NCBI RefSeq assembly: GCF_003990725.2
Contig: NZ_CP030064.1
Span: forward strand, 1,550,001-1,614,000
Reading direction: 5' to 3'
Source: Halorubrum sp. PV6
GTDB taxonomy: Archaea; Halobacteriota; Halobacteria; Halobacteriales; Haloferacaceae
DNA: 64,000 nucleotides
Shown one piece after another: positions 1-64,000 of this stretch (within the stretch, counting starts at the first letter, position 1; every line of letters starts with the position of its first letter). The notes under the pieces are model-generated. The model did no database searches and was not told the DNA's origin. It saw only the letters and a program-made list of their open reading frames with translations. A program made the translations under genes and the position numbers.

Positions 1-1254
1 CCGAATCGCGCCCGCCAGCACGTCGATGCCGACCGCGATGTCGGGCTCGACCACGTCGAACGTGCTCGTGTGGTGGCCGCCGGGATGGTCGGTGCCGACG
101 CCGACGTAGCAGGCGAGCCCGCCGCGTCGCTGGACCGACCGCATCAGGTAGGTAGCGTCTTCCGAGCCGCCGAGGTCGTCGCGGTCGACGATCTCCGTGA
201 CCCCGTCGACCCCGCCGGCGACGTCGCCGACGATCCCCGCGAGCGCGGCGTCGCTGGTCGCGCTCGGCGCCTCTCCTTTCGTCGCGATGTCGACCTCGCA
301 GTCGTGCATCGCGGCGGCCGACTCCAAGATCCGGTCGGCGTGGTCGGACATGTAGTCGGCGAGCGCCGTCGTCGCCCCGCGGAGTTCGCCCTCGATGTAC
401 GACTCCTCGGGGATGACGTTCGTCGCCGTGCCGCCGCCGACGAGCCCGGCGTTCACGCGGGTCGGCCCGTCGGCGTGGCGGGGAATCGCGTAGAGGTTCT
501 GGACGGCCGCGGCCATCGCCTGTACCGCGTTGCGGCCGTCCTCCGGTCTCGCGCCCGCGTGTGCCGGCGCTCCGGTGAACTCCGCGAGGAAGTGCCGCAC
601 GGCGAGGAACCCGTCGACGCCGCAGACGACCTCGCCCGACGGGTGGTCTAAGCCGACGTGGACCGCGTACAGGTAGTCCACGTCGTCGAGGTGGCCGGAC
701 TCGGCCATCGGCTTGCCGCCCGCGACCTGCTCTTCGCCGGGCTGGAAGAACACCTTGAGCGTGCCGGAGAAGTCGGACGCTAACACCGCGTCGAGGGCCC
801 CGAGTCCCATCGTCGCGTGCGCGTCGTGGCCGCAGGCGTGCATGTAGCCGTCACGCTCCGAGCGGAATCCGTCGGCCGCCGGCGCGTGGTCGTCCGCGTC
901 CGACTCGGTGACGGGGAGCGCGTCGATGTCGACTCGGAGGCCGATCACGGGGCCGGGGCCGCGCTCGGCGACGGCGACACAGCCCGTGAATCCGCCGGAG
1001 AGCGCGTCGACGACGTCCGGGTCGGCGCCCGCGTCGCGCGCTCGCTGCTCCCACTCGGCGAGCGTCTCGTCGTCCGGGACATTCAGTCGGTCCTCGGTCG
1101 CGAGGGCGTCGGGGCCGACGTGGAGGTCGGTGAGGTCGCGCTCGCGGAGCGCGGCGACGATCTGTGCGGTCGTGTAGAACTCGCACCACGCGGGCTCCGG
1201 GTGGCGGTGTAGGTCGCGGCGAAACGTGCGGTAGCCGTCGTCGAGAACGCTCAT
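1..1254 (-). CDS. M20 family amidohydrolase (partial at the left edge)
   Basis: The reverse strand is open from the ATG at 1252-1254 to the window edge, giving 418 residues, about the normal full length of M20D amidohydrolases, so only the last residues are missing. The metal-binding motif MHACGHDAH lies at about residues 138-146, preceded by GLRVDIDALPV at about 105-114, both typical of N-acyl-amino-acid or aminobenzoyl-glutamate amidohydrolases. The family uses two zinc or manganese ions to hydrolyse an N-acyl amide in the cytoplasm. The substrate cannot be told from sequence. The gene diverges from nothing close by; a short tandem repeat lies just upstream. Confidence 0.88.
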   Translation of the reverse strand, partial: MSVLDDGYRTFRRDLHRHPEPAWCEFYTTAQIVAALRERDLTDLHVGPDALATEDRLNVPDDETLAEWEQRARDAGADPDVVDALSGGFTGCVAVAERGPGPVIGLRVDIDALPVTESDADDHAPAADGFRSERDGYMHACGHDAHATMGLGALDAVLASDFSGTLKVFFQPGEEQVAGGKPMAESGHLDDVDYLYAVHVGLDHPSGEVVCGVDGFLAVRHFLAEFTGAPAHAGARPEDGRNAVQAMAAAVQNLYAIPRHADGPTRVNAGLVGGGTATNVIPEESYIEGELRGATTALADYMSDHADRILESAAAMHDCEVDIATKGEAPSATSDAALAGIVGDVAGGVDGVTEIVDRDDLGGSEDATYLMRSVQRRGGLACYVGVGTDHPGGHHTSTFDVVEPDIAVGIDVLAGAIR

Positions 1255-1319
1255 GGAACTGGATGGCCGCGACCGGGCTTAAACGATCGCGTGTCGGGAA
1301 CCGTCGAGTGCAGCGAGGA

Positions 1320-1370
1320 CGGGTCCGGAGTGGGGGCGGGTCCGGAGCGGGGACGGGTCCGAAGCGGCGC
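1320..1370. repeat. Three tandem 17-bp repeats
   Basis: Three imperfect 17-base units starting cgggtccg lie head to tail at 1320-1336, 1337-1353 and 1354-1370, between the amidohydrolase start and the end of the S10-like gene. The first two differ at two positions, and the third is more diverged. Confidence 0.7.
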
Positions 1371-1379
1371 CGACCCTCG

Positions 1380-1712
1380 TCAGTCGCGTCGGTGGCCGAG
1401 CGGCTTCTTCTGGTCGACTTCGACCTCGACGTGGATCGAGTCGGGGAAGTCGCGCGCGACGACCTCGCGAGCGATGTCGTCCGCGCCGTGGATCTCCATG
1501 CGGCGCTTATAAACGTCGTAGGTCCACGGCGAGAACTCGTCGCCCGCTCGGAGCCGTTTATAAAGCGGGACGCGAACGGACTCGGCCGGGGCGGCGTGCG
1601 GGCCCTTACACTCGGCGCCCTTGCGTTCGAGCGTCGATTTGAGGTCTTGAACCGTCTCGGCGAGCACGTCGCGGTCACCGGACGCGAACGTGAGTTTCGT
1701 GACGAAGGTCAT
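1380..1712 (-). CDS. uS10-like protein (second S10-family paralogue)
   Basis: This 110-residue protein begins MTFVTKLTFASGDRD. It has the ribosomal S10 fold pattern: an N-terminal strand and helix, then a VPLYKRLRAGDEF stretch and a KRRMEIHGADD segment that match the S10 loop and C-terminal half. It is not the ordinary haloarchaeal S10 of the elongation-factor operon as I remember that sequence, so it looks like a paralogue of the uS10/mL48 family. I chose the ATG at 1710-1712 over a longer reading frame because the fold starts there. Whether it binds the ribosome is unknown. Confidence 0.72.
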   Translation of the reverse strand: MTFVTKLTFASGDRDVLAETVQDLKSTLERKGAECKGPHAAPAESVRVPLYKRLRAGDEFSPWTYDVYKRRMEIHGADDIAREVVARDFPDSIHVEVEVDQKKPLGHRRD

Positions 1713-1915
1713 GGCTGGGGGTTGTCCGAAGATGGTGGCCCAAAGAGTAAAAACGCATCTACCGACGCCGAGGGCCTCCATTCAGCGCGGCGCGGCCCGT
1801 ATAAACTCTCACCGGTCGCGACTAACGCGGCGCAGATCGGTCGAACGGGCCCGTAACGCCCGGTGCGTTCGCGACTCCGACACCCTCTTTAGGGGTGGTT
1901 GCTAACCGGACGGTA

Positions 1916-2362
1916 ATGACGGTTGAAGCGACCAGCGCTGGAGCCATCCTCTTCCGCGATACCCGCGGCGAACGGGAGTACTTACTCCTGAAGAGCCGAC
2001 CGGGGGACTGGGAGTTCCCCAAAGGCGGGGTCGAGGGGGACGAGGAGCTTCAGCAGACGGCGATACGGGAGGTCGGTGAGGAGGCCGGAATCGAGGATTT
2101 CCGGCTGATCGACGGCTTCCGCGAGGAGTACGACTACGTGTTCGAGGCGAACGGCAACACCATTCACAAGACGGTCCACCTGTTCATCGCGCGCTCGTTC
2201 GAGGCGAGCGCCGAGATATCGAACGAACACCGCGACCTGCAGTGGCGCGACTACGACCAGGCGCTCAACACGATCACCCAGACCGGGCCCAGAGAGATTC
2301 TCGAAGACGCCCACGAGTTCCTCGACGAGCGAAAAGACGACGAGACCGGCGAGTACGTCTGA
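1916..2362 (+). CDS. Nudix hydrolase, bis(5'-nucleosyl)-tetraphosphatase type
   Basis: The 148-residue protein carries a full Nudix box, beginning GGVEGDEELQQTA and ending REVGEEAGI (about residues 38-60), with the Mg-binding glutamates present. The WEFPKGG lead-in and a size near 150 residues are typical of asymmetric diadenosine tetraphosphatases, which cut Ap4A to ATP and AMP; other nucleotide substrates are possible. The ATG at 1916 was chosen because a TATA-like ctcttta sequence at 1884-1890 sits about 26 bases upstream, as expected for a leaderless haloarchaeal message, and the family begins with this segment. Confidence 0.85.
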   Translation: MTVEATSAGAILFRDTRGEREYLLLKSRPGDWEFPKGGVEGDEELQQTAIREVGEEAGIEDFRLIDGFREEYDYVFEANGNTIHKTVHLFIARSFEASAEISNEHRDLQWRDYDQALNTITQTGPREILEDAHEFLDERKDDETGEYV

Positions 2363-2438
2363 GCGGGTCGGCTCACGGCGGACCGCGACCGCCCGCGCCG
2401 CCCCGGTCACTTTTACGCGGTCACCGACTACCACAACC

Positions 2439-3431
2439 GTGATTCCGGACGCCGAGTTCGGCTACGAGCTCCTGGTCTGTCGGTACGCCGAACTGGCGTG
2501 GCACCCCGGAGCCGGCCCGCGGCCGGCGATCGTCGCCCGCCAACTCGGGACCAAAGAGCGCCGCTGGGACACCGTCGTGATCGAGGTCGACCCGACGGCG
2601 TTCGCAGCGCGGCGCGCCTTCGGCGAGCGGACCATCGACTCCGACCTGCTCCACGTCGTCCGCCACGCGCCCGCCGAGTGGGCGTGGTACCGCGACGCGC
2701 TCCCGCACCCCGGCTACCCATGGCGCTACGTCCGGCAAGCGGTCCACCGCGCGGCGGGCCGGTCGCTGATCGAAAAGCGACGCCGAAACAACCGGATCCA
2801 ACTCCGCCGCGTGCGACCGTATCCGGACTGGGTCGAGCGGATCGTCGCGATAGAGAACAAACCGGACCTCGACCGCTCCGCCGCCGACCGGCTCGCGGAG
2901 CAGCTCGACCACGACGTCGAGACCGCCCTCGCCGACGAGGCGTGGCTCGCGACCGAGACGACGGGCGAGCGCGTCGAGCCGGCGCTGCTCCGCGAGATGC
3001 CCGTCGAGGCCGGCATCCTCGCGACCGACTTTTCGGCCGGCGTCGACGCCGACGCGGCGAGCGTGGCGTGGCACCCGAGCGACCTCGCGCCCCCGGAAGG
3101 CGACGCCCGCGATCCGGAGACGGAGACGATTCGGCTCGAAATCGCCGAGCGCGCCTACGGCAAGGGGTGGCGCTCCTTCCACGACACGATGCGCCCCGAC
3201 TGCCGACACTTCGAACTGCGGCGGGTCGGGCGCGCGCTGGTCCCGCACTGCGCCGCGAAGGAGAAACTCCCGACCGCCCGGGAGTGTTCCGGATCCTGCG
3301 CGAAGTTCTCCCCCGAGCCGCCGCAGTGGCGCACGAAGGGCTGGCCGATCGAGGGCGGCCCCGGAAAGGGGCTTAAACGGGTGTTGGGTCGGCGGAGACA
3401 ACGAGAACGCGACGCTATCGGTCCGGGCTGA
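2439..3431 (+). CDS. DUF5787 family protein
   Basis: A 330-residue protein from a GTG start. It matches the haloarchaea-specific DUF5787 family, of unknown function. The N-terminal part (residues 1-100) has conserved Trp and Arg residues and a basic segment (EKRRRNNRIQLRR). The C-terminal third carries four cysteines in the pattern DCRHFELRR, VPHC, ECSGSCAKF (about residues 250-295), which could hold an Fe-S cluster or zinc. It is preceded by a TATA-like ttttacg at 2411 at the distance of a leaderless start. No operon partner is evident. Confidence 0.72.
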   Translation: MIPDAEFGYELLVCRYAELAWHPGAGPRPAIVARQLGTKERRWDTVVIEVDPTAFAARRAFGERTIDSDLLHVVRHAPAEWAWYRDALPHPGYPWRYVRQAVHRAAGRSLIEKRRRNNRIQLRRVRPYPDWVERIVAIENKPDLDRSAADRLAEQLDHDVETALADEAWLATETTGERVEPALLREMPVEAGILATDFSAGVDADAASVAWHPSDLAPPEGDARDPETETIRLEIAERAYGKGWRSFHDTMRPDCRHFELRRVGRALVPHCAAKEKLPTARECSGSCAKFSPEPPQWRTKGWPIEGGPGKGLKRVLGRRRQRERDAIGPG

Positions 3432-3469
3432 CGAAACGATTCAAGTGCGCGCCGACACCAACGCGTCAC

Positions 3470-3676
3470 ATGCGGTTCCCCGCACCAGACCCCTCCGAGT
3501 ACGCGCGAAACACGGCCGTCGTCGTCGCCACCATCGCCGCCTTACAGTACACCGGTCTCCTGACCGATCGCGGCGGGATCGACCCGGCGTTTCTCGCCGT
3601 GGTCGCCGTCACGTATCCGGTGTTCACGTACCTGCTGAACGTGATCGCCGCGAACGTCGATCGAGGGGCGGAGTGA
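3470..3676 (+). CDS. Small two-helix membrane protein
   Basis: A 68-residue protein starting MRFPAPDPSEYARN. It has two hydrophobic stretches at about residues 15-30 and 38-62 separated by a charged turn (TDRGGID), so it is probably a hairpin in the cytoplasmic membrane. Similar short proteins are common in haloarchaea; I do not recognise a function. It follows the DUF5787 gene by 38 bases and has its own plausible promoter. Confidence 0.6.
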   Translation: MRFPAPDPSEYARNTAVVVATIAALQYTGLLTDRGGIDPAFLAVVAVTYPVFTYLLNVIAANVDRGAE

Positions 3677-3734
3677 GAGAGGTACGAAGAGACGCCGGCG
3701 GTTCGCCCGGCCGTTACGGAACTGTCTCCGACAC

Positions 3735-6700
3735 CTACGCCAGCGCCGCCGCCAGCTTCTCGACCGGGTGCGGCGGCTCTGGGGCGTCGCCGTCGCGCTC
3801 CTTGAGCTGACTTCGGCAGGAGGCGCCGGGCGCGACGACCTCGTCGCCGTCGCTGTCGTCGACCTGGTCGAACAGCAGGCGACCGATCGCTTTGCTCATC
3901 TCGTAGTGTTCGGCCTCGTAGCCGAACGAGCCGGCCATCCCGCAACACGAGGAGTCGAGCGGGTCGACGCCGTAGCCCGCGCGTCGGAGGACGCCGACCG
4001 CGTGGTGGTCCTTCTTCGTGGCCTTCTGGTGGCAGTGCCCGTGGTAGGTGAGCGACTCGGTCGGCGCGTCGAAGTCGATGTCGTCGTCGAGCCGGTACGC
4101 GTCGACGTACTCCATGATGCCGTAGGTGTTCGCGGAGACCGCCGCCACGTCGTCGTCGGGCACGTCGCTGGCGTCGCCGTCGAGGAGGTCGTGGTAGTCG
4201 GTCTGTAACATGACCGCGTCGGTCGGCTCGACGACGACGATATCCCAGCCGTCGGCCGCGTCGGGAGCCAGCGTCTCGACGGCGTCTTCGGCCGCCGCGC
4301 GCGACTCGTCGAGCATCCCCTTCGAGTGCGGAGGGCGGCCGCTGCCGGCCACGTCGGGAATCTCGACGTGGCAGTTCGTCGCCTCCAACACGCGGACCGC
4401 GGCCTTCCCCGCTTCGGGGTTCGTGTAGGTGGTGTACACGTCGGGGAACAACAGCACGTCGCGGTCGGCTTCGGCGCGGGGGACGCGGGCGCCGCCGCGG
4501 GCGTCGAACCAGTCTCGCAGGCTCTCCGATTCGAACGTCGGTAGCTCACGCTCTTTGGCGATCCCGAGCACCTTCTCCGCGAGGACGCCGGCGCCGGGGA
4601 GTTTACCGGGGATATTCGAGAGCGGCGCGAGCCGCGAGCCGAGCGGCGCCAGCTTCTCGAAGTTCCCGAGGAGCCGTGTGCGCAGGTCGATGCCGTGTTC
4701 CTCGTGGTGGGCGTGTTCGACCTCGGCTTTCAGCTTCGCCATGTCGACGCCGCTCGGGCAGTCCTTCTTACACCCCTTACAGCCGACACACAGGTCCATC
4801 ACCTCGGTGACGAACTCGTCGTCGGTCGGGTCGTCAGGGAGTTCGCCGCTCATCGCCCCGCGGAGCATGTTCGCTCGGCCACGCGTCGCCTGAATCTCCT
4901 CTTCGGAGGCGCGGTAGGTCGGACACATCACGCCGCCCGTCGTCTCCTGCGGGCCGCGACACCCCCCGCAGCCGTGACAGAGTTCGATCATCCCCTGCAT
5001 CCCGTTGTCGACCGCCCACTCCATCGCGGGGTCGAAGCCGGCGTCGTGTTCGTAGGTCGAGTCGAACCGGAGGTTCTCGCTCATGTCGACGTCGCCGCAG
5101 ACGTTGCCGGGGTTGAGCAGCCAGTCGGGGTCGAAGGCGGTCTTCAGCTCGCGGAACGACTCCCAGAGGTCGTCGCCGTACAGCTTCCGGTTCCACTGCG
5201 TCCGGGCGCGGCCGTCGCCGTGTTCGCCCGACACCGACCCGCCGAGCCTGACCACGGCGTCGGTGACGCGGTCGGCGATGTCGACCATCGCCTCCACGTC
5301 GTCGACCTCCTTCGTGTTTATCAGCGGCCGGATGTGGAGCACGCCCGGTCCGGCGTGCGCGTAAAACGTCGCGAAGGTGTCGTTGTCTTCGAGGATCTCC
5401 TGGAACTCGCGGGTGTACTCGGGGAGGTGTTCGGGCGGGACCGCGCAGTCCTCGATAAAGGAGATGTGCTTTTCATCGGTGGTCCGCGACAGGAGGATTG
5501 GGAGGCCCGCCTTGCGCATCTTCCAGAAGCGGTCGCGCTTGGCCGGCTCGTGCGCCTCCATCGCGTCGACCGCGCGTCGAGGCTGGCTCGTCGTCTCGGC
5601 GGCGCCGTCGTTGGGGGCGACCTCGCTTTCAGGGGTGGCTGCACCGCTTCCGTCTGCACCCACTCGGTCCGCGATCAGGTCCGCGACCTTCTGTTTGCCC
5701 GCCGCGTCGTTCTCGGCGTAGAACTCGACGAGCAGGACCGAGTCGGTCCCGTCGGGGAGCATTCCGACCACGTCCTCGAACTCGGGCGTGTCGGCGGCGA
5801 GCCCGAGCAGCACGTCGTCCATCACCTCGACGGCCGCGGGGTCGTGATCGAGGATGGGCGCCACGTCCTCCATCGCGTCGAGGAGGTCCGCGTAGGTCAA
5901 CAGGGCGACGGCCTTCGTGTCCGGAATCTCGACGAGCGAGACCGTCGCCTCGGTGACGGTCGCGAGCGTCCCCTCGCTGCCGGCCATGAGTCGGGCGAGG
6001 TTGACGACGCCTTCTTCTCCGTACTCCCCGCGATGCTCGGCGAGCAGGCGGTCGAGGTTGTACCCCGAGACGTTGCGTTTCATCTCGGGGAACCGCTCGT
6101 CGATGGCGTCGGCCTCGGCGTCGAGAATCCGGACGACTTCGGCGTGGATCCGCGGCAGGAGTTCGTCGGCGTCCGCGTCCGCGGACTCGCGCAGGTCGTC
6201 GACCGCGACCGGCCCCAGCGTCGTCACCGTCCCGTCCGCGAGGACGACCTCGGCCGACTCCACGTAGTGGTCCGTCTTCCCGTATTTAAGTGAGTGAGCG
6301 CCGGTGGAGTTGTTCCCGATCGCGCCGCCGAGCGCCGACTTGTCGCGCCACGCCGGGTCGGGCGCGAACTTCAGCCCGTGCGGCTCGACCGCGGCGTTGA
6401 GGTCGCCGACGTACGCCCCCGCCTGCGCCGTGGCGGTGCCCGCCTCCGGGTCCGTGGAGCGTACCTCGTCCATCGAGCCGGTGAGGTCCAAGACGACCGC
6501 CTCGCTGACGGTCTGGCCCGCGAGCGACGTGCCGCCGCCACGGGGCAACACCGGAACCCCCGCCTCGAAACAGTACTCGTGAACCGCCGCGACGTCGGCG
6601 GTCGACTCCGGGATCACGACCCCGATGGGCGTCACCTCGTACGCCGACGCGTCGGTCGCGTACAGTCGTCGCGAATACTCGTCGAACCGTACGTCGCCGT

Positions 6701-6809
6701 CGACGCGCGCGTCCAACGCCTCGACGAGGTCGGGGCGGTCGACCGATCCCCCTGTGTAATCGAAATCACCCTGGTCCCGCGGGTCCGGGTCAGGCGTGTG
6801 AGTCGCCAT
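3735..6809 (-). CDS. FAD-linked and 4Fe-4S 2-hydroxyacid dehydrogenase (YdiJ/GlcD-GlcF fusion type)
   Basis: This 1024-residue protein joins a VAO-type FAD-binding domain (about residues 60-270, with LPRGGGTSLAGQ as the flavin-binding turn), a cap domain (to about 590), two ferredoxin-like clusters (CHGCGGCRG near 609 and CVGCKGCKKDCP near 671), and CCG domains ending CCGMAGSFGY near 951. The layout and length match E. coli YdiJ and fused glycolate/D-lactate oxidases. It should oxidise a D-2-hydroxyacid (D-lactate, glycolate or 2-hydroxyglutarate) and pass electrons to the quinone pool at the inner membrane face. It is divergent from lutC-lutB across 119 bases, which suggests shared control. 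Confidence 0.88.
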   Translation of the reverse strand: MATHTPDPDPRDQGDFDYTGGSVDRPDLVEALDARVDGDVRFDEYSRRLYATDASAYEVTPIGVVIPESTADVAAVHEYCFEAGVPVLPRGGGTSLAGQTVSEAVVLDLTGSMDEVRSTDPEAGTATAQAGAYVGDLNAAVEPHGLKFAPDPAWRDKSALGGAIGNNSTGAHSLKYGKTDHYVESAEVVLADGTVTTLGPVAVDDLRESADADADELLPRIHAEVVRILDAEADAIDERFPEMKRNVSGYNLDRLLAEHRGEYGEEGVVNLARLMAGSEGTLATVTEATVSLVEIPDTKAVALLTYADLLDAMEDVAPILDHDPAAVEVMDDVLLGLAADTPEFEDVVGMLPDGTDSVLLVEFYAENDAAGKQKVADLIADRVGADGSGAATPESEVAPNDGAAETTSQPRRAVDAMEAHEPAKRDRFWKMRKAGLPILLSRTTDEKHISFIEDCAVPPEHLPEYTREFQEILEDNDTFATFYAHAGPGVLHIRPLINTKEVDDVEAMVDIADRVTDAVVRLGGSVSGEHGDGRARTQWNRKLYGDDLWESFRELKTAFDPDWLLNPGNVCGDVDMSENLRFDSTYEHDAGFDPAMEWAVDNGMQGMIELCHGCGGCRGPQETTGGVMCPTYRASEEEIQATRGRANMLRGAMSGELPDDPTDDEFVTEVMDLCVGCKGCKKDCPSGVDMAKLKAEVEHAHHEEHGIDLRTRLLGNFEKLAPLGSRLAPLSNIPGKLPGAGVLAEKVLGIAKERELPTFESESLRDWFDARGGARVPRAEADRDVLLFPDVYTTYTNPEAGKAAVRVLEATNCHVEIPDVAGSGRPPHSKGMLDESRAAAEDAVETLAPDAADGWDIVVVEPTDAVMLQTDYHDLLDGDASDVPDDDVAAVSANTYGIMEYVDAYRLDDDIDFDAPTESLTYHGHCHQKATKKDHHAVGVLRRAGYGVDPLDSSCCGMAGSFGYEAEHYEMSKAIGRLLFDQVDDSDGDEVVAPGASCRSQLKERDGDAPEPPHPVEKLAAALA

Positions 6810-6928
6810 GAGAACTCCTCACGGTCGGACGGTGAAAAACCTCCCCCAGTCGTCGAGTGTTGGGAACTCACCTTCCGGGCCTCGGAACTCGGCGCAACTA
6901 CCAAATACTCTCCGACGGACCACTTGGT
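6810..6928. promoter_or_regulatory. Divergent promoter region between the FAD dehydrogenase and lutC
   Basis: This 119-base spacer holds two outward promoters. A TATA-like ccaaatactc at 6900-6909 lies about 25 bases before the lutC ATG, and on the other strand ggtttttcacc (6832-6842 complement) lies about 25-30 bases before the dehydrogenase start. Both transcripts would be leaderless. A regulator binding between them could control both operons; no clear palindrome stands out. Confidence 0.5.
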
Positions 6929-7480
6929 ATGTCACTCGCCGCCCGAACGACGTTCAAGCGTCGACTCGACGACCTCGGCGTGACGGTCTCCGAGGGCTCC
7001 GCAAGCGACTGCGCGGAACTGATCGACGCAGCCGCGGGAGAGCCGGCCGTCGGCGTCGCGCTCGGCGACGCCGACCTCGACGGAGCGGACCTCCCCGAAC
7101 GGGTCGCCACCGACCCGTCGACTGCCGACCTCCGGGAGGCGCACACCGGCGTCACCGCGGCATCGCTCGGCGTCGCCGACTACGGGAGCGTCGCGGTCGA
7201 GGCCGACGCCGCCGGGACCGAGCCGATCAGCCTCTTCGTCGACCGGCACGTCGTCGTCTTACACGAGCGCGACCTCGTCCCCGATATGCCGCAGGCCTTC
7301 GACTGGCTCGGGCCGCGGGCGCGCGACGACGCCGTCGACGTGGTGTTCGCCACCGGCCCGAGCGCGACCGCGGACATGGGCGGGCTCGTTCACGGCGCGC
7401 ACGGACCGAAATCGGTCCACGTGGTGTTGTTGCGAGATGACGACGCCGCCGACGAGGAGGAGGTGACCGCCGGTGAGTAG
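6929..7480 (+). CDS. lutC: LutC-like LUD domain protein
   Basis: The 183-residue protein starts MSLAARTTFKRRL and contains the LUD fold, with THTG-like (AHTGVTAASLGVADYGS) and the C-terminal FATGPSATADM...VHGAHGP signature that is diagnostic of LutC. LutABC oxidises L-lactate to pyruvate, with LutC and LutB carrying the LUD domains. The start was set at the ATG at 6929 because the family begins there and a TATA-like box is correctly placed. Its last codons overlap the lutB start by 8 bases, so the two are translationally coupled. Confidence 0.85.
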   Translation: MSLAARTTFKRRLDDLGVTVSEGSASDCAELIDAAAGEPAVGVALGDADLDGADLPERVATDPSTADLREAHTGVTAASLGVADYGSVAVEADAAGTEPISLFVDRHVVVLHERDLVPDMPQAFDWLGPRARDDAVDVVFATGPSATADMGGLVHGAHGPKSVHVVLLRDDDAADEEEVTAGE

Positions 7481-9707
7481 CGACGCCGGGAAGGCCGACC
7501 GCATCCGCGAACTGATGGCGACCGAGGGCGACGCGGTGGCCGAGAACACCCGCGGGTTCAACGAGGGGCGGTACGAGTCGACGGGTCGGCTCGACGACTA
7601 CGAGTCGCTGAAAGACGAGGCGCGCGCCATCAAGGAAGACGCCATCGAACGGCTCCCAGATCTGATAGATCAGGTGCGCGAGACCGTCGAGGCCAACGGC
7701 GGGACCGTTTATATTGCCGACGACGCAGAAGACGCGAATCAGTACATCACCGAACTGACCGCCGAACGGCGCGACGCCGACCGCCTCGTCAAATCGAAGT
7801 CGATGACCTCCGAGGAGATAGAGGTCAACGAGGCGCTCGCCGAGGCCGGCGTCGACGTAGTGGAGACCGACCTCGGCGAGTGGGTGTTGCAGGTGGCCGA
7901 CGAGGCCCCTTCCCACATCGTCGCGCCGGCGATTCACAAGTCCCGCGAGGCGATTGCCGAGTTGTTCGCGGAGCGGTTCGATCCGGAGGATCCGCCGGAG
8001 ACCGCGGAGGAACTCACCATGTTCGCCCGCGAGCGACTCGGCGAACTGGTCGAGGACGCCGACGTGGGGATGACCGGCGCGAACTTCATCGCGGCCGACT
8101 CGGGGACATTGCTCTTGGTCACCAGCGAGGGGAACGCCCGCAAGACGGTGACGGCCACGGACACCCACGTCGCCGTCGCCGGCGTCGAGAAGCTCGTGCC
8201 GACCGTCGAGGACTTCTCGCCGTTCGTGGAACTCATCGGCCGCTCGGGGACGGGACAGGACGTGACCTCCTACATCTCGACGCTGACCCCGCCCGTCGAC
8301 TCGCCGGTCCCCGACTTCGAGGCCGACGCGGACGCACTCGCCGACGGCTCCGCCGAGGACCGCGACTTCCACCTCGTTTTGATCGACAACGGGCGCATGT
8401 CGATGCGCGACGACGAGGAACTCAAAGAGACGCTGTACTGCATCCGGTGTTCCGCCTGCTCGAACGCCTGCGGTAACTTCCAGAGCGTCGGCGGCCACGC
8501 CTTCGGCGGGGAGACCTACTCGGGCGGTATCGCCACCGGGTGGGAGGCCGGCATCGAGGGGCTCGACACCGCCGCGGAGTTCAACGATCTTTGTACCGGC
8601 TGCTCGCGCTGCGTCCCGGCGTGTCCGGTGGGAATCGACATCCCGTGGATAAACACGGTCGTCCGCGACCGGGTCAACCGCGGTGAGGTCAAATCTCGCC
8701 AGACCGACTGGGTGTTCGAGGAGCTGGTCCCCGACGAGGAGCCGGCCGGCCTCGACCTCGGGACGCGGTTCGTCGGCAACTACGAGACGGTCGCGAAGTT
8801 GGGGAGCCTCACCGCGCCGCTCTCGAACAAACTCGCCGACGTCGGCCCGCTCCGGGCGCTGACCGAGCGCGTCACCGGCATCGACCGGCGGCGTGACCTG
8901 CCCGCGTTCGCGAGCGAGACGCTCGTCGACTGGTTCGAGGGGCGGGGCGGCGCCGCCGTCCCGGTCGAGGAGGCGGAACGGACCGCCGTGCTCTATCCCG
9001 ACACGGCGACGAACTACGTCGACGTCGAGCGCGGCAAGGCGGCGGTGCGCGCGCTGGAGACGCTCGGCGTCCACCTCCGGATACCCGAGGTCTCGGGGAG
9101 CGGTCGGCCCCCGCTGTCACAGGGGATGATCGCGAGCGCGACGGCGAAGGCGGAGGACGTGTACGCCGGCCTCGTGACGCACGTCGACGCCGGCCGCGAC
9201 GTGGTGGTGATCGAGCCGAGCGACCTCGCGATGTTCCGCAGTGAGTACGAGCGGCTCCTCCCGGAGTCGTCGTTCGAGCGGCTCGCAGACGCCAGTTACG
9301 ACGTGATGGAGTACCTGTTCGGACTCATAGAGAACGGCGGCGACCCGGCGGCGCTCCGGGCGCCCGCGGCGGGCACGGGGCCGGTCGCGTCCGGGAACCG
9401 CGTCGCCTACCACCCGCACTGTCAGGCGCGGACGATCGGGGTGGGCGAACACGCGACGGCCGTGATGGAACGGCTCGGCTACGACGTGCGCGTCTCCGAC
9501 ACGGAGTGTTGCGGGATGGCCGGGTCGTTCGGCTACAAGACCGACTACTACGAGCTCAGCATGGACGTGGGCGAGCCGATCGAAGCGCAGTTCGGCGACA
9601 CCGATCGGACCGTCGTCGCGTCGGGCACCTCCTGCGGGGAACAGCTGGACGCGCTCCTCGGATCGGCGCCGATGCACCCGGTGGAGCTCGTCGCGCCGCG
9701 GGAGTGA
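7473..9707 (+). CDS. lutB: LutB-like iron-sulfur protein fused to a C-terminal CCG (LutA-type) domain
   Basis: This 744-residue protein starts at a GTG. It has a LUD domain (about 60-300), two 4Fe-4S clusters (CIRCSACSNACG near 322 and CTGCSRCVPACP near 374), and C-terminal CCG domains (YHPHCQAR near 645, ECCGMAGSFGY near 678). The CCG part corresponds to LutA, so this single chain replaces LutA plus LutB. With LutC it should form the L-lactate (or related 2-hydroxyacid) oxidation complex. Its C-terminus is closely similar to that of the divergent FAD dehydrogenase, including the GMAGSFGY stretch. Confidence 0.87.
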   Translation: MSSDAGKADRIRELMATEGDAVAENTRGFNEGRYESTGRLDDYESLKDEARAIKEDAIERLPDLIDQVRETVEANGGTVYIADDAEDANQYITELTAERRDADRLVKSKSMTSEEIEVNEALAEAGVDVVETDLGEWVLQVADEAPSHIVAPAIHKSREAIAELFAERFDPEDPPETAEELTMFARERLGELVEDADVGMTGANFIAADSGTLLLVTSEGNARKTVTATDTHVAVAGVEKLVPTVEDFSPFVELIGRSGTGQDVTSYISTLTPPVDSPVPDFEADADALADGSAEDRDFHLVLIDNGRMSMRDDEELKETLYCIRCSACSNACGNFQSVGGHAFGGETYSGGIATGWEAGIEGLDTAAEFNDLCTGCSRCVPACPVGIDIPWINTVVRDRVNRGEVKSRQTDWVFEELVPDEEPAGLDLGTRFVGNYETVAKLGSLTAPLSNKLADVGPLRALTERVTGIDRRRDLPAFASETLVDWFEGRGGAAVPVEEAERTAVLYPDTATNYVDVERGKAAVRALETLGVHLRIPEVSGSGRPPLSQGMIASATAKAEDVYAGLVTHVDAGRDVVVIEPSDLAMFRSEYERLLPESSFERLADASYDVMEYLFGLIENGGDPAALRAPAAGTGPVASGNRVAYHPHCQARTIGVGEHATAVMERLGYDVRVSDTECCGMAGSFGYKTDYYELSMDVGEPIEAQFGDTDRTVVASGTSCGEQLDALLGSAPMHPVELVAPRE

Positions 9708-9784
9708 CCGCCCTCGCGCCCCGCGTCTGACGAGCGTCGTTCGACAACGAACGCTTAATAGGCGCGCTCGTGACCGTATCGCAT

Positions 9785-10087
9785 ATGAACGCTGCTCCGG
9801 AGGAGATAACGTCTCTCGTCGGCCGCGAGGTGTACTCGAACAACGGCGTCTTCGTCGGCGAAATCGAGGACGTGCGCCTCGATTTGGACGCGCAGGCGGT
9901 GACCGGGCTCGCGCTCGCGGAACTCAATCACGAGCTGTTCGCCGGCCGCGTCGACAGGAACACCGGCGTCATCGTCCCGTACCGCTGGGTTCGCGCCGTC
10001 GGCGACGTCGTCCTGATAAACGACATCATCGAGCGGCTCGACACCGGCTCGGACGAGGCCGAGTCGGAAGCGGAAATGGAAGTCTGA
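9785..10087 (+). CDS. PRC-barrel domain protein
   Basis: A 100-residue protein whose first 80 residues form a PRC-barrel (LVGREVYSNNGVFVGEIEDV, then PYRWVRAVGDVVLI), followed by an acidic tail. Archaeal stand-alone PRC-barrel proteins include the CdpB family, which bridges SepF-like cell-division factors, but other roles are known for this fold. The ATG at 9785 sits about 27 bases after a TATA-like gcttaatagg (9752-9761), supporting a leaderless start. The CdpB assignment is only a possibility. Confidence 0.75.
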   Translation: MNAAPEEITSLVGREVYSNNGVFVGEIEDVRLDLDAQAVTGLALAELNHELFAGRVDRNTGVIVPYRWVRAVGDVVLINDIIERLDTGSDEAESEAEMEV

Positions 10088-10093
10088 CGCGGC

Positions 10094-10417
10094 TCAGAAG
10101 GGAAGCGCGTCCCGCAGGCGCGCGAAGAACCCGATTCCTTCCCCCCGCTTGCGGTCGAACACCGGGTACAGCATGTCGAGGAGTTCGGTCTCGTTTTTAA
10201 ATGTCGTCTGCGGCACCTCGTCTAACGCCTCGGCGACGGTGATCGTCCGGCCCTTGGCGTCGTAGGGAATCTCGCGGTCGCCGAGGGCGTCGAGAAGCTC
10301 TTCGGCCGTCGCCGGAAACGTCACGTCCGCCTCCTCGATCTCCTCGTCGAGGACGGCGATCCCGAACTCGATGGCGTCCGGCTCCGAGGGGCCGCCGCTG
10401 GGTGGGCGTGCTGCCAT
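10094..10417 (-). CDS. DUF5789-like haloarchaeal protein
   Basis: A 107-residue acidic protein. Residues 33-65 (ATAEELLDALGDREIPYDA) resemble the DUF5789 family, a group of small haloarchaeal proteins of unknown function. The C-terminus ends in a hydrophobic/basic stretch (GIGFFARLRDALPF). It is transcribed convergently with the PRC-barrel gene, ending 6 bases from it. Confidence 0.6.
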   Translation of the reverse strand: MAARPPSGGPSEPDAIEFGIAVLDEEIEEADVTFPATAEELLDALGDREIPYDAKGRTITVAEALDEVPQTTFKNETELLDMLYPVFDRKRGEGIGFFARLRDALPF

Positions 10418-10494
10418 TGACGCGTGGTACTCACTCGCGCCTTTTTAAACCCATGCTCACGGTTCGACGGGCGCGCACCGCCCGAACGCCGGGC

Positions 10495-10917
10495 TCACTC
10501 CGGGATCGACTCCTCCGGCGGCGCCGCGTCGAGGACCGCCAACTCGACCCCGTCGCCGGCGCGGTCGAAGGCGGCGACCGAGTCGTCGTCGTACGGCGGA
10601 ACGGCGACCAGGACGACCCCCGCGAGGTCGTCGGTCTTCGAGACGCCGAGGAACCCGTCCGGATGCGAGAGGAAGCGCGCGCCGCCCCCGCCGACGGGCG
10701 TCCCGATGTCGACGCCGAACACGGCGTTTACCGACCCGCCGACCCCGGCGGGCGTAAAGTGCGTCACGACCGGCGTCGCCGGGTCGAGCCCAGTGTCGGT
10801 CTCGAACGCCCCGGCGCGCGTCGCCGAGAGGGCCAGGTTCACCGCGCTCGGGTCTCGGTCGGCGGCCTGTTCGAGCAGCACGGTCAACAGGTCGCGCGTG
10901 ACGTGGATCACGGACAC
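10495..10917 (-). CDS. Conserved haloarchaeal protein of unknown function
   Basis: A 140-residue protein starting MSVIHVTRDLLTVLL. It has alternating strand-like segments (VVTHFTPAGVGGSV, LAGVVLVAVPPYDDD) and no catalytic motif I recognise. The N-terminus weakly recalls MPN/JAB-fold proteins, without the metal-binding JAMM motif; this is a guess. It starts 10 bases after the end of the metallo-beta-lactamase-like gene and is probably in one transcript with it. Confidence 0.6.
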   Translation of the reverse strand: MSVIHVTRDLLTVLLEQAADRDPSAVNLALSATRAGAFETDTGLDPATPVVTHFTPAGVGGSVNAVFGVDIGTPVGGGGARFLSHPDGFLGVSKTDDLAGVVLVAVPPYDDDSVAAFDRAGDGVELAVLDAAPPEESIPE

Positions 10918-10927
10918 ACCGACACGC

Positions 10928-11626
10928 TCAGATCCCGATCGCCGACCGCAGCGTCTTGGCGTACAGGCCGGGCGCCTTTCGGCGCGACCCGGAGAGCGCG
11001 TCCTCGACGGCGATGGCGGCCCGGTCGCTTATCCCGACGCCGTGGCCGACGCGGACCTGTTCCGGATTCAGCCCGGAGAGCGCCTCGGTCGGAGGCGTGA
11101 GCCGAAGCATTGGGTGGACGCCGAGTCGCTCGCGAGCGCCCCGGAAGTACGAGGCGGATCCGAGCGACTCGGGGACGATGAGCGTCTCCCCGTCGAAGAA
11201 CCCGACCTCCTGCCACGGCGGCACCGACGAGTCACGGATCCGGAACGCCTCGAACCCGGAGTCCGCCAGCCGCGACCCGAACCGCTCGACGGGCGCGTCG
11301 AGTTCGTCGGCGACGCCCGTCATCCAGTCGGCGACGTACACGGGGGCGTCGTGTCGGGTCGCTATCTCGGCGCAGTCGCGTTTGTGTCGGTCGAGGCCGA
11401 CCACGACGCCGGCGACGGTCCCTAACTCGGAGAGGAGGTCGTCGAGACCGGGGGCGTCGACCGGGTCGAACACCCAGACGTCGTCGGTGTCGCGTTCTTC
11501 GTTGGGGACCGCGACCGCGTGGCTCGCCCGTTCCATCGTCTCGCCGGGGTACGCGATCCACCCGACGCCGCGACCGAAGCGATCGATCTCGTGGAGGTCC
11601 GCGTCGCCGCCGCCTTTCATTCCCAT
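10928..11626 (-). CDS. Metallo-beta-lactamase-fold protein lacking the metal-binding motif
   Basis: The 232-residue protein has the layout of the MBL fold. The segment VAGVVVGLDRHKRDCAEI followed by APVYVADWM occupies the place where active enzymes have HxHxDH followed by a short helix and a strand, but the histidines and aspartate ligands are mostly gone. Later FFDGETLIVPESLG matches the usual strand before the last ligand region. It is probably non-catalytic or has an altered site. Of three ATG codons I chose the one at 11626, about 27 bases after a TTGAAAAG box, rather than 11635. Confidence 0.65.
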   Translation of the reverse strand: MGMKGGGDADLHEIDRFGRGVGWIAYPGETMERASHAVAVPNEERDTDDVWVFDPVDAPGLDDLLSELGTVAGVVVGLDRHKRDCAEIATRHDAPVYVADWMTGVADELDAPVERFGSRLADSGFEAFRIRDSSVPPWQEVGFFDGETLIVPESLGSASYFRGARERLGVHPMLRLTPPTEALSGLNPEQVRVGHGVGISDRAAIAVEDALSGSRRKAPGLYAKTLRSAIGI

Positions 11627-11725
11627 GGGCGCCATTCGGCCCGGACCCTTTTCAACCCGTCTCCGGCGGCAGCGTCGCGACTATCGGGTCGCGGGGCGCG
11701 AAAAACTGCGATCGGGGCGACCGCG

Positions 11726-12292
11726 TTACTCGTCGACGGTGACCTGCTCGATTTCGACCGCGTCGCGGGGTTCGTCGCGGCGGTCGGTCGGCACCGAACC
11801 GATCTCTTCGACGACGTCCATCCCGCCGACGACCTGCCCGAAGACGGCGTGTTTGCCGTCGAGGTGCGGCGTGGCGTCCAGCGTGATGAAGAACTGCGAC
11901 CCGTTCGTGTCGGGACCGGAGTTGGCCATCGAGAGGATTCCCGGCCCCTCGTGGGTCAGGTCGTCGTGGAACTCGTCGTCGAACTGGTAGCCGGGGCCGC
12001 CGCGACCGTTCTGCATCGGGTCGCCGCCCTGGATCATGAAGCCCTCGATGATGCGGTGGAAGACGTTCCCGGCGTACAGCGAGTCGCCGCGGACCTCGCC
12101 GGTCTCGGGGTCCTCCCACGTGTTCGTCTCGCGGGCCGGGTCCGCGTCCGCCGCGGGGTCGTGACGGGCCAATCCAAGGAAGTTCTCGACCGTCTTCGGG
12201 GCGCGGTCGGCGAACAGTTCGATCTCGATGTCGCCGTGATTCGTGTGGAGCGTCACCTGCGGATTGTCGGAGTTGGAAACCTCTCGTGCCAT
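11726..12292 (-). CDS. ppiA: Cyclophilin-type peptidyl-prolyl cis-trans isomerase
   Basis: The 188-residue protein carries the cyclophilin core: [16 protein letters not shown], the [22 protein letters not shown] stretch (split here by length) and [12 protein letters not shown], including the catalytic Arg in FHRI. It lacks a signal peptide, so it acts in the cytoplasm on proline bonds of folding proteins. A roughly 20-residue insertion after the first third ([13 protein letters not shown]) is seen in haloarchaeal cyclophilins. It ends about 90 bases from the start of the MBL-like gene. Confidence 0.93.
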
Positions 12293-12457
12293 ATCTCACC
12301 GAAGGAGCGCCCGTCTGAAAACCCTGCCCATCCCGACCGTCGGCGCCCGACCGCGGGTGTGCCGCCCGCGTCGGAGGGGTCAGTCGCCGGGCGCGTCTCG
12401 CCGCGACGAGGCGACCGGAACGTCGCCCTTATGAATCGACGACGCCGACCTGCCGAT

Positions 12458-12658
12458 ATGAGTTCCACGCTCGCGCTGACGGGCACCGCGCTCGTCGTCG
12501 GCCTCACGGTCGGAGCGCTGTTCGCCTTCCTCCGCGTTCCGATCCCCGCCCCGCCCGAACTGCCGGGTGTGGTGGCCATCGTCGGCATCTACCTCGGGTT
12601 CAAACTCGTCGACTACGCCGGCGTCGGCTTCGACCTGCTCGACGCGCTCGGACTGTAG
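12458..12658 (+). CDS. XapX domain membrane protein (DUF1427)
   Basis: A 66-residue protein with two hydrophobic helices, the second containing VPIPAPPELPGVVAIVGIYL, which is the XapX signature. XapX was first named for a stretch beside a xanthosine permease, and its function is unknown. The ATG at 12458 follows a TATA-like cttatgaat (12428-12436) by about 25 bases. Confidence 0.75.
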   Translation: MSSTLALTGTALVVGLTVGALFAFLRVPIPAPPELPGVVAIVGIYLGFKLVDYAGVGFDLLDALGL

Positions 12659-12712
12659 CGCGGAGCGCCGACGGCCGGTATCGTTTTGCACCCGGCGGGC
12701 GGACCCCCGCGT

Positions 12713-13153
12713 ATGTACGACACCATCCTCCTCCCGGTGGCGCCGGACGGCGAGGGCAACGACGCGATTCCCCACGCCGAGAGCCTCGCGACCCGGTACG
12801 ACGCGACCGTCCACGTCCTCTCCGTGGTCGACACGGCCGCCGACGCGTTCCGCGGACCGCAGGCCGGCGCGTTCGCGGAGCGGGTCGAGTCGGCGGCGCA
12901 AGAACGGGTCGAAGCGGTGGCGGCGACGCTCGAAGCGGCCGGCGTGGAAGCGGTCGGCAGCGTCGTGCGCGGTCGCCCGGTCGAGGTCATCAAGCGCACG
13001 GTCGACGACGTGGGCGCCGACCTCATCGTGATGCCGAGCCACGCTCGCTCGGGGCTCCAGCGGGTCCTCCTCGGCAGCGTCACCGAGAAGGTGGTGCGCG
13101 TCGCGCCGGTCCCGGTCGTCACGGTACCGATGGCCGACGCCGACGCGGAGTGA
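12713..13153 (+). CDS. Universal stress protein (UspA family)
   Basis: The 146-residue protein starts MYDTILLPVAPDGEG and has the UspA fold, with an adenine-nucleotide site GxxGx9GS(S/T) near the end (MPSHARSGLQRVLLGSVTEK). The ATG at 12713 is preferred to an upstream in-frame ATG because the fold begins with YDTILLPV. Its stop overlaps the truA GTG by 4 bases (gtga), so the two form a coupled pair. UspA proteins help in stress survival; the exact role is not visible. Confidence 0.88.
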   Translation: MYDTILLPVAPDGEGNDAIPHAESLATRYDATVHVLSVVDTAADAFRGPQAGAFAERVESAAQERVEAVAATLEAAGVEAVGSVVRGRPVEVIKRTVDDVGADLIVMPSHARSGLQRVLLGSVTEKVVRVAPVPVVTVPMADADAE

Positions 13154-14046
13154 CCGACGGCTCGACGACGGTGACCCGCGCGTTCCGGGTCGCGTACGAC
13201 GGGCGTGAGTACGCTGGCTTTCAGCGACAGCCCCACGCGACGACCGTCGAAGGGACCCTCCTGCGGGCGCTGGCGAAACACGGACTCGTCGACCGCGGCG
13301 ACGGGCCGACCCACGCGACGCCGCCGGGGTACGCCGCGGCCGGGCGGACGGATGCCGGGGTCTCGGCCGTCGGCCAGACCGTCGCGTTCGAGGCACCGGA
13401 ATGGTTCACGCCGCGAGCGTTCAACGGGCACCTCCCCGGTTCCGTCCGGGCGTGGGCGGCCGCCGACGCGCCCGACGGCTTCCACGCGACCCACGACGCG
13501 GTCCGGCGGACGTATCGGTATCACCTGTACGCGCCAGCGGTCGGGCAGGTCGGCCCTGCGGACGCTCCCCACGCCGTCGACGATGACCTCGTGCGCGACG
13601 CGCTCGCGCGGCTCTCGGGCGAACACGACTTCCACAACCTCACGAGCGACGAGCGCGGGACCGTCCGAGAGGTGACCGCGACCGCGACCCGCGAGGGCGA
13701 CCTCCTCGTGATCGACGTCGCCGCCGGCGGGTTTCCGCGAGCGCTCGTGCGACGGCTGGTCGCCGCGGTCCGCGCCGTCGGTCGCGGCGCCGCCGACCCG
13801 TCGCGTATCGAGCGCCTGCTCGCGGCCGAGCCGGTCCCCGGCGAACTCGGCGTCGGACCCGCGCCGGCGGCGCCGCTGGTGCTCTGGAACGTCGCGTACG
13901 ACGGGGTGACCTTCACGGTCGACGACGAGGCGGCGGAGAGCGCGCGAGCCGCCTTCGGAGAGCGGTACCGCGCCGCCCGACACGCGGCCGCGGCGACGGG
14001 CGCCATCCGCGATCGGATCGGGACACCGGACGAAGAGAGCGAGTGA
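13150..14046 (+). CDS. truA: tRNA pseudouridine(38-40) synthase TruA
   Basis: The 298-residue protein starts at a GTG within the uspA stop. The catalytic aspartate lies in AAGRTDAGVSA (about residues 63-73). The motifs FRVAYDGREYAGFQRQ and FxxHDFHNLT are also typical of TruA. It modifies uridines 38-40 in tRNA anticodon arms. The C-terminal tail of about 30 residues is extra compared with bacterial forms. Confidence 0.93.
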   Translation: MTDGSTTVTRAFRVAYDGREYAGFQRQPHATTVEGTLLRALAKHGLVDRGDGPTHATPPGYAAAGRTDAGVSAVGQTVAFEAPEWFTPRAFNGHLPGSVRAWAAADAPDGFHATHDAVRRTYRYHLYAPAVGQVGPADAPHAVDDDLVRDALARLSGEHDFHNLTSDERGTVREVTATATREGDLLVIDVAAGGFPRALVRRLVAAVRAVGRGAADPSRIERLLAAEPVPGELGVGPAPAAPLVLWNVAYDGVTFTVDDEAAESARAAFGERYRAARHAAAATGAIRDRIGTPDEESE

Positions 14047-14073
14047 CCGCCGGGAGACCCGATGTCTCGCGTG

Positions 14074-14607
14074 CTACGCCGCCTGCTCCCCGCTCGGCGT
14101 CTCCATGCCCTCGACGCGAACTAAGAGGGTGTTGCCGTCGATGTGCGTCGCGTCGACGACGCCCGAGAGCCGAAGCCCCGCGCCCGGCGTCGGCCCGACG
14201 GTCACCTCGTCGCCGGGGTCGAACGAGCCGACCGGCCCGCGGATGACGAGCTCCGCCCGACAGAGGTCGGGGTTCGCGACGCTCGAGAGGTCGATCTCTT
14301 CGACGTTGACGCCGTCTACCACGTCGCCGTCGCGCTCGACGGGCGTGCGCTCGGCGTCGTCCATCCGTTCGACGCCGAGGGTCTCGTAGGCCGCGTCGGT
14401 CGGCACGTACCCGCCCTTCGGGCCGGCGACGCCTTCGACGAGGCCGATGCTGCGCAGGCTCTGCATCCCGTTTCGGACCGTGCCGGGGTTGCGGTCGATC
14501 GACTCGGCGATGGTGCGGCCGGACACTGGGCAGTCCCGGTTCTCCGCGAGGTTCACGAGCGCCGTGAGCACTCGCTTTTGACTGGTCGTGAGCTGTATCG
14601 TCGACAT
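14074..14607 (-). CDS. Winged-helix transcriptional regulator (Rrf2/TrmB-like) with C-terminal sensor domain
   Basis: The 177-residue protein has an N-terminal winged helix (residues 3-65: LTTSQKRVLTALVNLAEN, then the recognition helix RNPGTVRNGMQSLRSIGLV). The C-terminal 90 residues form a small beta-rich domain (RAELVIRGPVGSFDPGDEV, THIDGNTLLVRVEGM) that could bind a ligand. A TATA-like tttatac (complement of 14628-14634) lies about 24 bases before the ATG, so it is leaderless. It sits beside the AT-rich island and may control nadE; that is only inferred from position. Confidence 0.75.
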   Translation of the reverse strand: MSTIQLTTSQKRVLTALVNLAENRDCPVSGRTIAESIDRNPGTVRNGMQSLRSIGLVEGVAGPKGGYVPTDAAYETLGVERMDDAERTPVERDGDVVDGVNVEEIDLSSVANPDLCRAELVIRGPVGSFDPGDEVTVGPTPGAGLRLSGVVDATHIDGNTLLVRVEGMETPSGEQAA

Positions 14608-14908
14608 ACGCCACCACTGCCGCCACGGATGTATAAACGTTGTCTTAGTCAGTCTTTATATTGTTTATCCTCATGTAATATGCTCAAAAACCGGATGTGC
14701 ATCTGCTAATTTAGAATAATTTTAGACTATTGCAATCAAAGAGTCTGTTACTAGTGGTTGTTTCAATCTATCTCGATTTGAGTCGCTATTCAATACGATT
14801 ACTCTGCATTTGGTGACAGATTCACAGTTCTCACCGAAAGTATGCGTTATTCCTTAAATAATCTCGCCACCGAGTATTTACCCGTTCGTTCGGAAGCGAC
14901 TGGCGAAC
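14608..14908. other. AT-rich intergenic island with divergent promoters
   Basis: Between about 14636 and 14885 the sequence is strikingly rich in A and T compared with everything around it. It holds several TATA-like boxes on both strands (tctttatattg at 14653-14663, ccttaaataa near 14854, gtatttacc at 14874-14882). No reading frame of note, tRNA or clear repeat is visible. The stretch may be a regulatory region or a remnant of transferred DNA. Confidence 0.55.
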
Positions 14909-15004
14909 ATGAGCTTTCGAACCGACACTCGCACGGGCCGGGGAGACCCGCGGGCCGCGCGGGACCCCCAACAGCCACCCGACGGAGCCCGGACCGATGA
15001 GTGA
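14909..15004 (+). CDS. Putative 31-residue leader peptide upstream of nadE
   Basis: An ATG at 14909 opens a 31-codon frame whose stop (15002-15004) overlaps the nadE start at 14997, giving the sequence atgagtga. A TATA-like gtatttacc at 14874-14882 lies about 30 bases before this ATG, so transcription would start close to it and ribosomes would meet this ORF first. The peptide (MSFRTDTRTGRGDPR...) is Arg-rich and unlike normal haloarchaeal proteins, so it may serve translational coupling rather than as a product. Evidence is positional only. Confidence 0.35.
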   Translation: MSFRTDTRTGRGDPRAARDPQQPPDGARTDE

Positions 15005-15905
15005 CCCTTCCACTCCCGCGTTCGGGCCGGAGGCGGCCGCCGAGCGCTCGGCGGTCGAGGCGTCGATAGGTACAGACACCCCGCGACGCGACGCGGCCCG
15101 AGCTCCCGCGGACCCCCCGAGCGGCGCCGACCCGGCGACAGAGCGCGAGGAGATTCGGACCTTCCTCGACGACGCGGTCGCCGCCGCCGGCGCTGACGGG
15201 GTGATCGTCAACATGAGCGGCGGACTCGACTCGACGGTCACGGCGGCGCTGGCGGTCGAGGCGCTCGGCGCCGACCGCGTACACGGGCTGATACTGCCCT
15301 GTAACAAGATCGGCGCTCCGCACGCCCGCGACGCCGAGGCGCTCGCGGACGCGCTGGGGATCGACCACGACACGGTCCACATCCAGTCGCTCTCCGCACA
15401 GCTCGGTGCGATCACGCCGGAACAGTTCGCCCCACACGACGACCCGGTCCGGTCCGGGAACGCCAGCGCGCGGCTCCGGATGACGCTCGCGTACCTCGCC
15501 GCCAACGCGACGAATCGGCTCGTCTGCGGGACGACGAACCGGAGCGAGCGCCTCCTCGGATACGTCACGAAACACGGCGACGGTGCCGCCGACCTGCTCC
15601 CGATCGGGCACTTATATAAGACGGAGGTCCGCGCGCTCGCCGACGAGCTCGACGTGCCCGGGTTCGTGGTCGAGAAGCCGCCGACTGCGGGCTTTCTCCA
15701 CGGCCAGCGCGACGCCGACGACCTCGGTGCCCCCTACGAGGTGATCGATGCCGTGCTCCGTCTCGGCGTCGACCGCGGGCTCGCCCCCGAGACGGTCGCC
15801 GAGCGACTGTCGGCCGACGCCGACGCGGAGACGGTGATGGCCCTGCTCGCGCGCCACCGCGCCACGGCCCACAAGCGAACGCAGCCGGCGACGCCGACCC
15901 GGTGA
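14997..15905 (+). CDS. nadE: NH3-dependent NAD+ synthetase
   Basis: A 302-residue protein with the PP-loop motif SGGLDST at about residues 74-80 and the downstream motifs GTTNRSERLLGYVTKHGDG and LLPIGHLYKTEVR of NadE. It amidates nicotinic acid adenine dinucleotide with ammonia, the last step of NAD synthesis; there is no glutaminase domain. The first 45 residues are an extra disordered segment. No earlier start is available in this frame. It is likely coupled to the short upstream ORF. Confidence 0.93.
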   Translation: MSDPSTPAFGPEAAAERSAVEASIGTDTPRRDAARAPADPPSGADPATEREEIRTFLDDAVAAAGADGVIVNMSGGLDSTVTAALAVEALGADRVHGLILPCNKIGAPHARDAEALADALGIDHDTVHIQSLSAQLGAITPEQFAPHDDPVRSGNASARLRMTLAYLAANATNRLVCGTTNRSERLLGYVTKHGDGAADLLPIGHLYKTEVRALADELDVPGFVVEKPPTAGFLHGQRDADDLGAPYEVIDAVLRLGVDRGLAPETVAERLSADADAETVMALLARHRATAHKRTQPATPTR

Positions 15906-15933
15906 GCCGCCCGAGGTCTCACGCGCGGCGCGG

Positions 15934-17358
15934 CTACGGCCAGGCCGTCGGCCAGAGGTCGGCCGCGCGCATCCCGGCCTCGAAGTCGGCCTCGCGAAAC
16001 GCGGCGACGAGGGCGTCGCGTTCGAGCCGGGCCGCCTCCCGTTCGGGGGCCGCGAACTCCGCGACGAGAAGGGCGACGAGCATCGCGTGTTCCCGCACGT
16101 TCCGCGTGTCGACCTTGTCGCGGGTGTCGGCGTGGGTGTGTCCCCAGCCGCGCCCGCGATCTCCCGAGTCGCTGTGGAGTTGGAGCGCCGGCACGCCCCG
16201 CCTGACGAACGGCCACTGGTCGGAAAACGGGTGTGGCGTCTCGTCCACCGCAATCGGCTGGTCGGTGCCGGACGCCACCGCGTTGGCGACGGCGACCGCC
16301 GTCTCGGAGGTGTGAGCAAGCGCCACGAGGTCGCGGAACCGCCCCGCGCCGTCGACGTTGATCACGCCTTTCACCCGGTCGAGGTCGACCCGCTCGGCCA
16401 GCCGCTCCGCGCCGAGCAGCCCGACCTCCTCGGCGCCGACCCCCACCACGTCGACGCCGATGGGGAGGTCGGTCTCGGTCAGGATCCCCGCGGCGGTCGC
16501 GACGGTCGCGATCCCGCAGCCGTTGTCGAGCGCGCCTTCGGCGATATCGTGTGCGTCGTAGTGGGCGACGAGGAGCAGTCGTTCGTCGGTGTCGGGGCCC
16601 GCGTGCCCGACCACGTTCTGACTCTCGCTCGGGCGGGTCGTCGCCGTCACCGACAGTTCGGCGGTGGCGGGCGCCCCGCTCTCGCCGGGGCCGGCCGCGT
16701 ACTCGCGGAGCCACGCGCCGGTCTCCTTCGAGACGCCGACGCCGACGGCGGCCGCCTCCTCGCCGAACGTCAGCGACCCCGTCGGCGGGAGTTGGCCGTC
16801 GAGGTGGTTCCGGAAGACGAACCCGACCGCGCCAGCGTCGACCGCAGCCCCGAACTTCTCCATCCGGTGGACGAACCGACCGCCGTCCGGTGTCGTCGTC
16901 GACGCGACCGCGATCCGGCCCTCCACGTCGCGCTCGGCTATCTCCGCGGGGGTGCCGTACCCCACGTCGACGAGTTCGCCCGCGACGCTCCCGCTCGGCG
17001 AGTAGGGCAGCGCGAGGGCCTCGAACTCGCGGGTCGCCGGCGTCCCGTCGCGGTCGGGGGTCGTCACCCGGAGCGTCGCGTCTCCGCGCTCCCACGCCGT
17101 CATCTCGAACGGCCTCGTTTCCACGCCGGCGAGCCCCGCCCGCTCGAAGGCGTCGGCGACGACCGCGGCGGCTCGTCGCTCGCCCTCGCTGCCCGCCATC
17201 CGACTCCCGAGCGCGGTGAGGTCGGTGAGGAAGCGCCGCGGCTGGTCGTCGGTCCACGTCCGCCCGAGCGCCGGGGCGAGTTCGGCGCGTCGCTCGCGGA
17301 CGCGCTCGACCGCGGCCGGGTCGATCGAATGTGGTCCGTCGGTCGGCTGTGAGTGCAT
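15934..17358 (-). CDS. M28 family metallopeptidase
   Basis: The 474-residue protein has an N-terminal region, a PA-like insert (about 110-230), and the M28 peptidase domain with ligands visible in LLLVAHYDAHD, EGALDNGCGIATV, GVGAEEVGLLGAE and HTHADTRDK. The two zinc ions would be bound by H, D, E, D and H from these motifs. There is no signal peptide, so it is probably a cytoplasmic aminopeptidase. It is convergent with nadE and oriented away from tRNA-Gly. Confidence 0.88.
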   Translation of the reverse strand: MHSQPTDGPHSIDPAAVERVRERRAELAPALGRTWTDDQPRRFLTDLTALGSRMAGSEGERRAAAVVADAFERAGLAGVETRPFEMTAWERGDATLRVTTPDRDGTPATREFEALALPYSPSGSVAGELVDVGYGTPAEIAERDVEGRIAVASTTTPDGGRFVHRMEKFGAAVDAGAVGFVFRNHLDGQLPPTGSLTFGEEAAAVGVGVSKETGAWLREYAAGPGESGAPATAELSVTATTRPSESQNVVGHAGPDTDERLLLVAHYDAHDIAEGALDNGCGIATVATAAGILTETDLPIGVDVVGVGAEEVGLLGAERLAERVDLDRVKGVINVDGAGRFRDLVALAHTSETAVAVANAVASGTDQPIAVDETPHPFSDQWPFVRRGVPALQLHSDSGDRGRGWGHTHADTRDKVDTRNVREHAMLVALLVAEFAAPEREAARLERDALVAAFREADFEAGMRAADLWPTAWP

Positions 17359-17449
17359 GGCGACGACTCTGTCGGCGGCGAGTTAAGCGTGTGGCTCGCG
17401 GCACGGGAAACGCTACGTTCAAGTGTGGCGATTCGGTACGTTCGTGTGA

Positions 17450-17520
17450 GTACCGTTGGTCCAGTGGTAGGACATTAGCTTCCCAAGCTAATAGCCCGGG
17501 TTCAATTCCCGGACGGTACA
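17450..17520 (+). tRNA. tRNA-Gly(CCC)
   Basis: A full 71-base cloverleaf. The acceptor stem gtaccgt pairs with acggtac, the discriminator is A, the anticodon stem ttagc/gctaa holds the loop ttcccaa (anticodon CCC), and the T stem ccggg/cccgg holds ttcaatt. CCA is not encoded. No intron is present. Confidence 0.96.
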
Positions 17521-17609
17521 CTTCTGTGGCGAGCAACCTCGCGACCCGCGGGTCTGTTTTTAACTAATAGGTGAGCGGTACCCCCACCCCGTCGCCTCCG
17601 TCGTACCCG

Positions 17610-19094
17610 TCAGAAGATGTTCGCCTGGCCGTACACCGAGATGCCGGTGTCGGTGATGTCGTACGGCTTCGACTGCCGGGAGTGATTCGCGTCGCGGATC
17701 TTCTGGATTTCGACGGCGAGCCGCGTCTCGCGGAAGTCCGTCCCGCGGATGTACTGCAACACGAACACCGCGTCGGTGAGGTACTCGACGATGCCGTGTC
17801 TGGAGGCGTACGCGTTCTCCTCGCTCGCCTCGGAGGTGAGCAGCGTCGTGACGCCGGCCTCCTTCAGCGACCGCGTGAACCCGAACACCTCCGACCGCCG
17901 CTTCGCCGGGTGGTCGTACATCATCTCCAGGAGGGAGACGGAGTCGAGCACCAGTCGGTCGGCGCCGAAGTCGGCGATGAGTCGGATGAGGTCGTTCCGG
18001 ATCGACGCGAGCGAGTTCGCCATCTCGATGGGGTCGATGGCGACCACCGCGAGCCGGTCGGCCTCGGCGTGGTCGCGGAACGACCAGCCCTTCTCCTCGG
18101 CGGTCGAGAGGATCGACTCGCGGGTCTGTTCGAGGGTGATGTAGATGCCTTTCCCGCCGGATTCGAGCGCCTCGTTGAGAAACTGGAGCGCGAAGGTCGT
18201 CTTCCCGGTGCCGGCCCCGCCGATGACAGACACCAGCGAGCGACTCGGGATGCCCCCGAGGATCATCTCGTCGAGGCCATCGACCCCGACGTTTGTGCGA
18301 TCGATCGACGAGTCGAGTTCGTCGGCGTCGACGTCGAAACCCGACGCGTCGCCGCCCCCGCCGAACTCGCCGAACTCGCCGGCGTCGCCGCCGGCGGTGC
18401 CGCGGTAGCCGCCGAACGGGTCGGAGGAACCGCCACCGAACGAACCCCCGCCGCCGGGGCCGGGGCTGGACGCCGACATGTCGGCGGGCGCTCCGTCGGC
18501 GTCGGGCGCGCCGCCGAAGGGGTCGCCCTCGCCGAACGACCCGTCGAACTGGTCGGGGCCGTCGGCCGGACTCGGCGCGTCGTCGGGCGTCGACCCGTCG
18601 CCGAACGGATCTCCCTCGCCGAACGACCCCCCACCGAACGGGTCGGCGCCTCCAGGCGGTTCGTCGCCCGTAGGCGGTTCGTCGCCCGTAGTCGGCTCCT
18701 CGCTCGTAGTCGGTTCTTCGCCCGTAGCCGGCTCCTCGCCAAACGGGTCGTCGCTTCCGCCCTGCGCTCCGCCGAACGGGTCGTCGTTCGCGGCCGGCTC
18801 CCCGTCTCCGCGTTCGGGGTCCTCGCCATCGCCATCCCGTGACGAGTCTCGCTCGCCGTCTCTGATCCCGCCGAACGGGTCTGCCGATGGGTCTGCGGGC
18901 TGGTCGTCGCTCTCGGGGGCGTCGCCGCCCGCTGCACCGTCGTCGTCGGTGTCGCCGATATCCTCGATGTCGCCAATATCCTCGATGTCGTCGCCGCGGT
19001 CGCTCTCGTCGGTCGACTCCTCGCTTCCGGCCGCGTCGCTGTCCGCGTCGGCGTCCTGTAACGCGCGCTCGAACCAATCGTCGTCCTCGGTCAT
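17610..19094 (-). CDS. KaiC/RadA-like ATPase with a long acidic, DPFG-rich N-terminus
   Basis: The 494-residue protein has a C-terminal RecA-fold domain (about 260-494) with Walker A GGAGTGKTT near residue 290 and Walker B RLVLDSVSLLE, as in single-domain KaiC-like proteins. The first 250 residues are disordered, acidic and low complexity, with seven DPFG motifs and a six-residue EEPTTG-type repeat. KaiC-like archaeal ATPases include FlaH and signalling proteins, but the target here is unknown. The gene is divergent from NAD kinase, 120 bases apart. Confidence 0.8.
   Translation of the reverse strand: MTEDDDWFERALQDADADSDAAGSEESTDESDRGDDIEDIGDIEDIGDTDDDGAAGGDAPESDDQPADPSADPFGGIRDGERDSSRDGDGEDPERGDGEPAANDDPFGGAQGGSDDPFGEEPATGEEPTTSEEPTTGDEPPTGDEPPGGADPFGGGSFGEGDPFGDGSTPDDAPSPADGPDQFDGSFGEGDPFGGAPDADGAPADMSASSPGPGGGGSFGGGSSDPFGGYRGTAGGDAGEFGEFGGGGDASGFDVDADELDSSIDRTNVGVDGLDEMILGGIPSRSLVSVIGGAGTGKTTFALQFLNEALESGGKGIYITLEQTRESILSTAEEKGWSFRDHAEADRLAVVAIDPIEMANSLASIRNDLIRLIADFGADRLVLDSVSLLEMMYDHPAKRRSEVFGFTRSLKEAGVTTLLTSEASEENAYASRHGIVEYLTDAVFVLQYIRGTDFRETRLAVEIQKIRDANHSRQSKPYDITDTGISVYGQANIF
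18652..18741. repeat. Five 18-bp tandem repeats inside the KaiC-like gene
   Basis: Five imperfect 18-base units lie at 18652-18669, 18670-18687, 18688-18705, 18706-18723 and 18724-18741. They encode a six-residue repeat close to GEEPTT in the disordered N-terminal region, so the repeat is in frame and can vary in copy number without breaking the gene. Confidence 0.8.
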
Positions 19095-19214
19095 CGTTCC
19101 AGCCGGCCGTTGGGAGTCGGCATGACTCTGGCAAGGTGGGCGGGTGGCTTGAAACTTTCCGGAGTCTCAACAGATGTCCGCACGCTTTTGTCCGGCGGGG
19201 CGAATCGGTGGCGC

Positions 19215-20042
19215 ATGGAAGTCGGAATCGTGGCGCGGAAGGGAAGCGAGCGCGCGGTCGCCCTCGCCGAGGAGGTTCGCGACGCCGTCGCCGACACCGG
19301 CGCAACCGTCTGGGTAGACGCCGAGACGGCCACCGCCCTCGGCGAGCCGGCGGCCGGGCGCGCGGTCGAGGCGCTCGCCGACTGCGACCTCGCGGTGGCG
19401 GTCGGCGGCGACGGGACGTTCCTCTTCGTCGCGCGCAACGCCGGCGACACCCCCATCGTCGGGGTCAATCTCGGCGAAGTGGGCTTTCTCAACGCGGTCT
19501 CCCCGGAAACCGCCGTGGAGGCGGTCATCGCGGAGGTCGAGGCGTTCGCGCGCGACGAGATGGCCGTGCGAGAGGCCCCGCGGCTCGCCGCCGAGGCCGA
19601 CGAGTGGACCTCGGTCCCCGCGGCCAACGAGATCGTGATCCAGAGCGCTCGGCGCGGCCCCGGCGCCGGAATCGACTACGAGATCGAGGTGAACGGGAGC
19701 CGGTACGCGGGGGGTCACGCCGACGGCGTCCTCGTCGCCACCCCGACTGGGTCGACCGCGTACAACCTCTCCGAGCGGGGGCCGCTCGTCCACCCGGCGG
19801 TGAACGGGCTCATCGTCAACGAGATGGCGGCCGATGACGGGATGCCGCCGCTCGTGGTCGACGCCGACGCGACCGTGACGGTGACGGTCGAGGGCGTCGA
19901 GGCGGTCGTCGCCGCCAGCGACGGGCGGAACACGGCCACGCTCTCGGCGCCGGTCGAGGTGACCGTCGAGCGGACCTCGCCGCCGATGCGCATCGCGGGC
20001 CCGCCCTCCAACTTCTTCGAGGCGCTCGGGAAGCTGTCGTAA
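19215..20042 (+). CDS. nadK: NAD kinase
   Basis: The 275-residue protein has the NAD-kinase signature GGDGT at about residues 65-69 (VGGDGTFLFVARN) and the later NEIVIQSARRGPG and TPTGSTAYNLS motifs of the NADK family. It phosphorylates NAD to NADP. The start was set to the ATG at 19215 (MEVGIVARKGSERA), since the upstream in-frame extension (from 19110) does not look like family sequence. It is followed 60 bases later by the VTT-domain gene on the same strand. Confidence 0.92.
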   Translation: MEVGIVARKGSERAVALAEEVRDAVADTGATVWVDAETATALGEPAAGRAVEALADCDLAVAVGGDGTFLFVARNAGDTPIVGVNLGEVGFLNAVSPETAVEAVIAEVEAFARDEMAVREAPRLAAEADEWTSVPAANEIVIQSARRGPGAGIDYEIEVNGSRYAGGHADGVLVATPTGSTAYNLSERGPLVHPAVNGLIVNEMAADDGMPPLVVDADATVTVTVEGVEAVVAASDGRNTATLSAPVEVTVERTSPPMRIAGPPSNFFEALGKLS

Positions 20043-20101
20043 CCGCTCGCGGACCGCCGCGCTCCACAAAGCGTTTATCGGCCGAAAGCGCACCCTCGTT
20101 C

Positions 20102-20779
20102 GTGACTGGCCGATCCGGACTCGTCGGGTACGCACTCGCGGCCCTCGGGCTGGGGGCCTCGGTGGCGGTCGCGTGGGCCGTCTCGCCAGCGGCGGTCCTC
20201 GGGCCGCTGTCGTGGCTCGCCGACGACCCGCTCCGGTTCGGCGCCGTGATACTCGCGCTGACGGCGATCCGACCCCTGCTCGCGTGGCCGACCACCCTGC
20301 TCGCCGTCGCGGCCGGCTTCGGCTACGGGTGGGCCGGGCTCCCGGTCGGCGTCGCCGCGATGGTCGTGACCGCGCTCCCGCCGTACTGGCTCGCACGGGC
20401 CGGACGCGTCCGCGCTCGCGAGGACTCGCGGATCGCCGAGCGCCTCTGTGGCGCGGGCGAGCGCTTCGCGGACGCCGCCGGTGGGGTTCGGGGCGTCGCC
20501 GCGACGCGACTGCTCCCGGTTCCCTCGGACGCCGTTTCGATCGCCGCCGGCGGGTCCGGGGTCCGGCTTCGGCCATTGCTCGCCGGCACGGCGCTCGGCG
20601 AACTCCCGTGGGCGGTCGTCGGCGTCGCCATCGGCGTCTCCGCGGACCGAATCGCGGCCGGCGGTGCCCTGACCGTCGACCCGACGGTCGTGGTGCCGAT
20701 GGCCGGCCTCGGTCTGCTGTTGCTCGCCGGCCCGCTGTATCGGACGCTTATAAAAGATCGTTCGCCGGCGGCGGCGTAA
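20102..20779 (+). CDS. TVP38/TMEM64 (VTT domain) membrane protein
   Basis: The 225-residue protein starts at a GTG and has about six hydrophobic helices. The central AVAAGFGYGWAG and the TRLLPVPSDAVSIAAGGSG segments are the conserved core of VTT/DedA-like proteins. This superfamily includes lipid scramblases and flippases, but transport of a particular lipid cannot be assigned. It lies downstream of NAD kinase and could share its transcript. Confidence 0.78.
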   Translation: MTGRSGLVGYALAALGLGASVAVAWAVSPAAVLGPLSWLADDPLRFGAVILALTAIRPLLAWPTTLLAVAAGFGYGWAGLPVGVAAMVVTALPPYWLARAGRVRAREDSRIAERLCGAGERFADAAGGVRGVAATRLLPVPSDAVSIAAGGSGVRLRPLLAGTALGELPWAVVGVAIGVSADRIAAGGALTVDPTVVVPMAGLGLLLLAGPLYRTLIKDRSPAAA

Positions 20780-20797
20780 TCGGTTCGCGTGTGGTGG

Positions 20798-20987
20798 CCG
20801 TCGGCGCCGAGCGCCGACGGACCCGAACATCGCGCCGCACACGACGCGGCGGGATGTTCGAACGGGACGTGTGCCTCTGTGGGGACCGACGCGAGCGTGC
20901 ATTCCCCTGGTCCCCAGATCCCTGGGTCGCACCCAGCCCTAACCCCGAAGCCGCGCCGGGAGCCACCGACCGCGGCTTCAACGGGGG
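20798..20987. ncRNA. Hairpin-rich intergenic region, candidate structured RNA or bidirectional terminator
   Basis: The 229-base convergent spacer carries five strong inverted repeats in a row: 20798-20807/20811-20820 (10 bp, 3-base loop), 20824-20831/20853-20860 with inner 20833-20838/20846-20851, 20880-20887/20909-20916, 20922-20927/20931-20936, and 20947-20955/20971-20979 (9 bp). No protein-coding frame is convincing here. It could be an unknown ncRNA or a termination region; I could not match it to SRP RNA or RNase P RNA. Confidence 0.35.
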
Positions 20988-21008
20988 ACCGAGGGGGACG
21001 CGCGCCGG

Positions 21009-21761
21009 CTACGACGCGTTGCCGTCGCTTTCGGCGGTGTCGCCGCTCGGATCCTCGTTTCCGTCCGACTCCTCGCTTTCGTCCGACTCCTCGTAGGTGA
21101 CTTCGATGCCGCTCGGCACCGGACGCAGCAGGTACCGTCCGTTTCCGCGCCGAATCGGCGCGAAGTCGGCGGTGAACGTCGTGCGCGTGTCCTCGCGGAC
21201 CTCGAACGCGGCGTTGAACGTCAACGGCGCTTCGCCCGGCCGGTCGACTTCGGCTGCCTCGCCGCCCTCCAAGGTCCCTTCGACGTTCGAGATGTCGAGT
21301 TGGAGGAACTGGTAGGTGCCGACCGCGAGCTCCCGCTCGTCGACCAGCTGCGTCTCACCGTTCTGCAGCTGGACGAGGTCGGCTTCCTGCGGCTCGTCGA
21401 ACGCGTGGTATTCGCGTCCCTCGCCGCCCGCCGCCTCCTCGTCGTCGCCTTCTTCGCCGTCTCCTTCTCCGCCGTCGCCTCCGGTCTCGTCGGTCTCGTT
21501 TGCGGTTTCGTCAGTCCCGTCTGGTTCGTCGGCCGTCTGATTCCCGTCCGCGCCGCTCTCGGCGCCCCCGGGACCGAGCCAGATCCCCTCGACGGTGACC
21601 ACGAGCGACTCGAAGTCGGCGATGTCGGCGGGCTGGTCGGTGACCGATGTCGCGAGCGTCCCCGTCGCCCGACCGACGCAGCCGGCGATGCCGGTCGTCC
21701 CGAGCGCGGCGGCGCCGGTCGCTTTTAAATAGGTTCGGCGTGAGAGCGCGTGTTCCGTCAT
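21009..21761 (-). CDS. DUF4382 Tat lipoprotein
   Basis: The 250-residue protein begins with a Tat signal and lipobox (LSRRTYLKATGAAALGTT, then IAGC), so it should be folded in the cytoplasm, exported, and anchored by lipid at about residue 26. After an acidic low-complexity segment it has the DUF4382 core (LVVTVEGIWLGPGG, VDERELAVGTYQFLQLDI, PIRRGNGRYLLRPV). The function of DUF4382 is not known; related surface proteins look like beta-sandwich domains. The ATG at 21761 is 1 base after the stop of the upstream gene, so the pair is one operon. Confidence 0.8.
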   Translation of the reverse strand: MTEHALSRRTYLKATGAAALGTTGIAGCVGRATGTLATSVTDQPADIADFESLVVTVEGIWLGPGGAESGADGNQTADEPDGTDETANETDETGGDGGEGDGEEGDDEEAAGGEGREYHAFDEPQEADLVQLQNGETQLVDERELAVGTYQFLQLDISNVEGTLEGGEAAEVDRPGEAPLTFNAAFEVREDTRTTFTADFAPIRRGNGRYLLRPVPSGIEVTYEESDESEESDGNEDPSGDTAESDGNAS

Positions 21762-21762
21762 C

Positions 21763-22071
21763 TTACGCACCCGACCCGTCGCTTGCCGTCTCGTTCTCGC
21801 CGGCGTCGGTCCCGGCGATGTCGCTCACCGTCTTCCCGAGGTCGCTGGTGCCGCCGTCGAGGAACTCGTTCACGCTGTCGAGGATGTTCCCGACGAAGTC
21901 CGGCACCTGGTCGGGCAGGTCACTCGGCGGCCCCGCGTCGCTCACGGGTCCCGCGTCGTCGCCCGCGGCGTCAGGTCCGGGCGCGGCGGCCACGCCGTCG
22001 GCGACCGCGCCGGTCCCGATCAGTACGGCCGCGGCGAGCGCCACGGTCAGTGTCGTTCGAAGTGCGTTCAT
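21763..22071 (-). CDS. Small secreted protein
   Basis: A 102-residue protein with a classical Sec signal peptide (MNALRTTLTVALAAAVLIG, cleavage likely near GVAAAPG), then an Asp/Gly/Pro-rich mature part with one hydrophobic segment (VPDFVGNILDSVNEFL). No domain is recognised. It overlaps the transcription unit of the DUF4382 lipoprotein, with 1 base between stop and start, so they are probably exported together. A TATA-like tttaatagg lies upstream (complement of 22096-22104). Confidence 0.65.
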   Translation of the reverse strand: MNALRTTLTVALAAAVLIGTGAVADGVAAAPGPDAAGDDAGPVSDAGPPSDLPDQVPDFVGNILDSVNEFLDGGTSDLGKTVSDIAGTDAGENETASDGSGA

Positions 22072-22322
22072 TGCGATTCCGGCTCGGGCCGCTAGCCCTA
22101 TTAAAGCCCAACGCCGTTTAGCCGATTTGTGGCCGATTTAACGCGGCTTAATCGCAAGCAGCGGGGCGGATCGAACGTTTCGGCCGTTCAACGGAGGAAC
22201 TGATAAAAGAAGCCGATGGGACGACGCCGGCGCGACCGCGCCCGCGGACTCCGCGGCGCAGTTCTTGCGGCCCCCTTCGAGGGGTGTTCGATCCGAACGT
22301 CGCTCCGTGTCGGTGGCTCCGC

Positions 22323-23627
22323 TTACGGCTCCAGCCGGTTCGGGTCGCGCGGGAACATGATCGCCTCTTTGATGTTGTCGAGCCCGGCGACCTGCTGGAC
22401 GAGCCGGTCGATGCCCAGCCCGTAGCCGCCGTGGGGCGGGGTGCCGTAGCTGAGCGCCTCGATGTAGAACTCGAAGTTGGCCGTCTCGACGCCCTCCGCC
22501 TCCATGACCTCGACCATGCGCTCGACGTTGTGTTCACGCTGGCCGCCGGAGGAGAGCTCCTGACCCTTATAAATGAGGTCGAACTTCCGAGAGGCGATGT
22601 CGTCGCCCTCGACGTCCTGCATGTAGTAGAACTTCTCGTCGGGGTAGCCGACGACGAAGAACGCGGGGTGGCCCTGCTCTTCGAAGTGTTCGCCGAGGAG
22701 TTTCTCGCCCTTCGTGTCGAGGTCGGTCGGGTCGTCCGGGAAGTGCCCGAACTCGGTCTCTAAGATGTCGAGCGCCTCGTCGAAGGTGATCCGCGGGAAG
22801 TCCTCTTCGGGAACTTCCAGGTCGACGTCGAGCAGGTCGAGCTCACGCCCGGCGTTCTCGGCGACCGCTTCGAGCGCGTACCGCAGCGACTCCTCTTGGA
22901 CGTCCATCACGTCGTCGTGGTCGTCGATGTACGCGAGTTCGACGTCGAACATCGCGATTTCGGAGACGTGTCGCGAGGTCGCGAAGTCCTCCGCGCGGAA
23001 CGCGGTGCCGGTCTCGTACACCGCCTCGTAGCCGGAGGCCATCAGCATCTGCTTGTACAGCTGCGGGCTCTGCGAGAGGAACGCGTCCTTGTTGTAGTAG
23101 AGGATCGGGAACAGCTCCGCGCCGCCCTCGGCGCCGCCCTTCGAGATGAGCGGCGTCTTGATGTCGACGAACCCCTCGTCGTCGAACCACTCCTCCATCG
23201 CCGTCATCAGCTCCGAGCGGAGCGTGAACACGGCGAGCGTCTCCGGCTTGCGCAGGTCGAGCGCGCGGTTGTCGAGCCGGGTCGAGAGATCGACTTCGAT
23301 GTCCTTCGATATCTCAAGCGGGAGCGGGGAGTCGGCCTCGTCGATGACCTCGTACTCGGTCGGCGCGATTTCGACGCCGCCGGGCGCCTGATCGCTTTCG
23401 AGCGGCTCGCCGACGACGCGGACCACGTCCTCCGCGCCCACGTCTTGGACGGCCTCGAACAGGTCCGGTTCGCGCTCTTCTTTAAATACGATCTGGATGA
23501 GCCCCTCGCGGTCGCGCACGATGAGGAAGACGAGACCTCCCAGGTCGCGGATTTCGTGGACGTGGCCGGCGATGGCGACCTCGTCCGCGTCCGGTTCGAC
23601 GGCCGACGTGTGGATTCGCTCGATCAT
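22323..23627 (-). CDS. aspS: Aspartyl-tRNA synthetase (archaeal type)
   Basis: A 434-residue class II synthetase. An OB-fold anticodon-binding domain (residues 1-100, with [15 protein letters not shown]) precedes the catalytic domain with motif 2 ([18 protein letters not shown]) and motif 3 ([14 protein letters not shown]). Archaeal AspRS is often non-discriminating and also charges tRNA-Asn; that depends on context not visible here. The ATG is at 23625-23627. Confidence 0.95.
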
Positions 23628-23797
23628 AACGGTGACTGCTTACGCGCAACTGGTCGGGCGTTCATCATAGGCCTGTCGTCTCGCCGTCGCCGGAACCGGG
23701 CGATGTGGGTCATCTGCGCGGGATTCGCGGTCACCGCCCGTCGGCGTCTGCGGCTATTTGTATGCTGTTTGTTACCGAGACACACTGCCGCCATAGA

Positions 23798-24052
23798 TTT
23801 AATAACTCCCCGACATATCGAGGGAACGACGGCGCGTTGCGCCGCCGGAATTCACGTATGACCCGCTTCCGTGCCACCGCCTCGGTGTCCGCCGCGCTCG
23901 TCAGCGGCGACTCCCTCGGCTGGGGCGGCGACGGGATTCCGGAGACACGGTCCGTCCGCCCGACCGCCTGACGCGCGTCGGCTGGGGAGTTCCCCGCGGG
24001 ACGGACCACACCCCGACTTCTCCAGCCGTCGCTGTGTCGCCCGTCGGCGGGC
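23798..24052 (+). promoter_or_regulatory. Promoter and structured leader upstream of the 24053 gene
   Basis: A TATA-like tttaataa at 23798-23805 predicts a start near 23828, right before a perfect hairpin cggcgc-gtt-gcgccg (23830-23844). A 37-codon ORF (23858-23971) follows. Its stop is covered by a candidate three-way junction: 23949-23957 pairs with 23999-24007 (9 bp), enclosing 23960-23964/23977-23981 and 23984-23987/23992-23995. Leader peptide plus competing hairpins is the layout of an attenuator or riboswitch-like device. No known class is recognised. Confidence 0.4.
23858..23971 (+). CDS. Putative 37-residue leader ORF
   Basis: An ATG-started 37-codon ORF (MTRFRATASVSAALVSGDSL...) lies between a promoter and the next larger gene. 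It contains one Trp (GWGGDGIPETR) but no run of a single amino acid that would point to amino-acid attenuation. Its stop falls within a predicted stem. It may be a translated regulatory peptide; no homologue can be named from sequence. Confidence 0.35.
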   Translation: MTRFRATASVSAALVSGDSLGWGGDGIPETRSVRPTA

Positions 24053-24463
24053 GTGACCACCACCCTCGCGAGCGTCGAGTCCGCAGACGGCGGGCTGACG
24101 TTCGAGGCCGCGGACCGGTCCGCGCCGCGTTCGACTCGCGGCGAGGGTCTCATGGCAGCAGCCATCCACACACACGTCGTCGAAGCGCGGATGACCGTTC
24201 GCGTCTCACAGACCGCGAGCGGCGACCTCGCCGCCGGCGCCCGCGCGCAGTTGGAACGCGTCGACGGGGTCGCCGTCGACGACCTGTCGATCGTCGGGCT
24301 CCAACCGGGGCTCAACGACACGACGGTCGAGGCGGTCGCGACCCTCTCGCTCCGCCACGGCGACCGGCCCGGCGAGTGCGCAGCCGAGACCGTCGCCGAC
24401 CGCCTCGCGGACGGGTTCGGCGTCGAACCGGAGCGCGTCGAGCGCGTCGAACCGCCGGGCTGA
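24053..24463 (+). CDS. Haloarchaeal protein of unknown function
   Basis: A 136-residue frame opening at a GTG. The part from the ATG at 24152 (MAAAIHTHVVEARMTVRV) has alternating strand and helix segments (DDLSIVGLQPGLNDTTVEA, DRLADGFGVEPERVERV) that look like a small alpha/beta domain, possibly a ferredoxin-like fold. I do not recognise a family. The start may be the ATG at 24152 rather than the GTG. It stands behind the structured leader and converges with larC. Confidence 0.5.
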   Translation: MTTTLASVESADGGLTFEAADRSAPRSTRGEGLMAAAIHTHVVEARMTVRVSQTASGDLAAGARAQLERVDGVAVDDLSIVGLQPGLNDTTVEAVATLSLRHGDRPGECAAETVADRLADGFGVEPERVERVEPPG

Positions 24464-24482
24464 CGGCGAGTTTCGCCTCGGC

Positions 24483-25934
24483 CTACTCGGCTTCGAGTCG
24501 GTCCCAGACAGCCTGCTCGGCCCGGCGGACCACGTCCCGTATCGGGACGCCGGTCGCCTCGGCGGCCGCGGCGGCGTCGTCGAACTCCGCGCTCACGTCG
24601 TAGATGTCGCCGTCGACGGTCGCGGCGACTTTCACGGTCACCTCGCGGTCGTCGCCGTCGAGCGAGAGCGCGACGGTCTCGAACTCGCGGTCGGCGATCC
24701 ACCGGTGGCTCGCACCCGACTGGCGGACGCCCAGCGTCCCCGTCTCGCGGGCGAGCCGCGCCGCGACCGCCTCGGCGTCGTCGGGCTTGCAGATCACCTT
24801 CACGAGGTGTCCCGGCCGCGACTTCTTCATCGTGGTCGGGACGATCGTCACGTCCCGTGCGCCGGCGCGTTTGAGCGTCGCCTGGAGCCCGCCGAGCACC
24901 TCGGGCGCGGCGTCGTCGAGGTTCGTTTCGAGGACGGCGATGTCGTCGTGAACCAGATCGCCGCCGCCGCGAGTCGCGCCTGCGTGAGGGCGGTCGTGGC
25001 CCGCAGCGGCCGCGTCGCCCCCCTCACCGACGAGCACGCGGAGGACGTTCGGGTGGCGGTCGAACGACGCGTCGCCCGCCCCGTACCCCGTCGAATCGAC
25101 CGAGAGGTCCGGAATCGCGTCGGCCCCCTCGGCGACCGCGCCGAGTATCGCGGCCCCGGTCGGCGTGAGCAGTTCGCGCTCCACCGGCCCGCCGACAACC
25201 GAAAAGTCGGCCGCGGCAGCGACCTCGGTCGTCGCCGGCGCGGGAACCGGGTAGACGCCGTGGCTCATCGCCACCTCGCCGCCCCCGGTCGCCACCGGCG
25301 TCGTCACGACTCGGTCCGGGTCGAGGTCGTGGAGGAGCAGCGCCGCGCCGACCACGTCGGCGATGGCGTCGTCGGCGCCGACCTCGTGGAAGTGCGTCTT
25401 CGCGAGGTCGGTGCCGTGGACCGTCGCCTCCGCGCGCCCGAGCCGTTCGAAGGCGTCCAGTGCGACCGCCTCGACGGACTCGGGGAGGCCCATCGACTCG
25501 ACGAGCGCGACGACCTCCGGGTAGCTTCGGTGGACGCCGGCGCCTTCGGCGTGATCGGCGTGGCCGTGTGCGTCACCGTCGTCGTGCGAGTGGTCGTGTG
25601 CGTCACCGTCGTCGTGCGAGTGGTCGTGGCCGTGAGCGTGATCATGGCTATTATCGTGCGCGTCACCGTCCTCGTGGCCGTGTTCCGCACCGTCACCACC
25701 CTCGTGGCTGTGTTCCGCACCGTCACCACCCTCTCTTTCGTCGTCGCCGTCGAGAAGCACGTCGACGGTCGTCGCCCGGATCCCGTTTCGCTCCGTCTCC
25801 CCGATGTCGTACCGGACGGGGAGTCGGTCGGTCACGACAGAGAGGACGTCGGGGTCGGCGCCGGCCGCGATCAGCGCCGCGCAGATCATGTCGCCGGCGG
25901 CGCCGGTCCGACCGTCGAAAACGAGCGTTCGCAT
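24483..25934 (-). CDS. larC: Nickel-pincer cofactor biosynthesis protein LarC
   Basis: The 483-residue protein starts MRTLVFDGRTGAAGDM and matches LarC/DUF111, with KTHFHEVGADDAIADVVGA, LTPTGAAILG, and the C-terminal ETNLDDAAPEVLGG and TTMKKSRPGHLVKVICKP motifs. LarC inserts nickel into the pyridinium pincer cofactor of lactate racemase LarA. Between residues 68 and 128 it has a His-rich acidic insert with about 17 histidines, which may store or deliver nickel. LarA, LarB and LarE are not in this window. The start was set at the ATG at 25934 from family similarity. Confidence 0.9.
   Translation of the reverse strand: MRTLVFDGRTGAAGDMICAALIAAGADPDVLSVVTDRLPVRYDIGETERNGIRATTVDVLLDGDDEREGGDGAEHSHEGGDGAEHGHEDGDAHDNSHDHAHGHDHSHDDGDAHDHSHDDGDAHGHADHAEGAGVHRSYPEVVALVESMGLPESVEAVALDAFERLGRAEATVHGTDLAKTHFHEVGADDAIADVVGAALLLHDLDPDRVVTTPVATGGGEVAMSHGVYPVPAPATTEVAAAADFSVVGGPVERELLTPTGAAILGAVAEGADAIPDLSVDSTGYGAGDASFDRHPNVLRVLVGEGGDAAAAGHDRPHAGATRGGGDLVHDDIAVLETNLDDAAPEVLGGLQATLKRAGARDVTIVPTTMKKSRPGHLVKVICKPDDAEAVAARLARETGTLGVRQSGASHRWIADREFETVALSLDGDDREVTVKVAATVDGDIYDVSAEFDDAAAAAEATGVPIRDVVRRAEQAVWDRLEAE
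25565..25730. repeat. Two pairs of 30-bp tandem repeats encoding the LarC His-rich insert
   Basis: Units at 25565-25594 and 25595-25624 are identical or nearly so, and units at 25671-25700 and 25701-25730 differ at one base. Each 30-base unit adds ten residues, so copy changes keep the frame. They encode the SHDDGDAHDH-type and EGGDGAEHxH-type stretches. Confidence 0.85.
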
Positions 25935-26036
25935 GGCTGATCGGAGGCAAGGGCGGAACAAATACCTCCGGTATCCGCCCCGCGTTCCGCAGCCATTACG
26001 CTACTTATTTTGCGGCGATCCAAGTAGCGATACGCA

Positions 26037-27215
26037 ATGGTAGAGACCGTGCTGGCGATCGGCGTCGTTGCGTCCCTGTTCGTCGGCTTCAACATCGGGG
26101 GATCGTCGACGGGAATCGCGTGGGGCCCGCCGGTGGGCGCCGACATCATCAAGAAGACGACCGCGGCCGGGCTGATGACGTTCTTCGTCTTCCTCGGCGG
26201 CTGGACCGTGGGACGAAACGTGATGGACACGTTGAGCGAGGGGATCATCACGACCGAACTCACGCTCTCGGCCGGCGTGGCCGTCCTCTTTTTCATCGGA
26301 TTCGGGATCCTCGTCGCCAACATCTTCGGGGTGCCCGTCCCCACGTCGATGACGACCGTGGGTGCGATAGCCGGCCTCGGCCTGGCGACGAACACGCTCA
26401 ACTACCAGACCATCTCCGGGATCATCTCGTGGTGGATCGTGACGCCGGTCATCGGATTCTGGATCGGCGGCGTCACCGGCCGCTACATCTACCCGGCGGT
26501 CAACCAGCGGGTCAAAATCGAGAAGTCGGACGGTCCGCTCCTCATCCTCGACCGGGACGAGGGGCTCCCCAGGCCGGCGTTCGGCCCGAACACGACCTGG
26601 TCTGAGGTGATCAGCACGGCGATCGTGATGGTCATCGGCTGTTACATGTCGTTCAGCGCCGGCGCGAGCAACGTCCCGAACGCGGCCGCGCCGCTCGTCA
26701 GCGGCGTCGGAGGACTCCCGGACGACACCGCGATCGTCCTCGCCACGGTCGCGATCGGCGTCGGGGGGTTCACCATCGGTCGCCGCACCATCGAGTCCGT
26801 CGGCGGCGAGTTGAGCGACATTCCCCTGCTCGCAGCGCTGTTCGTGATGCTCACGGCGTCGACGATCACGACGATCCTCTCGTCTATCGGGATCCCGATC
26901 AGCCTCGTGATGGCGACGGTGATGACGATCGTCGGGATCGGCTGGGGTCGCGCGACCCGCCCGGTCACCGTCCGGGACGTCGTCACTCGGCACACGGGCG
27001 AGTCGGAGATCGTCCCTGGGGCGATTACGGCGGAAAACACGGCCGGCAAACCGGCCACGCCGATCGGCGAGGAAGAGCCTCAGGAGGTGCTCGACGCGGG
27101 AGACCTGTTTAACCCCCGCGCCATCATGAAGTACATCTCGATGTGGATCATCGGTCCGTCGGTGTCGACGCTGTTGGCGTACGGGTTCTTCACCCTCGTT
27201 CCGGGGGTCGCCTGA
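26037..27215 (+). CDS. PiT-family-like inorganic anion transporter, copy 1
   Basis: A 392-residue membrane protein with about ten hydrophobic helices and the two-fold inverted organisation of PiT phosphate permeases. In the first repeat the signature region reads GFNIGGSSTGIAWGPPVGA and in the second GASNVPNAAAPL, so the aspartate of the GANDxxNA motif is missing in both. A cytoplasmic linker (about 310-350) follows. Phosphate is the family substrate, but the altered signature means substrate or coupling ion may differ. A paralogue lies 108 bases downstream. Confidence 0.82.
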   Translation: MVETVLAIGVVASLFVGFNIGGSSTGIAWGPPVGADIIKKTTAAGLMTFFVFLGGWTVGRNVMDTLSEGIITTELTLSAGVAVLFFIGFGILVANIFGVPVPTSMTTVGAIAGLGLATNTLNYQTISGIISWWIVTPVIGFWIGGVTGRYIYPAVNQRVKIEKSDGPLLILDRDEGLPRPAFGPNTTWSEVISTAIVMVIGCYMSFSAGASNVPNAAAPLVSGVGGLPDDTAIVLATVAIGVGGFTIGRRTIESVGGELSDIPLLAALFVMLTASTITTILSSIGIPISLVMATVMTIVGIGWGRATRPVTVRDVVTRHTGESEIVPGAITAENTAGKPATPIGEEEPQEVLDAGDLFNPRAIMKYISMWIIGPSVSTLLAYGFFTLVPGVA

Positions 27216-27323
27216 CGGGAGCCACCGAGGAACCGAGCCGGCCGATTCTGGGGATCGTTCTCTGGACGACGGAGCGCGTCAAGACCGGTCGTTTAACCAG
27301 CCGTGTCCCGTCGTACGCCGTGT

Positions 27324-28490
27324 ATGGTCGAGACCTTGCTCATCGTCGGGTTCGTGGTCGCGTCGTTCGTCGGGTACAACATCGGCGGTGCGACGACCGG
27401 GCCGGCGTTCGGGCCCGCTGTCGGTGCGGACGTGCTCTCGAAGTCCGGCGCCGCCGCGCTGATGTCCGTCTTCTTTTTCATCGGCGCGGGGACGCTCGGC
27501 CAGCGCGTCGTGACGACGCTCGGCGAGGATCTGGTCACCGGCGGCACCGTGTTCACGCTGGAGACGAGCATCGTCGTCCTCTTTTTCATCGGCGGCGCGC
27601 TGTTCGTCGGCAACTTCGCCGGCGTGCCGGCGTCGACGTCGATGACGGCCGTCGGCGCCATCGCCGGGCTCGGGCTCGCGACGGGCACGCTCGACCGGGC
27701 CGTGATGGGTGAAATCGCGATCTGGTGGATCGTCGCCCCGATCATCGGCTTTTGGGTCTCCGGCGTCGTCGGCCGGTACTTCTACCCCGCGATCGACAGG
27801 TGGGTGGCGATAGAGAGCACCGACGGCGCGCTGTTCGAGTTCGACCGCTCGGGGACCGTCCCGAAGCCGGTCCTCGGCCCGGACACGACGCGGCGCGAAC
27901 TCGTCGGCGGGATCGTCGTCATCGCGATCGGCTGTCTGATGGCCTTCTCGTCCGGGACCTCGAACATCGCGAACGCGATCGCCCCCCTCGTCGCGCTCGA
28001 TAACGTGGAGATGACGCCGATGATCCTCCTCGGGAGCGCCGCCGTCGCTGTCGGCGCGTTCACGATCGCGCGCCGGACGCTCGACACGCTCGGCAACGAC
28101 ATCACCGACCTCCCCCTGACCGCGGCCATCGTCGTCGCCTGCGTCTCCTCCGGGATCGTCATCAGCCTCTCGGCGGTGGGGATCCCGGCGTCGTTCGTCA
28201 TCATCGCGACGATGTCGATCGTCGGCCTCGGCTGGGGGCGCGCAACGCGGACCGTGACGGTCAAACAGGGCCTCAAAGGCGAGAAGGAGCCGACGGTCTC
28301 CGTCGGCGCGCTGAAGGCGGACGAGACGGGGCCGATCGGCGAGGGCGACCCGTCAGACATCCCCTCCGCGTCGGATCTGTTCAATCCGACCACGAGCGCA
28401 CGGGTCGTGTTGATGCAGAACGTGGTTCCGATCCTCTCGACGGTGGGTGCGCTGGTGACGTTCACCCTCCTGTTCCGGTTCGTCTGGTAA
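27324..28490 (+). CDS. PiT-family-like inorganic anion transporter, copy 2
   Basis: A 388-residue paralogue of the preceding gene along its whole length, with the same start (MVETLLIVGFVVASFVGYN) and the signature regions GYNIGGATTGPAFGPAVGA and GTSNIANAIAPL, again without the signature aspartates. About ten helices are visible, with an acidic linker near 320-350. I set the start at the ATG at 27324 because it aligns with the paralogue. Tandem duplication points to specialised roles or dosage. Confidence 0.82.
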   Translation: MVETLLIVGFVVASFVGYNIGGATTGPAFGPAVGADVLSKSGAAALMSVFFFIGAGTLGQRVVTTLGEDLVTGGTVFTLETSIVVLFFIGGALFVGNFAGVPASTSMTAVGAIAGLGLATGTLDRAVMGEIAIWWIVAPIIGFWVSGVVGRYFYPAIDRWVAIESTDGALFEFDRSGTVPKPVLGPDTTRRELVGGIVVIAIGCLMAFSSGTSNIANAIAPLVALDNVEMTPMILLGSAAVAVGAFTIARRTLDTLGNDITDLPLTAAIVVACVSSGIVISLSAVGIPASFVIIATMSIVGLGWGRATRTVTVKQGLKGEKEPTVSVGALKADETGPIGEGDPSDIPSASDLFNPTTSARVVLMQNVVPILSTVGALVTFTLLFRFVW

Positions 28491-28498
28491 GCGCCCGC

Positions 28499-29131
28499 CT
28501 ACCGCCCGAACCGCCGTTGTCGGTCCTGAAAATCGAGGACGGCTCGGAGATAATCGCGCTTCCTGAAGTCCCGCCAGTTCACGTCGGTGAAGTAGAGTTC
28601 GGCGTACACCGACTGCCAGATGGCGAAGTCGGAGAGCCGTTCCGCGCCCGTTTTGATCACGAGGTCCGGCTCCTCGGGGAAGACGAGGCGATCCGAGATG
28701 TCGGCCGCGTCGATCGACTCCGGATCGAGGGCGCCCGCGTCCACGTCGGCGGCGATCTCGCGAACCGCGGCCGCGAACTCCGCTTTCCCGCCGAGTCCGA
28801 CCGTGATCCGGATCGGAACGTCGGTCGCCGAGGTGTCATCGGTGTCGCCCCGTGCCGCGTCGTCCGGGCCGTGAACCGCGAACGGACGGGGGGCGTCGAT
28901 CTGCCGCAACTCGCGGACGAGCGTCGGGACGACGGCGGCGTCGAGGACCGACACGGAGACCGTGACTCGCGTGGCCCCGTACTCGACCGCCCAACCGAGC
29001 GCGTCCGAGAGGGTATCGAACGCGCCGTCGGCGAGGAGGTCGCGCTCGGTGATGACGAGCGCGACGTGATCGGGCGGGTCGCTGTCGTGGAGGCGGTGGC
29101 GAACGGCGAGGTACGCGTCGTACAGTCCCAC
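28499..29131 (-). CDS. Divergent cis-prenyltransferase (UppS family) lacking the catalytic P-loop
   Basis: The 210-residue protein has the C-terminal UppS signature DLVIKTGAERLSDFAIWQ followed by YAELYFTDVNWRDF, typical of undecaprenyl diphosphate synthases. At the N-terminus, where enzymes carry HVAIIMDGNRR with the catalytic Asp and Arg, it reads DHVALVITERDLL. The catalytic aspartate is therefore absent. It may be a regulatory subunit of a true synthase, as eukaryotic NgBR is, or have another function. It converges with the second PiT gene, 8 bases apart. Confidence 0.78.
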   Translation of the reverse strand: MGLYDAYLAVRHRLHDSDPPDHVALVITERDLLADGAFDTLSDALGWAVEYGATRVTVSVSVLDAAVVPTLVRELRQIDAPRPFAVHGPDDAARGDTDDTSATDVPIRITVGLGGKAEFAAAVREIAADVDAGALDPESIDAADISDRLVFPEEPDLVIKTGAERLSDFAIWQSVYAELYFTDVNWRDFRKRDYLRAVLDFQDRQRRFGR

Positions 29132-29270
29132 ACCGGTCGGTCGCCGCGAGCGGTATAAAAACCAGCGTCCGCCGGCGTCGACCGTCTAACCGACGCGTCG
29201 GGCCCGCACGCTCGGCGCCGCATCGACCGCGGACGAGGGGTTTAATTCGCCGTCTCCCCTAGCAGATTCG

Positions 29271-29801
29271 ATGGCAGACAGCTACCGTGGGGTGTTCGGG
29301 GCGATCCCCTACGCGATCCGCGAGACCGACTCGTGGACCATGCGCGTGTACGGCGTGATCGGAGCGCTCTCGGCCGCGCTCATCGCGACGGTCGTCACCC
29401 TCGCGCTCGTCGTCTGGATGGCCGAGACCGCCAACGTGCAGGGCGGGACGTTCCTGTTCTCGCGGTCGCTGTACGTGATCGCCGGCTTCGCCGCGGTCGC
29501 ACCGCTCTTGGCCCCCCTGCTTTTCGTCGCGCGGCGACACCGGCGCGGCGACCCCGTGCAGGTGGGGTACGACAGGTACCTCGCGTACGGCGGGTTCCTG
29601 TTCCTGTTCTCGCTGTACCTCGGCATGGTCATCTCCGCGCCGGCGGAGCTCCGCGAGCCGACCGAGTCCGCGGTGATAGCCGCCGTGTACGGGCTCCCGC
29701 GGCTCTCGGGCGTCGTCCCGCCGGTGGCGGCCGCGCTCCTCGTGTTCGCGATCCACTATCGGCTCCGCGGGGCCGATGAACGCGACACCGACACCCATTA
29801 G
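29271..29801 (+). CDS. Four-helix membrane protein of unknown function
   Basis: A 176-residue protein with four hydrophobic helices at about residues 28-52, 66-86, 105-125 and 145-165, and a basic cytoplasmic loop (ARRHRRGD). The family is common in haloarchaea but I cannot name it with confidence. A TATA-like gtttaatt at 29240-29247 is well placed for a leaderless start. It lies upstream of tRNA-Ser. Confidence 0.65.
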   Translation: MADSYRGVFGAIPYAIRETDSWTMRVYGVIGALSAALIATVVTLALVVWMAETANVQGGTFLFSRSLYVIAGFAAVAPLLAPLLFVARRHRRGDPVQVGYDRYLAYGGFLFLFSLYLGMVISAPAELREPTESAVIAAVYGLPRLSGVVPPVAAALLVFAIHYRLRGADERDTDTH

Positions 29802-29827
29802 TCGGACCCTCCCAACGATTCGGGTGT

Positions 29828-29911
29828 GGTGGGATGGCAGAGCGGCCCATTGCGCCGGTCTTGAAAACCGGTAGCCTCACGGCTTCCTGGGTTCAAATCC
29901 CAGTCCCACCG
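29828..29911 (+). tRNA. tRNA-Ser(TGA)
   Basis: An 84-base type II tRNA with a long variable arm (tagcctcacggcttc). The acceptor stem ggtggga pairs with tcccacc, the discriminator is G as in serine tRNAs, the anticodon stem ccggt/accgg holds cttgaaa (anticodon TGA), and the T stem ctggg/cccag holds ttcaaat. No intron is present. Confidence 0.95.
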
Positions 29912-29972
29912 TCTTCATCTGACATCTTGTGAACGAGTCGCAGGTCCCGACCCCCGATCGAGACGCTTTGCG

Positions 29973-29993
29973 AAACGTATTTCAGTTACGTTT
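29973..29993. promoter_or_regulatory. Inverted repeat followed by a T-run downstream of tRNA-Ser
   Basis: A 7-bp perfect inverted repeat aaacgta/tacgttt with a 7-base spacer is followed directly by five further T/A-rich bases (ttaccaaaaa). It lies 61 bases after the tRNA end and about 180 bases before the SOD gene. It could be a terminator for the tRNA transcript or a binding site. Confidence 0.35.
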
Positions 29994-30170
29994 TTACCAA
30001 AAATCGGTGGTCCCGTCGTGCGCCGGTCGGATCCGATTTTGCCCGCAGGGTGAGCCAAGCGCGTTCGACTCGTCGGTTCCGATCGTCCCCAGTATGGGTG
30101 ACGCGTGGTACCGCGTGGCGCATTATCTTTAACAGGTTTCCGGCACACAATACGTACAGGTGATACAAAG

Positions 30171-30770
30171 ATGAGCTACGAACTCGATCCGCTCCCGTAC
30201 GAGTACGACGCGCTGGAACCGCACATCTCCGAGCAGGTGCTCGAATGGCACCACGACACCCACCATCAGGGGTACGTAAACGGCTGGAACGCGGCCGAGG
30301 AGACGCTCGAAGCGAACCGCGAGGAACACGACTTCTCCTCGTCGAGCGGTGCGATCCGGAACGTGACCCACAACTCGTCGGGGCACATCCTCCACGACCT
30401 GTTCTGGCAGAACATGAGCCCGGAGGGCGGCGACGAACCCTCCGGTGACCTCGCCGACCGAATCGAGGAGGACTTCGGCTCCTACGAGGCGTGGAAAGGC
30501 GAGTTCGAAGCGGCGGCCTCCGCGGCGAGCGGCTGGGCGCTGCTCGTGTACGACACGTTCTCGAACCAACTGCGCAACGTCGTGGTCGACAAACACGACC
30601 AGGGCGCAATCTGGGGCGGCCACCCAATCCTCGCGCTGGACGTGTGGGAACACTCCTACTACCACGACTACGGCCCGGCCCGCGGCGAGTTCGTCGACAA
30701 CTTCTTCGAGGTCGTCGACTGGAACGAGCCCGCGACCCGCTACGAACAGGCCGTCGAACTCTTCGAGTAA
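30171..30770 (+). CDS. sod: Superoxide dismutase (Mn/Fe type)
   Basis: The 199-residue protein shows all metal-site motifs: LEWHHDTHHQGYVNGWN (first His), HILHDLFWQN (second His) and LDVWEHSYYHDY (Asp and His). Conserved residues such as GWALL and QGAIWGGHP are also present; the usual Gln before the metal site favours manganese, as in other haloarchaea. It detoxifies superoxide in the cytoplasm. The ATG at 30171 was chosen because the family starts there and because a TATA-like attatctttaa lies at 30121-30131, about 45 bases upstream. Confidence 0.95.
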   Translation: MSYELDPLPYEYDALEPHISEQVLEWHHDTHHQGYVNGWNAAEETLEANREEHDFSSSSGAIRNVTHNSSGHILHDLFWQNMSPEGGDEPSGDLADRIEEDFGSYEAWKGEFEAAASAASGWALLVYDTFSNQLRNVVVDKHDQGAIWGGHPILALDVWEHSYYHDYGPARGEFVDNFFEVVDWNEPATRYEQAVELFE

Positions 30771-30908
30771 CGCGTTCGCTCGGACGCGCCGCGCGTCGAA
30801 CCCCGATATTTTTTCGACCACACACATCGAGAGCCGCAGCACCCGCGAGAGGTGGCCACACGCAACCGTATCGGCAGCGTTTACGGAGCCGCCGCCGTAC
30901 CGCCGCCC

Positions 30909-31220
30909 ATGCCCGAACCGAAGTCGGCCTTCGACGCGACGTACCCCTGTGACTTCTACGAGCCAGCGGAACTGTTCGCGCCGGACCAGATGTACACGGT
31001 CCCGGAGATTGCGCGGTTGCTACAGGAATTGGAGCCGGACGCGGAGATCGACCCCGACACCGAGGCGGTGCTGATCGACTGGGCGATCCCGTGGGTGATG
31101 ACCCACGCCGACGACCTCGTGATCGCGGAGCCGCTCGCGGAGGACGGTCCCGGCTACTACGGCGTCGCGCCCCACGCGGTCGAGGGCGACACCGACGGCG
31201 ACTCGCACGACGCAGCGTGA
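30909..31220 (+). CDS. DUF5827 family protein
   Basis: A 103-residue haloarchaeal protein starting MPEPKSAFDATYPCDFYE, matching DUF5827 of unknown function. The segment YTVPEIARLLQELEP resembles a helix-turn-helix start, followed by a VLIDWAIPWV helix and a Gly/acidic C-terminus. Its stop overlaps the GTG start of the P-loop gene by 4 bases, so the two are coupled and may work together. Confidence 0.65.
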   Translation: MPEPKSAFDATYPCDFYEPAELFAPDQMYTVPEIARLLQELEPDAEIDPDTEAVLIDWAIPWVMTHADDLVIAEPLAEDGPGYYGVAPHAVEGDTDGDSHDAA

Positions 31221-32125
31221 GTCGAGCGCGATCCGACGCGCCGGTGGTCCTCGTCGCCGGCGGCGCCCGCGTCGACGCCGGCAAGACCACGTTCTCGACC
31301 GGGCTGGTGTCGGCGCTCGCCGATCGCGCGGGCGACGCGGTGGGCGTCAAACCCCGCGCCGGCAACGACTACTGGTACGACCACGACGACTACCGGATCG
31401 CGAGCGACGCTGGGCGGCTCTACGGGAAAGACGCGAGACGCCTCGCGGCCGCGAGCACGCGACCGCTCGCAGGGGCCGGCGGTCGCGACCGCCCCGAAGC
31501 GATCACTCCCGAAGGGATCAACCCCGTCCACCGGCTCTGGCGGCCGACGCCCGACCGGACCGGGATGCTCGGCGACACGGACCGGACGTTCCTCTGCGAC
31601 CGAGTGACGACAGAAGACGGGGTCCGGTTCGTCGTCAACGGGGCGGCCGAGTCGGCGGGCCTCCTGCCCGAGGGGCTCACCGACCGGCTCCCGCTCGGGA
31701 CGGCGACCCGCGTCGACGACGTGGCGGCGTTCAACGACGAGATGGCGGCCGACTACCTGCCGGCGTTCGACCGCCTCACGGACCGCGTCGCGGAGACCGA
31801 TGTCCCGGTCGTCGTCGAGTCGTACGCCGACATCGCGAGCCCGCTCTCGAACGACGGCCCCGTCGAACCCGCCGCAGTGGCGGTCGTCGACCCCGGCAGG
31901 GTGCGGCTATACGCGGGCGACCGATACGCCAAGGCGCGCGCGGTGGCGTCCGGGAGCCCCCGCGAGGGCGCGCTGGAGGAACACACCGGCACCGTCACGG
32001 AGATGATCGACCCGCTGGCGACCGCGGCCCTCCCGGCGCTGTCCGGCGACGAGCGCGGCGATCCGGGACGCGTCGCAGACCGGTACGACGAGGCCTACAC
32101 GGCGTTTTTCAACGTACTCTCGTGA
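31217..32125 (+). CDS. P-loop ATPase of the SIMIBI class, function unknown
   Basis: A 302-residue protein starting at a GTG within the DUF5827 stop. It has a Walker A at residues 14-25 (GGARVDAGKTTFS) in the style of dethiobiotin synthetases and MinD-like proteins, and a later VPVVVESYADIASP strand that could be Walker B. The middle has no known domain: GVKPRAGNDYWYDHDDY may form the nucleotide pocket. The partner DUF5827 suggests a two-protein unit. I cannot assign a substrate. Confidence 0.65.
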   Translation: MSRARSDAPVVLVAGGARVDAGKTTFSTGLVSALADRAGDAVGVKPRAGNDYWYDHDDYRIASDAGRLYGKDARRLAAASTRPLAGAGGRDRPEAITPEGINPVHRLWRPTPDRTGMLGDTDRTFLCDRVTTEDGVRFVVNGAAESAGLLPEGLTDRLPLGTATRVDDVAAFNDEMAADYLPAFDRLTDRVAETDVPVVVESYADIASPLSNDGPVEPAAVAVVDPGRVRLYAGDRYAKARAVASGSPREGALEEHTGTVTEMIDPLATAALPALSGDERGDPGRVADRYDEAYTAFFNVLS

Positions 32126-32155
32126 GAAAACCGGTGGCCGTCGCAGGCGGCCCGT

Positions 32156-32638
32156 TCAGGCGTTCCGCTTCGAGTAGTGGTCGATGGCCGACTCGATGGA
32201 GGACAGCTCGGCGTTCACGCGACTGTCGGCGACGCGCATGAACCCGGGCGTGTACGACTTCGAGTAGTCGAAGATGGCGTTGACCGCGCGCTTGGGCGCG
32301 GAGACGGCCGTGAAGTCGGTGACGGTGTACACGCGCGTCGTCGGGAACGCCGTCCAGAAGGTGCTGCTTACCCACCGGGACTCGTCTTCGAAGGTCGTCC
32401 CGATGCGGCCGGTCGCGAGGTACTCGCCGTCGTGGTAGAAGAGCACGAGGTCGCCCTCGCCCATCCGCTCGAACGTCGAGCCGTTCCCGCTGTCGTCGCT
32501 TACGGCCCACAGTCGGGCCTCGTCTAAGTCGGCGAGGGGGTCCGGACGGTCGTCGTACTCGGTGAGGTCGACTGCGGACCGGACCGTTCGATCGAAGTTC
32601 TCCGGGTCAATCGGGACCAAGAAGACGTTCGCGCTCAT
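32156..32638 (-). CDS. EVE/PUA-like domain protein
   Basis: The 160-residue protein starts MSANVFLVPIDPENFDRTV. The middle region ARLWAVSDDSGNGSTFERM, then GDLVLFYHDGEYLATGRI, resembles the strand-rich core of EVE and other PUA-like domains, which bind modified bases in RNA or DNA. Such domains also occur in restriction systems, but no restriction gene lies nearby. The family call is tentative. The ATG at 32638 is preferred to an in-frame GTG two codons earlier. Confidence 0.5.
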   Translation of the reverse strand: MSANVFLVPIDPENFDRTVRSAVDLTEYDDRPDPLADLDEARLWAVSDDSGNGSTFERMGEGDLVLFYHDGEYLATGRIGTTFEDESRWVSSTFWTAFPTTRVYTVTDFTAVSAPKRAVNAIFDYSKSYTPGFMRVADSRVNAELSSIESAIDHYSKRNA

Positions 32639-32761
32639 TATCACCTCTTCCGTCGGGAGGGGTTTAAAGCCGTTCGTTAGTCCACTCCGGCCAGCGCCGG
32701 CGTCGACGAATCGCGAAATCGTCAGACTGCGACGCGGTTTCGGCCGCTTGCGGCCCGCGAC

Positions 32762-33103
32762 TCAGTCGTCGCTCGCGTCGTAGCACCGGTCCATCCGCGC
32801 CGCCATCACGAAGTCGGACTTGTGAAGGCCGTCGATGTCGTGGCTCCACATCTCGACGCCGACCTCGCCCCACGAGAGGTGGATGTCGGGGTGGTGCCAC
32901 TCGGCCTCGGCGAGCTCGCCAACCTCGTTCGTGAACGCTAACGCGCCCGCGAAGTCGTCGAACTCGTAGGTGGCTTCGAGGTGGTGGTCGTCGACGACTT
33001 CCCACGCGGGGCCGAGTGCGTCGAGGTACTCGGCGTACTCGGTGGCGGTCAGCGGGTCGGCTCCCTCGTCGGCGTGTTCGACCGGTTCGTCAGCGAGTGA
33101 CAT
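32762..33103 (-). CDS. 4a-hydroxytetrahydrobiopterin dehydratase (PCD/DCoH)
   Basis: A 113-residue protein with the family core: the [23 protein letters not shown] helix and the [11 protein letters not shown] motif with the catalytic His pair, then [13 protein letters not shown]. The enzyme dehydrates 4a-hydroxytetrahydropterin. In archaea without pterin-dependent hydroxylases it may also serve molybdopterin or folate-type pterin metabolism. No pterin-hydroxylase gene is nearby. Confidence 0.88.
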
Positions 33104-33219
33104 ACAGGACCGTTAGGCGACGAGCGGCTTGTACCTTGTGTGGAGAGCGAACGGAACGCGAACGCGGCTCCGTGCTGGATGACACGGTCTCACTAGAATG
33201 GTAGTGTAGCGGAAAGAAG

Positions 33220-33294
33220 TGGGTTGGGGCAGATTTGAACTGCCGGCCTCCTCCATGTCAAGGAGGTGTCATAACCGGACTAGACTACCAACCC
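33220..33294 (-). tRNA. tRNA-Val(GAC)
   Basis: A 75-base cloverleaf on the minus strand. Acceptor gggttgg pairs with ccaaccc, discriminator is A, anticodon stem cctcc/ggagg holds ttgacat (anticodon GAC), and the T loop reads ttcaaat. No intron is present. Confidence 0.95.
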
Positions 33295-33463
33295 GCAGGG
33301 GCTTACTGACGCAACTCTTTGTTTCCGGGGGACGTAATTGAACCTTTCGTTTCGGTCGCCCGCACGGGGGTGCAGTCGGTCGATTCCGCGCCCCGCGAGC
33401 CCGCCGGCCGGACGAGGCGAACGCTTCCGACCGGTTTTACTGGCTCGGCGAGAGTTTTTCCGT

Positions 33464-34585
33464 ATGGTCGATCTCGCCGCCCGCACCGAGAGGCTCGACG
33501 CGTACCTCGACGAGCGCGGGCTCGAAGCGGTCTGGTTCGCCAAGCCGAACGGGTTCGCGTGGCTCACCGGCGGAGACAACGTCGTCGACGCCGACGCGGA
33601 CATTGGGATCGCCGCCGCCGGCTACGACGGCACGCTCCAGGTGATCACCGACAACATCGAGGCGGAGCGGCTCGCCGACGAGGAACTCCCCGAGGCCGTC
33701 GCCGTCGAATCGACGCCGTGGCACACGAACTCGCTGGCCGACGCCGTCGCCGAGCGGTCTCCAGCGCCCGCGGCCGCCGACTTCGGCGTGCCGGGGTTCG
33801 AGCGCGTCGACGGGAGTCGACTCCGACAGCCGCTGACCGACGACGACATCGAACGCTACCGCGAACTCGGTCGCGAGGCCGCCGCCGCGGTCGAGACCGT
33901 CTGCCGCAACCTCGAACCCGAGGACCCGGAGTACGAGGTCGCGGCCGGCATCGACATCTCGCTTTCGTCCCGCGACGTCGACACGCCGGTCGTGTTGGTC
34001 GGCGGCGCGGAGCGCGCCCGGAAGTACCGCCACTACACTCCGACCGACGCATCCCTCGGCGACTACGCGCTCGTCTCCGTCACCGCCGAGCGGGCGGGGC
34101 TGTACGCCTCGCTCACGCGGACCGTCGCGTTCGACGCACCGGACTGGTTCGAGGAGCGACACCGCGCGGCCGCCCGCGTCGAGGCCACCGCGCTCGCCGC
34201 GACCGAGGCGGCTGCGGCGGGCGACCTGACCGACTCCGCCGACGCCGACACCGCCGGCGACGTGTTCGACGCTATCCGCGCGGCGTACGACGCGGTCGGC
34301 TTCGACGGCGAGTGGCGCGAACACCACCAGGGCGGCGCGGCCGGGTTCGCGGGCCGCGAGTGGTTCGCGCACCCGGACGGCGACGAGGCGGTCCGGTGGC
34401 CGATGGGCTACGCGTGGAACCCGACCGTCCGAGGGACCAAAAGCGAGGACACGCACCTCGTGGCGCCCGACCGAACCGAGACGCTGACGAAGACGGGACA
34501 GTGGCCGACACACGAGGTCGAGCCGGTCGACGTCGGCGGCATCGAGACGGCGCCGCGAGCGCTGTCCGCGCCGGTCATCCGGTGA
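33464..34585 (+). CDS. M24 peptidase-like protein without the metal ligands
   Basis: The 373-residue protein has an N-terminal creatinase-like domain (AYLDERGLEAVWFAKPNGFAWLTG) and a C-terminal pita-bread domain. Active M24 enzymes have GDxVxxDxGAxxxGYxxDxTR; here the region is GDYALVSVTAERAGLYASLTRT, so both aspartate ligands are replaced. A histidine remains in HHQGGAAGF. The protein may be non-catalytic or use another chemistry. The ATG at 33464 lies after a TATA-like tttttac (33435-33441). Confidence 0.78.
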   Translation: MVDLAARTERLDAYLDERGLEAVWFAKPNGFAWLTGGDNVVDADADIGIAAAGYDGTLQVITDNIEAERLADEELPEAVAVESTPWHTNSLADAVAERSPAPAAADFGVPGFERVDGSRLRQPLTDDDIERYRELGREAAAAVETVCRNLEPEDPEYEVAAGIDISLSSRDVDTPVVLVGGAERARKYRHYTPTDASLGDYALVSVTAERAGLYASLTRTVAFDAPDWFEERHRAAARVEATALAATEAAAAGDLTDSADADTAGDVFDAIRAAYDAVGFDGEWREHHQGGAAGFAGREWFAHPDGDEAVRWPMGYAWNPTVRGTKSEDTHLVAPDRTETLTKTGQWPTHEVEPVDVGGIETAPRALSAPVIR

Positions 34586-34618
34586 GCGCGTGACTCGGTG
34601 CGCGCCGGACGCGAACGC

Positions 34619-36007
34619 TCAGTAGACGTACTCGTCTTCGTCGATGCCGACGTAGTCCTTCTTCACGCGCCGTTTGTTCCATTTATACCCGAGCAACAGC
34701 TTCGCCGACTCCCACCCGGAGCGGTACGGCTGTGAGAGCAGGCTGCCGCCGGTCTCGGCCGCGAGCATCGCGTCGGCGGCGCCGATGATCCGGTTCCAGT
34801 CGTCGGGGTCGTAGTCGGCGACCATGTCGGCCATCGTCACGTTCCGGACGACCTCGTCGCCGATCGTCTCCTTCCAGCGTCGGTTGTAGGGGGCCATGTC
34901 GCCCGCGGCCGCGAGCTCGCCCGCGATCGCACCCGTGCGGACCGCGACGTGGTCCCCGCCTTCGTGGAAGGCGGAGGTGGTTCCCATGGCGCCGCCGACG
35001 ACGGCGATCCCGACCTCGGTCGGCGAGTCGATGGGGCGCGTCGAGGAGATCGGGTACGTCTCGGTCCCGTCCCGCTTGCCCGCCGTCTCGACGATCGGGA
35101 AGTCCTCCTCGATGTCGTACTCGTCGCCGTACTGCCACTCCAAGAGCCGGCGGATGTACTCGCCGCCCTGCGGGATGGACTCGTCGTCGGCGTCGAGCAG
35201 CGCGTACGCGTCGCGGTCGAAGTCGTCGATGTCGAGCCCGATGGGCATCGTCAGCCCGATCCGGCAGACGCGGTCGTCGTTGGGGAAGATCCACGGGTAC
35301 GCGGTCTCGCCGGGCATCACGCCCCACCAGAACACCAAGGCGTCGTTGACCGCTTCGTACACGTCTTCGGGCACCCGCCGATACTCCTGATAGGCGATGT
35401 GGTTCGCCGTCCGCGAGGCGAGCCGGTCGGAGGCCGCGGCGTCCGCGGGCAGGTACTCGTCTAACACCTTGTTCGTCACCGTTCGCTGCGGGCCGTCCGC
35501 GAGCACGACGAAGTCCGCCCCGATCGCATCGCCCGAAGCGAGTTCGACGGTGTGGCGCGGGTCGTCGCTCGTGGGCGAGACGGACGGGTCCGTGTCGACG
35601 CCGCGAACTGACCCCCCGGCGCGGTACTCGGCGCCGGCGTCCTCGGCGCGGTCGCGGAGCCAGTCGTCGAACCGCGCGCGCTGGAAGGTGTAGCCGAACT
35701 TGTCGTACGAGGAGTCGATCCCGGTCGTCGTGAGCGTGGCCGACTCGTCGGGCCCGCGGAACTCCGCGCGGTTCAACTCGCGTTGGACGACCCCGTCGTC
35801 GAACTCGTCGGGGTGGATGTCCATGATGTCGACCCAGTAGTCGAGGATGCCGGCGGCGTCGGTCGAGTCGGGGCCGAGTCGGTCGCGGTCCGCTCGGGGG
35901 ACTCCCTTTTCTAAGACGAGGGCGTCGGCGCCGTCGGTCGCGGCCGCGTGCGCTGCGGACGCGCCCGCTGGACCGCCACCCACGATCGCGACGTCTACGC
36001 GTTCCAT
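34619..36007 (-). CDS. Geranylgeranyl reductase-family FAD-dependent oxidoreductase
   Basis: The 462-residue protein has the N-terminal FAD-binding motif VDVAIVGGGPAGASAAHAA at residues 4-22 and the family signature of geranylgeranyl reductases in the middle (GVMPGETAYPWIFPNDD, VGGAMGTTSAFHEGG). These enzymes saturate isoprenoid double bonds in lipids or quinones. The lipid chain reduced here cannot be told. The ATG at 36007 was chosen over an upstream in-frame ATG because the FAD motif follows at once. It is convergent with the M24-like gene. Confidence 0.8.
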   Translation of the reverse strand: MERVDVAIVGGGPAGASAAHAAATDGADALVLEKGVPRADRDRLGPDSTDAAGILDYWVDIMDIHPDEFDDGVVQRELNRAEFRGPDESATLTTTGIDSSYDKFGYTFQRARFDDWLRDRAEDAGAEYRAGGSVRGVDTDPSVSPTSDDPRHTVELASGDAIGADFVVLADGPQRTVTNKVLDEYLPADAAASDRLASRTANHIAYQEYRRVPEDVYEAVNDALVFWWGVMPGETAYPWIFPNDDRVCRIGLTMPIGLDIDDFDRDAYALLDADDESIPQGGEYIRRLLEWQYGDEYDIEEDFPIVETAGKRDGTETYPISSTRPIDSPTEVGIAVVGGAMGTTSAFHEGGDHVAVRTGAIAGELAAAGDMAPYNRRWKETIGDEVVRNVTMADMVADYDPDDWNRIIGAADAMLAAETGGSLLSQPYRSGWESAKLLLGYKWNKRRVKKDYVGIDEDEYVY

Positions 36008-36207
36008 GTCCCGTGAGGTAGCCGTTCGGCTATTAAATTCACGGTCCCCGCTGCGGGCGTCCGTCGCGTCGGCGGGCACGCCCTCGACCTCGCCGCCCGC
36101 ACCGCGTTCGCGACCGAAAACCGATCGATCGATCATTTATAAATCGGCCGATAGCGCGCCGGAGAGACACGTTTTTACGCGGCAACCGGAATTCACTCGG
36201 CACACAC

Positions 36208-37563
36208 ATGGCACGCGAAACATGGGCGACGCGCGCGGGGTTCATCCTCGCCGCGGTCGGCAGCGCGGTCGGGTTAGGGAACATCTGGCGGTTCCCATTT
36301 ATCACCGGCCAGTACGGCGGATCGTCGTTTCTGATCACCTACTTGGCGTTCGTAGTGCTGATCGGGTTCCCGGCGATCCTCGTCGAGTTCGTGATCGGGC
36401 GGTACACTAATCTCAATCCGGTCGGCGCGATACGGGAACTCGGCAGCGGGGCCTGGAACTACCTCGGCTGGCTGTTCGTCGGGATCGGGTTCGTCATCCT
36501 CTCCTACTACAGCGTCGTCGCCGGCTGGTTCCTCCGATACACCCTGATCGGAGTCACTGAAGGATACGCACTCGGCGGCACCGAGGCGGCCGCGTCGCTG
36601 TTCGGAACGGTCTCTACGGGCCTCGACACGCTGCTCTTTCACGCCGTGTTCATGGCGATCGTCATCGGGATCATCGCCGCCGGGGTGCGAGAGGGGATCG
36701 AAGTGAGCGTGAAGGTGATGGTCCCGGCCATCATCGCGCTGCTCATCGGACTCGCCGCGTACGCGTTCACACTGGACGGGTCGGCGGCGGCGTACAGCTA
36801 CTACCTCTCGCCCGACTTCGGATACCTCCTCGCGAACTGGACCGAGATCCTGCCGGCCGCCGCCGGGCAGGCGTTCTTCACGCTCTCGCTCGGGATGGGC
36901 GTCATGATCACCTACGCCTCCTACCTCGGCGAGGACCGGAACCTCGCGTCCGACGCGGGCGTGATCGTCGCGCTCGACACGCTCATCGCCGTGATCGTCG
37001 GATTCGTCGTCTTCCCGTTCCTCTTCACGGCCGGGATCGACCCCGGCGGACCGGGCGCCAGCGCCATCTTCGTGAGTCTCACCACGGCGTTCGCCACCAT
37101 CCCCGGCGGTCGGATCCTCGGCGTCGTGTTCTTCGCGATGGTCGGCGTCGCGGCGCTCTCCTCGGCTATCAGCATCCTCGAAGTGCTCGTCTCGTACCTG
37201 ATCGACGAGGCGGGCGTCACCCGGATTTCGGCTGCGGTCGCCATCGGGGTCGCCGTCTTCCTCCTCGGAATCCCCGTGACGATCGACCTGATCTTCCTCA
37301 ACCTGTACGACAAACTGGCCGACGGGATCCTGCTCGTCCTCGGCTCGCTGCTGCTCGCGGTGTTCGTCGGCTGGGTGATCCCCGACACCGCCCGCGAGGA
37401 GCTCTCGAAGGGAATCGGTGACCTCGGGCGCTTGGGCGTCGCGTGGATCTGGATCGTCCGGGTCCCCATCGCCATCGTCGTCATCGTCTCGCTGTACCTC
37501 GGTATCGTCGGCTACGCCGACTTCCTCACCGGCCCCTTCGCGGAGTGGCTGGCGGCGCGGTAG
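36208..37563 (+). CDS. Sodium-dependent transporter (NSS family)
   Basis: A 451-residue protein with about 11-12 helices. It starts with the NSS hallmark AGFILAAVGSAVGLGNIWRFPF in helix 1, which holds the sodium and substrate site. Such transporters take up amino acids or other small nitrogenous compounds with sodium. The substrate is not clear. The promoter region contains acgtttttacgc at 36170-36181. Confidence 0.9.
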   Translation: MARETWATRAGFILAAVGSAVGLGNIWRFPFITGQYGGSSFLITYLAFVVLIGFPAILVEFVIGRYTNLNPVGAIRELGSGAWNYLGWLFVGIGFVILSYYSVVAGWFLRYTLIGVTEGYALGGTEAAASLFGTVSTGLDTLLFHAVFMAIVIGIIAAGVREGIEVSVKVMVPAIIALLIGLAAYAFTLDGSAAAYSYYLSPDFGYLLANWTEILPAAAGQAFFTLSLGMGVMITYASYLGEDRNLASDAGVIVALDTLIAVIVGFVVFPFLFTAGIDPGGPGASAIFVSLTTAFATIPGGRILGVVFFAMVGVAALSSAISILEVLVSYLIDEAGVTRISAAVAIGVAVFLLGIPVTIDLIFLNLYDKLADGILLVLGSLLLAVFVGWVIPDTAREELSKGIGDLGRLGVAWIWIVRVPIAIVVIVSLYLGIVGYADFLTGPFAEWLAAR

Positions 37564-37584
37564 GCGCGCCCGCGGTTACCCCTT

Positions 37585-38415
37585 TTAAACGACGGAGTAG
37601 TCTGCGATGACGCCGTCGACGCCGGCCGACTCGAGGCGCGCAGCCTCGTACCACGTCTCGACCGTCCAGACGTTCACCGCGCGGCCCGCGTCGTGTGCGG
37701 CGGCGACCACGTCGGCGTCGCCGAACCGCGAGGCGTCGAAAAACGGCGTGCCGCGAACCGCGTCTATCGGCGGGTGGACGGCCGCCGCGTCGTACCGCCG
37801 AGCGAGTTTTAACCCGTCGCTGACCGCCTCCGAAAACAGCGGTGCGACAGGGACGTTCGACACCTCGCGGGTCGCGGCGATCGCGCCCTCGTGAAACGAC
37901 GAGACGAGCAGGTCGCCGTCGCGCGCTTCGGCCGTTTCGAGGACGCGCTCGACGAACGGGCGCCACGCCGCGCGCCGCGCCGCCAGCGCGTCGGGATCGA
38001 GCGTCCCCCCCGCGTGATCGCCGACGGGGCCACCGTCCGGAAACTTCAGTTCGATGTTCACGCCCACGTGCTCGGGAACCGCGTCGAGCAGGGTCGCGAG
38101 CAGCGGGACGGTCTCGCCGCTGTCGAGCACTTCGGCCGCGGTGACCGTCGCGGTGTCGGTCTCCCAGACGAGTCCGGTCGCGTCGGTGAGACCGCGGTCG
38201 GCTGGGGTTCCGAGCGGCCCGCCACGTCCGGAGAGCGCCGCGTCGTGGCAGACGACCGGGTCGCCGTCGGCGGTGGGAGACACGTCGATTTCGACCCAGT
38301 CGGCGCCGCCGGAACCCGCCGCCGCCTCGACCGCCCGGACGGTGTTCTCCGGGTTCTCGCCGGCGAAGCCGCGGTGAGCGATCAACAGCGGGTCGCCGTC
38401 GGTGACCGATATCAT
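37585..38415 (-). CDS. Glycerophosphodiester phosphodiesterase
   Basis: A 276-residue TIM-barrel with the GDPD signature: LIAHRGFAGENPENTVRA, followed by WVEIDVSPTADGDPVVCHD, with the catalytic His, Glu and Asp. Another part (GVNIELKFPDG) holds a further catalytic Glu. It cleaves glycerophosphodiesters to glycerol phosphate and an alcohol. No signal peptide is visible. Its start overlaps the last codon of the upstream small gene by 4 bases. Confidence 0.9.
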   Translation of the reverse strand: MISVTDGDPLLIAHRGFAGENPENTVRAVEAAAGSGGADWVEIDVSPTADGDPVVCHDAALSGRGGPLGTPADRGLTDATGLVWETDTATVTAAEVLDSGETVPLLATLLDAVPEHVGVNIELKFPDGGPVGDHAGGTLDPDALAARRAAWRPFVERVLETAEARDGDLLVSSFHEGAIAATREVSNVPVAPLFSEAVSDGLKLARRYDAAAVHPPIDAVRGTPFFDASRFGDADVVAAAHDAGRAVNVWTVETWYEAARLESAGVDGVIADYSVV

Positions 38416-38609
38416 AGCGCGTCGAGAACCGCGTCGACCACGACGCCGGCCGCCTCGGTACAGACCGATCTGGCGCGCGAAAGCGGTCCGGCGGACTGCT
38501 CTTCGTCCGCGTCGCTACCGTGCTCGTCGCTGTCGCCCTCGGACGCTTCGGTCGTCTCCTCGCCGGACTCCGACGTATCGGCTGGCGTGGAACGGTCGAC
38601 GAGTCCCAT
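38412..38609 (-). CDS. Small acidic protein upstream of the GDPD
   Basis: A 65-residue acidic protein (MGLVDRSTPADTSESGEE...) with a C-terminal helix (VCTEAAGVVVDAVLDAL). Its stop codon overlaps the start of the GDPD gene by 4 bases, so it is probably translated with it. No domain is recognised. Confidence 0.45.
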   Translation of the reverse strand: MGLVDRSTPADTSESGEETTEASEGDSDEHGSDADEEQSAGPLSRARSVCTEAAGVVVDAVLDAL

Positions 38610-38699
38610 CGTTCGAGCGCTCGGCGGCCGAAACCAAATAACCGTCGGCGAGGAGGCGCTCACGCCGACTGAGAAGAGCGAAACCGCGCGCGGCGGCAG

Positions 38700-39353
38700 T
38701 TAGAGTTCCTCGAACGGCTGGACGACGACGAACCCGTCGGGCCCGCCGAACTTCATCTGGTAGCGCTCGCCCGACTCCTGGCCGACCATGTCCGAGAGGC
38801 TGCGGTTCACTTCGACGTCCGGAGACGTGCCCCCCCACGCGACGGTCGCGCTCGGGTCGGTCGAGACCGGCGTCTCCAAGACGATCGGGTCGCCGTGGGT
38901 GGTGATTGCGAGATAGCCGGGACCTTCGAGGTAGACGTTGCTGAACCCGCCGGCGAACGATCCGGCGAGGCTGTCGATGGTGTTGATCTCGTACGAGAGC
39001 GACTCCTCGAACGCCAGTACGTCCTCGCCGTTGACCGTGATGGCCTCGCCGGCGTCGAGTTCGATCACTTGGACCTTCTTGCCGTTGTCGGCGAAGTAGA
39101 CGTGGCCCTGCCCCTCGACGGCCATGATCGGCGTTCCCTCACCGGTCGCGGCCTGCTTGAGGAAGCCCTTGATACCGCCTTCGGCCGAAGCCTTCCCGGT
39201 GAACGACACGTCGCCGGTGTGAGCGATCATCGATCCGGCCTTCGCCATCACGGTGCCGTCGACGTTGACGTCGAGGGTATAACTGTTCTCGCGCTGGAAG
39301 GGTTCTGTGCTCTCCGTCGGTGCGTTCTCGGCTGCGAATTGGTCTAAGTTCAT
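38700..39353 (-). CDS. AIM24 family protein
   Basis: The 217-residue protein matches AIM24 (DUF124): VMAKAGSMIAHTGDVSFTG, then GHVYFADNGKKVQVIEL and NVYLEGPGYLAITTHGDPI. The fold is a TRAP-like beta barrel. AIM24 proteins have unknown functions; some are mitochondrial or bacterial tryptophan-RNA-binding-like. The gene stands alone. Confidence 0.85.
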   Translation of the reverse strand: MNLDQFAAENAPTESTEPFQRENSYTLDVNVDGTVMAKAGSMIAHTGDVSFTGKASAEGGIKGFLKQAATGEGTPIMAVEGQGHVYFADNGKKVQVIELDAGEAITVNGEDVLAFEESLSYEINTIDSLAGSFAGGFSNVYLEGPGYLAITTHGDPIVLETPVSTDPSATVAWGGTSPDVEVNRSLSDMVGQESGERYQMKFGGPDGFVVVQPFEEL

Positions 39354-39457
39354 ATACGGGGACCGAACCGTTCGGTTCGGCTGCCAGTAAGTTTCTCACT
39401 ATCGGATATGAATCTTTGCGGTCCTCGAGCGTCACGGTCGGTCGGCGATGGAGGTCG

Positions 39458-40150
39458 CTACTCTAAGACGACCGTGAGTCCCCACTCGCCCGACGAGCCG
39501 TCCGCGGCGTCCGGCCCGCCGACCGAAACGGGCGTCCGGAACCGATACTCACCCACCGGGAGGCAGGCGTCCTCGCCGGGCGTCGCGTACAGGTCCACCG
39601 ACCGCTCGCTCGTCGCCCCTGGCCCGAGGTCGAACGTGCGATACTCCTCGGTGGTGACCACGGAGTCGGTGAGCCGCCAGCACCCCGGCTCGGCCGGAAA
39701 CGCATCGGCCGCCGGGAGCCACACGAGCGCGCGGGTGTCGTCGTACACGTACTCGAGGTGGGCCGCGCGCCCTTCGCCGACGGTGACGGGCTCCTCGCTC
39801 GTGTTGGTGAGCGTCGTGCGAATTCGCGGCGGCGACGACTCGGTCGCCGCCTCGTTGACGACCGCGACCGCGACGGAGACCGGGAAATCGCCGAGGCCGT
39901 CGACCGACCGGACCGAGATGCCGGGACCCCCGGTCCCCCTCGGTCGGGTTCCGTCCGCCCCGTCGTCGGTCGAATCGTCGCCGGGGAGCCCGTTGTCGCC
40001 CGATCCGTCGTCCGACCCACCATCGCCCGATCCGTCGTCCGACCCACCATCGCCGACTCCGGGCGCGCGGTCGACACACCCCGCGCTCCCGACGAGCAGC
40101 GCCGAACCGGCGCCGAGCCCTCGGAGGTACCGTCGCCGCGTAGTCGTCAT
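39458..40150 (-). CDS. Tat lipoprotein of unknown function
   Basis: The 230-residue protein has a Tat signal and lipobox (MTTTRRRYLRGLGAGS, ending GSAGC). A Gly/Asp/Ser linker (about residues 30-70) with a duplicated nine-residue unit leads into a beta-rich domain (RIRTTLTNTSEEPVTVG, FDLGPGATSERSVDLYA) that resembles immunoglobulin-like domains of haloarchaeal surface proteins. It is probably lipid-anchored outside the cell. The start was fixed at the ATG at 40150 by the signal peptide. Confidence 0.7.
   Translation of the reverse strand: MTTTRRRYLRGLGAGSALLVGSAGCVDRAPGVGDGGSDDGSGDGGSDDGSGDNGLPGDDSTDDGADGTRPRGTGGPGISVRSVDGLGDFPVSVAVAVVNEAATESSPPRIRTTLTNTSEEPVTVGEGRAAHLEYVYDDTRALVWLPAADAFPAEPGCWRLTDSVVTTEEYRTFDLGPGATSERSVDLYATPGEDACLPVGEYRFRTPVSVGGPDAADGSSGEWGLTVVLE
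39996..40049. repeat. 27-bp tandem duplication in the lipoprotein linker
   Basis: Two identical 27-base units lie at 39996-40022 and 40023-40049. They encode GDGGSDDGS twice, in frame, in the linker after the lipobox. Confidence 0.85.
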
Positions 40151-40246
40151 GGAGGTACTGAAGACGTCGAAACGGATAACCACGACTGTGAGCGACGGTA
40201 GCGAGACACGGGTCGGCACGATTGCCCCCGATCGCGGCCGGCGCCC

Positions 40247-40912
40247 TCAGTAGACGACGAGCGAGAGGTACAGCTGTCCGACCCCCGCGACGACCATCAC
40301 CGCGCCGGCGACGCGTTTCAACAGCCCCGCGTGAGCCATCACCCGGTTCGCGTTGCTGATGAGACCGACGCCCGTCGCGACGGTCGTCGCGGCCATCAAG
40401 AGAGCGACGACGCCGGCGTAGACGCCGACCACGAGCGCGGCGGTCTCGGCCGGCAGCGCGATAGCCCGTGCCACCACGGCGAGGAAGATGGGCGCGACAC
40501 AGCCGGCCCCGGCGAGGGCGTAGCCCGCCCCGAACAGCCCGAAGCCGAGGACGCCGGACCGGCGCTTCGGCAGCGACAGCGACAGCGACGGCGCCCGGTC
40601 GAACGCGACGAGCAGCCCGAAGACGACGAGGAGGCCGCCGACGAGCGTCTCGAAGGCCGTGATGTTCGAGAGCGTCGACTGACCGACCTGTACCGTCGCG
40701 CCGGCGAGCAGCGCGAACGTCGCGAGCACGCCGAGCGCGGCCGCCACGCCTCGCGCGCCCGCCCCCGCCACCGAGGCGTTTTCGGCGTCGACGGAGTTGA
40801 CGTAGAAGCCGACGTACCCCGGTAGCAACGGGTACGCGCACGGCGAGAAGAACGTGGCAACGCCGGCAGTCACGGCGAACGGGAGGTTCGTCGCGAGCGA
40901 CACGTCGGTCAT
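40247..40912 (-). CDS. CcdA-like cytochrome c biogenesis / thiol transport protein
   Basis: A 221-residue protein with six helices. The first holds FFSPCAYPLLPGYVG and the fourth GAGCVAPIFL, giving the two cysteines used by CcdA to pass electrons across the membrane to an outer thioredoxin. It is downstream of the TlpA-like gene (19 bases after it) and would reduce that protein. Confidence 0.85.
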   Translation of the reverse strand: MTDVSLATNLPFAVTAGVATFFSPCAYPLLPGYVGFYVNSVDAENASVAGAGARGVAAALGVLATFALLAGATVQVGQSTLSNITAFETLVGGLLVVFGLLVAFDRAPSLSLSLPKRRSGVLGFGLFGAGYALAGAGCVAPIFLAVVARAIALPAETAALVVGVYAGVVALLMAATTVATGVGLISNANRVMAHAGLLKRVAGAVMVVAGVGQLYLSLVVY

Positions 40913-40931
40913 GGTCTGGACGCGCCGCCGG

Positions 40932-41546
40932 TCATCGGTCGAGGGCGGTTTCGATGCCTTCGACGAACTCTTCGGTCGTGTGCGTTCCCGAGGTCGCCCA
41001 GCGGACGCGGCCAGACGCGTCGATGGCTCGGGCGCTGGGGTAGCTGCTGACGCTGAGACGAGCGGCGAGTTCGGCCGAGATGTCGGCCGCGACGAGCCAG
41101 TCGCCGTCGTTTTCGCGCCACCAGTCCGTCACGGCCTCTGGGGCTATCACCTCGCCGACGGGTTCTGTCGTTACCGAGACGAACAACACCTCATCGCCGA
41201 GTCGTTCGTGTGCGGCCGCAAGCGCCGGCATCTGCTCCTCGCAAGGGCCACACCACGTCGCAAAAAAGTCGACGAAGGTCGGACGGTTAGGGGCCGGCAG
41301 CGTCACCTCGCCGTCACGACTTCCCGGTGCGTTGATTGTCTGGAGCGTAACTGGGTCGACCGGTGACGCACCGTCATTTTCTCCGCCTGCCTCGTCGCCG
41401 TCGCTGGTCCCGGCAGCTCCCCCGCCGTTCTCAGCGGGCCCGCTCGTCGAAAGCGATCCCACCTGGATCGCGCCGGACGCGACGGCGCCGCCCCCACCGA
41501 GGACGCCGACGCTCGCGAGGCCGGCGACGAGTTCCCGACGCCTCAC
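40932..41546 (-). CDS. TlpA-like thioredoxin (exported)
   Basis: The 204-residue protein has an N-terminal Tat-like signal (MRRRELVAGLASVGVLG), a Gly/Asp-rich linker, and a thioredoxin domain with the active site FFATWCGPCEEQMPAL near residue 100. It would act outside the membrane in disulfide reduction, for instance of a copper chaperone or cytochrome. It overlaps the SCO gene by 4 bases. Confidence 0.85.
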   Translation of the reverse strand: MRRRELVAGLASVGVLGGGGAVASGAIQVGSLSTSGPAENGGGAAGTSDGDEAGGENDGASPVDPVTLQTINAPGSRDGEVTLPAPNRPTFVDFFATWCGPCEEQMPALAAAHERLGDEVLFVSVTTEPVGEVIAPEAVTDWWRENDGDWLVAADISAELAARLSVSSYPSARAIDASGRVRWATSGTHTTEEFVEGIETALDR

Positions 41547-42229
41547 GCCGTGACCACCCGCCGGAAGTCGTCGACGATCCGCTCGGTTTCCGTCGCCGGG
41601 CCGCGCGGGTACGCCCGCTCGACGATGCCCTGCTTGTTGACGAGAAGGATAAGCCCGTAGTGCGGGAACGCGTACTCCAGGTTCGCGTACTGTTCCCCGT
41701 TCGTCTTCTGGATTTTCAGCCCGAAGTTATCGTCCATCAGCTCCACGCCCGCCTCGTAGCTCTCGGGGCGGAGGAAATGCCAGTTGCCGGCGTCAAGATC
41801 GACACCGCGCTGGTTCGCGTACTCGCGGAGGACCGGTGCGGTGTCCCGCTCCGGGTCGAACGTTTGTGCGAGAAGCGCAGCCTCGTCGCCGTACCCCTCC
41901 TCGGCGGCGACCTCCTGTACCCGCCGGAGCCGGAGGATCAACGCCGGGCAGACGCCGTCGGGGCAGCTGGTATAAAAGGAGGTCCACAGCACCGCGCGCT
42001 CGCCCTCGTAGTCGGCGACCGAGATGTCGTCGCCGGTGAGTGGGTCGGGAACGGTGAAGGCGGGCATCTCCTCGCCGTGGATCGGGTGAACCGGATCGCC
42101 GCGCGTCTGCTCCGGCGGGTCGAGAACCGTCGTATCGTCACCGAGGACGCCGGCACAGCCGGCGAGGGCGGTCGTTCCGGCTGCGGCCCCGGTGGCGGCC
42201 AGCGAACGGAGGAAGCGGCGGCGATCCAT
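41543..42229 (-). CDS. SCO family copper chaperone / thiol protein, Tat lipoprotein
   Basis: The 228-residue protein begins MDRRRFLRSLAATGAAAG and has the lipobox LAGC, so it is a Tat lipoprotein. The SCO domain follows, with WTSFYTSCPDGVCPAL in place of the usual CxxxC; here the cysteines are four residues apart. The later His ligand in FPHYGLILLV is present. SCO proteins help to build the CuA centre of cytochrome oxidase. A TATA-like box ttaattta (complement of 42255-42262) lies about 28 bases upstream. Confidence 0.85.
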   Translation of the reverse strand: MDRRRFLRSLAATGAAAGTTALAGCAGVLGDDTTVLDPPEQTRGDPVHPIHGEEMPAFTVPDPLTGDDISVADYEGERAVLWTSFYTSCPDGVCPALILRLRRVQEVAAEEGYGDEAALLAQTFDPERDTAPVLREYANQRGVDLDAGNWHFLRPESYEAGVELMDDNFGLKIQKTNGEQYANLEYAFPHYGLILLVNKQGIVERAYPRGPATETERIVDDFRRVVTA

Positions 42230-42472
42230 ATTTATACCACATTCTTGCGCCCGCTCGTAAATTAACCTCGCGGCTGATGGCACGCGATGAACACGAGCGA
42301 TGCGAACGCGCAGCTCCGAGCGTACGGCGACCGACCGCGAGGGTGACCGATCGGCTCAGACGGCGTATCGATGCTTCAAACTCGCTAAACGCCGGAAATC
42401 ACCGACCGAAACGGTCGTGGTACCGTGACCCTCGCAAGCGTTATCCCCGAAAGGGCAGTACGTTTGTTTGCA

Positions 42473-42679
42473 ATGGCAAACGGTAAGGTTGATTTCTTCA
42501 ACGACACTGGCGGCTACGGTTTCATCTCGACTGACGACGGCGACCTCGACGACGACGAAGACGTGTTCTTCCACATGGAAGACGTCGGCGGCCCGGACCT
42601 CGAGGAGGGTCAGGAAGTGGAATTCGATATCGAATCGTCCCCCAAGGGACCCCGCGCGACGAACCTCGTCCGCAACTAA
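42473..42679 (+). CDS. Cold-shock domain protein
   Basis: A 68-residue OB-fold protein starting MANGKVDFFNDTGGYGFI, with RNP-1 (GYGFIS) and RNP-2 (DVFFHM) motifs. The family binds single-stranded RNA or DNA and is an RNA chaperone. The ATG at 42473 follows the family N-terminus; the upstream in-frame ATG lacks family similarity. Confidence 0.92.
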   Translation: MANGKVDFFNDTGGYGFISTDDGDLDDDEDVFFHMEDVGGPDLEEGQEVEFDIESSPKGPRATNLVRN

Positions 42680-42902
42680 TCCCCCTACTCGCGGACGACG
42701 CGTCCGTATGCACTAACTCGGAATTCGGTCGCCGATCGATCTGATCGGCGGCATCTCCGTTTCTTTCACACGTACCACACTCTCCGAGCGGCGGCCATCA
42801 CATTCTCCCGAGCGACGCCCCCACCCCACAGCGACGCCCACGCAGAGCCCGCCGACCGGCTAGATCGACCGTTTAAATACGAACGCGGGTGAAGCCGGCG
42901 TA

Positions 42903-43601
42903 GTGAGCGATCCAATTCCGACCGGCTGTCAGCCGGTCGACGACCTGTTGGGCGGGGGGTTCGAGCGCGGGGTCGTCACGCAGGTGTACGGACCGCCCGC
43001 GGCCGGCAAGACCAACCTCGCGCTCGCCGCCGCCGTCTCGGTCGCGTCGGGCGGCGAACGCGCGCTGTTTATCGACACCGAGGGGCTCTCTATCGACCGG
43101 TTCGAGCAGATGGCCGAAGGGCGGACCGACGCCGACGAGACGGTCGAGACCATCGCCTCGCGGCTGGTTATCTCCGAGGCGTACGACTTCGCCGACCAGC
43201 GCGAGGCCGTCCGCGACGCCGAGGAGCTCGCCGACGAGGTCGAACTGATCGTGTTAGACTCCGCGACCGGCTTCTATCGGCTCGAACGCGCCGGCGACAC
43301 CGAGGGCGGCGAGTCGCTTCGCAAGGTCGCAAAGCAGGTGACGCACCTCCTGTCGCTCGCGAGGCGCCACGACATCGCCGTCGTCATCACGAATCAGGTG
43401 TTCACCGACCCCGACAGCGACCGCGACCGGGCGCTCGGCGGGAACACGCTCAACCACTGGACCGGAGCGATCGCCCGCGTCGACCGGTTCCGTGGGGGAA
43501 ACCGCCGGATCACGCTGGAAAAGCACCGGTCGAAGCCCGCGGGCGACACCGCCACGTTCCGGATCGTGGGCGACGGGCTAGCCGAAGGCGGAGACGCGTA
43601 G
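42903..43601 (+). CDS. radB: DNA repair and recombination protein RadB
   Basis: The 232-residue protein starts at a GTG and has the RadB core: TGCQPVDDLLGGGFERG, Walker A YGPPAAGKTN (about 29-37) and Walker B VELIVLDSATG. It lacks the N-terminal HhH domain of RadA. RadB is a paralogue of RadA that assists homologous recombination. A TATA-like tttaaata at 42872-42879 is placed about 25 bases before the GTG. Confidence 0.92.
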   Translation: MSDPIPTGCQPVDDLLGGGFERGVVTQVYGPPAAGKTNLALAAAVSVASGGERALFIDTEGLSIDRFEQMAEGRTDADETVETIASRLVISEAYDFADQREAVRDAEELADEVELIVLDSATGFYRLERAGDTEGGESLRKVAKQVTHLLSLARRHDIAVVITNQVFTDPDSDRDRALGGNTLNHWTGAIARVDRFRGGNRRITLEKHRSKPAGDTATFRIVGDGLAEGGDA

Positions 43602-43736
43602 ACGCGCCACCCAGGGGGTGAGAGTCGGATATTCTCGGCGGCCACAAAAAGTAAAAACGAACGCGGTACCGCGCCGGCGCGGTCGGCGACGACCGAAGTC
43701 GACGAATCGGTCTGTTCGGACCGATTGGCGGCCGAG

Positions 43737-44876
43737 TTAGAGCTCGCCGAGTTTGTGCAGGAGCTGTCCGCGGTACTCCTCGTCGGCGTTGACGCCCTTG
43801 ATTTCGAGGACGTTGCGCTCCAGTTTGTCGAGCGCGACGTGGAAGGCGTGCTCGGCGCCGTACCCCTCGCCGGAGCCCGCGACCTGCCCCTCGTTGGTCC
43901 GGAGGCGGATCTGACACTGGATCAGGGGCGTGCCGCGGAGCTTCTCTTTGTGCGCGTGGAGTCGGACGTGCGCGTGGATGACGTGCATGTCCGCGTACTT
44001 GTCTGCCACCTGCTCGATGGACTCGACCACGTGTTCACGAGAGGTCGTGTCCAGCAGCTCGACGTTCGTGATCTGGACGTCCATCGAGTCCTGCTCGGTG
44101 AACGTGAGCGCGCGCAGCACGTCCGTCTTGGTCACCATGCCGGCGACGATGTCGGCGTCGTCGGGGGTGACGACCAGCCCGGAGACGTCGTTGTCGAACA
44201 TCCGGCCGACGACGGCTTCCGCGGTCTCCTCTGCGGTCGCGGTGACCACCGGGCTCGACATGATGTCGTACACCGGGATGTCGAGCATCCGGTCGATGTC
44301 GCCCGCGCGGTCGCCGCTGCCCTGTCGCTCGTGGTCGCGGACGACGAACTCGACGATGTCGTTGGTGGTCACGACGCCGACGAGCTGGCCCGACTCGTCG
44401 AGGACGGGCAGCCGCGAGATGCCGTTCTCGCGGAGGCGGTTGATCGCGCTGCCGACGCTGTCTTTCTCGTTGATCCCGATCACGTCGTCGGTCGCGACCT
44501 GACCGACGGTGATCGCGTCGAGGCTGTCGAGGACGGCCTCGAGGATCTGATCGACGGTGATGATTCCGTAGAGCTTCTCGCCTTCGTACACCGGGGCGAT
44601 CTTCACGTCGCCCTCGACGAGGAGCCGAGCGGTCTCACGGATGTCCTCGTGACGGTCGACCGACGGGGCCGACTTCATGACGGCCGACACCTTGGTGTCG
44701 TCCTCCATTCGAGAGCGCATCAGCTGTTTCTCGCCGACGACGCCGGCGTATTCGCCGTCCTCGACGACGATGATCCCTTTGGGGTTCTCGCGCTCGAAGA
44801 TAGACCGGACCTTGGCGAGTCGTTCGCTGACGTCGACCTCGACGTACTCCGGCACCGCGATATCAACAATATTCAT
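43737..44876 (-). CDS. Four-CBS-domain protein with a C-terminal HPF/RaiA-like domain
   Basis: The 379-residue protein begins MNIVDIAVPEYVEVDVSE. Residues 1-270 are four CBS motifs (VVGEKQLMRSR, GIITVDQIL, GVVTTNDIV, GMVTKTDVL), which normally bind adenine nucleotides. Residues 285-375 (HVRLHAHKEKLRGTPL, then AEHAFHVALDKLERNV) match the ribosome-hibernation factor HPF/RaiA fold, whose last helix reads AIDALIDKLDRQV in E. coli. I infer a nucleotide-sensing ribosome hibernation factor. The ATG at 44876 is chosen over one 29 codons upstream. Confidence 0.8.
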   Translation of the reverse strand: MNIVDIAVPEYVEVDVSERLAKVRSIFERENPKGIIVVEDGEYAGVVGEKQLMRSRMEDDTKVSAVMKSAPSVDRHEDIRETARLLVEGDVKIAPVYEGEKLYGIITVDQILEAVLDSLDAITVGQVATDDVIGINEKDSVGSAINRLRENGISRLPVLDESGQLVGVVTTNDIVEFVVRDHERQGSGDRAGDIDRMLDIPVYDIMSSPVVTATAEETAEAVVGRMFDNDVSGLVVTPDDADIVAGMVTKTDVLRALTFTEQDSMDVQITNVELLDTTSREHVVESIEQVADKYADMHVIHAHVRLHAHKEKLRGTPLIQCQIRLRTNEGQVAGSGEGYGAEHAFHVALDKLERNVLEIKGVNADEEYRGQLLHKLGEL

Positions 44877-45073
44877 GGTCCAATCTGAGAGTTGGACACG
44901 CCGGGTATTGAAAGTGCTGGAGCCGTCTCCGTCTGTGAGATCGTGCCTAGGAGCGACCGGCACACGTTTGCAAGGCCCTCTGCGCGAACGCGCTCACCGC
45001 GTCGAAACGGGACGGATCCCCGGCCGATCGCCCCGGTGAAAGGCTTTTGACGGTTACCGACGGAGAGAGGGGC

Positions 45074-45757
45074 GTGTACGACGCCGTCGTCCTCGACAAC
45101 GACGGGGTTCTCATCGGCCGAACCCCGTTCGACACCCTCAGGGAAGCCGCCTGGGACGCCTTCGTGAGCCTCGGCGTCGAGGATCCGGATCTGGCTCACG
45201 TCGACGACATCGCCGTCGGCGTCGACCCCGCCACGCTGACCGACATCTGCGAGCGCTACGGGCTCGACCCCGTCGAGTTCTGGCGGGTCCGTGACGAGAC
45301 CGCCTCGGTCGCACAGGTGGAGGCGGCGCGGAGCGGGCAGAAGACGCCGTACGAAGACGTCGACGCGCTCCGCCACCTCGACGCCTCGCTCGGGGTCGTC
45401 TCCTCGAACCAACAGGCGACCGTCGACGCGCTCCTCGACCACTTCGGTCTCGCCGGGCGGTTCGAGGTCGCCTACGGCCGCGAGCCGTCCGTCGCCAGCC
45501 TCTCGCGCAAGAAGCCGTCGCCGTACTACATCGAGCGCGCGCTCGAAGCGCTCGACGCCGACACCGCCATCTTCGTCGGCGACAACGAGTCCGACGTTCT
45601 CGCGGCCGACAACGCCGGGATCGACTCGGCGTTCGTCCGGCGACCCCACCGCCGCTCGACCGAGCTCTCCTGTCAGCCGACCTACGAGATCGACGACCTC
45701 CACGACCTCGTGAGCATCTGCGGCCGGGCGCCCGTCGATCCCGAGACGGGCCTCTGA
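45074..45757 (+). CDS. HAD superfamily phosphatase
   Basis: The 227-residue protein from the GTG at 45074 has HAD motif I VVLDNDGVL, motif II SSNQQ, motif III with KKPSPYYIE and motif IV GDNESDVLAADNAG. It should be a small-molecule phosphatase of the phosphoglycolate phosphatase kind, with unknown substrate. An in-frame TTG at 45047 could extend it by nine residues; I prefer the GTG because motif I follows directly. Confidence 0.85.
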   Translation: MYDAVVLDNDGVLIGRTPFDTLREAAWDAFVSLGVEDPDLAHVDDIAVGVDPATLTDICERYGLDPVEFWRVRDETASVAQVEAARSGQKTPYEDVDALRHLDASLGVVSSNQQATVDALLDHFGLAGRFEVAYGREPSVASLSRKKPSPYYIERALEALDADTAIFVGDNESDVLAADNAGIDSAFVRRPHRRSTELSCQPTYEIDDLHDLVSICGRAPVDPETGL

Positions 45758-45832
45758 GTCGCCGACCGCCTCGCGTGCAGTCCGTCCTCGCGTCACCGAT
45801 CGACTTTTGAGCCGGTCGGTCCGAACGTCGCC

Positions 45833-46597
45833 ATGGATCTCCCGCCCGTCGGGCTCGGCACCATGGGAATCGACGACCCCGACACGATCGCGACGGCGCT
45901 GTCCGTCGGCTACCGACACCTCGACACCGCCCGGATCTACGGGAACGAAGCCGTCGTCGGCGACGGGCTCGCCGCGAGCGACGCGTCCCGCGACAGCGTG
46001 ACCGTCGCCACGAAGCTGTGGGTCGACGACCTCGACGCGGCGGACGTGGGCCCGACCGCCCGCGAGAGCGCCGACCTCCTCGGGGTCGACGCGCTCGACC
46101 TCCTCTACGTCCATCGCCCGCGCGGACCGTACGACCCGGCGACGACCCTCCCGGCGCTCGACCGGCTCGTCGACGAGGGGACCGTCGGACGGGTCGGCGT
46201 CTCCAACTTCGAGATCGACGACCTCGATCGCGCGCTGGGCACGCTGGACGCGCCCCTCGCCGCCCACCAGACCGAGCTGCACCCCCTCTTTTACCGGCCC
46301 GAGCTGCTCGACCACGCCCGCGAACACGGGTACGCCGTCGTCGCCTACTCGCCGCTTGCGGGCGGACGCGTCCGGGAGATAGACGCCGTAACCGAGATCG
46401 CGGCGACGCGCGACGCGACGCCCGAGGCGGTCGCGATCGCGTGGGCGACCGCGAAAGACCCCGTGGTGACGATCCCGAAGGCGTCGAGCGAGCGGCACCT
46501 CCGCGCCAACCTCGCGGCCGCCGAGATCGACTTGACGCCCGAGGAGGTCGCCGCGATCGACGCGGTCGACCGCGAAGTCGAACTGTTCCCGGAGTGA
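45833..46597 (+). CDS. Aldo/keto reductase
   Basis: The 254-residue TIM-barrel has the AKR tetrad: Asp and Tyr in DTARIYGNE, Lys in VATKLWVD, and His in LYVHRPRG. The C-terminal IPKASSERHLRANLAA is the NADPH-binding signature. It reduces carbonyls with NADPH; the substrate is open. It is 75 bases downstream of the HAD gene on the same strand. Confidence 0.9.
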   Translation: MDLPPVGLGTMGIDDPDTIATALSVGYRHLDTARIYGNEAVVGDGLAASDASRDSVTVATKLWVDDLDAADVGPTARESADLLGVDALDLLYVHRPRGPYDPATTLPALDRLVDEGTVGRVGVSNFEIDDLDRALGTLDAPLAAHQTELHPLFYRPELLDHAREHGYAVVAYSPLAGGRVREIDAVTEIAATRDATPEAVAIAWATAKDPVVTIPKASSERHLRANLAAAEIDLTPEEVAAIDAVDREVELFPE

Positions 46598-46696
46598 GGT
46601 CGGTCGATCCACGTTACTGCGTATTTGAATCGCCGCTCGGAGAGAGATAGACACGATCCCGCGTCGTTTTTATATCGCCTCACCGTCCGGTTCGGT

Positions 46697-47623
46697 ATGA
46701 CCGAGACGAGCGGCCGGGACGCCGACGACGGCACGCAGATTATCGACGGCGAGGCGGTCGCCGCCGACGTTCGCGACGACGTGGCCGCACACGTCGACAC
46801 GCTGGACGCGGCGGGCGTGACGCCGGGCCTCGCGACCGTACTGATGAGCGACGACCCCGCGAGCGAGACGTACGTCTCGATGAAACAGCGCGACTGCGAG
46901 GAGGTCGGCATCGAGAGCGTCCACGTCGAAATCGACGCCGACGCGCCGGCCGCGGAGCTGTACGACACCATCGACGACCTTAACGCCCGCGAGGACGTCC
47001 ACGGCATCTTAGTCCAGCTCCCCGTCCCCGACCACGTCGACAAACGGCAGGTCCTCCGGCGGATCGCCCCCGAGAAGGACGTGGACGGCTTCCACCCGGA
47101 GAACGTCGGACGGCTCGTCGCCGGCGACGCCCGGTTTAAACCCTGCACCCCGCACGGCGTCCAGAAGCTGCTCGCGGCGTACGACGTGGAGACCGAGGGC
47201 GCCGACGCGGTCGTCGTCGGCCGGTCGGACATCGTGGGGAAGCCGATGGCGAACCTGCTGATCCAGAAGGGGCCGCTCGGCAACGCGACCACGACGGTCT
47301 GTCACTCGCGGACCACGGATGTCGAACAGAAGGTGGCGGGCGCGGACATCGTGATCGCTGCGGTCGGGATTCCGGAGTTCATCGACGGCTCGATGCTCAA
47401 ACCGGGCGCGACCGTGATCGACGTGGGCATCAACCGGGTCGACGCGGACACCGACAAGGGGTACGCGCTGGTCGGCGACGTGGAACACGAGTCGGCGACG
47501 GCCGTCGCGGGCGCGATCACGCCCGTCCCCGGCGGCGTCGGGCCGATGACCCGCGCGATGTTGCTCTACAACACGGTGAAGGCGGCCGGACTGCAGTCGG
47601 ACGTGTCGATCGACCTCGACTGA
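46697..47623 (+). CDS. folD: Methylenetetrahydrofolate dehydrogenase / cyclohydrolase FolD
   Basis: The 308-residue protein has the FolD catalytic Lys in TYVSMKQRDCEEVGI, the substrate loop GILVQLPVPDH and the dinucleotide site GRSDIVGKPMANLL. It converts methylene-H4folate to formyl-H4folate with NADP. The glycine-cleavage genes at 58-62 kb would feed it. The ATG at 46697 is chosen over an upstream one because family sequence begins after it. The last codons lie in a 22-bp tandem duplication. Confidence 0.93.
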   Translation: MTETSGRDADDGTQIIDGEAVAADVRDDVAAHVDTLDAAGVTPGLATVLMSDDPASETYVSMKQRDCEEVGIESVHVEIDADAPAAELYDTIDDLNAREDVHGILVQLPVPDHVDKRQVLRRIAPEKDVDGFHPENVGRLVAGDARFKPCTPHGVQKLLAAYDVETEGADAVVVGRSDIVGKPMANLLIQKGPLGNATTTVCHSRTTDVEQKVAGADIVIAAVGIPEFIDGSMLKPGATVIDVGINRVDADTDKGYALVGDVEHESATAVAGAITPVPGGVGPMTRAMLLYNTVKAAGLQSDVSIDLD

Positions 47624-47655
47624 GCGGTCGCCGGACCTCGACTGAGCGGTCGCCG
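47612..47655. repeat. 22-bp tandem duplication spanning the folD stop codon
   Basis: A 22-base unit at 47612-47633, which includes the last codons and the TGA of folD, is repeated exactly at 47634-47655. The second copy is non-coding. Confidence 0.9.
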
Positions 47656-47725
47656 TCGCCGCCCGCGAACCGCCGCCCGGCCACGGCTCGACTCTTTTAA
47701 GTGAACTTGGGGCGAGCGACTCGAC

Positions 47726-48784
47726 ATGACCGACGAACGGATCGTCATCCTTGCTCACGAGAAGTTCCCGGACCGCGCGAAGACCGCCCTCGGCGTGATG
47801 CGCTACGGCGACCAAGACGTCCGGGCCGTCCTCGACCGCGACACCGCCGGCGACAGCGTCAGCGACCACGTCCCCGACGTGGCGGACGCCCCGGTCGTCG
47901 CCTCCTTCGACGACGCGCTCGCGGCCGCCGACGCCGACGTGGACGCCTTATATATCGGCATCTCGCCGATCGGCGGCGAGTTCGACGAGTCGTGGCGGGA
48001 CGACGTCGAGGCGGCGATCGAGGCCGGCTGTGACGTGGTGAGCGGGCTCCACTACTTCTTAAACGAAGACGCGGAACTCGCGGCGCTGGCCGACGAGCAC
48101 GGCGTCGACCTCGTCGACGTCCGCGAGCCGGCCGACGATCTGACGGTCGCGAGCGGCGCCTCCCGCGACGTGGCCGCCGACGTGGTGTTGACCGTCGGGA
48201 CCGACTGCTCGGTCGGGAAGATGACGGCCTCGCTCGAAATCGTCGCCGCCGCCCGCGAGCGCGGCATCGACGCCGCGTTCGTCCCGACCGGCCAGACCGG
48301 GATCATGATCGCCGGGTGGGGGAACCCGATCGACCGCGTCGTCTCCGACTTCACCGCGGGCGCGGTCGAGGAGATGCTCGTCGAACTCGGCGACGACCAC
48401 GACCTCCTCGTCGTCGAGGGGCAGGGCAGCATCGTCCACCCCGCGTACTCGGCGGTCACCTGCGGGATCCTCCACGGCGCGATGCCGGACGGTCTCGTCC
48501 TCTGTCACGCGGCTGGTCGCGAGGCGGTCCACGGCTACGAGTCCTTCTCGCTGCCGCCGCTCGCCGACTACGTCGACCTCTACGAGGGACTCGCGGCGCC
48601 GGTAAACGAGGCGAGCGTCGTCGCCGGCGCGCTCAACACCAAGGACGTCGACGACGACGCGACGGCCGCGGACGCGGTCGACGACTTCGCCGCGGACCTC
48701 GGCGCGCCGGCCGCCGACCCGGTCCGTGACGGCGCCGACCGGATCGTGGACGGAATCGTCGACGCGGGGCTCGGCGCCGAATGA
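47726..48784 (+). CDS. dgcN: DUF1611 family D-glutamate N-acetyltransferase (DgcN-like)
   Basis: The 352-residue protein has a Rossmann-like N-terminal domain and a C-terminal P-loop domain with GTDCSVGKMTASLEI and the LLVVEGQGSIVHPAYSAV motif of DUF1611. Bacterial DgcN acetylates D-glutamate, and DgcA, the next gene here, epimerises the product. Its stop overlaps the dgcA ATG by 4 bases (atga). The assignment rests on this pairing and on the family. Confidence 0.8.
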   Translation: MTDERIVILAHEKFPDRAKTALGVMRYGDQDVRAVLDRDTAGDSVSDHVPDVADAPVVASFDDALAAADADVDALYIGISPIGGEFDESWRDDVEAAIEAGCDVVSGLHYFLNEDAELAALADEHGVDLVDVREPADDLTVASGASRDVAADVVLTVGTDCSVGKMTASLEIVAAARERGIDAAFVPTGQTGIMIAGWGNPIDRVVSDFTAGAVEEMLVELGDDHDLLVVEGQGSIVHPAYSAVTCGILHGAMPDGLVLCHAAGREAVHGYESFSLPPLADYVDLYEGLAAPVNEASVVAGALNTKDVDDDATAADAVDDFAADLGAPAADPVRDGADRIVDGIVDAGLGAE

Positions 48785-49827
48785 CGCTCGAAACCGAGTT
48801 CGAACGCGTCTCGATCCCCCTCGCCGACCCGTTCACGATCGCTCGGGGGACCCAGACCGACGCCGAGAACGTGATCGTCCGGATCGCAGACGAGGCCGGG
48901 ATGACGGGCGTCGGCGGCGCGGCCCCCTCGGCCCACTACGGCGAGACCGCGGACACGGTCGAAGCCGTCCTCCCGGCCCTGCTCGACGCGGTCGAGCGCG
49001 TCGGCGACCCCCACGCTATCGCCGAGATCGAGCGCGAACTGGCGGGGGTCGTGGCCGACAACCCGGCCGCCCGCGCCGCCGTGTCGATCGCCGTTCACGA
49101 CCTCGCGTCGAAGCGGCTCGGCGTCCCGCTACACCGGCTCTGGGGGCTCGACCCCGCGGCCGCGCCCGCGACCTCGTTCACGATCGGACTCGACGAGACG
49201 GACCGAGTCCGCGAGAAGACCGCGGCGGCGGTCGAGGCGGGCTACCCGATCCTCAAGATCAAACTGGGAACCGACCGGGACCGCGAGCTGATCGAGGCGG
49301 TCCGGGAGGCCGCGCCCGACGCCCGCGTTCGGGTCGACGCCAACGAGGCGTGGACGCCCCGCGAGGCGGTCGCGAAGAGCGAGTGGCTCGCCGACCGCGA
49401 GGTGGAGTTCATCGAGCAGCCGGTGGCCGCGTCGAACCCCGAGGGGCTCAAGTTCGTCTACGAGCGCTCCGCGCTCCCGATCGCCGCCGACGAGTCCTGC
49501 GTGACGCTGTCCGACGTTCCGGCGGTCGCCGACCGCTGTGACATCGCGAACCTCAAGCTGATGAAGACCGGCGGACTGCGGGAGGCCCGCCGGATGATCG
49601 CCGCCGCGCGCGCTCACGGGTTGGAGGTGATGTGCGGCTGTATGATCGAGTCGAACGCGTCGATCGCCGCGGCCGCACAGCTCGCGCCCCTGCTCGATTA
49701 CGCCGACCTCGACGGGTCGCTCCTGCTCGACGGCGACCCCTACGAGGGAGTCGAGATGGACGGCGGCGAGATCCGACTCGGCGAGCAGGGACGCGCGGGG
49801 ACCGGCGCGCGGCTCGGCTCGGAGTAG
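48781..49827 (+). CDS. dgcA: Enolase-superfamily N-acetyl-D-glutamate racemase / dipeptide epimerase (DgcA-like)
   Basis: The 348-residue protein has the enolase-superfamily lysines in LKIKLGTD (KxK) and the metal ligands in RVDANEAW, EFIEQPV and IAADESC, plus the second lysine in ANLKLMKTGG. Paired with DUF1611 it would carry out racemisation in the D-glutamate pathway. It could also be a dipeptide epimerase, the sister function. Confidence 0.85.
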   Translation: MTLETEFERVSIPLADPFTIARGTQTDAENVIVRIADEAGMTGVGGAAPSAHYGETADTVEAVLPALLDAVERVGDPHAIAEIERELAGVVADNPAARAAVSIAVHDLASKRLGVPLHRLWGLDPAAAPATSFTIGLDETDRVREKTAAAVEAGYPILKIKLGTDRDRELIEAVREAAPDARVRVDANEAWTPREAVAKSEWLADREVEFIEQPVAASNPEGLKFVYERSALPIAADESCVTLSDVPAVADRCDIANLKLMKTGGLREARRMIAAARAHGLEVMCGCMIESNASIAAAAQLAPLLDYADLDGSLLLDGDPYEGVEMDGGEIRLGEQGRAGTGARLGSE

Positions 49828-49872
49828 AAAAGACGGTTCGACAACGCCCGCGCGACCGCCGGCTCTCGCGTC

Positions 49873-50751
49873 TCAGTTCCGCTGCTCGTTGGCGTCGGAC
49901 TCCGACTCGGCCAGCTCGACGTCGACCTCCTCTGCGGGGTCGCTGTCGAGTTCGGCTTCGAGGTCGTCGGCGTCGATCTGCGATTCGATGTCGGCCAACT
50001 CGTCGTCTATCTCCTCGTCGCTGCTTCCCTCGGGAGCCTCGTCTGCGGGGTCGCTCTTGCCGAGTTCGCCTTTCAGCGTCTCCAGTTCGGCGTTGACCTC
50101 GCTGTCCGTCGAGAGGCTTTCGAGTTCGCGGTCGATGCTGTCCTTGTCCGAGAGCGCGTCCTCGAAGGCGCCGGAGTCTTCGAGTTCGTCCATCGCCTCT
50201 GCGCGCGCCTCCATCTCTTCGGTTCGCTCTTCGGCGCGCTCGATGGAGCGGCTCACGTCCTCCATCTCGTCGCCGACGCCCGTCATGGCCTCGGAGACGC
50301 GCGAGGAGGCCTCGGCGGCCTCGTACCGGGCCTTCATCGTCTCCTTTTTGGTGCGGAACTCCTCGATGCGGTTCTGGAGCCGGTTTTTCTTCTCGACGAG
50401 CTGCTCCTGCGTGTCGCTCAGATCGGCGATCTGGCCCTCCAGCTCCTCTATCTGGGCCATCTTCGACTTCTTCTTTTCGAGCGCCTTGCGCGCGAGGTCG
50501 TCGCGGTCCTGCTGGACCGCCTCGCGGGCCTGCCGGTTGTGCTTCTCGACGTTCTCATCGAGCTTTCGTTTCTGGATCTCTAAGCGCTTCTTCTGTGTCG
50601 TCAGGTCGGCGATTCCCTGCTTGACGTCCTGTAACTCGTCGCGCATCTGTTCGTACGAGTAGTCGAGCGACTCCGTCGGGTCCTCCGCGCGGTTGAGGAG
50701 GGCGTTCACCTTCGAGCGGATGACGTAGGAGGCGCGAGAGAGAATTCCCAT
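49873..50751 (-). CDS. PspA/IM30 family coiled-coil protein
   Basis: The 292-residue protein begins MGILSRASYVIRSKVNALL and is almost wholly coiled coil to about residue 215, then has an acidic disordered tail (residues 215-292). PspA/IM30 proteins are ESCRT-III relatives that bind and remodel membranes. Acidic tails of this length are a haloarchaeal adaptation. Confidence 0.88.
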   Translation of the reverse strand: MGILSRASYVIRSKVNALLNRAEDPTESLDYSYEQMRDELQDVKQGIADLTTQKKRLEIQKRKLDENVEKHNRQAREAVQQDRDDLARKALEKKKSKMAQIEELEGQIADLSDTQEQLVEKKNRLQNRIEEFRTKKETMKARYEAAEASSRVSEAMTGVGDEMEDVSRSIERAEERTEEMEARAEAMDELEDSGAFEDALSDKDSIDRELESLSTDSEVNAELETLKGELGKSDPADEAPEGSSDEEIDDELADIESQIDADDLEAELDSDPAEEVDVELAESESDANEQRN

Positions 50752-50926
50752 AGTCGGTATACGCGCTCCACCCGTTAAAACCTCATGTGGTCTGCGGGCT
50801 GACTGGACTCGCGAGACGTGACGAGGCGCCGTCGCGCGGCCGTACAGCCGAGATCTGCGCGGCGGGGCTCGGTCTCGTGCCGCTCTTTCGTAAAGACTTA
50901 TTCACACTGTTGTACAAATCCCCGAC

Positions 50927-51898
50927 ATGGATATCGGTGTGTTAACGGTTCCGCTGGGTGCCGAATCACTCGACGACGTGGCCGCGTATCTCGACTCCAT
51001 CGGCGTCGACGCGGTGGAACTCGGCGTCGGCGGCTGGCCGGGCGAAGACCACGTCGACCGCGAGGCGCACCTCGCCGACGAGTCCGCCCGAGACGCGCTG
51101 CTCGACTCACTCGACGAACACGACCTCCGCATCTCCGCGCTGGCGACCCACAACAACCCGCTCCACCCGGACGAGGAGCGCGCCGCGGCGGCCGACCGCG
51201 AGCTCCGCGAGGCGATCGAACTGGCCGACCTGCTCGGCGTCGACACCGTCACCTGCTTCTCCGGGCTCCCCGCCGGCGCGCCCGGGGACTCGACGCCAAA
51301 CTGGATCACGGCGCCGTGGCCGAGCGAACACGCCGACGCCCACGAGTACCAGTGGGACGAGGTCGCGATCCCGTACTGGCAGGAGTTGGCGAAACACGCC
51401 GACCACCACGGCGTCGACGTCGCCATCGAGATGCACCCGAACATGCTCGTCTACGAGCCGACGGGGATGCTCGCGCTGCGGGAGGCGACGAACGAGCGGA
51501 TCGGCGCCAACTTCGACCCGTCGCACCTCTACTGGCAGGGCATCGACGTGACCGAGGCGATCCGCTTCTTGGGCGACCACGACGCGATCCACCACTTCCA
51601 CGCGAAGGACACGAAGGTGTACGACGCGAAGGCCCGCGTGAAAGGCGTCCTCGACACGACGAGTTACACCGACGAGCCGGAGCGCTCGTGGCTGTTCCGC
51701 TCTATCGGCTACGGCCACGACGAGGGCCACTGGAAGGACGTCGTCTCGACGCTCCGGATGGTCGGCTACGAGGGCGCACTCTCCATCGAACACGAGGACT
51801 CGCTGACTTCCTCGCGTGAGGGGTTAGAGAAGGCGGTCGACGTGCTCGACCGAGCGGTCTTCGAGACGAAGCCGGGCGACGCCTACTGGGCGGAGTGA
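50927..51898 (+). CDS. Sugar phosphate isomerase/epimerase (AP endonuclease 2 / xylose-isomerase-like TIM barrel)
   Basis: A 323-residue TIM barrel with the family metal ligands in VDVAIEMHPNMLVYEP (Glu), GANFDPSHLYWQG (Asp/His), IHHFHAKDTKV (His) and ALSIEHEDSL (Glu). The typical partner is a Gfo/Idh/MocA dehydrogenase, which follows 15 bases later. Together they probably act in the breakdown or conversion of a sugar or polyol. Confidence 0.87.
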   Translation: MDIGVLTVPLGAESLDDVAAYLDSIGVDAVELGVGGWPGEDHVDREAHLADESARDALLDSLDEHDLRISALATHNNPLHPDEERAAAADRELREAIELADLLGVDTVTCFSGLPAGAPGDSTPNWITAPWPSEHADAHEYQWDEVAIPYWQELAKHADHHGVDVAIEMHPNMLVYEPTGMLALREATNERIGANFDPSHLYWQGIDVTEAIRFLGDHDAIHHFHAKDTKVYDAKARVKGVLDTTSYTDEPERSWLFRSIGYGHDEGHWKDVVSTLRMVGYEGALSIEHEDSLTSSREGLEKAVDVLDRAVFETKPGDAYWAE

Positions 51899-51913
51899 GA
51901 CGGGGGACACACC

Positions 51914-53044
51914 ATGACACAGCCACTCAAAATCGGCGTCCTGGGGTATCGCTTCATGGGCAAAGCGCACGCCAACGCGATGGCGCGGCTCCCGATGTTC
52001 TTCCCGGACGCGCCCGACATCGATCGCCACACGCTCGTCGGCCGCGACGAGGACGCGCTGGCGGACGCCGCCGAGCGGTTCGGGTTCTCGCACACCGCGA
52101 CCGACTGGGAGGAAGCGCTCGACGCGGTGGACGTCTTCTACAACCTCGGGCCGAACCACGTCCACGCGGAGCCGTCCATCGCGGCCCTCGAAGCGGGGGT
52201 CCCGGTCCTCTGTGAGAAGCCGCTCGCGCCGACGCTCGACGAGGCCGCGGCCATGCGCGACGCCGCGGCCGCCGCCGACGTGCCGGCCGGCACCGCCTTT
52301 AATTATCGGTTCGTCCCCGCGATACGGTACGCGAAGGGGCTGATCGAGGACGGCGAACTCGGCGAGATCCGACAGGTCCGCGGTCGCTACCTCCAGGACT
52401 GGCTCGCAGACCCCGAGGCGCCGTGGGCGTGGCGGATGGACGCCGAGATGGCGGGCTCCGGCGCGCTCGGCGACCTGGGCGCACACACGCTCGACCTCGC
52501 CGACTTCCTCGTCGGCGACGCCGTGGGCGGGGTCGACCGCGTCTCCGGGCACCTCCAGACGTTCGTCGACGAGCGGCCGGTGTACGACGACGCCGGCGAG
52601 GTCGCCGAGTACCGAGACGTGACCGTCGACGACGCCTACACCGCGCAGGTCGCCTACGAGTCCGGCGCGATGGGGAGCTTCGAGGCGACCCGGTTCGCGG
52701 AGGGCCACAAGAACGACCACACGATCGAGGTCCACGGCTCGAAGGGGAGCCTGAAGTTCTCCTTAGAGCGGCTCAACGAACTCGAACTGCTCCGCGAGGG
52801 CGACCGCGGATACCAGACGGTTCTCGTCACCGACGAGACGGACCCGTACGTCGACCACTGGTGGCCGCCGGGCCACGTGATCGGGTGGGAGCACACGTTC
52901 GTCCACGAAAACTACGAGTTCCTGTCGGCGGTCGCCGAGGGCGGCGAGTTCGAACCGTCGTTCGAGCAGGGGTACGCGGTACAGCGGCTCCTCGACGCCG
53001 TCGAGCGCGCCGACGAGCGCGGGGAGTGGGTCTCCGTGGAGTAG
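51914..53044 (+). CDS. Gfo/Idh/MocA family oxidoreductase
   Basis: The 376-residue protein has an NAD(P)-binding Rossmann domain (KIGVLGYRFMGKAHANA) and the EKP motif (VLCEKPLAPT, near residue 98), then the C-terminal sheet domain with a GALGDLGAHTLDLADF segment. The family oxidises a hydroxyl of sugars, inositols or glucosides. The upstream isomerase belongs to the same unit. Confidence 0.9.
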   Translation: MTQPLKIGVLGYRFMGKAHANAMARLPMFFPDAPDIDRHTLVGRDEDALADAAERFGFSHTATDWEEALDAVDVFYNLGPNHVHAEPSIAALEAGVPVLCEKPLAPTLDEAAAMRDAAAAADVPAGTAFNYRFVPAIRYAKGLIEDGELGEIRQVRGRYLQDWLADPEAPWAWRMDAEMAGSGALGDLGAHTLDLADFLVGDAVGGVDRVSGHLQTFVDERPVYDDAGEVAEYRDVTVDDAYTAQVAYESGAMGSFEATRFAEGHKNDHTIEVHGSKGSLKFSLERLNELELLREGDRGYQTVLVTDETDPYVDHWWPPGHVIGWEHTFVHENYEFLSAVAEGGEFEPSFEQGYAVQRLLDAVERADERGEWVSVE

Positions 53045-53070
53045 GGAGACTCTCCGTGGAGCAGGGAGGG
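53031..53070. repeat. 20-bp tandem duplication over the 3' end of the Gfo/Idh/MocA gene
   Basis: A unit tctccgtggagtaggga at 53031-53047 recurs at 53051-53067 with one change (t to c at the stop position), at a period of 20 bases. It covers the stop codon of the oxidoreductase gene. Confidence 0.75.
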
Positions 53071-53122
53071 TGTCGAGGAGAGAGCGGCCTGCGCTTTTAA
53101 ATAACCGATAACTGCCGGCGCG

Positions 53123-53578
53123 TCAGACCCCGGTCGCGCCGAGCGGGTCGCGTTCGGGGTTGGCTTCGATGGCCGACCCCTCGCCGGTGTAGGAGCCGAG
53201 TTTCTCGTAGGTGTCGAACGCGACCGGCTCCCAGACGATCTCGATGTTCTCGTTCCCCGTCGCGTTGGGGATCGCCACCCGGTCGCCCGGCCGAACCACC
53301 CCGTCGCCGGGCCACGCGCCGAACTGAACCTCCTCGTTGGGGTCTTCGCCGCGGACGTACAGCTCCTCGGCCGCGACGGGGTCCGGGCCGGCGGCCACGA
53401 CGACGAGTTCGGTGCCGTCGTTTTCGACTTGGAACTCCGCGTCCGGCGGCGCGACGCCGTCGATCATCCCGACGACCGCGGCGCCGATGAGCGCGAGGAG
53501 CACGACGACGATGCTGACGAGCATCCCCGATCCGGCGATCGGGGCGAACCCGCGTTCGTCGCTCCTGAGCGCAGTCAT
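53123..53578 (-). CDS. Pilin-like secreted protein (archaeal type IV pilin / DUF1628-like N-terminus)
   Basis: The 151-residue protein begins MTALRSDERGFAPIAGSGM, then a single hydrophobic helix (MLVSIVVVLLALIGAAVVG) as in haloarchaeal type IV pilins and DUF1628 proteins, followed by a beta-rich ectodomain. The expected prepilin-peptidase site is around RG/F. It could be processed by PibD and exported. The class is inferred from the N-terminal pattern. Confidence 0.6.
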   Translation of the reverse strand: MTALRSDERGFAPIAGSGMLVSIVVVLLALIGAAVVGMIDGVAPPDAEFQVENDGTELVVVAAGPDPVAAEELYVRGEDPNEEVQFGAWPGDGVVRPGDRVAIPNATGNENIEIVWEPVAFDTYEKLGSYTGEGSAIEANPERDPLGATGV

Positions 53579-53719
53579 TCGCGTGACACTCCGCGAGCGG
53601 CGGTATAAGAGTTTGTCCGCCGGCTATCAGACGAGATAACGTCGCGTGAGCGCCGGAGCGCCGCGCCCGAACCGACGCGAACCGGAACCCCGTTAATCCA
53701 CCCGCCCGAAGGAGAACTC

Positions 53720-54334
53720 GTGACATCGTGGATCGAGGACCCGAACGGAGGGCGCGCACGCGGACCGCGCGGGCTCGGTCGAGCGTGGGTGGAGGCGTTG
53801 ATCCGACCGCGGCGCTTCTTCGTGAACGGCGTCGCACCGGGCGATCAGGCGCCGGCGCTGACGTTCGCGATCGCGGTCGCCGCCGCGTACATACTCGGCT
53901 GGATCGCAGCGGACCCGGCGGTCGTCCCCGGTGTGGTCGTCTCGGAGACCGTCTCCGCGGCGATACTGTTCCTCCTCGTGGTGGTGTTGGCCGCGCCGGT
54001 CGGGCTCCACCTGACCGCGGCGGTCGCGACGCTCTCCGTGATCCTCGCGAGCGTCGAGCTACGGGACGGGCTCTCCCTCCGCGACCGGGGCGGCGTGAGC
54101 GAGACGGTGCAGGTGGTCGCGTACGCGAGTTCGCCGTTCGCGCTGGCCGGCCCGCCGATACCCGCGCTGCGCATCGCCTGCGGGGCCTACGCGGCGGTCC
54201 TGCTTCTGATCGGCTTCCGGACCGTCCACGGGACGACCGCGTTTCGGACGCTCGTCGCGGGCGTCCCGCCGATCCTCATCGGCTACGGCGTCGGCTATCG
54301 CGTCGTCGCCGCGATCCGGACGCTCTTTGCGTGA
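53720..54334 (+). CDS. Yip1-domain membrane protein
   Basis: The 204-residue protein starts at a GTG and has about five hydrophobic helices. The LIRPRRFFVNGVAPGDQAPAL lead-in and the AYASSPFALAGP motif are typical of archaeal Yip1-family proteins. The function is unknown. Confidence 0.75.
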   Translation: MTSWIEDPNGGRARGPRGLGRAWVEALIRPRRFFVNGVAPGDQAPALTFAIAVAAAYILGWIAADPAVVPGVVVSETVSAAILFLLVVVLAAPVGLHLTAAVATLSVILASVELRDGLSLRDRGGVSETVQVVAYASSPFALAGPPIPALRIACGAYAAVLLLIGFRTVHGTTAFRTLVAGVPPILIGYGVGYRVVAAIRTLFA

Positions 54335-54428
54335 CGCAGTCGCCGGTCGCGAATCGCCGGCGTCCGGCAGTTCGCTCCCGCGAGGGTTTCGACAACCGTT
54401 TTAGGCCCGAGACTCTCGGTGTACTCAA

Positions 54429-56648
54429 ATGGGATCCTGTATCATTTGTGGCGTCGATGTCGACGGTCGCATCTGCGATCCACACCAAGAGGACGTCGTC
54501 TTCGACTTCCGCGGCGACGCTCCCGATCAGCTCGTAGACAACCGATTCTACCGCGGCGTCGTCGACGGCTACGCCGAGTTCGGCGTGTTCGTCGACCTTG
54601 CGCCGGGCGTGACCGGGCTCCTCCACCGGTCCGAACTCGACCGCCGGCTCGACAGCCTCGACTGGGAGCCGGGCGACGACGTGTTCGTGCAGGTGAAAGG
54701 CGTGCGCGACAACGGCAACATCGACCTGGCGTGGTCGATCCGACAGGCGGACCGCGAGTTCCGCGGCGTGTTGGTCCAGGACGGCGACACCGAGTATCAG
54801 CCCGGCGAGGACGACGAGTCCGAGCAGGCCGAATCCGAGGAGACCGAGCCGACCGACTCGGACGCCTCCGGCGCGGCGGTCGAAGCGGACGGCGAAGACG
54901 AGTCGGGCACGGAGGCCGACACCGAAGCCACCGCCGACGTCGGTGAGGCCGACGAGGACGCTTCGGAGACCGCCGAGACCGACGCCGACGAATCGACCAC
55001 TGAACCCGCCGCGGTCGACGAGGTGGCCGCGGAGACCGACGACGGCGACGAGGCCGACGGGTCGAGTGACGACGACGCTCAGGAGACGGTCGCAGCCGAC
55101 ACCGAGGCCGACGAGGACGCCGAAGAGTCCGACGACGCCCTCAACGAGGACCGCGAGCGCGTCGGAATCGGCACCCTCGACGACGCCGTGGGCGACGCGG
55201 CGCGCATCGACGGCGAGGTCGTCAGCGTCAGACAGACGGGGGGCCCCACCGTCTTCGAGGTCCGCGACGAGACGGGCGTCGTCGACGTCGCCGCCTTCGT
55301 CGAGCCGGGCGTCCGCGCGTACCCCGACGTCGAGGTCGGCGACGCGGTGCGCATCGACGGCGACGTGGAGAGCCACCGCGGCGACGTGCAGGTCGAGTCC
55401 GAGGCGCTCGTCCTCTTAGAAGGCGAGGAGGCGGAGGCCGTCCGCCGCCGGCTCGCCGAGGCGCTCACCGCCGAGGCCCGACCCGAGGGGCTTCAGCCCC
55501 TCGCAGGCGACGAAGCGGTCGCGGAACTCGCCGACGGCCTCCTCGACGCCGCGGAGGCGATCCGCCGTGCGGTGCTCGAATCGCGACCGATCGTCGTCCG
55601 CCACCCGGCAACCGCCGACGGCTACGTCGCCGGCGCCGCGGTCGAGCGCGCGGTCCTCCCGCTGATCCGCGAGGAACACGCCAAGAGCGACGCCGAGTAC
55701 CACTACTTCACCCGGCGACCGCTCGACGACCCGGTGTACGGGATGAACGCGGCGACGAACGACGCGACCCGGATGTTGCAGGACCGCGACCGCCACGACG
55801 AACAGCTCCCCCTGTTCCTGCTCGTCGGCACCGGTTCGACGGTCGAGTCGGCCGACGGGATCGACCTGCTGTCTGTCTACGGCGTGGACGCGGTCGTCGT
55901 CGACGCCGAGGTCGCTGACCCCGAAACCCGAACGGCCGTCGACACGCTCGTCTCGCCCGAGATAGACGGCGTCGACGCCGACCTCTCGACGGGCGCGCTC
56001 GTCGCGTCGCTGGCCTCCGCGGTCAACGACGCGGTGCGCGAGGACCTCCAGCACCTCCCGGCGGTGAGCTACTGGGCGGACACCCCCGACCGCTACGTCC
56101 AACTCGCCCGGGACGCGGGCTACGACGCCGAGCGCGTCGCGGAACTGCGCGAGGCGATCGCCCTGGAAGCGTACTACCAGTCGTACCAGGACAAACGCGA
56201 ACTCGTCGCCGACCTCCTCTTCGAGGACGGCGGCAACCTCGCGGCGCACGTCTCCGAGCAGTTCCGCGAGAAGCTGGAGACCGAGATCCAGACCGCGACC
56301 GAGAACGTCGTCACCGAGGCGGTCGACGGCGTCGAGTTCGCCGTCCTCGACACCGACGGCTACACGCACCGATACGACTTCCCGCCGACCCCGCTCCTGT
56401 TAGACGACCTCCACCGCCGGAACGCGAACGGCGAGGCCTACGCGACCGTCGGAATCGGCACCGACGAGCTGTACGTGCGGACGAACGCGGACGTGTCAGT
56501 TCGCGCCGTGGCCGAGCGCGCGGCCGAACTGGCGCCGAACGCCGACGTGGCCACCGCCGGCCTCCGCGAGGGGAAAATCGAGTTCCTCTCCGGCGAGCGC
56601 GACGCGGTCGAAGACGCGGTCGTCGCGGCCGTCGCGGAGTCGTTCTGA
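54429..56648 (+). CDS. S1 + OB-fold + DHH-like (RecJ family) protein with a lost DHH motif
   Basis: The 739-residue protein starts MGSCIICGVDVDGRICDPHQ, a small zinc-finger-like pattern, then an S1 domain (about 36-100), an acidic linker (about 113-240), an OB fold (about 245-325), and a RecJ-like C-terminal region (about 385-739). Motifs of active DHH nucleases are altered: RHPATADGYVAGAAVE instead of the metal-binding HxDxD, and VVVDAEVADP where VIDHH would stand. It could be a non-catalytic partner in the replication/repair machinery, as with Cdc45-type proteins. Confidence 0.8.
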   Translation: MGSCIICGVDVDGRICDPHQEDVVFDFRGDAPDQLVDNRFYRGVVDGYAEFGVFVDLAPGVTGLLHRSELDRRLDSLDWEPGDDVFVQVKGVRDNGNIDLAWSIRQADREFRGVLVQDGDTEYQPGEDDESEQAESEETEPTDSDASGAAVEADGEDESGTEADTEATADVGEADEDASETAETDADESTTEPAAVDEVAAETDDGDEADGSSDDDAQETVAADTEADEDAEESDDALNEDRERVGIGTLDDAVGDAARIDGEVVSVRQTGGPTVFEVRDETGVVDVAAFVEPGVRAYPDVEVGDAVRIDGDVESHRGDVQVESEALVLLEGEEAEAVRRRLAEALTAEARPEGLQPLAGDEAVAELADGLLDAAEAIRRAVLESRPIVVRHPATADGYVAGAAVERAVLPLIREEHAKSDAEYHYFTRRPLDDPVYGMNAATNDATRMLQDRDRHDEQLPLFLLVGTGSTVESADGIDLLSVYGVDAVVVDAEVADPETRTAVDTLVSPEIDGVDADLSTGALVASLASAVNDAVREDLQHLPAVSYWADTPDRYVQLARDAGYDAERVAELREAIALEAYYQSYQDKRELVADLLFEDGGNLAAHVSEQFREKLETEIQTATENVVTEAVDGVEFAVLDTDGYTHRYDFPPTPLLLDDLHRRNANGEAYATVGIGTDELYVRTNADVSVRAVAERAAELAPNADVATAGLREGKIEFLSGERDAVEDAVVAAVAESF

Positions 56649-56677
56649 GAGCGACGCGCCCGCGAACGGAGTCGGGG

Positions 56678-57331
56678 CTACCGCCGGGTGAACGGTCCCG
56701 GCGGGAGAATGAGGTCGTCGAGTTCTGCGAGGTGTTTGACGTTGAACACGATCTGTAGCTCGTCGCTCACCGGATAGCCGTTACAGGAGAGTCTGAACCC
56801 CCGCTCTGCCAGCTCGTCGGGCATGATGTGGTCCGTCGGCTGCGAGAGCTCCCCGTCGACGAGGTAGACGGCGCAGTTCGCACACGCGCCGCCGCGACAG
56901 GAGAACGGCCAGCCGAATCCGCGGTTCTCGGCCGCCTCGAGCAGGCTCTCGTCGGGGTGGACGAGGAGGCGCCCGTACGCCGATCCGTCGAGGTCGGCGT
57001 GCGACGCCTTCCGGAACAGGTCCTCGTCGTCGAGCGACCAGCCGTAGTCGTCGACGACTTCGTAATCGAGGAACTCGACGCGGGCCGGCTGGACCGCGTC
57101 GGCGTCGCCGTCGTCGTCGGACAGGTCGATGTCGGCCGCGCTCTCGTCGTCGCCGTCGCCGTTCCGGTCGCGCTCGTCGAGTTCGCGGTAGGCACGCCTG
57201 ACGAGTTGGAACTCTTCGACGGTCCCGCCCTGATCCGGGTGTGCCTGTTTCACGCGCTCGCGGTAGGCCCGCTCGATGGCCGCATCGTCGGCGTCTTCGT
57301 CGACGTCCAGCACATCGAACGGCGAGACCAT
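56678..57331 (-). CDS. J-domain fused to a plant-type 2Fe-2S ferredoxin
   Basis: The 217-residue protein begins with a DnaJ-like domain ([20 protein letters not shown], then the HPD motif in QAHPDQGG). Residues 65-120 are an acidic linker. The C-terminal half is a 2Fe-2S ferredoxin with CRGGACANC and a fourth Cys in FRLSCNGYP. Haloarchaeal ferredoxins of this kind carry electrons for oxidoreductases; the J-domain fusion may recruit a chaperone for cluster insertion or target delivery. It is divergent from fen1, 143 bases apart. Confidence 0.85.
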
Positions 57332-57474
57332 TCGGTACCGTCGATACTCGGCTCAGACACATAAACGCTCCACAAGGCGGCAGGCGTGGGGCCGTTCGGG
57401 GGACGAGCCGCCCGCCGTGGGTGGTCCGTTCGGCGAATCGACCTTTTAAGAGCCGCGACGGCGAACCGAAGCCA

Positions 57475-58452
57475 ATGGGAAACGCGGACCTGCGTGATCT
57501 CGCGGCGATCCGAGACGTGCCCTTCGCGGAGGTCGAGGGGAGCGTCGTCGCCGTGGACGCGCACAACTGGCTGTACCGATACCTCACGACGACGGTGAAG
57601 TGGACCGGCGCGGAGGCGTACACCACCGCAGACGGGGTTGAGGTCGCGAACCTGATCGGGGTCGTCCAAGGGCTCCCGAAGTTCTTCGAACACGACCTGA
57701 TTCCGGTGATGGTGTTCGACGGAGCGGTCACCGAGTTAAAAGCCGACGAGGTCGCCGACCGCCGCGAGAAGCGCGAGCAGGCCGAGGAGCGACGGGCGGC
57801 CGCGGAGGAACGCGGCGATTCGGTTGAGGCCGCGCGGTTGGAGGCGCGCACGCAGCGGCTCACCGACGTGATCCAGGAGACGACCCGCGAACTGCTTCGG
57901 CTGCTCGACGTGCCGATAGTCGAGGCGCCGGCCGAGGGGGAAGCCCAGTGCGCACGGATGGCGGCCGCGGGGACCGTCGACCACGCCGGCAGCGAGGACT
58001 ACGACACGCTGCTTTTCGGCGCGCCGACGACGCTCCGCCAGCTCACGAGCAAAGGCGACCCCGAACTGATGGATCTGGAAGCGACGCTCGACGACCTCGG
58101 GTTCGACCGGCAGGGGCTCGTCGACGCCGCGATGCTCTGCGGGACCGACTTCAACGAGGGCGTTCGCGGTATCGGCCCGAAGACGGCGGTGAAAGCGGTG
58201 CGCGAACACGGCGACCTGTGGGGTGTCCTCGACGCGCGGGGCGCCGAGATCCCGAACGCCGAAGCGATCCGCGACCTGTTCATGAACCCGCCGGCGACGG
58301 ACGTCTCCGTGGACACCACAGTCGACCCCGACGTGGACGCCGCCCGCGAGTACGTCGTCGAGGAGTGGGGCGTCGCCGCGGACGAGGTGGAACGCGGCTT
58401 CGAGCGCATCACGGAATCGCAGGTCCAGACCGGTCTTGACAAGTGGACCTGA
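57475..58452 (+). CDS. fen: Flap endonuclease 1
   Basis: The 325-residue protein has the FEN1 N-domain ([16 protein letters not shown]) and I-domain ([39 protein letters not shown]) acidic residues. The C-terminus QTGLDKWT is a PIP box for PCNA. It removes 5' flaps during Okazaki fragment maturation. The ATG at 57475 lies 25-30 bases after a TATA-like ttttaag. Confidence 0.95.
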
Positions 58453-58478
58453 GGCGGCGGAGAGACCGCCGCGAACAC

Positions 58479-58611
58479 ACCATTTATTTCCTCGTCGTCA
58501 GAAGGGGCGCGTACATGCGTCGCGGACCGCGCTTCGAGTTGCGAGCCCGACCGCTTTCTCACCGACGCGCCTGCGCGCCGGGCTCCGAGCGATCCGCGAC
58601 GACCTCGACCA
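58479..58611 (+). promoter_or_regulatory. gcvH promoter with a long leader
   Basis: A TATA-like catttattt at 58479-58487 predicts a transcription start near 58510, leaving about 100 bases of leader before the gcvH ATG. Haloarchaeal messages are mostly leaderless, so this is unusual. No riboswitch class is recognised in the leader. Confidence 0.4.
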
Positions 58612-58995
58612 ATGAGCTTCGAAGTTCCCGACGACAGACGGTATCTGGAATCGCACGAGTGGGCGACGACCGACGGCGACACCGCGCAGGTCGGCGTCTC
58701 CGACTTCGCGCAGGACGAACTCGGCGACGTGGTGTTCGTCGAACTGCCCGACGTCGGTGACACGATCACCGCCGGCGAGGCGTTCGGCGTCGTCGAGTCG
58801 ATCAAGGCGGTCTCGGACCTGTACGCGCCGGTGTCCGGCGAGGTCGTCGCCGTCAACGAGACGCTGTTCGACCGCCCGGAACTCGTCAACGAGGACCCGT
58901 ACGGCGACGGGTGGCTGCTCGAAGTCGCCCCCGACGCGGACGGCGACGCCGAGGGGCTGCTCGACGCCGCCGAGTACGACGACCAGATCGCGTGA
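58612..58995 (+). CDS. gcvH: Glycine cleavage system H protein
   Basis: The 127-residue protein has the lipoyl-lysine motif [19 protein letters not shown] and the [10 protein letters not shown]-terminal motif of H proteins. Lipoylated GcvH shuttles the aminomethyl group between P and T proteins. It is the first gene of gcvH-gcvPA-gcvPB; gcvT is not next to it. Confidence 0.95.
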
Positions 58996-59112
58996 CGAAC
59001 CGGCTCTCAGCGCAGGCGCCGCCAGCCGACACACCAGCATGACCACGCCACCTCTCCGCAGACGACCGGCGACCGGACGACAGACCGACCGCAGCGCGAG
59101 CGAGACGCACCG

Positions 59113-60441
59113 ATGAGCGGGGCCGACGGCACGCCGTACGCGCCCCACACCGACGCCGAGACCGCGGCGATGCTCGCCGAAATCGGCGTCGACGACGAGG
59201 AGGCGCTGTTCGACATCCCCGACGCCGTCGCGTTCGACGGCGAGTTCGGCATCGAGCCGCGCTCGGAGCGGGAGATCCGCGAGGAGTGTTCGCGGATCTT
59301 CGCGCGCAACGACGACCTCGTCGAGTTCCTCGGGCGAGGCCACTACGGCCACTACGTGCCGAGCGTCGTGGACCACCTCGCCGACCGCGCGGAGTTTCTC
59401 ACGAGCTACACGCAGTACCAGCCGGAGGTGTCACAGGGGTTCCTGCAGGCGCTCTTCGAGTACCAGTCGATGCTCGTGGAGCTGACCGGGCTGCCCGTCG
59501 CGAACTGCTCGATGTACGACGCCGCGACCGCGCTTGGCGAGGCGGCGACGCTCGCCGACCGCGTGCGCTCGACCACGGGCGACACCGTTCTCGTCCCCGA
59601 ACAGCTTCGCGAGGGGAAACGCGCCGTGCTCGAAAACTACTGTGCGGGCGCCGGCCTCACGATAGAGCCGTACCCGATGGCCGACGGGAACGCCGACGTC
59701 GACGCCCTCGCCGACCGCGCCGGCGACGACGTGGTCATGGTGTACGCCGAGAACCCGACCGTTCGCGGCTGTATCGAGGAGCGACTCGCGGCGATCGGCG
59801 AGGTCGCGGCCGACGCCGACGCGCTGTTTACGCTCGGCTCGGACCCGGTCTCGCTGGCCGTCCTTCAGGAGCCCGCGAGCGTCGGCGCCGACGTGGTCGT
59901 CGGCGAGGCGGGCGCGCTCGGCCTCCCCACCGCCTACGGGATGGGGCTCGGCCTCTTCGCCTGCAGCGACGCGTTCCTCCGGCAGGTCCCCGGTCGGCTC
60001 GTCGGGGCCGCAACGGACGCCGCGGGCGACCGGGCGTTCACGCTGACGCTCCAGACGCGCGAACAGCACATCCGGAAAGAGCGGGCGACCTCCAACATCT
60101 GCACGAACCAGGCGTGGGTCGCGCTCCGCGCCGCGATTCACGCGGCGACGCTCGGTCCGGACGGTCTCGTCGACCTCGCGAACGACTGCGTGACCGAGGC
60201 CGCGGCGCTCGCCGACCGGATCGACGCGATCGACGGCGCGGTCGCCCCGGTTCACGACCGCCACCACGTCCGGGAGTTCGTCGTCCACGTCGACCAGCCC
60301 GCGGCGGCCATCGCGAGCGATCTTGAGACCGAAGGGTTCGCGGTCCACACCGTCGACGAACACCTGCTACAGGTGTGCGTGACCGACCTGAACGCGGGAC
60401 AGACCGACGCGTTCGTCGCCGCCTTCGAGGAGGTGATCTGA
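59113..60441 (+). CDS. gcvPA: Glycine dehydrogenase (decarboxylating) subunit 1
   Basis: A 442-residue P-protein subunit with [17 protein letters not shown] near 80-95, then [14 protein letters not shown] and the [17 protein letters not shown] motif near 320. With GcvPB it decarboxylates glycine using PLP. Its stop is immediately followed by the gcvPB GTG, and a 25-codon ORF upstream ends in its start codon. Confidence 0.95.
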
Positions 60442-61868
60442 GTGATCCACGATCAGGCCGATTACGCCCGCGAGGACGGGGTTCACGAGCCGCTGCTCTC
60501 GGAGAAGGGCGAGACGACCGTCGACGTGCGGGAGTCGTCGCCGCTCCCGGACGACCTGACGCGCGAGTCGCTCACTCTGCCGGCGCCCGCCGAGCCGGCG
60601 ATCGCCCGCCACTACACGCGGCTCTCGCAGATGAACTGGGCGATCGACTCGGGGCCGTACCCGCTCGGGAGCTGCACGATGAAGTACAACCCGAAGTTCA
60701 CCGAGGACGTGGCCGCCGACCCGAACGCGGCGATCCACCCGGACCGCTCGACGCGGTCGGAACAGGGGAACCTCGAACTCCAGTACCGGCTCCAGGAGTA
60801 CCTCGGGCGGATCGGCGGGATGGACGCGGTCACCCTCCAGCCGCCCGCCGGCGCGGCCGGCGAGTTCACCGGTATCGCGGTCGCGAAGGCGTACCACGAC
60901 CACAACGGTAACGACCGGTCCGAGGTCGTGATCCCCGCCTCCGCCCACGGAACGAACTTCGCGACCGCGGCGCTCGCGGGCTACGACGTGGTCGAACTCC
61001 CCTCCGGCGACGACGGGCGCGTCGACGTCGAGGCGCTGGAGGCGGCCGTCGGCGACGACACGGCGGCGCTCATGCTCACCAATCCGAACACGGTGGGGCT
61101 CTTCGAGCGCGACATCGCCGACATCGCCGACATCGTCCACGACGCCGGCGGCCTGCTCTACTATGACGGCGCGAACCTCAACGCCCTGCTGGGCCGCGGT
61201 CGCCCCGGCGACATGGGGTTCGACGTGATGCACTACAACGTCCACAAGACGTTCGCGACCCCGCACGGCGGCGGGGGCCGGGCGCCGGGCCGGTCGGCGT
61301 CGTCGACGAGTTGGCCGAGTTCCTCCCGGCGCCGCGGGTCCGGGAGGCGACCGAGGGCAGCGGCTACGAGCGCTTCGAACCCGAACACACCATCGGGAAG
61401 GTACACGGCTTCACCGGCAACTGGCTCGTCCTCGTGAAGACGTACGCCTACGTCGCCCGACTCGGGGACGCGGGACTCGCGGACGCGGCCGCGAAGGCGG
61501 TGCTCAACGCGAACTACCTCGTGGAACGGATCGATCTCGACGTGCCCTACGGCCCCTTCCACCACGAGTTCGCGGCGACAGCGGGCGACCGCGACGCCGC
61601 CGACGTGGCGAAGCGCATGCTCGATTTCGGCGTCCACCCGCCGACGACGAAGTGGCCGGAGATGGTTCCCGAGGCAATGTTGACGGAGCCGACCGAAATC
61701 GAGGGGCAGTCGTCGCTCGACGACCTCGCCGAGGCGTTCAACCTCGCGTACGCCGACACCGACGAGGCGCTCGACGCCGCGCCGAACCGCACGGCGTCGA
61801 GCCGGATCGACCAGGTCGACGCCGCGCGGAACCCGCGGCTCTCGTGGCAGGCGCTCGACGAGTCGTAG
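60442..61868 (+). pseudogene. gcvPB: Glycine dehydrogenase subunit 2, gcvPB, broken by a one-base frameshift
   Basis: The frame from the GTG at 60442 encodes the GcvPB N-terminal two thirds, including the PLP lysine in [14 protein letters not shown]. Near 61278-61279 the expected ggc ccg ggc gcc reads ggc cgg gcg ccg, so one C is missing. After it the normal continuation [19 protein letters not shown] is in another frame and runs to 61868. Adding one base restores a 475-residue protein of normal length. This may be a real mutation or a sequencing error in a GC-rich run. Confidence 0.9.
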
Positions 61869-61874
61869 CGGCGC

Positions 61875-62630
61875 TCAGGGCTCGGTGACGGCGGCCTCGG
61901 CCGACTCGGGTCGGTCGGGGCCAGCGTCGCGCTCGTCGTCGCCGACGTTCGCGGTGGCGTCGCTCGGCTCGGCGGCCGGGTCGCGAGGGGCGCCGCAGCC
62001 GTCGTCGTGGTCGCCCGCGACGAACCGGCGCATCACTCGCCCTTCGGCGCGGTGGAGGGTCTCGCTACAGGTGGATTTCGCGATGTCGTGAGCGGCTGCG
62101 AGCTCCGTGAGCGTACACGCTCGCGGCGTGTCGTAGTAGCCGGCCGCGACGGCGTCGACGACGAGTTCGCACTGTGCGTCGGTGAGGACCGGCGCGTCGC
62201 CGGTAGTGCTCCCCTCGATCGCAACCTCCAGGCCCGCGTCCGTGAGTCGCCGCCCGAACGCGGTGAGCCGCGACCGGTCGCCGGCGACAGCGAGGGTCGC
62301 CCGCCCGTCCGTCACCGCAGCCGACTCTCCGATGGGGAGCCCGACCGCCCGCGCGGCCGCGACGTGCTGGAGCGGAGCGGACGCGACGACTCGCACCCGC
62401 GTCACGGGACCCGTTCGGTCGACGAGGTCCACCCGGTCGACGCGGTCGTGCTCGCGCAGCGTCTCCACCGCCGCTTCGCGGTCGGCACCGGCGACGGAGA
62501 GCGCGGTCACCTCGCCGTCTGCGGCCGGCGTGGTCGCGGTCGCTCGAAGCGTCGCGCCGGAGTGCGTTCGCGATACGTCGCCGAGCCACGAGCCGGGAGG
62601 AAAATCGAACCGCAGCGATAATCTGGCCAT
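61875..62630 (-). CDS. Bat-type HTH-10 transcriptional regulator
   Basis: The 251-residue protein has a C-terminal HTH_10 (bacterio-opsin activator) domain (LTDAQCELVVDAVAAGYYD, then RACTLTELAAAHDIAKSTCSETLHRAE, split here) preceded by a sensor-like domain. A further acidic tail follows. It converges with gcvPB, 6 bases apart. Confidence 0.85.
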   Translation of the reverse strand: MARLSLRFDFPPGSWLGDVSRTHSGATLRATATTPAADGEVTALSVAGADREAAVETLREHDRVDRVDLVDRTGPVTRVRVVASAPLQHVAAARAVGLPIGESAAVTDGRATLAVAGDRSRLTAFGRRLTDAGLEVAIEGSTTGDAPVLTDAQCELVVDAVAAGYYDTPRACTLTELAAAHDIAKSTCSETLHRAEGRVMRRFVAGDHDDGCGAPRDPAAEPSDATANVGDDERDAGPDRPESAEAAVTEP

Positions 62631-62752
62631 GCACGACGGAAGGCCCTGCCCGTCCCTCCCGCTGCCCCTTCATTCCTTTCGGGTTTAAGTAGGGGTCGTC
62701 CCCAGACCACCGAACCGGAACCACTACGGCGGCCGGTCGCCACCCCTCGCGC

Positions 62753-63658
62753 ATGGAACTCGGCGTCATCGGACTCGGGCGGATGGGGCAGATCGTGGTG
62801 AATCGGTCGCTCGACGCGGGCCACGACGTGGTCGCGTTCGACCTCTCGGCGGAGGCGACGGCGACCGCGGCGGAGGCGGGCGCGACGCCCGCTGACTCGG
62901 TCGCAGACCTCTGTGACCGGCTGGGCTCCGAGAAGCGCATCTGGCTCATGGTCCCCGCGGGCGACGCGGTCGACGCCACGCTCACGGACCTGGAACCGCA
63001 CCTCGACGGCGACGACGTGGTCGTCGACGGCGGGAACTCGCAGTTTCAGGCGTCGGTGCGGCGCGCCGAGGAGACCGACGCCGCGTACCTCGACTGTGGC
63101 ACGTCCGGCGGCCCCGCCAGCGCCGAGGCGGGCTTCTCGCTGATGGTGGGCGGCCCCGAGTGGGCCTACGAGGCGCTCGTGCCGGTGTTCGACGCGGTCG
63201 CGACCGGTCCCGACGGCCACGACCGGATGGGCGAGTCGGGGTCGGGCCACTACGTGAAGATGGTCCACAACGGCGTCGAGTACGCGCTGATGCAGGCGTA
63301 CGGCGAGGGGTTCGAACTGCTCTCCGAGGGGCGGTACGACCTCGACATGGAGTCGGTCGCGCGGACGTGGAACAACGGCGCCGTGATCCGGTCGTGGCTC
63401 CTCGAACTCTGCGAGGAGGCGTTCCGCGAGGAGGGGTCGGATCTCGGCGACGTGGCCGACCACGTCGCCGGCGGATCGACCGGGACGTGGACGGTCGAGG
63501 AGGCGCTCGAACAGGAGGTCCCGGTGCCGATCATTTATCAGGCGCTCGCGGAGCGGTTCGACTCGCGGAACGAGGGGCGGTTCTCGCGGCGGCTCGCGAA
63601 CCGACTGCGCTACGGGTTCGGTCGCCACGAGGTCGCCAGGCGGTCGGACGACGCGTAA
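62753..63658 (+). CDS. gnd: 6-phosphogluconate dehydrogenase (decarboxylating), short type
   Basis: The 301-residue protein has the Rossmann motif LGVIGLGRMGQIVV, the DGGNSQF segment, and the catalytic KMVHNGVEYALMQAYGEG. It corresponds to the shorter GndA/YqeC-type enzyme, which makes ribulose 5-phosphate and NAD(P)H. Haloarchaea use such an enzyme for pentose supply. It is oriented away from the Bat-type regulator, with 122 bases between. Confidence 0.92.
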   Translation: MELGVIGLGRMGQIVVNRSLDAGHDVVAFDLSAEATATAAEAGATPADSVADLCDRLGSEKRIWLMVPAGDAVDATLTDLEPHLDGDDVVVDGGNSQFQASVRRAEETDAAYLDCGTSGGPASAEAGFSLMVGGPEWAYEALVPVFDAVATGPDGHDRMGESGSGHYVKMVHNGVEYALMQAYGEGFELLSEGRYDLDMESVARTWNNGAVIRSWLLELCEEAFREEGSDLGDVADHVAGGSTGTWTVEEALEQEVPVPIIYQALAERFDSRNEGRFSRRLANRLRYGFGRHEVARRSDDA

Positions 63659-63750
63659 GCCGCCGCCGAGCGACGGCCAAACGCACTCGCGGAAGGCGAC
63701 AACGGCGGCAGCGTCGCTAATTCTCGGGATTCGTCACACGCGAGAAACGC

Positions 63751-63776
63751 TTATATATTACTGTGACAGACAGTAA
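63751..63776 (+). promoter_or_regulatory. TATA box with an overlapping palindrome before the DUF5802 gene
   Basis: A strong TATA-like ttatatatta at 63751-63760 is followed by a 7-bp inverted repeat, ttactgt-gacag-acagtaa at 63758-63776. The repeat ends 1 base before the ATG at 63778, so a protein bound there would block transcription start or translation of a leaderless message. Confidence 0.5.
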
Positions 63777-63777
63777 C

Positions 63778-64000
63778 ATGCACAGTATGTTTGAGCGATT
63801 CTCGAGCGGATACTACCTGGGGGAACTGTACGTCGAGCCCCACGACGGCGACCGTGCCGTTATCCAGCGGGCCGACCACGAACACGTCAACGAGCAGCTC
63901 TATGCGGTCGGCCGCGGCGTCGAACGGCTCGACGCGCCCCTCGTGATGAAAGTCGACGGCAGCCACATCCCGGTCGCCGGCGACGACGAGGTCCCCAGCG
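63778..64000 (+). CDS. DUF5802 family protein (partial, cut by the right edge)
   Basis: The 74 residues visible begin MHSMFERFSSGYYLGEL and continue VEPHDGDRAVIQRADHEHV. This matches DUF5802, a small haloarchaeal family of unknown function. Start could also be the ATG at 63787 (MFERFSSGYY). The rest lies beyond the window. Confidence 0.75.
   Translation, partial: MHSMFERFSSGYYLGELYVEPHDGDRAVIQRADHEHVNEQLYAVGRGVERLDAPLVMKVDGSHIPVAGDDEVPS

Follow-up and report, generated by a model that had tools for sequence, protein, structure and literature searches.

We identified a conserved 5′ leader in Halorubrum sp. PV6 in which a tRNA-like element lies directly before the start codon of an uncharacterised gene, downstream of a short open reading frame (mini-ORF) and a three-way RNA junction. 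On balance, we favour the reading that this leader contains a t-element cut by tRNase Z, and probably by RNase P as well, to release a leaderless mRNA, and that translation of the mini-ORF is able to open the junction; sequence comparisons, both within Halorubrum and across the order, are what recommend it. Most haloarchaeal mRNAs have no leader, and among the RNA leaders of archaea few are understood. The window analysed is a 64,000-nt stretch of contig NZ_CP030064.1, to which all coordinates refer (Table 1). The original prediction for this region was of an attenuator or riboswitch layout; the tRNA-like element was absent from it because the range it listed ended at 24052, before the true start of the gene.

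Table 1. Positions of the leader elements, the downstream gene and the flanking genes in the window.
Feature	Position	Strand	Remarks
aspS	22323-23627	-	5′ side of the plus-strand leader-gene unit
TATA box TTTAATA	23798-23804	+	invariant in 16/16 aligned Halorubrum loci
Predicted transcript start	about 23826-23830	+	placed from the TATA box
5′-terminal 6-bp hairpin CGGCGC-GTT-GCGCCG	23830-23844	+	arms mostly kept in alignment; forms in computed fold
Mini-ORF, 37 codons + TGA, MTRFRATASV...RSVRPTA	23858-23971	+	open in 16/16 Halorubrum loci
Three-way junction closed by P1	23949-24007	+	P1 = 23949-23957 with 23999-24007
Junction arm P2	23960-23981	+	loop carries mini-ORF stop 23969-23971
Junction arm P3, GGGG/CCCC	23984-23995	+	loop length varies 1-3 nt
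Conserved CTTCTCCAGCC	24017-24027	+	TCTCCAGCC invariant in 16/16 Halorubrum loci
tRNA-like element	24062-24149	+	acceptor 24062-24068 with 24142-24148; T-arm 24125-24141, loop TTCGACT; discriminator-like C24149
Predicted tRNase Z cut after 24149	24149-24152	+	would leave a 2-nt leader (UC-AUG); acceptor-to-ATG 2-3 nt in 16/16
Gene for 103-aa protein	24152-24463	+	profile matches across order; codon-position pattern of a real gene
larC	24483-25934	-	3′ side of the plus-strand leader-gene unit

A coding start at GTG 24053 was rejected: relatives differ by 1 nt in length just before ATG 24152 (CTCATG versus TATG), which breaks the upstream frame, and the stretch that would extend the frame to GTG 24053 is taken up by the tRNA-like element. 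Judged from these alignments, the gene starts at ATG 24152, not at GTG 24053. Folded alone, positions 24062-24149 have as their minimum free energy structure a four-way cloverleaf (z -2.67): its acceptor has 7 bp (ACCCTCG/CGAGGGT), its D-like arm is long, its middle arm is short, and its T-arm reads CCGCG-TTCGACT-CGCGG. The T-stem has five of five pairs in all 16 aligned Halorubrum loci, and the acceptor has seven of seven in 11, with imperfect pairing in the other five; acceptor pair 1-72 occurs as A-U, C-G or U-A, and two more divergent loci, L051 and L053, have CCTCACG/CGTGAGG and CCCCACG/CGTGGGG, respectively. Only one of the 766 ATGs on the two strands of the window, ATG 24152, is abutted by a T-arm, and among the 11 sites returned by a pattern search for this layout in the same genome, a 5/5 T-stem is found solely at the leader of this gene. 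The element is too divergent to be called by ARAGORN or matched by Rfam, and the window contains no recognised tRNA with an anticodon arm, as a functional tRNA gene would have; a tRNA acceptor stem and T-arm whose 3′ end abuts the RNA that would be released are instead the marks of a putative t-element.

Profile matches to the 103-aa protein occur in 223 of 392 genomes sampled from the order (64/95 genera), and the arrangement of T-arm and start codon was followed in 60 of these 223, picked for genus spread, together with 11 further loci (71 in all, with the second-paralogue locus L024 left out; 74 with three plasmid copies). A T-arm abuts the ATG in 59/71 loci, with 5/5 T-stem pairs in 47 and 4/5 in 12; a first script that asked for perfect stems had left out several loci. 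The chosen ATG lies 2-5 nt past the acceptor in 53 of the 59, while for the remaining six the ATG that had been chosen is a later in-frame one, and the nearest is 0-3 nt away. The TTCRA T-loop is missing in 12 of the 71, ten of which – eight Halorubrum paralogues, L133 and L135 – have GGAATCGACT at the same place; L174 and L177 lack a clear T-arm. When each genus label is represented by one locus (n = 43), T-stem pair 52-62 is CG in 20, AT in 15, GC in 6, TA in 1 and TG in 1, and perfect Watson-Crick 7-bp acceptors are present in 17 loci, against 0.9 expected from shuffled 3′ strands. The acceptor 5′ strand had to be found by scanning in the non-Halorubrum families, and a first control, in which G-U pairs were allowed, 150 nt were searched and strands were swapped between loci, hardly separated the observed acceptors (34/59) from the control (31.5 %), whereas the stricter Watson-Crick test did so. 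At the level of sequence, T-stem pairs vary in a compensatory way across genera, and covariation is seen within both the T-arm and the acceptor.

The span of the element varies from about 45 to 147 nt while the acceptor and T-arm stay. At one extreme of likeness, the elements of L149 and L150 resemble a nearly intact tRNA-Glu, being called tRNA-Glu(UUC) by ARAGORN and tRNA by Rfam at 59 bits, as might be expected if the element were a captured or decaying tRNA gene, positioned by chance and without present function. That origin is contradicted by the covariation and strikes us as highly improbable: the compensatory changes, the constant spacing to the ATG and the occurrence in many genera and on plasmids all point to long-term constraint. 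Two genomes have a single full copy each of the tRNA-Glu-like element, and matches elsewhere are only partial; ARAGORN alone calls a tRNA in a few loci besides L149 and L150, and single-sequence folds of the L128 and L160 elements show no tRNA shape. In the leader region of L149, the tRNA-Glu-like element is preceded at 499-575 by another tRNA-like unit, which ARAGORN calls tRNA-Asp(GUC). The three plasmid copies, annotated as “hypothetical protein” in Halostagnicola, Halomontanus and Natrononativus, also carry the element; these copies (L210, L211 and L212) adjoin a DEAD/DEAH helicase gene, and two of the three have a ParA gene nearby as well; the leader-gene unit may therefore be mobile.

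Within Halorubrum, leader and gene are present or absent together. A model of the leader core (R1) matches once in each of 36 of the 52 genomes, exactly those that have the main protein (E below 1e-20), and in all eight tested of the 16 genomes without the block, aspS and larC are neighbours, separated by a short spacer that holds no leader. Thus, the leader is that of the small gene, with which it appears and disappears. Some Halorubrum genomes contain another, weaker paralogue, which likewise has a leader, and all 25 loci found in a named-genome search with the protein alignment belong to Halorubrum. At the 5′ end, the TATA box and the perfect 6-bp hairpin of the original prediction are both present; the DNA directly upstream of TTTAATA is unalignable among the 16 loci, while TTTAATA itself is kept in every one. 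A second promoter adjoining the gene was ruled out, since none of the 16 loci has another 8-mer with at least seven A/T between TTTAATA and ATG 24152. The minus-strand ORF at 23731-24702 has no family match. In the flanking genes, a block upstream of aspS, CATAGGCCTGTCGTCT at 23660-23690, is retained also by genomes that lack the leader and is perhaps part of the aspS promoter or leader, and LarC has a His/Asp-rich repeat insert, encoded at 25510-25710, between its N-terminal part and the remainder.

The 37-codon mini-ORF was correctly predicted, and its frame survives 6-nt in-frame indels in all 16 aligned Halorubrum loci, where it starts with ATG in 15 and GTG in 1 and stops with TGA in 13, TAA in 2 and TAG in 1. 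Comparison of dN and dS in two Halorubrum clades revealed no purifying selection on the peptide: for codons 1-26, dN was 0.168 versus a dS of 0.064 in clade A, and 0.091 versus 0.143 in clade B, where dN equals dS over the whole ORF; the corresponding values for the downstream gene in the same two clades are 0.093/0.357 and 0.071/0.284. With the peptide unconserved and the frame kept, it therefore seems, from these alignments, that the frame rather than the peptide matters. A similar mini-ORF was found in 50/74 loci of other families and paralogues, versus 1/370 order-2 Markov shuffled sequences, by a rule that required a small-residue end before the stop plus a suitable start or TATA box, and that rewarded MT starts; the frequent occurrence of T at position 2 and of AA at the end across the order is consequently in part a product of the search. 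A neighbourhood control gave 19/456 in a set that includes the true loci, and a stricter scan found fewer mini-ORFs than 50/74. Stops in one locus per genus label (31) are TAA in 13, TAG in 10 and TGA in 8.

The mini-ORF stop falls within the junction in all 16 Halorubrum loci, and the 9-bp stem that was predicted to close this junction, P1, is present, with GGTCCGTCC (23949-23957) pairing with GGACGGACC (23999-24007). The junction is the most conserved stretch of the leader (65/91 positions invariant across the 16 loci), and the P3 region is not coding, as its loop changes in length among relatives. Its folding energy is weak (z -1.36, with 18/200 shuffles equally good), and that of the 345-nt leader corresponds to a z of -2.05. 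Covariation, the check originally suggested for the stems, gave a divided answer. Among 39 Halorubrum copies, two-sided change was seen in 1/25 pairs, no better than in shuffles, because the sequence hardly varies; in other families, an analogous helix of different sequence, unrelated from one family to the next, joins the last mini-ORF codons to the RNA behind the stop, with at least nine Watson-Crick pairs in a run in 32/50 loci where shuffled downstream strands would give about 2.7. We consider this cross-family helix the best support that sequence offers for the P1 stem.

Being compact and nearly invariant, the junction could be imagined as a riboswitch for a small metabolite, as the original prediction also proposed, and this part of it did not hold up. 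Such a function appears very remote: there is no Rfam match at the gathering score (at E up to 5, one sub-threshold CRISPR-repeat hit was returned) and no support for a ligand, the gene belongs to no recognisable pathway, and the junction sequence is confined to a single genus, the R1 model matching 22 of the 392 sampled genomes of the order, all of them Halorubrum, in a search that scored 10 candidates per genome and could have missed distant copies.

The position of the mini-ORF stop in the junction, along with the helix formed by the last codons in most families, could also be accommodated by a ribosome-mediated attenuator or translation-coupled switch, in which the position of the ribosome on the mini-ORF would select between the junction and a helix of 23980-23989 with 24017-24027, and the tRNA-like part would be a relic. 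The conserved CTTCTCCAGCC at 24017-24027, interrupted by 2 nt in L051 and L053, fits such a scheme, as it could pair with GGCTGGGGAG at 23980-23989 as an alternative to P3. We nonetheless regard this as decidedly unlikely, since no TTTT or other run of T that could act as a terminator occurs in 23828-24152, the mini-ORF has no repeated codon, and the T-arm beside the ATG is the most widely kept part of the leader rather than a relic. A codon-sensing leader peptide is likewise unsupported, because dN/dS shows the peptide to be unconserved. What stands of the attenuator layout is the conserved structured leader with a mini-ORF ending in a junction that a ribosome could open; a T-run and a conserved peptide it lacks, and the term would apply only loosely, to a leader that is translated. 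Between the junction and the tRNA-like element, the L118-L177 leaders of several families show, by eye, recurrent copies of a GAGAGRCATCGCT-like motif and of TTCTC, a pyrimidine motif.

The constancy of acceptor, T-arm and spacing to the ATG, next to a middle part that is free to vary, is consistent with a tRNase Z substrate that yields a leaderless mRNA. In the processing scheme that we prefer, a 5′ leader of roughly 325 nt would be transcribed from the TATA box at 23798 and would contain, in order, a translated mini-ORF, a junction formed partly from its last codons and a t-element directly before the start codon. tRNase Z, and probably also RNase P, would recognise the acceptor/T-arm helix and cut after 24149, and the product would be a practically leaderless mRNA, the kind that haloarchaea readily translate. 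A ribosome reading the mini-ORF to its stop would have to melt P1, and translation might thereby alter the fold before the t-element and, with it, the yield of released mRNA; it is from this need to open P1 that gating of cleavage by the mini-ORF is proposed. In a more elaborate and considerably more speculative version, the leader would be a translation-gated tRNA-mimic switch: completion of the mini-ORF would refold the junction and let or prevent excision by RNase P and tRNase Z, the gene would be switched by making leaderless mRNA or not, and the 5′ product could be CCA-tailed and functional.

The main rival to tRNase Z processing is that the encoded protein, or else an enzyme that modifies or charges tRNAs, binds the tRNA-like element, with autoregulation by tRNA mimicry without cleavage. 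As predicted, the downstream gene is uncharacterised: the 103-aa protein has no match in Pfam or NCBIfam, and PDB profile searches and fold searches returned nothing specific. Its structural model (pLDDT 79, pTM 0.69) has a beta-alpha-beta-beta-alpha-beta topology, a small alpha/beta (ferredoxin-like) fold that matches, among others, ribosomal S6, EF-1 beta and a PheRS domain; these would suit an RNA-binding role of this kind, but the matches are weak (best Z 9.1; Foldseek E 1.5e-3). Likewise, the enzyme that forms pseudouridine 54/55 in the tRNA T-loop is encoded by pus10, and of the 21 non-Halorubrum loci of the same family that were examined (L178-L180, L188 and L190-L206), 19 have pus10 downstream in the same orientation, yet it is not found near the small gene in Halorubrum or in any of 10 examined loci of other families. 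In the one locus tested by profile (L179), rnhB follows pus10. As the fixed 2-5 nt distance to the ATG and the persistence of acceptor and T-arm at such variable spans suit a tRNase Z substrate, we consider regulation by tRNA mimicry unlikely. If processing by tRNase Z is correct, an order-wide leader would make a leaderless message by tRNA processing, tied to translation of a mini-ORF, and an uncharacterised family of small proteins, often encoded beside pus10, would be linked to tRNA biology.

Several known systems share features with this leader. In mitochondrial tRNA punctuation, a tRNA is cut out immediately ahead of a start codon, which leaves an almost leaderless mRNA, much as we predict here; however, mitochondria use a chain of functional tRNAs, whereas the haloarchaeal element is mostly a degenerate tRNA mimic in the leader of a single gene. 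Bacterial ribosome-mediated attenuators and uORF leaders similarly have a short ORF that overlaps alternative RNA structures – its translation is presumed in our case – but the present leader has no terminator, no repeated regulatory codons and no conserved peptide. As in tmRNA, a single primary RNA would combine a tRNA-like domain with a mini-ORF, one that in most loci ends in AA; the leader differs from tmRNA in that this ORF starts at an ATG of its own and precedes an uninterrupted tRNA-like domain, rather than being placed between two halves of it. ARAGORN found no tmRNA in the window, and none is known from archaea. In the open-access literature, we found no description of such a leader, though Hoelzle et al. 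2012, on tRNA-like elements of H. volcanii, may already list one member. According to the accounts given in PMC4326828 and PMC4946936, tRNase Z cuts a tRNA-like element upstream of the H. volcanii 5S rRNA, RNase P also cuts t-elements, and engineered t-elements in Haloferax release crRNAs. Going by the summaries of Hoelzle 2008/2012 in PMC4326828 and PMC7714728, that 5S rRNA element and the present one have in common a tRNA-like fold, with acceptor and T-arm kept, directly upstream of an RNA to be released in a haloarchaeon. Their sequence features suggest that the leader belongs to this known t-element kind, as a variant in which the element, with cleavage predicted, precedes the start codon of a protein and stands in a conserved leader with a mini-ORF and junction, and recurs across the order.
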